From Clostridia bacterium (GTDB lineage Bacteria > Bacillota > Clostridia > Christensenellales > CAG-138), in NCBI GenBank assembly GCA_017539215.1, contig JAFYHI010000002.1, positions 1 to 32,372 on the forward strand: DNA of 32,372 bases. The letters are read 5' to 3'. Shown piece by piece: positions 1 to 32,372 of this stretch. The position numbers were made by a program, and so were the translations under genes. The first letter of the stretch is position 1. Every line of letters starts with the position of its first letter. Under the pieces are notes generated by a model. The model made no database searches. It worked only from the letters and a program-made list of their open reading frames with translations, and was not told the DNA's origin.

Positions 1-33
1 GCAGATGGCGGCGGTGATGATCAGCTTTTCCAT
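1..33 (-). CDS. kce: 3-keto-5-aminohexanoate cleavage enzyme, N-terminal fragment
   Basis: Only the first 11 codons lie in the window, giving MEKLIITAAIC, which matches the characteristic start of the BKACE/Kce family as I know it. Kce condenses 3-keto-5-aminohexanoate with acetyl-CoA to give 3-aminobutyryl-CoA and acetoacetate in lysine fermentation. An AGGAG ribosome site lies just upstream, and the gene starts 13 nt after the kal stop, so the two are co-transcribed. The assignment rests on a short match plus the fact that kal, the next pathway step, is adjacent. Confidence 0.7.
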   Translation of the reverse strand, partial: MEKLIITAAIC

Positions 34-46
34 ATAAGACTCCTTA

Positions 47-454
47 TCAGATATTATCGTAATTGCCGCGCTTCTTGTCCTTGGGGACTACGCAGGTGCC
101 GGTCGCCCTGCAAACGACTATGGGCTCGGCAAGCACGTCGCAGGCGGAATCGTTTATGTCGGGACGGGGCGCTATGACCTTGCGGGCCTCAAACGCCATC
201 TTGCGGGAGGTGTTGCCGATATGGGTGATCTCGCCGTAGGCCTCGATATAGTCGCCCGCGAAAACGGGAGCGATGAACTCGACCATATCGTACGCCTTAA
301 AGAGACCCTCGTCACCGTCGAGCTTTATAAGCAGCTCGGTCGCAACGTCGCCGAAAAGGGCCAGCATGTGCGCACCGTCGACAAGGTTGCCGCCGTAATG
401 CGCGTCCTGCGCGCTCATGCGCAGACGGATGGTGGATGTGATCTTGTTTTCCAT
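47..454 (-). CDS. kal: 3-aminobutyryl-CoA ammonia lyase (lysine fermentation)
   Basis: This 135-residue protein resembles Kal, a small hot-dog-fold enzyme that removes ammonia from L-3-aminobutyryl-CoA to give crotonyl-CoA in the clostridial lysine-to-butyrate/acetate pathway. Visible features are the N-terminal block [17 protein letters not shown] and the hot-dog strand pattern [20 protein letters not shown] near residues 70-90. The start at 454 is chosen because a GGAGG ribosome site lies 9 nt upstream; the same frame stays open to 658, but that stretch is the structured leader described below, not coding. The gene is the first of its operon, with kce next. The family call is by recognition of sequence and gene pair; other hot-dog CoA enzymes are the main alternative. 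Confidence 0.85.
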
Positions 455-486
455 ACTAAGTATCCTCCGTGTAATTGATTCTTGAT

Positions 487-508
487 AAAAAAAGGCGCTG
501 CCCAGCGC
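487..508 (-). terminator. Intrinsic terminator / expression platform of the lysine riboswitch
   Basis: On the minus strand a 5-bp stem GCGCT-GGGC-AGCGC (508 to 495) is followed by C and seven T residues (493 to 487), 33 nt before the kal start. A competing hairpin (526 to 505) has a 9-bp stem (with three G-U wobbles) capped by a C(UUCG)G tetraloop, and its 3' arm shares four bases (505-508) with the terminator stem, so the two cannot form together. A third option pairs GGCGC at the aptamer end (538-534) with GCGCC just before the T-run (498-494). Which fold lysine favours cannot be settled by eye. Confidence 0.7.
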
Positions 509-524
509 GGCCCCGAAGAACCGC

Positions 525-693
525 ACGAATAGCGCGCCATTGAACGATATCAATGACAGTCGCACGGCACTGAGCCGGGCGCCCAGATGCGCCCCACGCG
601 GATAAAGCACACCTTCGGCAGGAGCCCCATTCTGCCGCCCCAAAGGGCTCCGCAGCACGAAACGGCGGCATACCTGAGTTCCTGCGCCTCTAC
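525..693 (-). ncRNA. Lysine riboswitch aptamer (L-box)
   Basis: The minus-strand leader carries the conserved lysine-riboswitch core in order: TAGAGGCGC at the start (692-684), then GGTATGCCGCC, then CTGCCGAAGG (around 620-611), then ATCTGGGCGCCCGG, and GACTGTCATTGATATCGTTCAATGG followed by GCGCTA (about 561-530, quoted here in parts of one block). These align with my memory of the B. subtilis lysC leader (AGAGG, GTATGCC, GCCGAAG, CTGG, CTGTCA, GGCTA). The 5' strand starts almost exactly at the predicted transcription start. It precedes lysine catabolic genes, so it probably senses the pathway substrate. Confidence 0.88.
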
Positions 694-699
694 GCTTTC

Positions 700-728
700 A
701 TTATAAAAGAAACGGCGCCCTCTGTCAA
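700..728 (-). promoter_or_regulatory. Sigma-A-type promoter of the kal-kce operon
   Basis: On the minus strand TTGACA (728-723) is separated by exactly 17 nt from TATAAT (705-700), a perfect consensus. Transcription should start near 693, giving a leader of about 240 nt that contains the lysine riboswitch. The strength of the promoter suggests control is mainly at the RNA level. Confidence 0.9.
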
Positions 729-864
729 GTACAAAAAACCGCTGTACAAACCTTTGGAGAACACTTTTTTGTTGCCGCAGCGTGCAATGAGTTGTATTAT
801 AATTGCAGTATATGTGACGGATGGGGCACGGACGACGACTGATTAAGCGAAGGGAGGTGTTTCG

Positions 865-1428
865 GTGACCGAGGGCAATCTGACGGAATTGTTTTTCGGG
901 CGCAGCGAGGAGGCCGTTATGCTTGCGGAGAAGCGGTACGGCAAAACCTGCCGCGCGTTTGCAAAGAGGATACTCGGCTCATACCGCGACGCGGAGGAGG
1001 CCGCAAACGACGCGCTGCTTGCCGCGTGGAACAGCATACCCCCGAACAGGCCGAAATGCTTTGAGGCCTATCTTTACGCGCTGACGCGGCGCATCTCGAT
1101 CGACGCTCTGCGCCGAAGAACACGGCTTAAACGCGGAGGAAACGAGCGGGCGGCGGCGCTTGAGGAGCTTTCGGAATGCATACCTTCCCCCGCCGACGTT
1201 GAACTCGAGGCGGAAAGGGCCGAGCTGCGCGATATGCTCAACGCGTTCCTCGACGGTCTGCCGGAAAAGACGAGGCGCATATTCCTGCAGCGCTACTGGT
1301 GGGCCATGTCCGCAAAGGAGATAGCGGCGGAGGCCGGAATGAAGGAGAGCGCCGTGAGGATGCAGCTTTTGAGGACGAGGGAAAAACTGAAGGAATACCT
1401 TGAAAAGGAGGTTTACCGCAATGAATAA
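865..1428 (+). CDS. ECF-family RNA polymerase sigma factor
   Basis: A 187-residue sigma-70 protein of the extracytoplasmic-function type, which directs RNA polymerase to a small stress or envelope regulon. Region 2 spans roughly residues 20-85 (including SYRDAEEAANDALLAAW and a basic stretch at 81-91); region 4 spans about 125-180, with a helix-turn-helix around MSAKEIAAEAGMKESAVRMQ. Regions 1 and 3 are absent, as expected. The GTG start at 865 is supported by GGGAGGTG at 852-859. A TATAAT lies at 798-803, but no well-spaced consensus -35 goes with it. The gene overlaps the next one by 8 nt (ATGAATAA), so both are translationally coupled, which is the usual arrangement of a sigma factor with its regulator. 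Confidence 0.9.
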   Translation: MTEGNLTELFFGRSEEAVMLAEKRYGKTCRAFAKRILGSYRDAEEAANDALLAAWNSIPPNRPKCFEAYLYALTRRISIDALRRRTRLKRGGNERAAALEELSECIPSPADVELEAERAELRDMLNAFLDGLPEKTRRIFLQRYWWAMSAKEIAAEAGMKESAVRMQLLRTREKLKEYLEKEVYRNE

Positions 1429-2968
1429 ACACGATATCGACGAGGCTATGAACGGGATACGCGAGGAGCATATCCTGGATTCACGCCCGAAGGCGGAGAA
1501 AAACCGCGGCGCGCTTAATTGGGTCGCCGCTATTGCCGCGGCTGCCGCGGCCGTGATGGGCGCGATAGTCTTAATAAGCTCGCTGAAGGAGGGAAAATCG
1601 CCCACGGTTGACGCCGCCGCACCGACGGACGCCGTGCAGACGGAGACCGCGGCGCCCGCTTTTACGGCTGCGCCCGCGCTCACGTTTCCGACGGAAGGGC
1701 CGCTTGCGGCTCAGCTTGCCGACAAGCAGCTTTCGGATACGGGAAAGAGGCTTGCGGCCTCCGCGCTGAAGATGGCGCGCACGCCCCTGCTTCCCTCAGA
1801 GGGGTCTTCCGAATACGCCGAGTATCTTGCCGAGCTGCGGCTGACGAAGTACGGGCGCGGGGCTCATCTCGGCGGGTTCTATCAAAAAACGCTGAACGAG
1901 TTTTTGAGCGGCTCCCAAGAGAACGGGGCGTTCTCGCCCTTCTGCGCGTACACGGCCCTTGCAATGCTTGCCGAAGTCACCGGCGGCGAAACGAGAGCCC
2001 AGATACTCGACCTTTTGGGAGTGCCGGATATCGGCACACTGCGTCAGATGACGGCGGGGCTGACGGACTCGAACTACCGCGACGGCGAGCGCGAGACGAT
2101 TCTTTCCGCCGCCTCGTTCTGGATGAACGACCTGCTTCCTGCCGAGTCATTCAAAAGCGAAGCGCTTGACGCGCTTGCCGAATACCACAGAGCCTCCTCG
2201 TTTACGGGAACGATGGGAAGCCCGGAGTACGACGCGCTGATGCGTGACTGGATAAACGAGAACACCAACGGCCTTCTTTCGGAACAGGTGAAGGAAATTG
2301 AGTCCGACCCTTCCGTCATGATGCGGCTTATGACCACGCTGTACTTCAAGGCCGGCTGGACGGGAGGCAGGCAGGACGCGGCAAAGCTCCTCTTCCATTC
2401 CGTGAACGGCGACCGCGAAACGGATTTCCTTGTCGGAAGCGGCGCCGACTACTTTGACGGGGACGGGTTCACCATGGCGTCCAAGGACCTGTACGGCGGG
2501 AACAAGATGTGGTTCATACTGCCGGACGAGGGCGTGACGATAGACTCCCTGCTTGAAAACGGCGCCGCGCTCGACGCCATACTCACAGGGAACGGCGGAA
2601 AGGGCTTCGAGGGGCATTACCGCGTGTCCGTGCGCGTGCCGATGTTTGATTCGGAGTCGAAGATAAACCTGATAAACGGGCTTAAGCACCTTGGCGTGAC
2701 CGACTGCTTCGATGCGGACGCGGCTGACTTTTCCCCGCTTTCGGACGAAGAAGGGATATGCGTTTCGGAGGCCGACCACGGCGTGAGGGTGATAATGGAC
2801 AGGGACGGCGTGGAGGCGGCGGCTTTCACCAATATCGGCATAACCTACGGCGGCGCGCTCGACCCCGTGAAGCTGTACACGTTCACCGCCGACAGGCCTT
2901 TCATCTATCTTATTATGAGTGACGACGGTGCGCCGCTGTTTGCGGGTACGATGTACACGGCGGAATAA
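1421..2968 (+). CDS. Membrane-anchored serpin (serine protease inhibitor family), paired with the sigma factor
   Basis: A 515-residue protein. Residues 1-31 are a charged, presumably cytoplasmic segment; 32-54 form one transmembrane helix; 60-100 is an Ala/Thr/Pro linker; the rest is a serpin domain, presumably outside the cell. Serpin marks include NGAFSPFCAYTALAMLAE, a FKAGW-type block, the reactive-loop hinge DGVEAAAF (G463-F469) and the C-terminal FTADRPFIYLIMSDDGAPLF. The hinge has small residues at P12-P10, compatible with an inhibitory serpin, though P14 is Val rather than Thr/Ser and P9 is Phe. The reactive loop is about three residues shorter than in alpha-1-antitrypsin by my count. 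The start at 1421 follows AAAGGAGG. The short N-terminal segment is reminiscent of the DDxxIEEA-like tails of clostridial ECF-associated membrane proteins; a role in binding the sigma factor is inference. Confidence 0.85.
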   Translation: MNKHDIDEAMNGIREEHILDSRPKAEKNRGALNWVAAIAAAAAAVMGAIVLISSLKEGKSPTVDAAAPTDAVQTETAAPAFTAAPALTFPTEGPLAAQLADKQLSDTGKRLAASALKMARTPLLPSEGSSEYAEYLAELRLTKYGRGAHLGGFYQKTLNEFLSGSQENGAFSPFCAYTALAMLAEVTGGETRAQILDLLGVPDIGTLRQMTAGLTDSNYRDGERETILSAASFWMNDLLPAESFKSEALDALAEYHRASSFTGTMGSPEYDALMRDWINENTNGLLSEQVKEIESDPSVMMRLMTTLYFKAGWTGGRQDAAKLLFHSVNGDRETDFLVGSGADYFDGDGFTMASKDLYGGNKMWFILPDEGVTIDSLLENGAALDAILTGNGGKGFEGHYRVSVRVPMFDSESKINLINGLKHLGVTDCFDADAADFSPLSDEEGICVSEADHGVRVIMDRDGVEAAAFTNIGITYGGALDPVKLYTFTADRPFIYLIMSDDGAPLFAGTMYTAE

Positions 2969-3002
2969 CGCATCCCAAAAAACGGGCGCACGCTCGTCAA
3001 TG

Positions 3003-3044
3003 AAGACCCGGATAAAGGAACGGCCTTTGCACCGGGTCTTTTTT
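3003..3044 (+). terminator. Intrinsic terminator after the sigma-serpin operon
   Basis: AAGACCCGG (3003-3011) pairs with CCGGGTCTT (3032-3040), with a nested AAAGG/CCTTT stem inside the loop, followed by a run of T to 3044. It closes the sigma factor-serpin transcript. Confidence 0.9.
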
Positions 3045-3112
3045 GCGGCCCGGCCGGGACGCCTTTTTCGCGCACGCGGTTTTATATATTTTTGCGGCGC
3101 AGGCGTTATATA

Positions 3113-3142
3113 TTGACGGGATTCGACAGGATTTTGTATAAT
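3113..3142 (+). promoter_or_regulatory. Sigma-A-type promoter of the duplicated-unit membrane protein operon
   Basis: TTGACG (3113-3118), an 18-nt spacer and TATAAT (3137-3142). The expected start near 3149 lies downstream of a possible GTG at 3148, which supports the TTG start at 3181 for the first gene. Confidence 0.8.
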
Positions 3143-3180
3143 ATTGAGTGGAGCAATTTGCCCCGAAGGAGGGTCTTGTT

Positions 3181-4086
3181 TTGGAAAAGCGTCACGTCAG
3201 CTACGTGCCGGTTGCGATAACCGCGCTTGTCATCGTTATACTTGCCGCCGTGTTCCCGCTGTACCACACGGGCGGGTTCCGTTTCGGCACCTTTGAACTG
3301 TCGTCCGATTATAAGCTCGGCTATGCATTTACAAGCTTTTTCGGCGGGAGTATGGGCGACAAGCTGTTCGTCAGCTTTCAGCTCATTTCGTTCCTTTTGG
3401 GGTGTTTGCTGCTGCTGGGCGCTCTTGCGAGGATGAAAGGGCTTTGCGTCGCCTCGTCGGTGCTGGGTTCCGTCGTGATGCTTATTAACATCATCATCTA
3501 CATAAAGCGCGTGGGCGCGGCGAGCGGGTTTGTGTTCGGCGCGAACTCCTCCGTCACCATCATCGCGTGGGCGGTGCTGTTTCTGTTCTTTACGGCAATG
3601 GCGCTTTCGTTCATGACCGAGACCGTCGGGCGCGATTTTTACTTTCTCATTATCGTCAGCGTGTTTACTCTTGGCATCGTAATGATGATGCCTCTGTTCC
3701 AGAATGACGGCGGCACGTTCTACTTCAAGTTCAACGGCGGGTTCAATCAGGCCATCCGCGCGCTTGTCAAGCTGGACAAGACCGCGCTTAAAGGCTATCA
3801 GACCGTCAGGTTCGGGCTTGCGGCGTTCTTCCCCGCCCTCCTGCTGTTTATCGGCGCCGCCGCAAGGAAAAAGTGGCTTGGCATAGTCGCCTCCGTCGGC
3901 GGGTTAGTCGGCATGGTCTACTGCATTTTCAGCTACGGCTCGGTGATAAAGTCCATCGGCGGCAAGGTCGGCGCCGCCATTATCGGCAAGACGGCCGGCG
4001 TTTCCTTCGGGAGCTGGCTGACCATCGCAATGTTTATACTCGCTCTGTTTACCTCGGTGCTTATAGGTCACGAGAAAAACGGCTGA
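3181..4086 (+). CDS. Multi-pass membrane protein with an internally duplicated unit
   Basis: A 301-residue integral membrane protein of unknown function. The TTG start at 3181 has AAGGAGGG 7 nt upstream. It has about eight hydrophobic helices in two similar halves. Each half begins with a helix ending in a PLY/PLF motif, then a Gly-rich aromatic extracytoplasmic stretch (FPLYHTGGFRFGTF near residue 25; MPLFQNDGGTFYFKF near 170), then three further helices with a basic turn (ALARMKGL; AAARKKWLG). The next gene encodes a paralogue with the same plan. I do not recognise a characterised family. No charged residue conserved within the membrane suggests a transporter mechanism; a structural or sensory role is equally possible. 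Confidence 0.85.
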   Translation: MEKRHVSYVPVAITALVIVILAAVFPLYHTGGFRFGTFELSSDYKLGYAFTSFFGGSMGDKLFVSFQLISFLLGCLLLLGALARMKGLCVASSVLGSVVMLINIIIYIKRVGAASGFVFGANSSVTIIAWAVLFLFFTAMALSFMTETVGRDFYFLIIVSVFTLGIVMMMPLFQNDGGTFYFKFNGGFNQAIRALVKLDKTALKGYQTVRFGLAAFFPALLLFIGAAARKKWLGIVASVGGLVGMVYCIFSYGSVIKSIGGKVGAAIIGKTAGVSFGSWLTIAMFILALFTSVLIGHEKNG

Positions 4087-4117
4087 TCTTCCGCGGTAAC
4101 AAGGCCCGGAGGCTGAT

Positions 4118-5356
4118 ATGCAAGAACACCGCATACCGTTTACTTCAGTAAGGGTCATATCGGTACTTCTGCTTTTGGTGCTCATCGTATTTCCTTTATA
4201 CGACGAGGGTTCCGGCACGCTCAATTTTTTAAGCGGCAGGAGGCTTTTGGGCACCGCAGCGGCGCTCGTTTCGGGGGAAGCGGAGATCTCGGATTGGAGC
4301 TTCGTTTTTACGGCCCTCGCCTCGCTGTTTGCGGTGATGCTGCTTTTCGGCGCGTTTGCCAAGATCAAAACCGTTTGCGTGCTCGGGTCCGCATTCGGCT
4401 TTTTATCGCTTGGCATCAGCTCTGCGGTCTACATCGTACTTGACTCCGGCGTGCACGACATCATCGGGCCTACGTCGGATTTTTCGTTCTTCCTGTGGGT
4501 GGTTTTGGCGCTGTTCGCGGCGGCGCTGTTCTGCTCCGCGATTCTGCAGAAGCCCGGGGACTTTATGGAATGGTTCATTACTCTCGCGTTCTTCCTTGCG
4601 CTCATCTGCGCCTTTGCCCCGCTTTACGTTCCCGGAGGCGGCACGCTGAATCTTATCGACAGATCCGATCTGCACATTGCGCTTGATGCGTGGCGCGAAG
4701 GGTCGGGGCATCTTGCGGAGTATAGATGGCCCGTTATGTTCAGGTTCCTTACGGGGGTCCCTGCGCTGCTGCTGTTTGTGCTTGCGCTTTTGAGGAAGCG
4801 CGCTCCCGCAACCGTATTTGCCGGGCTCGGCCTTGCGGGATGGGCGTTTTCGATGGTCGGCTGGTGCATGAGTGTCGGCCGAAGCGGGGCGCTGCTGCCG
4901 CATATGATCGGCAAGACCGCCGACATTACGGCGTGGATGCTGCTTGCCGTGCCCATACTGTTTGCGATAATACTTGCCCTTGGGATAAACAGCGCGGGGC
5001 GCACGGGCTCCGCATGCGGCGCGAACGGAGGCTGCGCTTTTATGGACTCCGCCTATGCCGCGCAGATGGGCAAGCCCGCCAATATGACCTATTGCGGCAA
5101 GCTCAACAAATTCGTTTTCAAGCGCGACCACTGTCCCATGTTCCGCTCCGCCGGGTGTGCAAACGGCATATGCGCAAACGCAACGCATGACCATAGAGGC
5201 GGCATAATAAACGGCGAGCTGTTCGGCGGGCGCTGTTACTGCAGTCACTACGGGCGCGTGGTGGCGCCAAGAACGCACTGCAAACACTACGTTTACTATT
5301 TTGAAACGGCGGATTTCCGCAAGTATGTCGACGAAACGGCGTCGAAGATACGCTGA
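4118..5356 (+). CDS. Paralogous duplicated-unit membrane protein with cysteine-rich C-terminal domain
   Basis: A 412-residue protein with an ATG start after CCCGGAGG. Residues 12-145 and 153-290 repeat the unit seen in the upstream gene (VFPLYDEGSGTLNF near 25; FAPLYVPGGGTLNL near 167; basic turns FAKIKTV and LLRKRAP). Unlike its neighbour it then carries a soluble tail of about 120 residues with nine cysteines (300, 306, 326, 339, 347, 352, 373, 375, 388) and several histidines, suggesting metal or cluster binding, or disulfides if exported. The tail ends in a charged segment FRKYVDETASKIR. Gap to the upstream gene is 31 nt. Function unknown. Confidence 0.85.
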   Translation: MQEHRIPFTSVRVISVLLLLVLIVFPLYDEGSGTLNFLSGRRLLGTAAALVSGEAEISDWSFVFTALASLFAVMLLFGAFAKIKTVCVLGSAFGFLSLGISSAVYIVLDSGVHDIIGPTSDFSFFLWVVLALFAAALFCSAILQKPGDFMEWFITLAFFLALICAFAPLYVPGGGTLNLIDRSDLHIALDAWREGSGHLAEYRWPVMFRFLTGVPALLLFVLALLRKRAPATVFAGLGLAGWAFSMVGWCMSVGRSGALLPHMIGKTADITAWMLLAVPILFAIILALGINSAGRTGSACGANGGCAFMDSAYAAQMGKPANMTYCGKLNKFVFKRDHCPMFRSAGCANGICANATHDHRGGIINGELFGGRCYCSHYGRVVAPRTHCKHYVYYFETADFRKYVDETASKIR

Positions 5357-5377
5357 ACCGCAGCGAAAGGCAGCGAT

Positions 5378-6082
5378 ATGAAATCAAATGATACGACCGA
5401 TAAGAACGAACGCAGGTCAAAAAAGCCCGATATCAAAAAAATAGGCAAGGCTGCCGCGCACACCGCAGCGGGGGCAGCGCTTGCGGGTTCGGTGTTTTTG
5501 GGGAGCCTGTTCTCCTCCCCCGCCGAGGTTATGGAAGGGAGCAAGGACACGCCGACGGCGCCGACCGCGATAGTGCAGACGGAGGAGCTGCCGCCCGAAC
5601 CCGAGTTTTTCGCCGCGCCCGAAGCGGAGCCCGAGGCCGAAAAGCGCCGCAGCCTGAAAGAGCGCATAAAAGACGCGCTGCTGCGCCTGCCCGCCGCCGT
5701 TCGCGCGGCGGTGCTTCTGCCCATGTGGGCCGTGGGGTATACGGTCTTGTGGATAGTCGGGGCGATATCCGGCCTTGCCTCAATGCCGCTCATAGGGCCG
5801 ATAGTGAAGTTTATACTTGGCATTGCGATAGTCGCTGCCGCGGTGGTGATCGGCGAAAAGCTGCTATTTCCCGACGTGCCGATCAAAAAGCTGCTTTCAA
5901 AGCACAACCTCGTGCCGCTTATAATATGCGCGGCGGGCGTCTCGCTTGCGGGCACTTTCGGCGGAATGCTCTGGAAGGACAAGCCCTATATAACGCCGAT
6001 AGTGGATATGGGGTTTGCGGCGGTTTACCTGTTGAGCTTTTGGCTGATGAGCCTTGAAGAGCGCAGAAAGAAACGCGTGTGA
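5378..6082 (+). CDS. Hypothetical membrane protein with charged N-terminal region
   Basis: A 234-residue protein starting 21 nt after the Cys-rich membrane protein, with GAAAGG upstream of its ATG. The first 25 residues are rich in Lys, Asp and Arg; residues 28-46 are moderately hydrophobic; residues 50-95 form a Pro/Glu/Ala-rich linker; and four or so helices follow between about 105 and 225. It ends in a basic tail EERRKKRV. No family recognised. Its position indicates it works with the two preceding membrane proteins, but nothing in the sequence says how. Confidence 0.75.
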   Translation: MKSNDTTDKNERRSKKPDIKKIGKAAAHTAAGAALAGSVFLGSLFSSPAEVMEGSKDTPTAPTAIVQTEELPPEPEFFAAPEAEPEAEKRRSLKERIKDALLRLPAAVRAAVLLPMWAVGYTVLWIVGAISGLASMPLIGPIVKFILGIAIVAAAVVIGEKLLFPDVPIKKLLSKHNLVPLIICAAGVSLAGTFGGMLWKDKPYITPIVDMGFAAVYLLSFWLMSLEERRKKRV

Positions 6083-6148
6083 CGGAAAACGGGCCGGGCT
6101 TCGGGCTTGGGTTTTTCCGATGCATCAATGACGAAAGGAGCGGAGCAA

Positions 6149-6856
6149 ATGGCAGAAAGGCTGTCTTCAGCGGAATTGAGAAAAGCTTTGCCGAATATCG
6201 AGTTCGCTTCGGATCACAGCAGGATATACGACGATTTCGTCAGAAGCCTGATGTGGTGCGGGGACGATATGACGGTCAGGCATCCGCAGGATTACTCCGG
6301 GCAGGAGTCCGTAAAGCTCGTTTGTTCCGGGTATCGGACGTATGAAAGCGTTTGGGAGTATCTTTCGGCGGAGGACCCGAAGGAGTTTGAGCGTCTGCAG
6401 CGACGCTATGCGGCAGAAATGCTGCGGTTCCTGCAAACCGAAACGCTGCCCGTCAGGGAGGTGCACGTCTGTTCAAGTGTGAATCAAAAGGTTTTTGACG
6501 CGCTGTGCAGGCAGAGCACCATTGAATCCATGCGTATCAAAAGGTTTACGGGCAGACAGATAAACGCGATCGCCGATCTGCGTTCGCTGAAAAAGCTGTT
6601 CATCGAATGCGGAAGCTCCCTCACCGATATCTCTCCGCTTTCAAAGCTGACCGGGCTTGAGGTGCTGATACTCGGGCAGACAAAGAACGCACACGATTAT
6701 TCCGCTCTTTCCGCGCTGAAAAACCTGAAGGTGCTCGGTATCTGCGCTTATCAAACCGCCGTGAATACCACGATCGAGGTCGACGATCTGGGGTTTATAA
6801 AAGAATTGCCGTCGCTTGAATATGTGGATATCATGGACGTTCGTTTGAATGTATAA
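6149..6856 (+). CDS. Leucine-rich-repeat protein, cytoplasmic
   Basis: A 235-residue protein. The ATG at 6149 is preferred over upstream in-frame ATGs (6107, 6128) because AAAGGAG lies 8 nt before it. The C-terminal half contains at least three leucine-rich repeats of the bacterial internalin-like type (IADLRSLKKLFIE; LSKLTGLEVLILG; LSALKNLKVLGI, then LPSLEYVDI). The N-terminal 120 residues are mixed and unrecognised. There is no signal peptide or membrane helix, so it probably acts in the cytosol in protein binding. It is the last gene before a terminator, so it likely belongs to the membrane-protein operon. Confidence 0.75.
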   Translation: MAERLSSAELRKALPNIEFASDHSRIYDDFVRSLMWCGDDMTVRHPQDYSGQESVKLVCSGYRTYESVWEYLSAEDPKEFERLQRRYAAEMLRFLQTETLPVREVHVCSSVNQKVFDALCRQSTIESMRIKRFTGRQINAIADLRSLKKLFIECGSSLTDISPLSKLTGLEVLILGQTKNAHDYSALSALKNLKVLGICAYQTAVNTTIEVDDLGFIKELPSLEYVDIMDVRLNV

Positions 6857-6895
6857 CGCGAATAAAGTATGATCAAAGAACGCAAACAACCGAGC

Positions 6896-6941
6896 AGCGC
6901 CTCGAACGCTTTGCCGAGCGTCCGGCCACGGGCGCTTTTTT
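6896..6941 (+). terminator. Intrinsic terminator after the leucine-rich-repeat gene
   Basis: AGCGCC (6896-6901) pairs with GGCGCT (6931-6936), enclosing a second stem ACGCT/AGCGT (6906-6910 with 6917-6921), followed by six T residues. From here to 7098 I see no gene. Confidence 0.8.
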
Positions 6942-7098
6942 GTTGTCAAAAACACAGGAAGGAAGTGAAAAAAGACCTTACAGTGTCGCCGCCTAGATGT
7001 CGGGACAAGAAAAGAGCCCTGCGTTCGCAGTGTTTGCAGCGGCTCATTGAAAGCGTCATTTAACTGTCGGCCTTTGCAGCGGCGCCTGCGTTTGCGCC

Positions 7099-7626
7099 CT
7101 ACTCCCTGTCGCGGTAGAGCTTGACGTCTGCGGTAACGGGGCCGCGGTCATAGGAGATGCAGGAGATATCGTCTATGCGGAACACGGTTTTGCCGTCGTT
7201 CCTGCCGTAAATATCAAGCTCCTGCACGGTGACGGTGGCGTCGGAAACGGACTCGATTATGCCCGAAACGTCGAAATTGCCGCTGTCGTTCAGCTCTATC
7301 TCGGCGGCCTTTCCCCCGCGTATGCAGTAGGCAAGCATATTGTCAAGAAGCGGCGCGGCAAGGCCCGTGCGCATCTCCTCGACGTTGCCGATAAGGGTGC
7401 GCATGCGCTCCTCGTACTGACCGCCGAAGCTTACGCGGATGACCTGCTCGACGGGCAGCAGATAAAGGCCGTTGGGCTTGCCGGTGGTGGTGTAAAGGCG
7501 CAGCAGGACGAAGTATTCGTCGAGCGCATCTATCTTGCCAAACCAGAAGGAATCCGGTTCGGAAGTGTCGGTATAAACGCTGACGAACGAGTTTTTGCGC
7601 CGCAGGGCTTCAAGTGTATCGTACAT
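7099..7626 (-). CDS. Hypothetical protein with two small beta-barrel-like halves
   Basis: A 175-residue soluble protein with its own promoter and a GGGGGAGG ribosome site. The first half (residues 12-75, including FGKIDALDEYFVLLRLY and LLPVEQVIRVSFGGQYEERM) and the second half (about 100-175, including VSGIIESVSDATVTVQELD and FRIDDISCISYD) both show the strand pattern of SH3/Sm-like small barrels: G-x-I, a 'V/F-x-V/L' strand, then 'V/I..I..I'. This is a structural guess. Function unknown; it is monocistronic as far as the sequence shows. Confidence 0.75.
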   Translation of the reverse strand: MYDTLEALRRKNSFVSVYTDTSEPDSFWFGKIDALDEYFVLLRLYTTTGKPNGLYLLPVEQVIRVSFGGQYEERMRTLIGNVEEMRTGLAAPLLDNMLAYCIRGGKAAEIELNDSGNFDVSGIIESVSDATVTVQELDIYGRNDGKTVFRIDDISCISYDRGPVTADVKLYRDRE

Positions 7627-7650
7627 GGGCTGCCTCCCCCGTTTTTGCGT

Positions 7651-7679
7651 ATTATAGCACGAAGGGTCTGACTTGGCAA
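7651..7679 (-). promoter_or_regulatory. Promoter of the small beta-barrel-like gene
   Basis: On the minus strand TTGCCA (7679-7674), 17 nt and TATAAT (7656-7651), about 25 nt before the ATG at 7626. Confidence 0.8.
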
Positions 7680-7707
7680 TACGCGGCAGGCGGAAGCGCC
7701 AAAAGCC

Positions 7708-7736
7708 TTGACCGCGGTCAAAGCCGCTGGTATAAT
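7708..7736 (+). promoter_or_regulatory. Promoter of the membrane zinc-ribbon gene, with a palindrome over the -35
   Basis: TTGACC (7708-7713), a 17-nt spacer and TATAAT (7731-7736). The -35 is the left half of a perfect 14-bp palindrome TTGACCGCGGTCAA (7708-7721), which could be an operator. It lies back to back with the minus-strand promoter at 7651-7679. Confidence 0.85.
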
Positions 7737-7775
7737 CTATTCAGTACCGCCTGCGGGCGGAAAACGGAGGTCTTT

Positions 7776-8438
7776 ATGGAACCGCTGACGATCGCCATTA
7801 TCGTTATCGCGTCGCTTGCCGCGCTTGCTGTGGTCGCCTCTATAGTCAGGTGGGTGGCTCGCGTAGGGCGCTCCGCCGAGGGGCTTATAAAGCAGATAAA
7901 CATGGCTCAGGTCAGGGCGGAGACCGTGCCGCGCTCGCTTGCGGGCATGGAGTCGGTGCTGCTGCCGCAGATAATGAAGGACTTTCCCGAATACAACGGC
8001 GCAGTGATCGCCGACCGCGTAAAGGCCGACGCGCTTATGTATTACGTCAGCGCCAAGGAAGGCAGGCTGATGTACACGAAGGGAGTTTCAAAGACGTTCA
8101 GAGAGACCGTGCGTCTGCCCGAAGACGTGGCGGGAGGCATTGCGGTGCACAGGGTTTCGCTTGCGGATTACGACCGACGCTCGCGCGATAAGGTCATCAC
8201 CTATCAGGCCGCCGCAAAGTACGAGGACGGTCACGGCGAAACTCACCAGACAAGGCTGACGATGAAGTACATCGCCGCGTATGACGACGATTTTACCGAG
8301 GATATCCGCGTTATAAAATGTCCCAACTGCGGCGCTCCCGTGCCCGCCTGGGGCGACAAGGTCTGCCGCTACTGCGGGGCCGCGCTGCACACGCAGGCAG
8401 GTCTCTGCTGGGTGCTGAACGAGATAAAGGAAAGCTGA
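7776..8438 (+). CDS. Membrane-anchored zinc-ribbon protein
   Basis: A 220-residue protein starting at ATG 7776, with ACGGAGG 5 nt upstream; the frame is open further upstream, but that region holds the promoter. Residues 4-27 are one transmembrane helix. Residues 30-170 form an alpha/beta domain (VETVPRSL-like region, then DALMYYVSAKEGRLMYTKG and YQAAAKYEDG) that vaguely resembles Tim44-like domains. Near the C-terminus is a double-CxxC zinc ribbon (C182, C185, C197, C200: CPNCGAP and CRYCGAA). Such proteins occur in Clostridia as small membrane-surface adaptors; the precise role is not known. It is followed directly by a terminator, so it is monocistronic. Confidence 0.8.
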   Translation: MEPLTIAIIVIASLAALAVVASIVRWVARVGRSAEGLIKQINMAQVRAETVPRSLAGMESVLLPQIMKDFPEYNGAVIADRVKADALMYYVSAKEGRLMYTKGVSKTFRETVRLPEDVAGGIAVHRVSLADYDRRSRDKVITYQAAAKYEDGHGETHQTRLTMKYIAAYDDDFTEDIRVIKCPNCGAPVPAWGDKVCRYCGAALHTQAGLCWVLNEIKES

Positions 8439-8452
8439 CCGCCGGCAAATAC

Positions 8453-8490
8453 AAAACCCGATGCGAAACAGGTTTTCGCGTCGGGTTTAT
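8453..8490. terminator. Bidirectional terminator between convergent genes
   Basis: AAACCCGATGCGAAA and TTTCGCGTCGGGTTT form a 15-bp stem (one G-U pair) with a 4-6 nt loop and T-rich flanks on both strands. It serves the zinc-ribbon gene on the plus strand and the purine operon/carboxypeptidase transcript on the minus strand. Confidence 0.9.
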
Positions 8491-8532
8491 TTATGTTGTG
8501 ATGACCGCGCCCGCGCTTGTTTGCGGGTCGGT

Positions 8533-9843
8533 TCAGTAAAGCAGACTTGCGGGCGCAAGCGCGTCACCGCCGTCTGTTGGGTCCGCGGGGGAAGGCTCCG
8601 GCTCATCCGTGGGAGCGTGAGTCGGCGCGGCGGTAGGCTCGGGTGTGGGAGCGGGCGTCGGAGCAGGCGTCGAAGTCGGAGCCGGCGTCGAAGTCGGAGC
8701 CGGCGTCGGCACGGAAGTGGGCTTGGGCGTTGCCGTTGGCGAGGCGGTATGCCCCGGCGTATGCGTGGGCGTGGGCATTTGCCCGTGATATTCGCCGTAA
8801 TACTCCTCAAGGCAGATGCCGCGGCGGTGAAGCTCGCCCGCAAGGGTAACGCCGACGTAACGGAAATGCCACGACTCATAATGAACTCCCGTGATATGCG
8901 CTTTGTTCGCCGGGTAGCGCAGTATAAAGCCGAAACGGTGCGCGTTATTGCGAAGCCATATCCCCTCGGCGGTCAGCCCGAAGGCGTAATCCATATTGGG
9001 GTGCGAAACGGAGGTTATATCCATGGCAAGCCCCGCGCAATGCTCGCTGGCGTTGCCCGGCATGGTGCCGACCGGGTTTGTGTACGGATCGTCGCCGTAA
9101 TGCGGATCGTGAGCGAGGCGGTCCAGCCACAGCGCCCACTGGCTCTCCTGCCTGCGGTAGGCGCTTTGGAGATAGTATTTTGCGGTCACTCCCTCGTTTT
9201 TTGCGGCCTCGAACATCTTTTTGGCCTGTACCGCAACCTCGGTCTGTATCCTTGCGGCGGTGTTGTGATAGCCAATGAGACTGCCGAAATACCCCTGCGC
9301 GTTAATGAGATGGTGCGGGACGTAATCGTCGGGAAGCAGGTGCATGAAATTGACGAGGCGTGTCTTTTCCCACTCGGTAAGGTATCCGTTGGTGGGGACG
9401 GGCTCGGGCTTTGGCGTGGTGACGGAGGGCCTTTGCGTGGCGGTGGGCTTTGGCGTGGCGGTGGGCTTTGGCGTGGCGGCGGGCCTTTGCGTTGAAGTGG
9501 GTGCGGTGGTCTGCCCTGCCTCATTGCCGGGCTTTGTGGAAGCCGTCGGCCTGTGGTCGCCGAACGGGGACGGCTCCTGCGTCTGCGCAGCCCTTGAGCC
9601 GCCGTCCCATGCGGGAGAAGCGCCTGCGGAAGCCTCCTGCGTGGGGGCCGGCCATTCGCTTTGGAAAGGCTCCGCGGCATACGACGGCCCGGCGGAGCCT
9701 GCCTCTGTGGGGGCCAAGGACTCTGCCTGCGTCGCCGGGGTCACAGCCGGGTCGAACGCGTCTATCAGGCCGCCAATATCGCAGCCAGAGATAAACGCCG
9801 TTATGAGCGCCAAAGCGCAGATCGGGAGAAAACGGGTTTTCAA
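8533..9843 (-). CDS. VanY-type D-alanyl-D-alanine carboxypeptidase lipoprotein
   Basis: A 436-residue exported zinc peptidase that probably trims D-Ala from peptidoglycan stem peptides. From the TTG at 9843 (CGGAG upstream) it has a lipoprotein signal with lipobox ISGC (C21). Residues 30-150 are Pro/Thr/Ala-rich. The VanY domain covers about 155-350, with SEHCAGLAMD (ligands H268 and D275) and YESWHFRYV (catalytic E323, ligand H326). Residues 357-430 are a second Pro/Thr-rich tail with no domain after it. The gene starts 19 nt after the purF stop and shares the purine transcript. The frame is open upstream to 10062, but that overlaps purF and lacks a good start. Confidence 0.88.
   Translation of the reverse strand: MKTRFLPICALALITAFISGCDIGGLIDAFDPAVTPATQAESLAPTEAGSAGPSYAAEPFQSEWPAPTQEASAGASPAWDGGSRAAQTQEPSPFGDHRPTASTKPGNEAGQTTAPTSTQRPAATPKPTATPKPTATQRPSVTTPKPEPVPTNGYLTEWEKTRLVNFMHLLPDDYVPHHLINAQGYFGSLIGYHNTAARIQTEVAVQAKKMFEAAKNEGVTAKYYLQSAYRRQESQWALWLDRLAHDPHYGDDPYTNPVGTMPGNASEHCAGLAMDITSVSHPNMDYAFGLTAEGIWLRNNAHRFGFILRYPANKAHITGVHYESWHFRYVGVTLAGELHRRGICLEEYYGEYHGQMPTPTHTPGHTASPTATPKPTSVPTPAPTSTPAPTSTPAPTPAPTPEPTAAPTHAPTDEPEPSPADPTDGGDALAPASLLY
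8663..8710 (-). repeat. 18-bp tandem repeat encoding the C-terminal Pro/Thr tail
   Basis: Two 18-bp copies (8663-8680 and 8681-8698, differing at one position) plus a partial third encode the six-residue unit TPAPTS in the carboxypeptidase tail. An in-frame unit like this can expand or contract by replication slippage without breaking the gene. Confidence 0.75.
9427..9496 (-). repeat. 18-bp tandem repeat encoding the N-terminal Pro/Thr linker
   Basis: Two identical 18-bp copies (9443-9460, 9461-9478) flanked by degenerate ones (9427-9442, 9479-9496) encode the unit ATPKPT before the VanY domain. The sequence differs from the repeat at 8663-8710, so the two linkers expanded separately. Confidence 0.75.
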
Positions 9844-9862
9844 TTCACGCTCCGAAGCCGAA

Positions 9863-11293
9863 TCAGCTCTTATTCGTTTTGGGCGGTCGCTGAGAGAGCT
9901 TCTGCTCAAAACGGTCCTTGCGTGTGTCGGAGGGGATCCTTGTGGGATACTCTCCGCCGAAGCACGCGCTGCAATGCTCCATGCCGCTGGTAAGGCACAT
10001 AAGGCTTTCCATAGGCAGATACCCCAGCGAATCGGCGCCGATGATGCCCGCGATCTCTTCAACGGTGTGGTGGTTGGCGATAAGATGCTCCTCGGAGTCG
10101 ATATCCGTGCCGTAATAGCAGGGGTGCAGGAAGGGCGGCGATGATATGCGCATATGGACCTGGGCGGCGCCCGCGTCGCGCAGCAGCTTTACCATGCGTC
10201 CGCTCGTGGTGCCGCGCACGATGGAATCGTCGATCATGACGACGCGCTTGCCTCGAATGACGCTCTCGATCGCGGAGAGCTTTATTTTGACCTTGTCCAG
10301 CCTGTCGCTCGGGGCGATGAAGGTGCGGCCTATGTACTTGTTTTTTATAAGGCCTATGCGGTAAGGGATGCCGGATTCGAGGCTGAAGCCGAGCGCCGCG
10401 TCAAGACCGGAGTCGGGTACGCCGATGACAAGGTCCGCCTCAACGGGGTGCGCCTTTGCAAGCTCGCGCCCGGCGGCAACGCGCGCCTCATGCACGCTTA
10501 CGCCGTCTATGACGGAATCCGGACGGGCAAAATAGATGTACTCGAAAACGCAGAGGCGCCTGGGCTTGGTGCGGCAATGATCTTTTATGGACCTGTAGCC
10601 GGACTTGGTGAATACGATTATCTCGCCCGGCTCGACGTCGCGTATTACCTCGCCGCCCACGGCGCGCACGGCGCAGCTTTCGGACGCGACGATGTATATG
10701 CCGTCTGCCCTTTTGCCGAAGCAGAGCGGGCGGAAGCCGTAGGGGTCGCGCGCGCAGATGAGCTTTTGCGGGCTCATCAGCACCAGCGAATACGCGCCGT
10801 CAAGGGTGTTCATGGCCCTTGAGACCGCCTCCTCTATGGAGGGGGCGGTGAGGCGCTCCTTGGTCACGATATAGGCTATCGTTTCGGTATCGCTGGTGGT
10901 GTGGAATATGGCGCCCGTCAGCTCAAGCGCGTTCCTCAGCTCCGCAGCGTTGGCAAGGTTGCCGTTATGGGCAAGCGCCATGCGGCCCTTTTGATGGTTG
11001 ACCTCTATCGGCTGGCAGTTGTTGCGGTTGGTGCCGCCGGTGGTGCCGTAGCGAGCGTGGGCAACGGCTATGCTGCCCTGAGGCAGGCGAGACAGCACAT
11101 CCTGCGAAAACACCTCGGAAACGAGGCCGAGGTCCTTGTGAGAAACGAAAAGGCCGTCGTCGTTCACGACGATGCCGCAGCTCTCCTGCCCCCTGTGCTG
11201 AAGGGCATAGAGACCGTAGTAACATATACCTGCAACGTCCGTGGGCTCCGGCGAATAGACGCCGAACACGCCGCATTCTTCATGTAAGCTCAT
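9863..11293 (-). CDS. purF: Amidophosphoribosyltransferase, [4Fe-4S] type
   Basis: A 476-residue enzyme that makes 5-phosphoribosylamine from PRPP and glutamine, the first step of purine synthesis. The start at 11293 gives MSLHEE before Cys7, which begins the CGVFGVY block; in this family a short propeptide is removed to expose that catalytic Cys. The PRPP loop VVMIDDSIVRGTTSG is intact. Four cysteines at the positions of the B. subtilis cluster ligands are present (RRLCVFEY, HPCYYGT, CSACFGG), so it should carry an oxygen-sensitive [4Fe-4S] cluster, as expected in an anaerobe. It lies 60 nt after purB. Confidence 0.96.
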   Translation of the reverse strand: MSLHEECGVFGVYSPEPTDVAGICYYGLYALQHRGQESCGIVVNDDGLFVSHKDLGLVSEVFSQDVLSRLPQGSIAVAHARYGTTGGTNRNNCQPIEVNHQKGRMALAHNGNLANAAELRNALELTGAIFHTTSDTETIAYIVTKERLTAPSIEEAVSRAMNTLDGAYSLVLMSPQKLICARDPYGFRPLCFGKRADGIYIVASESCAVRAVGGEVIRDVEPGEIIVFTKSGYRSIKDHCRTKPRRLCVFEYIYFARPDSVIDGVSVHEARVAAGRELAKAHPVEADLVIGVPDSGLDAALGFSLESGIPYRIGLIKNKYIGRTFIAPSDRLDKVKIKLSAIESVIRGKRVVMIDDSIVRGTTSGRMVKLLRDAGAAQVHMRISSPPFLHPCYYGTDIDSEEHLIANHHTVEEIAGIIGADSLGYLPMESLMCLTSGMEHCSACFGGEYPTRIPSDTRKDRFEQKLSQRPPKTNKS

Positions 11294-11310
11294 ATTAAGT
11301 CCGCCTTTCG

Positions 11311-11349
11311 TGCCGCATACCGCGGCAGGTCGCATTGCCCGAACGGGCA
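11311..11349 (-). other. Two adjacent hairpins in the purB-purF gap
   Basis: TGCCC-GAAC-GGGCA (11336-11349) and TGCCGC-ATACC-GCGGCA (11311-11327) are perfect inverted repeats in the 60-nt gap between purB and purF. There is no T-run, so they are not an intrinsic terminator; they could be an mRNA processing or stability element. Confidence 0.5.
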
Positions 11350-11353
11350 CGGA

Positions 11354-12769
11354 TCACAGATTTATCTCCGCCTTCTCGTCGGAGGCGCCAAGGATCAGGG
11401 GCTGCACTTTTTTACACAGGCGCTCCACCTGCTCGGCGCAGCGGCCGACGTACAGCGAAGGCTCAAGCAGCGCCTGCATCTCGGCAAGAGTCAGGCCGAA
11501 CTCGGGCCGCGCCGCAAGGCGTTCGAGCAGGTCGCAGGACTCGCCCTGCTTCATGCGAGCGGTGGCCTCCATGGAGCAGGACCTTATTATTTCGTGAAGC
11601 TGCTGACGGTCGCCGCCGCGCTTTACGGCCTCCATCATAAGGTTTTCGGTGGCGATGAAGGGAAGGTACTCGCGCACGGTGCGCTCGATGATCTTTTCGT
11701 TGACGTGCAGGCCGTCGGTCACGTTCATGGCAAGGCGCAGTATGGCGTCAGCCGCAAGGAAGCCCTCGGGCAGGGAGATCCGGCGGTTTGCCGAATCGTC
11801 AAGAGTCCTTTCAAGCCACTGCACGGAGGCGGTCATCGGGGCGTTCGCGGCGTCCGCCATAAGGTAGCGCGTCAGCGAACAGATGCGCTCGGAGCGCATG
11901 GGGTTGCGCTTATAGGCCATTGCCGAAGAGCCTATCTGGTTCTTTTCAAAGGGCTCCTCCACCTGACGGTCATGCTGCAGCAGGCGAATGTCGTTTGCCA
12001 TGCGGTAAAGGCTCTGCGCAACGGACGAGAGTGCGTTCAGTATCCGGGAATCCACCTTGCGCGGGTAGGTCTGGCCGCACACGTCGAACACCTCTTCAAA
12101 GCCGAAGTCGGCGGCGATCATGCGGTTCATCTCGTCGATCTTTGCGCCGTCGCCCTCGAAAAGGTCCATAAAGCTGGCCTCGGTGCCCGTGGTGCCGCGG
12201 CAGCCGAGGAAGCGGATATTGCCTATGGCAAAGTCGATCTCGTGAAGGTCGGAAACGAGGTCCTGCAGCCAGAGCGACGCCCTTTTGCCGACGGTGACGA
12301 GCTGGGCGGGCTGATAATGCGTGTAGCCCAGCGTGGGCAGCGCACGGTATTCGTAGGCGAAGGCCGAGAGATTGCGGATAACGGAAAGCAGCTCGGAGCG
12401 GATATGCCTGAGCCCGTCGCGGTAAATGACGAGGTCGGCGTTGTCGGTGACGTAGCAGCTCGTTGCGCCGAGGTGGATTATGCCTGCGGCGGACGGGGCC
12501 TTTAGCCCGTAAGCGTAGACATGCGCCATAACGTCGTGGCGTACCTCCTTTTCGCGCTCGGCGACGACCTCATAATCTATGTCGTCGATATGCGCCTCAA
12601 GCTCGTCGACCTGTTCCCTTGTGATGGGCAGGCCAAGCTGCATTTCGGCCCTGGCAAGCGACACCCACAGGCGGCGCCAAGTGCGATACCTGGTATCGGC
12701 CGAGAACAGCCCCATCATATAGGGGCTGGCATATCTGGAGGAAAGCGGCGATTCGTACTTGTCGGACAT
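11354..12769 (-). CDS. purB: Adenylosuccinate lyase
   Basis: A 471-residue enzyme of the fumarase/aspartase superfamily. It cleaves fumarate from SAICAR and from adenylosuccinate, and so acts twice in purine synthesis. The signature loop SSAMAYKRNPMRSERIC is clear, as are GYTHYQPAQLVTVGKRA and GTTGTEASF. The start at 12769 is chosen over an in-frame GTG at 12787 because the AAAGGA site lies between them. The purA stop is 4 nt upstream. Confidence 0.95.
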   Translation of the reverse strand: MSDKYESPLSSRYASPYMMGLFSADTRYRTWRRLWVSLARAEMQLGLPITREQVDELEAHIDDIDYEVVAEREKEVRHDVMAHVYAYGLKAPSAAGIIHLGATSCYVTDNADLVIYRDGLRHIRSELLSVIRNLSAFAYEYRALPTLGYTHYQPAQLVTVGKRASLWLQDLVSDLHEIDFAIGNIRFLGCRGTTGTEASFMDLFEGDGAKIDEMNRMIAADFGFEEVFDVCGQTYPRKVDSRILNALSSVAQSLYRMANDIRLLQHDRQVEEPFEKNQIGSSAMAYKRNPMRSERICSLTRYLMADAANAPMTASVQWLERTLDDSANRRISLPEGFLAADAILRLAMNVTDGLHVNEKIIERTVREYLPFIATENLMMEAVKRGGDRQQLHEIIRSCSMEATARMKQGESCDLLERLAARPEFGLTLAEMQALLEPSLYVGRCAEQVERLCKKVQPLILGASDEKAEINL

Positions 12770-12773
12770 TGGC

Positions 12774-14057
12774 TCAGTTCCTTTCACGGATTATTATGCT
12801 GTCGCGCTCGGGGCCGACGGAGACGTATTTGATGAAGCAGCCTATGCTTCTCTCGATATAGAGGACGTAATTCCTTGCGGCCTCGGGCAGGTCCTCCCAT
12901 CTGCGGCAGGAGGAGATATCGCAGCCCCAGCCATCGAAATACTCGATAACGGGCTTGGCGTGAGCAAGCGCCGCGGGGAACGGGAAGCGGTCGGTTTTTT
13001 TGCCGTCAAGCTCATACGCGGTGCAGACGGGTATGCGGTCCATATAGCTTAAAACGTCGAGCTTCGTCAGCGCGATCTCGGTCGCGGCCTGGACCTCCGC
13101 GCCGTAGCGGGTGGCGGGAATGTCGATCGGCCCTACGCGCCTGGGACGCCCGGTCTTTGCGCCGTATTCAAAGCCCGCCTCGCGCAGCTTATCGGCCTCG
13201 GGGCCGAACATTTCGCAAACGAACGGGCCCTCGCCCACGCAGGTGGAATACGCCTTTACGACGCCGATGACGGTATCTATCTTTGCGCCGGGCAGACCGG
13301 AGCCGATGGGCGCGTACGCGGCCATGGTATTGGAGGAAGTTGTATAGGGGTGTATGCCGTAGTCAAGGTCCCGAAGGGAGCCAAGCTGAGCCTCGAAGAG
13401 TATGCGTTTGCCGCCGGCTGAAGCTTTCTTTAAGAAGGCGCCGGTATCGCAGACGTAGGGGCGGATGACCTCGCAGTAGGTCTTGAGCCACTGGCGGAGC
13501 ATTTCCTCGGTCCACGGGCGCGCGCCGTAAACGCGGGTGAGCGTAAGGTTCTTCCACTCCATGAGCGAGAGCAGATGCTCCATAAGATGCTCCGGGTAGT
13601 AAAGCTCGCCCGCAAGCACGGTCTTTTTCTGATATTTATCGGAATAGAACGGCGCGATGCCCTGCTTGGTGGAGCCGTATTTTTTATCGGCGAGGCGGGC
13701 TTCTTCAAGCTCGTCCAGTTCACGGTGCCACGGCAGCAGCAGCGAAGCGCGGTCGCTTATCATAAGGTTGTCGGGGGTAAGGGAAACGCCCTGCGCGGAT
13801 ACCTCACACATTTCCCGCACGAGGCTTTCGGGATCGACCGCAACGCCGTTGCCCAGCACGTTTACGACGCCCTCGCGGAAAATGCCCGAGGGCAGCAGAT
13901 GCAGGGCGAACTTGCCCCGCTCGTTTATTACGGTGTGGCCCGCGTTGCCGCCGCCCTGAAAGCGCACGACAATGTCATACTGTTCGGTCAGCAGGTCGAC
14001 CATGCGGCCCTTGCCCTCGTCGCCCCAATTGACGCCGACAATTGCACAGTTGCTCAT
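12774..14057 (-). CDS. purA: Adenylosuccinate synthetase
   Basis: A 427-residue enzyme that joins aspartate to IMP using GTP, the first committed step to AMP. The N-terminal block VGVNWGDEGKGRMVDLL, FQGGGNAGHT and the later TGRPRRVGPIDI are family hallmarks, and the length is typical. It follows purC by 11 nt and precedes purB. Joining purA to an operon with purC, purB and purF places IMP-to-AMP conversion under the same promoter. Confidence 0.96.
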   Translation of the reverse strand: MSNCAIVGVNWGDEGKGRMVDLLTEQYDIVVRFQGGGNAGHTVINERGKFALHLLPSGIFREGVVNVLGNGVAVDPESLVREMCEVSAQGVSLTPDNLMISDRASLLLPWHRELDELEEARLADKKYGSTKQGIAPFYSDKYQKKTVLAGELYYPEHLMEHLLSLMEWKNLTLTRVYGARPWTEEMLRQWLKTYCEVIRPYVCDTGAFLKKASAGGKRILFEAQLGSLRDLDYGIHPYTTSSNTMAAYAPIGSGLPGAKIDTVIGVVKAYSTCVGEGPFVCEMFGPEADKLREAGFEYGAKTGRPRRVGPIDIPATRYGAEVQAATEIALTKLDVLSYMDRIPVCTAYELDGKKTDRFPFPAALAHAKPVIEYFDGWGCDISSCRRWEDLPEAARNYVLYIERSIGCFIKYVSVGPERDSIIIRERN

Positions 14058-14068
14058 TTTGGCCTCCG

Positions 14069-14788
14069 TTAAAAGCCGATATGCTCGTTCAGGCGCTTCA
14101 TTACCTCGGCATAGGCGTCTTCGACGCCGCCCAGATCGCGGCGGAACCTGTCTTTGTCGAGCTTTTCGTGAGTAACAGAATCCCAGAGCCTGCAGGTGTC
14201 GGGGCTGATCTCGTCGGCGAGCACAAGGCGGCCGTCGGTGGTTATGCCGAACTCGAGCTTGAAATCAACGAGCGTGATGCCGCAGCTTGCCCAGAACTCC
14301 CTGAGCGCGTCGTTCACGGCAAAGGCAAGACGCTTGATCTCCTCTATCCTCTCACGCGTGGCAAGCTTTAAGGCGATCGCGTGATAGGAGTTCATAAGGG
14401 GGTCGCCGAGCTCGTCGTTTTTATAGGAGAACTCGATGGTGGGCTCGTCGAACACGATGCCCTCTTCAACGCCGAAGCGTTTGGCGAAAGAGCCGGCGGA
14501 GATGTTGCGGATTATGACCTCGAGCGGGACTATCGAGACCCTGCGCACCAGCGTGTCGCGCTCGGAAAGCTCCTCGACAAAATGCGTGGGAATGCCGCGG
14601 GACTCGAGCATTTTCATAAGGCGGTTGCTCATCTGGTTGTTGATGACGCCCTTGCCCTTTATGGTGCCCTTTTTGAGGCCGTTGAACGCGGTCGCGTCAT
14701 CCTTGTAGGAGACGATGACCAGATCCTCGGAATCGGTAGCGAAAACCTTCTTGGCCTTGCCCTCGTAAAGCTGCTCTCTCTTTTCCAT
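14069..14788 (-). CDS. purC: SAICAR synthetase
   Basis: A 239-residue ATP-dependent ligase joining aspartate to CAIR. Hallmarks are LYEGKAKKVFAT, VSYKDDATAFNG and VPLEVIIRNISAGSFAKRFG. It is the first gene of the purine operon, with AAAGGAG upstream of its ATG. The remaining purine genes (purD, E, K, L, M, N, H) are not in the window. Confidence 0.97.
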   Translation of the reverse strand: MEKREQLYEGKAKKVFATDSEDLVIVSYKDDATAFNGLKKGTIKGKGVINNQMSNRLMKMLESRGIPTHFVEELSERDTLVRRVSIVPLEVIIRNISAGSFAKRFGVEEGIVFDEPTIEFSYKNDELGDPLMNSYHAIALKLATRERIEEIKRLAFAVNDALREFWASCGITLVDFKLEFGITTDGRLVLADEISPDTCRLWDSVTHEKLDKDRFRRDLGGVEDAYAEVMKRLNEHIGF

Positions 14789-14824
14789 CTTTATTAGCTC
14801 CTTTATGGTATTTCGGTTTAGGGA

Positions 14825-14861
14825 GGCGCGAACGTTTTTCTAACGCCGTTCAAGCCGCGCC
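14825..14861 (-). other. Hairpin in the purC leader
   Basis: In the minus-strand leader GGCGC and GAACG (14861-14857, 14851-14847) pair with CGTTC and GCGCC (14834-14825), giving a 10-bp stem with a 5-nt bulge and a 12-nt loop. No T-run follows. It may affect mRNA stability; it does not match the purine riboswitch. Confidence 0.45.
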
Positions 14862-14872
14862 AACAAATATTT

Positions 14873-14901
14873 ATTATACATCTTTCAGGGGTTCGTGTCA
14901 A
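14873..14901 (-). promoter_or_regulatory. Sigma-A-type promoter of the purine operon
   Basis: On the minus strand TTGACA (14901-14896), 17 nt and TATAAT (14878-14873), a perfect consensus about 85 nt before the purC start. No recognisable guanine riboswitch follows it. Confidence 0.9.
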
Positions 14902-14991
14902 TAATTTACGGAATAAAAAGCGCTTTGGAGCGAAGCGGAAAAACCGGCCGCAAGCCCGCCCGCGGGATGCGGAGAGGCGGCATAAACCGCC

Positions 14992-15020
14992 TTGAATTCC
15001 GCGGCAGAATAAGTTATAAT
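14992..15020 (+). promoter_or_regulatory. Promoter of the M20 peptidase-lar operon
   Basis: TTGAAT (14992-14997), a 17-nt spacer and TATAAT (15015-15020), 21 nt before the ATG at 15042. This rules out the upstream extension of the frame to 14895 as coding. Confidence 0.82.
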
Positions 15021-15041
15021 CGGAGCATAAGGAGAGTGCGT

Positions 15042-16178
15042 ATGAAAGAATGGATCGAAAAACGGTTTGACGAGCATCTGGAGCTTCTGACGCGGCTTGC
15101 GGCGGTGCCCGCGCCCTCGCACAGGGAGGATAAGCGCGTTGCGTTTTTACTGAAAGAGCTTGAAAAAACGGGCTATGCGGCGTTTGCGGACGGCGCAAAG
15201 AACGTGATCGTGCCGGTGGGCGAAACGCTGCCCGGCAAGTTCACCGTGTACATGGCGCACACGGACGTTGTATTCCCCGACGAGGACGCCCTGCCCGTGA
15301 GGCGCGAGGGCGGAAGATTGTATGCTCCGGGCGTGGGCGACGACACCGCGAACGTGACCGCGATACTCAGGATACTTGCATATATCAAAGAGAAGGACCT
15401 GAAGCCGAAGCAGCCGCTCCTTTTTGTGCTGAACAGCTGCGAGGAGGGGCTTGGGAACCTCAAAGGAGTGCGCGAAATAATGCGCGCCTACGAGGGGCGC
15501 GTGCGCGAGGTCGTGTCCTTCGACTGCTCGATGGACGAAGGGTTCGTCGTCAGGGCGGTGGGCTCGGAGCGCTGGCGCGTCACCGCAAAGACGCAGGGAG
15601 GGCACTCCTGGGGCGCTTTCGGACGGCCCAACGCCATACACCGCATGGCGGAGCTTGTGGCAAAGCTTTACGCGCAGGACGTGCCCAAGGCGGAAAACTC
15701 GCGCACCACCTACAACGTGGGGGGCATCTCCGGAGGGACTTCAATAAACACGATCGCGCCCGACTGTCAAATGCTTTACGAATACCGCTCCGACGACAGG
15801 CGCGGGCTTGAAGCGATGCGCGAAAGCTTTAAGCGGCTGCTTGCGGAGGCGGACTCTCCCGATGCGCGATTTGAGGCGGAGCTTCTGGGCGAGCGTCCCT
15901 GCGGCGGCAGCGTGGACCCGGGTGAGCAGGCAGGGCTCATTCAAAGGTGCAGGGCCGTCTTTGCCGAGGTCACGGGGAGCGAACCCGCCTGCTTTGCGGC
16001 CTCCACCGATGCGAACATACCCCTCTCGCTGGGCATTCCGGCGGTGACCTTTGGACTTTACGTTGGCGACGGGGCGCACACGCGAGAGGAGTGGCTTGAT
16101 ATAGAGTCGCTTAAAACCGGACTGCTGATCGGCCTTAAGATCGTGTGCGGAGCGCATTTCGAAGATGGGGATATTTAA
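15042..16178 (+). CDS. M20-family metallopeptidase
   Basis: A 378-residue cytosolic di-zinc peptidase or amidohydrolase of the M20/CPG2/PepT group. Metal and catalytic residues are visible: AHTDVVF (H73, D75), GVGDDTANV (D100 or D101), NSCEEGLG (E134, E135), then FDCSMDEG, STDANIPLSLGIPAV and GAHTREEWLDIESL (final His ligand). The start is set by AAGGAGAG 8 nt upstream and by the promoter. A dimerisation insert lies around residues 185-290 (TAKTQGGHSWGAFGRPNAI). Substrate not determined; tri- or dipeptides, or an acylated amino acid, are possible. It leads an operon with the lar cofactor genes. Confidence 0.9.
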   Translation: MKEWIEKRFDEHLELLTRLAAVPAPSHREDKRVAFLLKELEKTGYAAFADGAKNVIVPVGETLPGKFTVYMAHTDVVFPDEDALPVRREGGRLYAPGVGDDTANVTAILRILAYIKEKDLKPKQPLLFVLNSCEEGLGNLKGVREIMRAYEGRVREVVSFDCSMDEGFVVRAVGSERWRVTAKTQGGHSWGAFGRPNAIHRMAELVAKLYAQDVPKAENSRTTYNVGGISGGTSINTIAPDCQMLYEYRSDDRRGLEAMRESFKRLLAEADSPDARFEAELLGERPCGGSVDPGEQAGLIQRCRAVFAEVTGSEPACFAASTDANIPLSLGIPAVTFGLYVGDGAHTREEWLDIESLKTGLLIGLKIVCGAHFEDGDI

Positions 16179-16359
16179 GCGAAGGCTGCGCAAACATGCG
16201 CATTGGATAAAGGTTACGCCCGCGTTCAGCGAGGAATACTATATCTGCTCCGGATGCAGGAATAAAACGGCGCAGGCCTCTCCCCTGTGCCCGCACTGCA
16301 GGGCGAAGATGGGCGGCAGACTGCGCAGAAGGTTTGTGTACAAAGGGATACTGAAATGA
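16165..16359 (+). CDS. Small zinc-ribbon protein in the lar operon
   Basis: A 64-residue basic protein overlapping the peptidase gene by 14 nt at its start and larE by an ATGA at its end, so it is probably translated by coupling. Four cysteines in two pairs, C28/C31 (CSGC) and C42/C45 (CPHC), form a typical zinc ribbon; the ends are rich in Lys and Arg. No strong ribosome site is visible. Ribbons with this spacing are common in phage and regulatory proteins; metal or sulfur delivery to LarE is conceivable but pure inference. Confidence 0.7.
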   Translation: MGIFKRRLRKHAHWIKVTPAFSEEYYICSGCRNKTAQASPLCPHCRAKMGGRLRRRFVYKGILK

Positions 16360-17114
16360 CTGAAAAGCTTAAACTTTATTTAGAGGCGCACCCCCGTTTG
16401 GCGGCGGCGTTTTCGGGTGGGGCGGACTCCGCGTTTTTGGCCTATGCCGCGGCGAAATACTCCGCCGGGGCCGAGGCATTTTTCGTAAAAACGCCTTTTC
16501 AGCCGTACGCGGAGCTTGAATTTGCCCTGCGTTTCTGCCGCGAACACGGCATAAAGCTGCACGTGCTTCTTTTGGATACGCTGAAGGACGTGAACGTGGC
16601 GTCAAACGGGCCCGGGCGCTGTTATTACTGCAAGCGGCGCATCTTCGAAGCGATAGCCGAGGCCGCGAAAAGGGCGGGCCTTTCGGCAGCGGCGGACGGC
16701 ACGAACGCCTCCGACGACCCCGCCGGGCGGCCCGGCATGCGGGCCCTTTCAGAGCTTGGGGTGGTATCCCCTCTTCGGGAAGCGGGGCTTACGAAGGACG
16801 ACGTGCGGCGCCTTTCACGCGAAGCGGGGCTTGAAACGGCGGATAAGCCGTCGGATTCCTGCCTTGCAACGCGGCAGGAGCCGGGCGTACCGATAACCGC
16901 CATTGGGCTTGCCCGCACGGAAAAGGCCGAAGCGGCGCTGAAAAAGCTCGGCTTCAGCGGGTTCAGGGTGAGGACGGCGGGCGAAAAAGCCAGGCTTGAA
17001 TTGACCGAGAGGGACAAAGAGCTGTTGAACGAAAAACGGCAGGAGGTCGAGTCGGCGCTGCTTGCGCTGTATGCGGGCGTATGTGTCGACCCGAAAGCAA
17101 GGGATGAACTGTGA
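16356..17114 (+). CDS. larE: LarE, nickel-pincer cofactor sulfur transferase (three-cysteine type)
   Basis: A 252-residue PP-loop enzyme. LarE adenylates P2CMN (pyridinium-3,5-biscarboxylic acid mononucleotide) and inserts the two sulfur atoms of the nickel-pincer cofactor. The PP-loop SGGADS is at residues 20-25. Three cysteines, C89 and C92 (RCYYCKRR) and C169 (KPSDSCLATR), match the arrangement of the [4Fe-4S]-dependent LarE type, which recycles sulfur catalytically; the Lactiplantibacillus plantarum enzyme instead has a single sacrificial Cys in the SCLATR position. The ATG at 16356 overlaps the upstream stop, and larB overlaps the end by 11 nt. Confidence 0.93.
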   Translation: MTEKLKLYLEAHPRLAAAFSGGADSAFLAYAAAKYSAGAEAFFVKTPFQPYAELEFALRFCREHGIKLHVLLLDTLKDVNVASNGPGRCYYCKRRIFEAIAEAAKRAGLSAAADGTNASDDPAGRPGMRALSELGVVSPLREAGLTKDDVRRLSREAGLETADKPSDSCLATRQEPGVPITAIGLARTEKAEAALKKLGFSGFRVRTAGEKARLELTERDKELLNEKRQEVESALLALYAGVCVDPKARDEL

Positions 17115-17856
17115 TATAAGGGAACTGCTTGAAGGAGTGAAGCGCGGCAGCGTCACCGTGGATGAGGCGCTGCTTGAAATACGCAAGGCCCCGTTTGAGG
17201 ATCTGGGCTACGCCAAGGCCGACCTGCACAGGCGCGTGCGCCAGGGCGCGACCGAGGTTGTTTACGGCGCGGGCAAAACGCCGGAGCAGATAGCGGGGAT
17301 AGCAAACAGGTTCATAGAGCGCGGACAGGGGCGCGTGCTGATAACGAGGCTCGATCCGGACGCCGCGGAAAAGACCGCGCAGAGCCTTGAAATGGAGTAT
17401 TATCCGACCGCCCGCATAGGGCTGACGGGAGGTATGCCGGAAAAGAAGTACGGGCCCGTCGTCGTGGCGACGGGCGGGACGAGCGACATACCCGTCGCCG
17501 AAGAAGCCGCAGTAACCGCCGAGGCTCTTGGCTGCCGCGCAACGCGGCTTTACGACGTGGGCGTTGCCGGGCTGCACAGGCTGCTTTCAAACCTTGACAC
17601 GCTGATGAGCGCAAAGGTCGTGATAGCGATAGCCGGCATGGAAGGCGCGCTTGCAAGCGTGGTGGGCGGTCTTGTGGACGTGCCCGTTATAGCCGTGCCC
17701 ACGAGCGTAGGGTACGGAGCGAGCTTTTCGGGGCTTTCGGCGCTGCTTTCAATGCTGAACTCCTGCGCGTCGGGAGTGGCGACGGTCAATATAGACAACG
17801 GATTCGGCGCGGGGTATCTGGCACACATGATATGCCGCGGCGCGGGAAAGGAATAA
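17104..17856 (+). CDS. larB: LarB, pyridinium biscarboxylate mononucleotide synthase
   Basis: A 250-residue enzyme that carboxylates nicotinic acid adenine dinucleotide and releases AMP, giving P2CMN, the first step of nickel-pincer cofactor synthesis. The C-terminal two-thirds resembles PurE (VVVATGGTSDIPVAEEAAVTAE, VIAIAGMEGALASVVGGL, VPTSVGYG). The N-terminal region LLEGVKRGSVTVDEALLEI is typical of LarB. The start at 17104 (not the frame opening at 17062) fits the overlap with larE and the family length, though the ribosome site is weak. Confidence 0.94.
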   Translation: MNCDIRELLEGVKRGSVTVDEALLEIRKAPFEDLGYAKADLHRRVRQGATEVVYGAGKTPEQIAGIANRFIERGQGRVLITRLDPDAAEKTAQSLEMEYYPTARIGLTGGMPEKKYGPVVVATGGTSDIPVAEEAAVTAEALGCRATRLYDVGVAGLHRLLSNLDTLMSAKVVIAIAGMEGALASVVGGLVDVPVIAVPTSVGYGASFSGLSALLSMLNSCASGVATVNIDNGFGAGYLAHMICRGAGKE

Positions 17857-17862
17857 AACGGT

Positions 17863-19176
17863 ATGAAGCTGCTGTATCTTGACTGCTCTATGGGGGCCGC
17901 GGGCGATATGCTGAACGCGGCGCTTTACGAGCTTTTGGACGACGAAAAGAAACGTCTGTACCTTGACGCGATGGAGAGCCTCTCCCCCGCCGGCGTTTCC
18001 GTCCGCCCCGAAAAAAGTGTGAAATGCGGTGTGACCGGCACTCACATGCGCGTACTCATAGAGGGCCGTGAGGAGCACGAGCACGAACATGAGCATCACC
18101 ATGAACATGAACATGAGCACGGGCATGAGCATCACCATGAACATGAGCATGAGCACCACCATGAACATGAGCATGGGCACGAACATGAGCACGGGCATGA
18201 GCACCACCATGAACACGGGCATCATCACGAGCACGTCGGAATGGACGGGATACGCGCGAGGGTCGAGGGGCTGAACGTGTCGGAGAGCGTCAAGAGCAAC
18301 GCGCTTGAAGTGTACGGGCTGATAGCCGATGCGGAGTCGGAAGCGCACGGCGTTCCCGTGGAGGAGATACATTTTCACGAGGTCGGGTCGCTTGACGCCG
18401 TGGCGGACGTTGTGGGCTGCTGCCTGCTGATGGAGCTTATCTCGCCCGACAGGACGGTCGTTTCGCCCGTTTGCACGGGGTTCGGTCACGTTCACTGCGC
18501 TCACGGGATACTGCCCGTGCCCGCCCCCGCGACGCTTAACATAATGCGCGGGGCGCCCTGTTACGCAGGGAATTTCAAAACGGAGCTTCTGACCCCGACG
18601 GGCGCCGCTCTTTTGAGGCATTTTGCCGACGAATTTGCCGAAATGCCCCTTATGACTCTCGAAAAGACAGGCTACGGCATGGGCCGCAAGGACCTTGAAC
18701 AGGCCAACTGCGTGCGCGCGGTGCTGGGCTTTTCGGAGGGCTGCGGTCAGGAGACGGTGTTTGAGCTTGCCTGCAGCGTGGACGACATGACGGGCGAACG
18801 CGTGGGCTTTGCCGTGGAAAGCCTTTTGGAGGCCGGCGCGCTTGACGCCTGGTGGGAAAGCATCGGCATGAAGAAGGGCCGCCCCGGCGTGAAGATCTGC
18901 GCTCTTTGCCGTGATGAAGCGCGTGAGGACGTGCGCAGGGTAATGTTCCGCATGACGAGCACCCTGGGCGTGCGCGAGACGGAAATGAAAAGGAGCGTGC
19001 TCGAGCGCAGACAGACCGAGCTTGAAACAGCCCTGGGGCGCATCCGCGTAAAGGAGGCCGAGGGCTACGGCACGGTAAAGCGCAAGTTTGAATACGAGGA
19101 TATCGCCCGCATTGCAAAGGCAAGGGGACTTGCCCCCGACGAGGTGGCCGAAATGGCCGACAAGGGCTTGATATAA
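17863..19176 (+). CDS. larC: LarC, nickel insertion cyclometallase with a His/Glu-rich insert
   Basis: A 437-residue CTP-dependent enzyme that inserts nickel into the pincer cofactor, forming the C-Ni bond. The N-terminus LYLDCSMGAAGDMLNAALY and the block EEIHFHEVGSLDAVADVVG are family marks; the C-terminal half (SVDDMTGERVGFAVE onward) corresponds to LarC2. Here LarC1 and LarC2 are in one continuous frame, with no programmed frameshift of the kind described for L. plantarum. Residues 72-124 are almost entirely His and Glu (32 His in 53 positions), a likely nickel store or buffer. It starts 6 nt after larB. Confidence 0.95.
   Translation: MKLLYLDCSMGAAGDMLNAALYELLDDEKKRLYLDAMESLSPAGVSVRPEKSVKCGVTGTHMRVLIEGREEHEHEHEHHHEHEHEHGHEHHHEHEHEHHHEHEHGHEHEHGHEHHHEHGHHHEHVGMDGIRARVEGLNVSESVKSNALEVYGLIADAESEAHGVPVEEIHFHEVGSLDAVADVVGCCLLMELISPDRTVVSPVCTGFGHVHCAHGILPVPAPATLNIMRGAPCYAGNFKTELLTPTGAALLRHFADEFAEMPLMTLEKTGYGMGRKDLEQANCVRAVLGFSEGCGQETVFELACSVDDMTGERVGFAVESLLEAGALDAWWESIGMKKGRPGVKICALCRDEAREDVRRVMFRMTSTLGVRETEMKRSVLERRQTELETALGRIRVKEAEGYGTVKRKFEYEDIARIAKARGLAPDEVAEMADKGLI
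18076..18234 (+). repeat. Degenerate CAC/CAT-GAG/GAA repeat encoding the LarC His/Glu tract
   Basis: About 159 bp of alternating His and Glu codons, with occasional Gly (GGG/GGC), arranged in degenerate 6-bp and longer units such as CATGAGCACCACCATGAA. The mix of CAC/CAT and GAG/GAA suggests an old expansion kept by selection on the protein. All units are multiples of 3, so length changes stay in frame. Confidence 0.85.
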
Positions 19177-19215
19177 GCCTAAAAAAGATCGAAACGCAAG
19201 GTTTTTGAAAAGAAA

Positions 19216-21774
19216 ATGGAACAGTACCAGGTAACGGGAATGAGCTGCGCGGCCTGTCAGGCGCGCGTTGAAAAAGCGGTCATGGCTGTGCCGGGAGTTA
19301 CGGACTGCGCGGTGAGCCTTTTGACAAACTCCATGGGAGTTGAGGGGACGGCCTCCCCCGCCGCCGTGGTCGCCGCCGTTGAAAAGGCGGGCTACGGGGC
19401 AAAGCTGAAGGGCGCCGAAAAGAGCGCGAAAGCCGATCCTCACGACGACATATTAAAGGACACCGAAACGCCGAAGCTTGTAAAAAGGCTTATAGTTTCG
19501 GCGGTTTTCCTTTTGGTTTTAATGTACATCACGATGGGCCACAATATGTGGGGTTGGCCGCTGCCGGCGTATTTTGAGCACAACCACCTTGCGCTGACGC
19601 TGACCCAGATGCTGCTTGCCATTATCGTGATGGTCGTAAACGGCAGATTCTTCACGAGCGGGTTCCGCTCGCTCATACACGGGGCGCCGAATATGGATAC
19701 GCTCGTTGCGCTCGGCTCTTCGGCAAGCTTCGGCTGGAGCCTGTACGTCTTTTATAAGCTCTGCGGCATGGTGACGGCGGGCGCCGCCAACATGGACCTG
19801 ATGGAGGTTTACCACAACGAGCTGTACTTTGAATCCGCCGCGATGATACCCGCCCTTATAACCGTGGGCAAAACGCTTGAATCGCTTTCAAAGGGGCGTA
19901 CGACGAACGCGCTGAAAAGCCTTATAAAGCTTGCGCCCAAGCGGGCGAGGCTGCTGCGCGGCAGCGAGGAGATCGAGGCGGACATCGAAGACGTGCGCGT
20001 GGGCGACGTATTTGTCGTGCGTCCGGGCGAGAGCATACCCGTTGACGGCGTGGTACTGGAGGGCGAGAGCGCCGTGAACGAATCCGCGCTGACGGGCGAA
20101 TCCGTGCCCGTTGACAAGGCACCCGGCTCCGCCGTGAGCGCCGCCACGATAAACACCTCGGGGTATCTTAAGTGCCGTGCCGAAAGGGTCGGCGAGGATA
20201 CCGCGCTGAGCAAGATAATAAAAATGGTGGAGGGCGCAGCCGCGACGAAGGCGCCGATAGCAAGGATAGCGGATAAGGTGTCAGGCGTGTTCGTGCCGGC
20301 GGTTATCGGGATAGCGCTCGTCGTCATCGCCGGGTGGCTCATCGCCGGGCAGAGCGCGAGCTTTGCCCTTGCCCGCGGGATATCGGTGCTGGTCATATCC
20401 TGCCCGTGCGCTCTTGGGCTTGCAACGCCCGTGGCGGTAATGGTGGGCAACGGCCTTGGCGCAAGGAACGGCATACTGATAAAAACGGGCGAAGCGCTTG
20501 AGACCGTGGGCAAGACCGACGTGGTTGTGCTTGACAAGACCGGCACCATTACCGAGGGCACGCCGCGCGTGACCGATATACTTACGGCAGAGGGGACCGC
20601 CCGCGGCGAGCTGCTGAAAAAGGCTTATGCGATAGAAAGCAGGAGCGAGCACCCGCTTGCCGCAGCCATCGTGCAGGAGGCCGAGGCAAACGGGCTCGAT
20701 CTGCCCGATACGGACGGCTTCCGTGCGCTGCCCGGAAACGGCCTGGAGGGGCGCGTCGGCGGGCGCGTGGTATCCGGCGGCAGCCGCAAATACATGGAGA
20801 GCATAAACGCTATCGACGCCGGGCTGTTCGCGGTCGGCGACGAACTTGCCTCCGAAGGCAAGACTCCCCTGTATTTTGCCGAAGACGGCAGGCTTTTGGG
20901 GCTGATCGCGGTAGCTGACGTTATAAAGAAAAGCTCGCCCGAGGCGATCGCGTCGCTTAAAAAGCTGGGGCTCAGGGTCATCATGCTGACGGGCGACAAC
21001 GAGCGCACGGCAAGGGCCATAGGCCGCCGCGCGGGCGTTGACGAAGTTATAGCGGGCGTGCTGCCCGACGGCAAGGAAGCCGCCGTACGCGCGCTTCAGA
21101 AGCAGGGCCGCGTTGCGATGGTGGGCGACGGAATAAACGACGCTCCCGCGCTGACCGCCGCCGAGATAGGCATCGCCATAGGCGCGGGCACGGACGTTGC
21201 GATAGAGTCCGCCGACGTCGTGCTGATGAACAGCGACCTTAAAGACGTTGCGGCTTCGGTGCGCCTTGGGCGCGGCACGCTGAGGAACATACACGAAAAC
21301 CTGTTCTGGGCGTTCTTTTATAACCTCATCTGCATTCCGCTTGCGGCGGGACTTTTCGCCTGGAAGATGAACCCGATGATAGGCGCGGCGGCGATGAGCC
21401 TCTCAAGCGTGACGGTGTGCCTTAACGCGCTGAGGCTGAACCTGCTTGACATAAAGAGCGGGAAGCACGACAGGCCCGTGAAAGCCCGGCGCAGGAGGGC
21501 CGAAAGGGCCTTGCCCGCGCAGGCCGGCGCAGGAGCGGAAGCTGCGGCAAACGCGGAGAGCAAAAAAACCGCCGTTTTGCACGTTGCGGGGATGATGTGC
21601 CCGCATTGCGAAGCGACGGTCAAAAAGGCCCTTGAAGCGATGGATTTCGTTGAGGAAGCGGAGACCAGCCACGAGGCGGGCACGGTGAAGCTGACGCTTG
21701 GCGGGGAGCCGGACGAAGCGGCGTTAAAGGCCGCCGTCGAAAAGTCCGGCTACGAATACCTCGGCATGGAGTGA
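19216..21774 (+). CDS. copA: Copper-exporting P1B-type ATPase with heavy-metal domains at both ends
   Basis: An 852-residue membrane pump that expels Cu(I). An N-terminal heavy-metal domain has GMSCAACQ (C11, C14). The membrane metal site is SCPCALGLATP (C396, C398); the phosphorylation site is DKTGTITEG (D440); TGES lies in the actuator; MVGDGINDAPAL (D638) is the hinge motif. After the last helices a basic, Ala-rich linker of about 45 residues joins a second heavy-metal domain with MMCPHCE (C795, C798), resembling a fused CopZ chaperone. The ribosome site is weak, and 39 nt separate it from larC. The gene meets a minus-strand gene 2 nt after its stop. Confidence 0.93.
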   Translation: MEQYQVTGMSCAACQARVEKAVMAVPGVTDCAVSLLTNSMGVEGTASPAAVVAAVEKAGYGAKLKGAEKSAKADPHDDILKDTETPKLVKRLIVSAVFLLVLMYITMGHNMWGWPLPAYFEHNHLALTLTQMLLAIIVMVVNGRFFTSGFRSLIHGAPNMDTLVALGSSASFGWSLYVFYKLCGMVTAGAANMDLMEVYHNELYFESAAMIPALITVGKTLESLSKGRTTNALKSLIKLAPKRARLLRGSEEIEADIEDVRVGDVFVVRPGESIPVDGVVLEGESAVNESALTGESVPVDKAPGSAVSAATINTSGYLKCRAERVGEDTALSKIIKMVEGAAATKAPIARIADKVSGVFVPAVIGIALVVIAGWLIAGQSASFALARGISVLVISCPCALGLATPVAVMVGNGLGARNGILIKTGEALETVGKTDVVVLDKTGTITEGTPRVTDILTAEGTARGELLKKAYAIESRSEHPLAAAIVQEAEANGLDLPDTDGFRALPGNGLEGRVGGRVVSGGSRKYMESINAIDAGLFAVGDELASEGKTPLYFAEDGRLLGLIAVADVIKKSSPEAIASLKKLGLRVIMLTGDNERTARAIGRRAGVDEVIAGVLPDGKEAAVRALQKQGRVAMVGDGINDAPALTAAEIGIAIGAGTDVAIESADVVLMNSDLKDVAASVRLGRGTLRNIHENLFWAFFYNLICIPLAAGLFAWKMNPMIGAAAMSLSSVTVCLNALRLNLLDIKSGKHDRPVKARRRRAERALPAQAGAGAEAAANAESKKTAVLHVAGMMCPHCEATVKKALEAMDFVEEAETSHEAGTVKLTLGGEPDEAALKAAVEKSGYEYLGME

Positions 21775-21776
21775 GC

Positions 21777-23015
21777 TTACAGGCGCAGCCTGAAATCGCG
21801 TATCATAAAGCCCAGAGGCGCCTCGGAAGAGGCCGTAAGCGATATGTCGACGTGGCAGACGTAGCTTGTGAAGGCGTATCCGAAATCGCCGAATATGATA
21901 TCGCCCGAAAGCTCGAGGTCGTCGCCGCTGCGGGTTGCCGAGAGCACGTCCACGTTATAAGCGTATTCCTTCTTTTTGGCGGAGATGCTGTATGCATTAT
22001 CCGCCTCTTTTATATCGTGCGCGTCGGGGTCTATGCCGGGGAACTCCGTGCCGAAGCAGGAGCGGTAAAGCGAAAGGAACCGCTCCTTTTCGACCTCTAT
22101 GCGGCCGGCCTTCAGAGGAAAGTCCATGGAAAGGCAGAGCTCGGCCATGAACGAAGTCGCGGCATAGGGCGAAAGGGAGCCCTGCTCTATAGGCTCCTCG
22201 CGCACTATGACGGCGTCCGCCGCATAGCGGAGCAGCTCGGTCAAACGTATGTATTCGTCGTGCGTGACCGCACCCGACTGCACCGGCACGGGCTTTACGG
22301 CGTCGAACGGGATATTGAATTCAAGCTCGCCCGCGTCTATCGGCGCAAGCAGCCCCTCGCGCACATAGACCGTACAGCCCTCATCTGTGACGCGGGCGCC
22401 ATGGTTTATGTCTATCACGTGGAGCACGTCGTCAAGCTCCGAGTCGTACAGGGCGGGATCCCTGCGCGTTTCGTCGGCTATGAGGGCCGCGATAAGCTCC
22501 TCGGTATGGTAATCGAGGAACAGGTCGCAAAGGTTCGCCTCCTCGCCGCGCTCGTTCAGAATGAGGACTTGGGTTTGGAAGTATGGCTGAGCCTCATACG
22601 AATGTTTTTCGGTGAACACCACGTTTGTAAAGCCGCGGGCGTACTCCACGCTGCAGGCGACCTCCGTCGCGGGGGGCTTTGCCACGGAGCTTTTCATATA
22701 GACGTTTTCGATGCGCTCTTCAAGCCCCTTGACATACGCGTCCACGGCCTTGTTCATATTGGAGCCCGAGGTATAGGTCTTGCTGAACTCGGGCAGCTCT
22801 ATAACGCAGGCGTAATCGCAGGAGTCGTAATCCGCATTCTCCGGCCAGTAGCGGATATAGTGGGTCATTTTATAGCGGTCGTCCGCCTTGGCGGTCCCGG
22901 CGGGAGCGTCCGATGCGGATGGGGTTTTGCCGCCCGTGCAGGCGCAGCCCAAACCCGTGAGCGCAAGCGCGAGTATGAGCGCGAGCGCGGTGAATGCCGT
23001 TGCTTTTTTATTCAT
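21777..23015 (-). CDS. Exported protein with an RsiV-like DUF3298 domain
   Basis: A 412-residue protein with an N-terminal signal segment (MNKKATAFTALALILALALT) ending at GLGCAC, a poor but possible lipobox. The region around residues 140-250 (LILNERGEEANLCDLFLDYHTEEL, then DEGCTVYVREGLLAPIDAGELEFNIPFDAVK) follows the DUF3298 pattern seen in RsiV and PdaC, which bind cell-wall or lysozyme-type ligands. The C-terminal third is unrecognised. The ATG overlaps the proC stop (ATGA), so it is coupled to proC. No nearby sigma factor gene makes an anti-sigma role evident. Confidence 0.78.
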   Translation of the reverse strand: MNKKATAFTALALILALALTGLGCACTGGKTPSASDAPAGTAKADDRYKMTHYIRYWPENADYDSCDYACVIELPEFSKTYTSGSNMNKAVDAYVKGLEERIENVYMKSSVAKPPATEVACSVEYARGFTNVVFTEKHSYEAQPYFQTQVLILNERGEEANLCDLFLDYHTEELIAALIADETRRDPALYDSELDDVLHVIDINHGARVTDEGCTVYVREGLLAPIDAGELEFNIPFDAVKPVPVQSGAVTHDEYIRLTELLRYAADAVIVREEPIEQGSLSPYAATSFMAELCLSMDFPLKAGRIEVEKERFLSLYRSCFGTEFPGIDPDAHDIKEADNAYSISAKKKEYAYNVDVLSATRSGDDLELSGDIIFGDFGYAFTSYVCHVDISLTASSEAPLGFMIRDFRLRL

Positions 23016-23824
23016 GCTTTTTTACCGAGGTCCAGATTCTTTTCGTATGCTGCTGCGGCGGCCTCGAAGAAGGCCGAGCGCACGCCCGCGCGTTCGAGCA
23101 TCCTGACGCCCTGTATGGTGGAGCCGCCGGGAGAGGTGACGCCGTCCTTCAGCGCGCCGGGATGCGCTCCCGTTTCAAGTGCCAGCCGTCCGGCGCCCTC
23201 AAGCGTTTTTGCGGCGTAGCGCAGCGCCTTGTCGCGCGGGAGACCCGCGGCAACGCCGCCGTCCGCCAAGCCCTCAAGCGCAAGAAAGAAGAACGCGGGA
23301 CCGCAGCCCGACACGGCGCTTGCTGCGTCTATGAGGGACTCCGGCAGAAGGTCGAGCTCGCCCGATTCCGCAAGAAGATTCAAAAAGGCCTCCTCCTGCC
23401 CGCGCGTGACGCCGCGCAGGGCGTACTGGGTCATGCCGCATCCCACGAGCACGGGCGTATTCGGCATTATGCGGATGACAGGGACGGCCTCCCCTGTCAT
23501 CTGCTGAACGGAGTCTATCGTGACGCCCGCTGCCATGGAGCAAAGCACGAAGCCGCCGCCCCTCTTTTTAAGCGCGGGAGCGATCTCAACCATAACGCCG
23601 CGCAGGTATTTGGGCTTGACGCCGAGGAATATGAGCCCGCAGTTTTCGGCGATCTCGACGTTTGACACGGCCCGTCCGCCGAGCTCCGCGGCAAGAGCCC
23701 GCGCCTTTTCGCCCGACGCGGAGGAATACATAAAGCCCGATGCGTCCGCCCTCTTTGCCGCTGCCCGGGCGAGCGCGCCTCCCATGTTGCCGCAGCCGAT
23801 AAAACCTATGCGTTCAAAAGTCAT
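23012..23824 (-). CDS. proC: Pyrroline-5-carboxylate reductase
   Basis: A 270-residue NAD(P)H-dependent enzyme forming proline from pyrroline-5-carboxylate. The Rossmann motif GFIGCGNMGGALA opens the protein, and the family signature GAHPGALKDGVTSPGGSTIQGVRMLE (in two parts) is near the C-terminus, along with IRIMPNTPVLVGCGMT. It overlaps the M42 peptidase stop and the next gene start by ATGA on each side. Confidence 0.96.
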   Translation of the reverse strand: MTFERIGFIGCGNMGGALARAAAKRADASGFMYSSASGEKARALAAELGGRAVSNVEIAENCGLIFLGVKPKYLRGVMVEIAPALKKRGGGFVLCSMAAGVTIDSVQQMTGEAVPVIRIMPNTPVLVGCGMTQYALRGVTRGQEEAFLNLLAESGELDLLPESLIDAASAVSGCGPAFFFLALEGLADGGVAAGLPRDKALRYAAKTLEGAGRLALETGAHPGALKDGVTSPGGSTIQGVRMLERAGVRSAFFEAAAAAYEKNLDLGKKA

Positions 23825-24870
23825 TGGGGCCTCTTTTCCCTGAGCATATATGCAAGGAGCAGCTCATAAGTGTTTTCAAGACCCTTTATGTGGGTGCGCT
23901 CGTAGCCGTGGCTGTTGGCCGTGCCGGGGCCGATCGCGGCGTGGCGCACGTCGTGCCCGGCGGCTATGCTGGTGTCGCCGTCCGTGCCGTAGTGCGGTGT
24001 GAAGATGTCCATTACATAGTCGACGCCCGCCTCTATCGCCGCCTCGCGCAGCTCGTTCGTCATGCCCCAATGATAGGGATAGCGCGAATCCTTGCAGAAG
24101 ACCGTGACCTTATGCTCGTCGGAGTTTTGCTCGGGGCCGGTGGGGGCGATGTCGACGGAAAGTATGTCGCGCACGCCCTGCGGGAGCCAGCTCGTGCCGT
24201 GGCCTATCTCCTCATATGCGGCGAAATAAACGTACACCTTGCGAGGCAGCGCAAGGCCGCGTTCCTTCACGGTTTTCATTGCGGCAAGGGTCAGCGCGAC
24301 GCAGGCCTTGTCGTCTATAAAGCGGCTCTTCAAAAACCCGTTTGAAAACACCGGGCGGGCCTCCAGCGCGATGACGTCGCCCGTTTCTATGCCGAGCGCG
24401 CGCACGTCATCCGCCGAATACACGTCTTCGTCGAGCACGACGCATACGTTCGCGCGAAAATCGGGCAGCTCCTCGCGCAGCTCCTCCTCCGTCACATGCA
24501 CGGAGTTGGGCGTGCGGCAGACGCAGCCGGTATAGATACGCCCTTCCCGGGTATGTACGCGCACGTTTTCGGTAACACAGTAGAAGGGATAAAGCCCGCC
24601 GACGGGACAGACGTTCAGCGTGCCGTCGGAGTTTATATGGCGCACCATAAGGCCGATATCGTCAAGATGCGCGGTGACGACGAGCGGATCGCCCTCGCCG
24701 CCGAGGTCGGCGATAACGCCGCCCTTGTGGGTGCGCAGATAAGGGAAGCCGAGCTCCCCCAGAAAATCGACCATGAGGTCCTCTATCCTTTCGTACTGGC
24801 CCGTGGTGCTGTCAACGGCGATAAGCCTCGAGAAGGCGTCAAGACAGTATTTTTCGTCAAATCCGAACAT
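23821..24870 (-). CDS. M42-family aminopeptidase
   Basis: A 349-residue cytosolic metallo-aminopeptidase of the tetrahedral (TET) M42 type, which shortens peptides. Metal and catalytic residues: VVTAHLDDIGLMV (H68, D70), SRFIDDKACVAL (bridging Asp), YFAAYEEIGHG (Glu pair), VDIAPTGP (Asp) and the final THIKGLENTYELL (His). A ribosome site GAAAGGAG lies upstream of the ATG. It heads the operon with proC, consistent with peptide and proline metabolism. Confidence 0.93.
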   Translation of the reverse strand: MFGFDEKYCLDAFSRLIAVDSTTGQYERIEDLMVDFLGELGFPYLRTHKGGVIADLGGEGDPLVVTAHLDDIGLMVRHINSDGTLNVCPVGGLYPFYCVTENVRVHTREGRIYTGCVCRTPNSVHVTEEELREELPDFRANVCVVLDEDVYSADDVRALGIETGDVIALEARPVFSNGFLKSRFIDDKACVALTLAAMKTVKERGLALPRKVYVYFAAYEEIGHGTSWLPQGVRDILSVDIAPTGPEQNSDEHKVTVFCKDSRYPYHWGMTNELREAAIEAGVDYVMDIFTPHYGTDGDTSIAAGHDVRHAAIGPGTANSHGYERTHIKGLENTYELLLAYMLREKRPQ

Positions 24871-24898
24871 GGTTTCGCTCCTTTCGTATCATGATATA

Positions 24899-24927
24899 AT
24901 TATGCCACGGAAGCGGGAGTTTTTCAA
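24899..24927 (-). promoter_or_regulatory. Promoter of the M42-proC operon
   Basis: On the minus strand TTGAAA (24927-24922), 17 nt and CATAAT (24904-24899), about 28 nt before the start codon. It is divergent from the ATP synthase promoter about 50 bp away. Confidence 0.75.
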
Positions 24928-24974
24928 GTGCCGCAAATGCATGGGCAGGGGCCGTTTTTATGAATAAAAAACGA

Positions 24975-25003
24975 TTGACACGGGTTTTGCCCGGTGATAA
25001 AAT
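24975..25003 (+). promoter_or_regulatory. Promoter of the ATP synthase operon
   Basis: TTGACA (24975-24980), a 17-nt spacer and TAAAAT (24998-25003), 25 nt before the first start codon. The spacer holds a small inverted repeat CGGG-TTTTG-CCCG. Confidence 0.85.
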
Positions 25004-25028
25004 ATATGGATTATAAGGAGGTGCTCGA

Positions 25029-25334
25029 ATGGTTGACGTGCTGTACGGCATTGCAGCCGCGCTTTGCGGCATGGGGGTATCGTACCTTAACTACCGCCTC
25101 ACCGAAAGGCTGCTTGACGGCGGGAACGGCTCGCTGATGAAGCTGTCGCTGAGGGCCGTGATAACCGCACTGTTTATCGGGCTCCTGTTCCTTGCGGGCA
25201 GTCAGCTGCATCTGCCCATGGAGGCGCTGCTGATTGGCGGCGCGGCGGGGCTGACGCTGGGGCTCGTTTTCTTTACGGCAAAGCTCATGCGCGCCGAACG
25301 TGAAAAAGGCCGGGAGGATCGCTCAGATGGGTGA
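25029..25334 (+). CDS. AtpI-like small membrane protein of the ATP synthase operon
   Basis: A 101-residue protein with AAGGAGGTG upstream and three hydrophobic helices (about residues 4-21, 42-60 and 65-87), ending in a charged tail. It is in the place where atpI, an assembly-related or Mg2+-linked small protein, usually stands. The sequence itself is too divergent to prove homology, so the call rests largely on size, topology and position. Its stop overlaps the atpB start by 8 nt. Confidence 0.7.
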   Translation: MVDVLYGIAAALCGMGVSYLNYRLTERLLDGGNGSLMKLSLRAVITALFIGLLFLAGSQLHLPMEALLIGGAAGLTLGLVFFTAKLMRAEREKGREDRSDG

Positions 25335-25989
25335 GATATCGGAACCGATCGTTAAAATATTCGGGATACTCGACATAACCCCCGAGGTCATCACCATGTT
25401 TGCGATGATCGCCGTGACGGCGCTCGTCTGCTTTCTGGCGACGCGAAACCTGAGGGAAAAGCCGGGGTTCCTCCAGAATTTGCTTGAATACGCGGTGGAG
25501 TACCTTGACGGGTTTTTCACCGATCTTTTGGGCAAAAAAAACGCGAGAAAATACCTGTTCTTTTTGGGTTCGCTGTTCGTGTTCATACTTATGGCGAACT
25601 ACTCGGGGCTTATACCCGGGGTAGACGCTTCGCCCTTTTTCAAGGCGCCGACTTCCTCGCTTTCCGTCACGCTGGGGCTTGGCGCGGTGACGTTCGTGTT
25701 TTTGCAGGTCGCCGGGTTCTCGGCGGGGCCCAAACGCTATATCAAGCATTTTTTGACCCCTATAGTGCCGCTGCTGCTGATGGATGAGCTTATAAAGCCC
25801 GCATCGCTTGCGTTAAGGCTCTTCGGCAATATATTCGGCGAGGAGACCGTGATCGAAAACCTTTACGAAATACTGCCCGTGGGGCCGCCCGTCATAATGA
25901 TGGGGCTGTCGCTTTTGTTCTGTGCGATACAGGCAATGGTCTACACGATGCTGACCGCCAACTATTTGAACGAATTCTTAGAAGACTGA
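25327..25989 (+). CDS. atpB: F-type ATP synthase subunit a
   Basis: A 220-residue membrane subunit forming the proton half-channels of Fo. The conserved helix LALRLFGNIFGEE carries the essential Arg facing the c-ring, and the last helix has FCAIQAMVYTMLTANYL. The start at 25327 is chosen because GGGAGG lies 10 nt upstream and the family length fits. Confidence 0.95.
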   Translation: MGEISEPIVKIFGILDITPEVITMFAMIAVTALVCFLATRNLREKPGFLQNLLEYAVEYLDGFFTDLLGKKNARKYLFFLGSLFVFILMANYSGLIPGVDASPFFKAPTSSLSVTLGLGAVTFVFLQVAGFSAGPKRYIKHFLTPIVPLLLMDELIKPASLALRLFGNIFGEETVIENLYEILPVGPPVIMMGLSLLFCAIQAMVYTMLTANYLNEFLED

Positions 25990-26004
25990 TAAAGGAGATT
26001 TACC

Positions 26005-26238
26005 ATGACCGAAAACGCATTTATCGCTATTGCCGCCGCGCTTGCGATAGCCTTTTCCACCGTGTTCCCCGCTATGGGACAGGGCAAGGCCGCAAAGACC
26101 GCGCTTGAGAGCATAGCCCGTCAGCCGGAGGCCGCAAAGGACATTCGCAGCACTCTGCTTTTGGCGCTTGCGCTTATGGAGGCGCTGACCATTTACGGTC
26201 TGCTCATTGCTTTTATGCTCGTGGGCAAGATCAAATAA
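26005..26238 (+). CDS. atpE: F-type ATP synthase subunit c
   Basis: A 77-residue two-helix hairpin forming the rotor ring. The polar loop ARQPEA is conserved. The ion-carrying Glu is in LMEALTIYG, and helix 1 has PAMGQG. The motif EALTIY after the Glu is like chloroplast and cyanobacterial proton-type rings rather than the ES/TxxxY of sodium-type rings, so proton coupling is more likely, although the helix-1 Gln is kept. It begins 15 nt after atpB with AAAGGAG upstream. Confidence 0.95.
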
Positions 26239-26252
26239 GCCGGAGGCTTGTG

Positions 26253-26675
26253 ATGCAGCTTCAACCCTCAGTCATAATATGGACCGTTATTTGCTTCCTG
26301 CTGTTCATGCTTGTGGTTGACAGGCTTTTGTTCCGTCCGCTCCTGAAGCATATGGACGGGCGCAGGGAGCGAATTGCGCGCGCCGGCGAGAAAAGGGCCG
26401 CTCTGGAGCGTGAGCTTGAGGACGAGCGGCTGACGCGAAAGCTTGAGGCGGAGGCCGCAAGGGCCCGCGCCGAGGCCGAGGCAAGGGCGGAGCTTGAACG
26501 CGCAAAGGCCGAATGCGAGGCGGAGCTTAACGCATACGCCGAAGAGCTTGCGCTTTACGAAAAGGACATGACGGCGCAGGCCGCAGCTGCCGGCGCGCAC
26601 GACCGCGAGCTGATAATAGGCGCGCTTGACGGCATGGCGGCGGAATACGCCGACAAGCTGATCGTTTCCAAATGA
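26253..26675 (+). CDS. atpF: F-type ATP synthase subunit b (separate copy)
   Basis: A 140-residue peripheral-stalk subunit: one N-terminal membrane helix (about residues 7-26), then a long charged Ala/Glu/Arg coiled coil (ERELEDERLTRKLEAEAARA and onward). It is somewhat short for b (usually about 155-170). The ATG at 26253 fits the CGGAGG site better than the GTG at 26250. It is followed after 1 nt by the fusion gene, which brings its own b-like anchor; the pair could form a b/b' heterodimer. Confidence 0.9.
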   Translation: MQLQPSVIIWTVICFLLFMLVVDRLLFRPLLKHMDGRRERIARAGEKRAALERELEDERLTRKLEAEAARARAEAEARAELERAKAECEAELNAYAEELALYEKDMTAQAAAAGAHDRELIIGALDGMAAEYADKLIVSK

Positions 26676-26676
26676 T

Positions 26677-28929
26677 ATGGAGTATTTGTACGCTGCGATC
26701 AACTTTCTGCTGCTGCTTGGGTTAGCCTGGCTGCTTGTCGGAAAGTCGTTCAAAACAAAAATAAAAGAGCGGAAGGCCCGCATAAGCGCGGAGCTTGACG
26801 AGGCGGATGCGTTGGAGCGCGCGGTTGACGCGCGCGATCTGGGCGCGCTTGGTATAGAGGCTGCCGCAGAGGATGCGCCGCTTGAGCCCACGCCTGCGGG
26901 CAAAAGCGAGGCGGAGCTTTTGCGCGAAAAGACCGGGCTTGAAAAGGCGCGTCTTGCCGCCGAAGCCGAAGCGAAGCGATCCGGCGACAGGCGCGAGGGG
27001 CTTTTGGCGCTGCGCACAAAGGCCGTTAAAAAGCTTTGCCAAAAGATCCGGACCAAGTTCTCCGAGCCCGAGTACGCCGAGGCCATGCGCAAAAAGGAAC
27101 CGCAGCTTGCTTTGAGGATACTGGAGAATATAAAGCTGACTCCCGGCGATATGTGCTACCTTATGCACCACGACGTGCTGTACGTTACGCTGACGAGCGC
27201 GTTCCCTTTGGACGAGGAGCTTGTAGAGAGGATCGGTTCCGCAACGGAGGCCCTGCTTGACAAGGTCAACGGACGCCAGTCCCTGTGGGTGCGCGAGGAC
27301 CCGACGCTAATAGGCGGGCTGAGGCTGAGGATAGGCGATACGGTGTACGACTGCACCGTTGAAAACCGCCTGTACCATTTGGAGCGCGACCTTGTTCGCC
27401 GCCCGATGCCGAAGGAGCTGACCGTCGAGGCAGTTATAGCCGACATGGAACGCGGCATAGGCGAGGCCGAGGACAGGGTGGATATTTACCAGCTTGGGCG
27501 CGTGCTGTCGGTGTCGGACGGCATATGCCGCCTTGACGGTCTTGCCGACATAATGTACGGCGAGGTGATAGAGTTTGAGTGCGGCGAGCGCGGCATGATA
27601 CTGGACATTGAGCCGGAGCGCATCGGCTGCGTGGTGTTCGGCAGCTACGAGAACATAGAGACCATGAGCCGCGTACGCAGGATAGGCCGCATTGCAAGCG
27701 TGCCCGTCGGCGACGAGCTTTTGGGCAGGGTCGTCGACCCGCTGGGGAGGCCGCTTGACGGCGGGGACAGGATACATGGAGCCCAGCGCCGGCCGATCGA
27801 GTTCGGTGCGCCCGGGATACCCGACAGGAAGTCCGTATCCGTGCCGCTGTCGACGGGGCTTAAGGCCGTGGACGCGCTGGTGCCGATAGGGCGCGGTCAG
27901 CGCGAGCTTATTATAGGCGACCGTCAGACGGGAAAGTCCGCATTGGCGATAGACACCATAATAAACCAAAAGGGCAAGGGCGTTGTCTGCATTTACGTTG
28001 CGATAGGCCAGAAGGAGTCTACCGTGGCGGGCATACGCGCAAAGCTCGAGCAGAGCGGCGCCATGGAGTACACGACGATAGTTTCGGCGACCGCTTCAAG
28101 CTCCGCCTCTATGCAGTACATAGCCCCGTTCGCGGGGGCCGCCATGAGCGAATACTATATGTATTCGGGGCGCGACGCGCTTATCGTGTACGACGACCTT
28201 TCAAAGCACGCCGTAGCCTACCGCGAGCTGTCGCTGCTTCTGCACAGGCCGTCAGGCAGGGAGGCATACCCCGGGGACGTTTTCTATCTGCATTCAAGGC
28301 TGCTTGAACGCTCCGCAAGGCTCTCACCCGAGGCCGGAGGCGGCTCCGTTACGGCTCTGCCCATAATCGAAACGCAGGCGGGCGACATCTCCGCATACAT
28401 CCCCACGAACGTGATCTCCATAACCGACGGGCAGATATTCCTTGAGACCGACCTGTTCAACGAGGGCCAGCGCCCCGCCGTCAACGTGGGGCTTTCGGTA
28501 TCGAGGGTGGGCTCCGCCGCGCAGACGAAGCTCTTAAAGCAGGTTTCCGGAAAGCTTAGGATGGAGCTTACCCAGTACAGAGAGCTTAACACGTTCTCGC
28601 AGTTCGGCTCGGATATAGACGAAAGCACGAAGCGCGTGCTTGCCCGCGGCGAGCGCATGATGACCGCGCTGCGGCAGAGGAGGTATTCGCCCATTGAGGA
28701 CGCGAAGCAGGCGCTGCTTATATACGCCGTGTCCGAGGGCTTTGCGGACGGGGTCGAGCCGGAGCGCATGGAGGAGTTTGAAAACGCCCTTTACGCATGG
28801 TTCGACGGGAAGGAAGGCGGCCTTATGCGTGAGCTTAAAACCGGCGCCGCCATGAACAGAAAGACCGAGGCCGCGGTAAGAAAGGCCCTCGGGCGTTTTG
28901 CGGAGGCTTTCGATGCCGACGCTGCGTGA
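26677..28929 (+). CDS. Fused b-like anchor / delta C-terminal domain / alpha subunit of ATP synthase
   Basis: One uninterrupted 750-residue frame. Residues 4-21 are a b-type membrane helix followed by a basic turn and a charged helical stretch to about 140. Residues 165-239 match the C-terminal domain of delta (VTLTSAFPLDEELVERI, then GGLRLRIGDTVYDCTVENRL). From about 244 to 750 is a complete alpha subunit: VLSVSDGICRLDGL at its start, P-loop GDRQTGKS (414-421), SVSRVGSAAQ with the arginine finger (R610). The usual six-helix N-terminal domain of delta is not recognisable. No ribosome site precedes M244, so separate alpha is not obviously made. There is no other delta or alpha gene here. Mycobacteria have a b-delta fusion; adding alpha is unusual. 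Gamma overlaps its end by 17 nt. Confidence 0.93.
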   Translation: MEYLYAAINFLLLLGLAWLLVGKSFKTKIKERKARISAELDEADALERAVDARDLGALGIEAAAEDAPLEPTPAGKSEAELLREKTGLEKARLAAEAEAKRSGDRREGLLALRTKAVKKLCQKIRTKFSEPEYAEAMRKKEPQLALRILENIKLTPGDMCYLMHHDVLYVTLTSAFPLDEELVERIGSATEALLDKVNGRQSLWVREDPTLIGGLRLRIGDTVYDCTVENRLYHLERDLVRRPMPKELTVEAVIADMERGIGEAEDRVDIYQLGRVLSVSDGICRLDGLADIMYGEVIEFECGERGMILDIEPERIGCVVFGSYENIETMSRVRRIGRIASVPVGDELLGRVVDPLGRPLDGGDRIHGAQRRPIEFGAPGIPDRKSVSVPLSTGLKAVDALVPIGRGQRELIIGDRQTGKSALAIDTIINQKGKGVVCIYVAIGQKESTVAGIRAKLEQSGAMEYTTIVSATASSSASMQYIAPFAGAAMSEYYMYSGRDALIVYDDLSKHAVAYRELSLLLHRPSGREAYPGDVFYLHSRLLERSARLSPEAGGGSVTALPIIETQAGDISAYIPTNVISITDGQIFLETDLFNEGQRPAVNVGLSVSRVGSAAQTKLLKQVSGKLRMELTQYRELNTFSQFGSDIDESTKRVLARGERMMTALRQRRYSPIEDAKQALLIYAVSEGFADGVEPERMEEFENALYAWFDGKEGGLMRELKTGAAMNRKTEAAVRKALGRFAEAFDADAA

Positions 28930-29794
28930 GCTGAAAAACCGCCTGCAGGGCGTTAAAACGACCGGAAAGCTCGCCGGCGCGATGAGGACCGTTTCGACAG
29001 CCAAGTATTCACGCGCGGCGGCGCTGAAAAGGCAGAGCGCGCCGTACTCCGAAGCGGCAAGCCTTCTCTATGAACGCGCGGCGGAAGCCCTCGGAAAGCC
29101 CAAAAATAAGAAAAAGGACGGCAGGCCGAAGCGCAGGCGCGATGACGGCTTTGCCGATGAAGCTGCCCTCCCCCGCCCCGTCATCGTGCTTGTTTCCGGC
29201 AACAAGGGGCTTTCCGGGGGGTGCGACCACGAGCTTTTCGCGTTTTTCGCAAAGGCTTTGGAGGGATACGACGGGCCGCTCGTTATAACCTGCGGCAGGA
29301 AGGCCGCAGAGTTTGCAAGGGAGAAGCGCCTTGAGGTGATGCGCGATATGCCGGCGCAGGACGTGCCTGCATACAGCGAGGCTGCGGAGCTTGCCGATAT
29401 GCTGACCGCGCTTTACGAGGACGGGTCCGCATCGTCGATAGACGTATGCTTTATGCACGCGCATAATATGTTAAAGCGCGAGCCCGTGATGCAAAGGTTC
29501 CTGCCTAAGCAGGCCCATGCGTCCGGCCCCGAAAATGCCGCGGTGAAGCCCATTTTCGTGCCCGACGCCAAGACCGTGAAAAAGAGGCTTATGCCCGAAT
29601 TGAGGACGGCGGAGCTTTATTCGTGGCTTTTGGACTCGGCCTGTGCCGTGCAGTCGGCAACGCTCGTTGCAATGCGCTCGGCATATGACAACGCCTCCGC
29701 TCAGGCGGAGCTTTTGGAAACAGCCATCAACCGCAGACGACAGCAGGAGGTAACAAGCTCGGTGCTTGAAACAAGCTCCGGCATGAGCGTCTGA
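28913..29794 (+). CDS. atpG: F-type ATP synthase subunit gamma
   Basis: A 293-residue rotor shaft. The N-terminal helix LRELKNRLQGVKTTGKLAGA and the C-terminal helix ending INRRRQQEVTSSVLETSSG are typical, as is VIVLVSGNKGLSGGCDHELF. Between the N-terminal helix and the Rossmann-like domain is a basic stretch of about a dozen extra residues (KPKNKKKDGRPKRRRDD) compared with E. coli gamma. CGGAGG precedes the ATG at 28913, inside the end of the fusion gene, indicating coupled translation. Confidence 0.94.
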   Translation: MPTLRELKNRLQGVKTTGKLAGAMRTVSTAKYSRAAALKRQSAPYSEAASLLYERAAEALGKPKNKKKDGRPKRRRDDGFADEAALPRPVIVLVSGNKGLSGGCDHELFAFFAKALEGYDGPLVITCGRKAAEFAREKRLEVMRDMPAQDVPAYSEAAELADMLTALYEDGSASSIDVCFMHAHNMLKREPVMQRFLPKQAHASGPENAAVKPIFVPDAKTVKKRLMPELRTAELYSWLLDSACAVQSATLVAMRSAYDNASAQAELLETAINRRRQQEVTSSVLETSSGMSV

Positions 29795-29812
29795 TACAGA
29801 AAGGAGCCGTAA

Positions 29813-31218
<1,406 letters not shown>

Positions 31219-31219
<1 letters not shown>

Positions 31220-31524
31220 TGGAGGGCGCGATAAAGCTTGTTGTAGTGACGCCAGAGGGCGAGGCCGGACGCGCCTTTTGCGACAGCGTGACCTTTTGCG
31301 CCATGGACAACGAAAAGGGCGAGGGCGGCGGCTCGGTAGGCATATTAAAGGGTCATTTGCCGCTTATAGCGGCGCTTGAGGACGGCAGCCGGGTGACCGC
31401 AAAGCGCTCAGGCAGCGAGGTCTTTTCGGCAGAGGTTTGGGGCGCGTTTGCATACGCCGCCGATGATACCGTGACTGTTATAACGAGGAGCCGGAATACG
31501 GAGGCTCCCGCAGAGAAAGGCTGA
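31219..31524 (+). CDS. atpC: F-type ATP synthase subunit epsilon, short form without C-terminal helices
   Basis: A 101-residue protein matching only the N-terminal beta-sandwich of epsilon (LVVVTPEGEAGRAFCDSVTF, then VGILKGHLPLIAALEDG). Family members usually have about 130-140 residues with a C-terminal helical hairpin that can inhibit ATP hydrolysis; this one ends in a short polar tail after the sandwich. Rotor coupling should remain; epsilon-type inhibition should not. AAAGGGG precedes the ATG. Confidence 0.88.
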
Positions 31525-31528
31525 TGAT

Positions 31529-32254
31529 ATGATACATGTTTACGAAGAAGAGCTTAAAGTAACGCCGGGTTTTGCGGACGCAAGGGGGCTTTTGGGCGTA
31601 CCCGACACGTTCCGCGCGTTTATGGATATGGCGGCGATACACGCGGAGCTTATTGGCGTGGGCTTTGACGCCATGGCAAAGCGCGACATGTTCTGGCTGA
31701 CGGTAAAGACAAGGATCGACTTTATAAAGCGCCCGCGTATGGGTCAGGGGGTGCTGCTTCGCACATGGCCCGAAAAGCCCGAGAGGGCAAGAGGGAACCG
31801 CAGTTATGAGATGATATTGAACGGCGAGACCGCAGCCGCGGGCAAGACGGAATGGGCCGTGATAAACGTGAAGACAAACAGGCTTTGCCCGCTTGCCGGG
31901 GTCTACCCCGAGGAGCTGACCTTTACCGGGGAATGCGCCTGTCCGGAGCCTTTTGCAAAGGTGGATGACGACTTTTCGGAAGGCGACGAGGCGTTCACCT
32001 ATCGCGTGGTATCCACCGACATAGACGTTGGCGGGCATATGAACAACGCGGCGTACGTGCGCGCGCTGTTTGCGGCGTTTTCAAACGCCGAGCTTGAAAA
32101 CATGGACATTGCCCGCATGGACGTGATATTCCGCGCTCCCTGCTATGAAGGGGACGAGCTTAAGGTATGGCGCCGCGCCGAGGCGGACGGCATTGCCATG
32201 AAGATGGAGCGCGAGGGCAAGCCCGCGATATTGGCTAAGGTGTTTTTAAGGTAA
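31529..32254 (+). CDS. Acyl-ACP thioesterase (FatA/FatB-like)
   Basis: A 241-residue double hot-dog protein that should release free fatty acids from acyl carrier protein. The first hot dog opens with VTPGFADARGLLGVPDTFRAFMD-like sequence (given in part) and AKRDMFWLTVKTRIDFIKRP; the second contains STDIDVGGHMNNAAYVRAL, the family block bearing the catalytic Asp/Asn region. It starts 4 nt after epsilon with GAAAGG upstream and shares the ATP synthase transcript; a terminator follows. Link to ATP synthase may be just operon position. Confidence 0.88.
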   Translation: MIHVYEEELKVTPGFADARGLLGVPDTFRAFMDMAAIHAELIGVGFDAMAKRDMFWLTVKTRIDFIKRPRMGQGVLLRTWPEKPERARGNRSYEMILNGETAAAGKTEWAVINVKTNRLCPLAGVYPEELTFTGECACPEPFAKVDDDFSEGDEAFTYRVVSTDIDVGGHMNNAAYVRALFAAFSNAELENMDIARMDVIFRAPCYEGDELKVWRRAEADGIAMKMEREGKPAILAKVFLR

Positions 32255-32265
32255 GCAGATACAGT

Positions 32266-32293
32266 AAAAAAAAGCCGCCGGCGCGGCTTTTTT
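32266..32293. terminator. Bidirectional terminator ending the ATP synthase operon
   Basis: A-run and GCCGC (32266-32278) pair with GCGGC and T-run (32283-32293) around the loop CGGC. The A/T runs on both sides make it work in both directions. Confidence 0.92.
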
Positions 32294-32303
32294 ATTACTC
32301 TGC

Positions 32304-32372
32304 TCACTGTTTTTTAGGCTTCAGCGCGAAGCTTGCGGCGGCGGCGGTTACGGGCACGGCGAGCACGAGGCC
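32304..32372 (-). CDS. C-terminal fragment of a membrane protein
   Basis: On the minus strand 22 codons and a TGA run in from the window edge. They encode a hydrophobic segment (GLVLAVPVTAAAASFAL) and a short basic end (KPKKQ), as in the last helix of a membrane protein. The bidirectional terminator just downstream supports a gene ending here. Too little is present to name it. Confidence 0.5.
   Translation of the reverse strand, partial: GLVLAVPVTAAAASFALKPKKQ

Follow-up and report, generated by a model that had tools for sequence, protein, structure and literature searches.

The window analyzed here, a stretch of 32,372 nucleotides from contig JAFYHI010000002.1 of a Clostridia bacterium, carries an F-type ATP synthase operon on its forward strand, in which the genes are ordered a, c, b, fusion, gamma, beta, and epsilon. 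The fusion gene (26677..28929) starts with ATG and encodes a chain of 750 residues without an internal stop. Within this chain a b-type membrane anchor, the C-terminal domain of delta, and an entire alpha subunit follow one another, an arrangement called the triple fusion below. An earlier note on this DNA had described just such a single frame, and the open reading frame, Pfam and TIGR00962 uphold the description. The ATG lies one base after the stop of the b gene and has no recognizable ribosome site (predicted anti-SD energy +0.6); its position suggests that translation of the fusion is coupled to that of b.

The b-type chain (b') occupies residues 1-158 (26677..27150) and was assigned from ATP-synt_B and profile comparison. 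It opens with a membrane helix (residues 1-24, 26677..26748) recognized by hydropathy and alignment, which has a mean pairwise identity of 0.51 in 38 aligned sequences (the set is described below) and a best 19-residue hydropathy of 2.15 in the window chain and of 1.6-2.8 across the 38. ATP-synt_B (PF00430) matched residues 5-49 of the window chain at an E value of 0.011, which is below the curated Pfam cut-off of 28 (16.2 bits for the whole chain and 19.5 bits for residues 1-158). In the family as a whole, 33 of 38 members matched this model at E≤0.01, the best at 1.5e-10, and the profile of the b' part matched that of the b subunits of relatives having a two-part fusion (delta C-terminal domain plus alpha) or a free delta C-terminal domain (E 3.6e-10, 51 columns). 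A stretch of variable length at about residues 45-100 (43 to 60 residues in the 38-chain alignment) lies within b'. No match to a V-type E/G stalk as the origin of the anchor was found in Pfam or PDB-profile searches.

The delta (OSCP) C-terminal domain follows at residues ~161-239. The PF00213 match (27166..27393, residues 164-239) covers profile positions 99-172 and scores 45.4 bits against a cut-off of 22.3, whereas positions 1-98, the delta N-terminal domain, had no Pfam match in the fusion chain. A hidden N-terminal domain in residues 100-160 was also considered and dropped, as neither Pfam nor a PDB profile matched one there. The tether and the N-terminal helix of alpha (residues 239-274, 27391..27498) were delimited from the alignment of 38 chains. 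Complete alpha (27406..28929) was recognized by TIGR00962 (NCBIfam atpA) at residues 254-745, with 721.9 bits against a cut-off of 484.45, which identifies it as F-type, and Pfam placed its N, nucleotide-binding and C domains at fusion residues 274-740. Both GDRQTGKS, which we take to be the P-loop, and SVSRVG, which presumably holds the arginine finger, are present.

The other operon genes code for single subunits. The a subunit (25327..25989; Pfam and sequence) has LRLFGN, and L[RH]L[FYW]GN was found in 37 of the 38 loci, the exception being L059. In the c subunit (26005..26238, Pfam) the ion-binding Glu is followed by Ala (ALMEALTIY), and all 38 loci have [AS]L[MI]EAL[TS]IY. The ligand rule for this subunit relates Glu-Ala to protons over sodium ions, so the residue pair suggests H+ rather than Na+ as the coupling ion. 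The separate b subunit (26253..26675; 140 residues from ATG), assigned by sequence and profile match, has its counterpart in every locus, with one b gene per locus in 38 of 38. These b chains have 138-168 residues, mostly 138-143, and their genes end at most about 100 bases upstream of the fusion. A C-terminal motif, RE[VIL]xx[DE][NHD], is present in 7 of 11 b chains of the two-part and free-C-domain relatives; it is absent from the window b and present in only 1 of the 38 b chains of the triple clade. Downstream, the gamma gene (28913..29794, Pfam) overlaps the end of the fusion gene with its start, and is followed by beta (29813..31219, Pfam) and by epsilon (31219..31524, Pfam), which has 101 residues and the beta-sandwich domain only. 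Epsilon was located in 37 of the 38 loci, with 78-147 residues counted from the first start codon, and in 27 of these it has 91-104. A short epsilon was considered as a mark of multi-stalk enzymes and dropped because the ordinary operon L175 also has a short one (88 residues). Two minor features are recorded here. The window gamma has a Lys/Arg-rich insert (KPKNKKKDGRPKRRRDDG) near residue 65 that is absent from the compared part of the L174 gamma. Ahead of the a gene lies a small membrane-protein-like open reading frame (25029-25334) with no Pfam match over the cut-off, at what we take to be the usual place of AtpI.

The genome to which the window belongs is a MAG of 86 contigs, 70% complete, and the earlier note's reading that separate atpH and atpA genes are lacking agrees with what it holds. 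Its single OSCP match is the fusion itself. ATP-synt_ab gave five matches: the alpha and beta of this operon (contig C9), two on C27, and a weaker one on C81. By the strength of the matches listed, none of the five is a second F-type alpha, and in a protein search only the fusion was close, the other matches listed having 26-28% identity. Two b-type matches, b and the fusion, were seen, both under the Pfam cut-off, and a single copy of the a gene was found. The two adjoining ATP-synt_ab genes at C27:13098-15381 probably encode the A and B subunits of an A/V-type ATPase, in which case two rotary ATPases may occur together in this genome.

When related genomes were searched for the same domain order, 38 further loci carrying the triple fusion were found. 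The contig scan confirmed 97 relatives, from which 80 loci were kept; the fusion is present in 38 of these (L037-L073 and L087), complete in 37 and cut by the contig end in L069. The other 42 kept loci consist of two two-part fusions (L074 and L076) and ordinary-size alpha frames, two of which are contig-cut. The 38 aligned chains comprise that of the window and those of the 37 complete loci, L069 and the duplicates L014 and L018 having been dropped; loci are not quite equal to genomes, as L072 and L073 come from one MAG. The 37 complete relatives are 53-73% identical to the window chain, and the ATG that opens each of the 38 aligned chains lies no more than five alignment columns from that of the window chain. 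In the window's genus, OSCP was matched in 11 of 13 genomes, where the fusion was the sole match listed, and the other two had no match; no second close alpha was among the matches listed for those 11. SAR86 matches reaching residue 69 (L079) were set aside, as they proved to be an ordinary separate delta plus a 514-residue alpha. That an assembly error or a frameshift joined separate genes might be suspected of a fragmented MAG, and those fusion-bearing loci that have titles are likewise MAGs or uncultured isolates. However, because the same fusion recurs in 38 further loci across many MAG records, genomes of the same genus included, we reject an artefact as having practically no chance of being the explanation.

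The closest parallel is an engineered enzyme. Ueno et al. (2025) removed the delta N-terminal domain of Bacillus PS3 FoF1 and fused the C-terminal domain to alpha, and the sections of the article drawn on here describe complexes having as many as three peripheral stalks, an a subunit accompanying each, together with an H+/ATP of 5.8 versus 3.0 and a threshold force of about half (PMC12229609). In those sections the delta N-terminal domain is named as what limits the stalks to one, and every ATP synthase so far is said to have a single a, the H+/ATP varying by c number (PMC12229609). Particles with three stalks were seldom seen by cryo-EM, a scarcity that the authors ascribed to detachment; the stalks seen always retained a subunits, and a form in which stalks stay bound is asked for (PMC12229609). 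The natural fusion shares two features of that design, as its delta N-terminal domain is missing and its C-terminal domain is fused to alpha. Our family profile matches PDB chain 9jc1_I without interruption across the delta C-terminal domain and alpha; the molecule name of this chain is delta-alpha fusion, and we take it to be the chain of Ueno et al. The joint, counted by eye, is one residue longer in the window family. The 101-residue epsilon of the window also resembles the truncated epsilon of the PS3 construct. By the parts of the article used here, the two differ in that the PS3 construct is designed, has a separate b and loses its stalks by detachment, whereas the present fusion is natural and has a b-type anchor in the same chain. 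The earlier note had missed the absence of the delta N-terminal domain, the condition for three stalks in the engineered enzyme.

Natural two-part fusions have also been reported, for Acidaminococcus fermentans and two UniProt entries, and were predicted to be multi-stalk (PMC12229609). As far as that description goes, the A. fermentans protein shares the C-domain-alpha joint and the missing delta N-terminal domain with the triple fusion and has no b anchor in the chain. In our data the alpha of L076, titled as an Acidaminococcus MAG, falls outside the triple clade.

In the PDB, the first 240 residues of the fusion best matched chain d of 7jg5 (E 4.9e-13 over two stretches), the mycobacterial b-delta protein, in which a b-type anchor is joined to delta as it is here. 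Mycobacterial b-delta has a delta N-terminal domain, is unfused to alpha, and is present in one copy per enzyme. In contrast, no delta N-terminal domain lies between the b part and the C-terminal domain of the window chain. Another partial likeness is to the N-ATPase b subunit (TIGR03321), whose C-terminal part matches the delta-domain part of the fusion and whose operon is without delta. The scores (28.4 bits for the window and 47 for the b' of L074) are far under the curated cut-off of 224.7, and N-ATPase operons begin with beta-epsilon (PMC4154653), unlike the a-c-b-fusion-gamma-beta-epsilon order found here. The mycobacterial b-delta fusion and the N-ATPase order are treated in the passages of PMC4154653 and PMC5709465 used for this comparison, in which no triple fusion is described.

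Taken with the engineered enzyme, the gene points to an F-type synthase in which every alpha brings its own peripheral-stalk chain, giving three membrane-anchored chains per F1. We consider this arrangement probable, although by no means secure. In ordinary enzymes the delta N-terminal domain sits on the threefold axis and permits one stalk only; its loss would leave three equal docking sites on F1, and a delta C-terminal domain carried by each alpha with a b-type anchor in front of it would place three anchored chains around F1, provided that the chain is uncut. Each of these would make up a b/b' stalk together with the short b encoded separately. Since 37 of the 38 b chains lack the usual motif at the C terminus, we infer such a b/b' pair in which b' alone would dock to the delta domain. 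Each stalk would probably hold an a subunit against the c-ring, and two or three a subunits would raise H+/ATP in proportion and let ATP be made at low proton-motive force. For an uncut chain and no separately made alpha, the earlier note had proposed three anchored stalks per F1 as a new architecture. The first part stands as a stoichiometry read from the gene, to which the engineered enzyme and our failure to find a conserved way of making free alpha lend good if indirect support. The claim of newness was too strong, as multi-stalk enzymes are already in print as the engineered form and as the A. fermentans prediction.

Three stalks would not form if the chain were cut or if alpha were also made from an internal start, as one fused and two free alphas would give an ordinary one-stalk synthase. 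We think this unlikely. In its favor, the true start in the window, taken as coupled to the b gene, has no recognizable ribosome site, whereas predicted sites precede the in-frame starts GTG223 (-6.7), ATG257 (-5.6, near the median of -6.2 for true starts) and GTG268 (-6.0), and ATG occurs at 257 or 258 in 18 of 38 chains. The earlier note overlooked these sites. It was right in finding no ribosome site before M244, where the predicted energy is +0.7, and only 3 of 38 chains have ATG at that column. However, among the 848 in-frame start codons of the alpha core, 142 have a site of -5.6 or better (in the window, 4 of 27), and the sites at 223, 257, and 268 are therefore unremarkable. No column in 160-292 has Met in at least half of the 38 chains, GTG and TTG columns having been judged by eye only, and a start at 257 would cost much of the N-terminal helix of alpha. 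Synonymous sites near the candidate starts (150-169 and 242-272) showed no extra constraint in the 38-chain comparison: conservation relative to expectation was 1.10 (150-159), 0.92 (160-169), 0.86 (242-262) and 1.03 (263-272), where sliding windows had a mean of 1.016 and s.d. of 0.096. Raised values were found inside alpha, at residues 329-338 (1.42; 27661-27690), 606-615 (1.38; 28492-28521) and 280-289 (1.31; 27514-27543). The last peak sits just before the invariant Met 293 and could be read as favoring an internal start, but a start at 293 would cost part of the alpha barrel. An internal start may possibly operate in the window species, though none is indicated.

The joint itself also speaks against cleavage. 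The tether (239-274) has 36 residues in 35 of 38 chains and 35 in the other three, and the segment 110-239 has 130 residues in 37 of 38; two-part fusions vary more at this joint, which has about 31-83 residues by a rough measure that includes some misread rows. The tether sequence (240-270) has a pairwise identity of 0.23 in the 38 chains. A length that stays fixed while the sequence drifts would be expected of a load-bearing joint more than of a cleavage site. Even if all alphas are fused, however, only one stalk of the three might engage an a subunit, leaving two anchors idle and the H+/ATP ordinary. This seems to us somewhat less likely again than a supply of free alpha. It agrees with the single a gene and single b gene of each operon, and the copy number of a is not fixed by sequence; weighing on the other side, in the available account of the engineered enzyme the observed stalks always kept a, and the H+/ATP was about doubled (PMC12229609). 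A point against several a subunits in the arrangement that we favor, three anchored chains per F1, is the one a gene of the genome, so that extra copies of a would depend on the level of translation.

The cellular setting offers a plausible use for a low gear. Rnf subunits were found in 12 of 13 genomes of the genus and an antiporter-type subunit (PF00361) was absent from all 13, and a small ion-motive force is therefore plausible in these bacteria. The fullest form of our reading would be a natural synthase that has three a subunits and three b/b' stalks, the latter tethered covalently, and that moves about three times the usual protons per c-ring turn and makes ATP in low gear at very low proton-motive force, a state that would have been reached stepwise by loss of the delta N-terminal domain, fusion of the C-terminal domain to alpha, and fusion of the anchor. 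We offer this version tentatively and put it at slightly short of an even chance. Were every alpha anchored, the gene itself would set how many stalks there are, and the gear ratio would be changed by multiplying them. The fused b' anchor would then solve the detachment problem named in the sections of Ueno et al. used here (PMC12229609). Running as a hydrolase, such an enzyme would pump many protons for each ATP.

The three-stalk idea is itself not wholly new, as two-part fusions, and the likelihood that they carry several stalks, are already described in the parts of PMC12229609 cited here. In the open-licence PMC literature, however, we found no paper in which a b-type anchor is linked covalently to every alpha, and none on the b-delta-alpha triple fusion, on its single clade, or on the series of states within one order.

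In a sample of the window's order, 104 of 200 genomes matched the delta profile. These were classed by match span and open-frame length, the sequence being checked for loci in hand: 14 have a full delta, 31 a C-terminal domain in a frame of 71-249 residues, and 58 a C-terminal domain in a frame of 559-796 residues, the remaining one being the window's own genome with a 755-codon frame. The two-part fusion is thus common in the order. In the family, classed in the same way, 40 matches were listed for 103 genomes: 10 full delta (with G231 placed here), 9 C-terminal domain alone, 9 C-terminal domain plus alpha, and 12 triple fusions. By this classification the relatives appear to display the successive steps, namely full delta, delta C-terminal domain alone, C-terminal domain fused to alpha, and triple fusion. 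Because several of these states are found within one order, and even within one family, each step of the path is open to test.

A tree built from 106 alphas grouped the 38 triple fusions in a single clade (SH-aLRT 99). The tree, which is without L087, L069 (too short), near-duplicates, and most SAR86 loci, came from a quick search and has several long branches, and its count of two-part origins is rough. With that reading, the two-part fusion and the free C-terminal domain each require at least five changes on starred branches, and both have thus been gained, or have reverted, on several occasions. L074 (uncultured Clostridiales, hRUG855; support 93, not starred) is sister to the triple clade. 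Its operon has b, a separate b' of 242 residues with a degenerate delta C-terminal domain, and a 578-residue delta-CTD-alpha, so that a b'-like chain and a two-part fusion are two genes there and two delta C-terminal domains are present. The L074 b' aligns with the first 240 residues of the window family over almost the whole length (E 1.2e-11, probability 97.4), and in 38 of 38 triple fusions the delta C-terminal domain is nearer to the alpha-linked copy of L074 than to its b' copy. The simplest path would be that b' was joined onto an existing two-part fusion and that the degenerate domain was then lost. An origin from a full b-delta of the mycobacterial type was our first guess and was replaced by the L074 route on the strength of the b' match and the closeness of the C-terminal domains.

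Among the relatives, G231, of another genus in the same family, has both an ordinary full-delta operon (L175) and a triple-fusion operon (L174). This hints at transfer of an operon and gives a natural setting for comparing both enzymes within one cell. At L131 and L187 (G167:C24:7130-7516), two delta C-terminal domain matches lie in one frame of 136 residues before an ordinary-size alpha, a possible tandem duplication of the domain. At L132, L135, L136, L176, L178, L188, and others, delta seemingly consists of the C-terminal domain only, beside an alpha of ordinary size; such C-domain-only frames of 71-116 residues were seen in 28 of the 104 matching genomes of the order sample.
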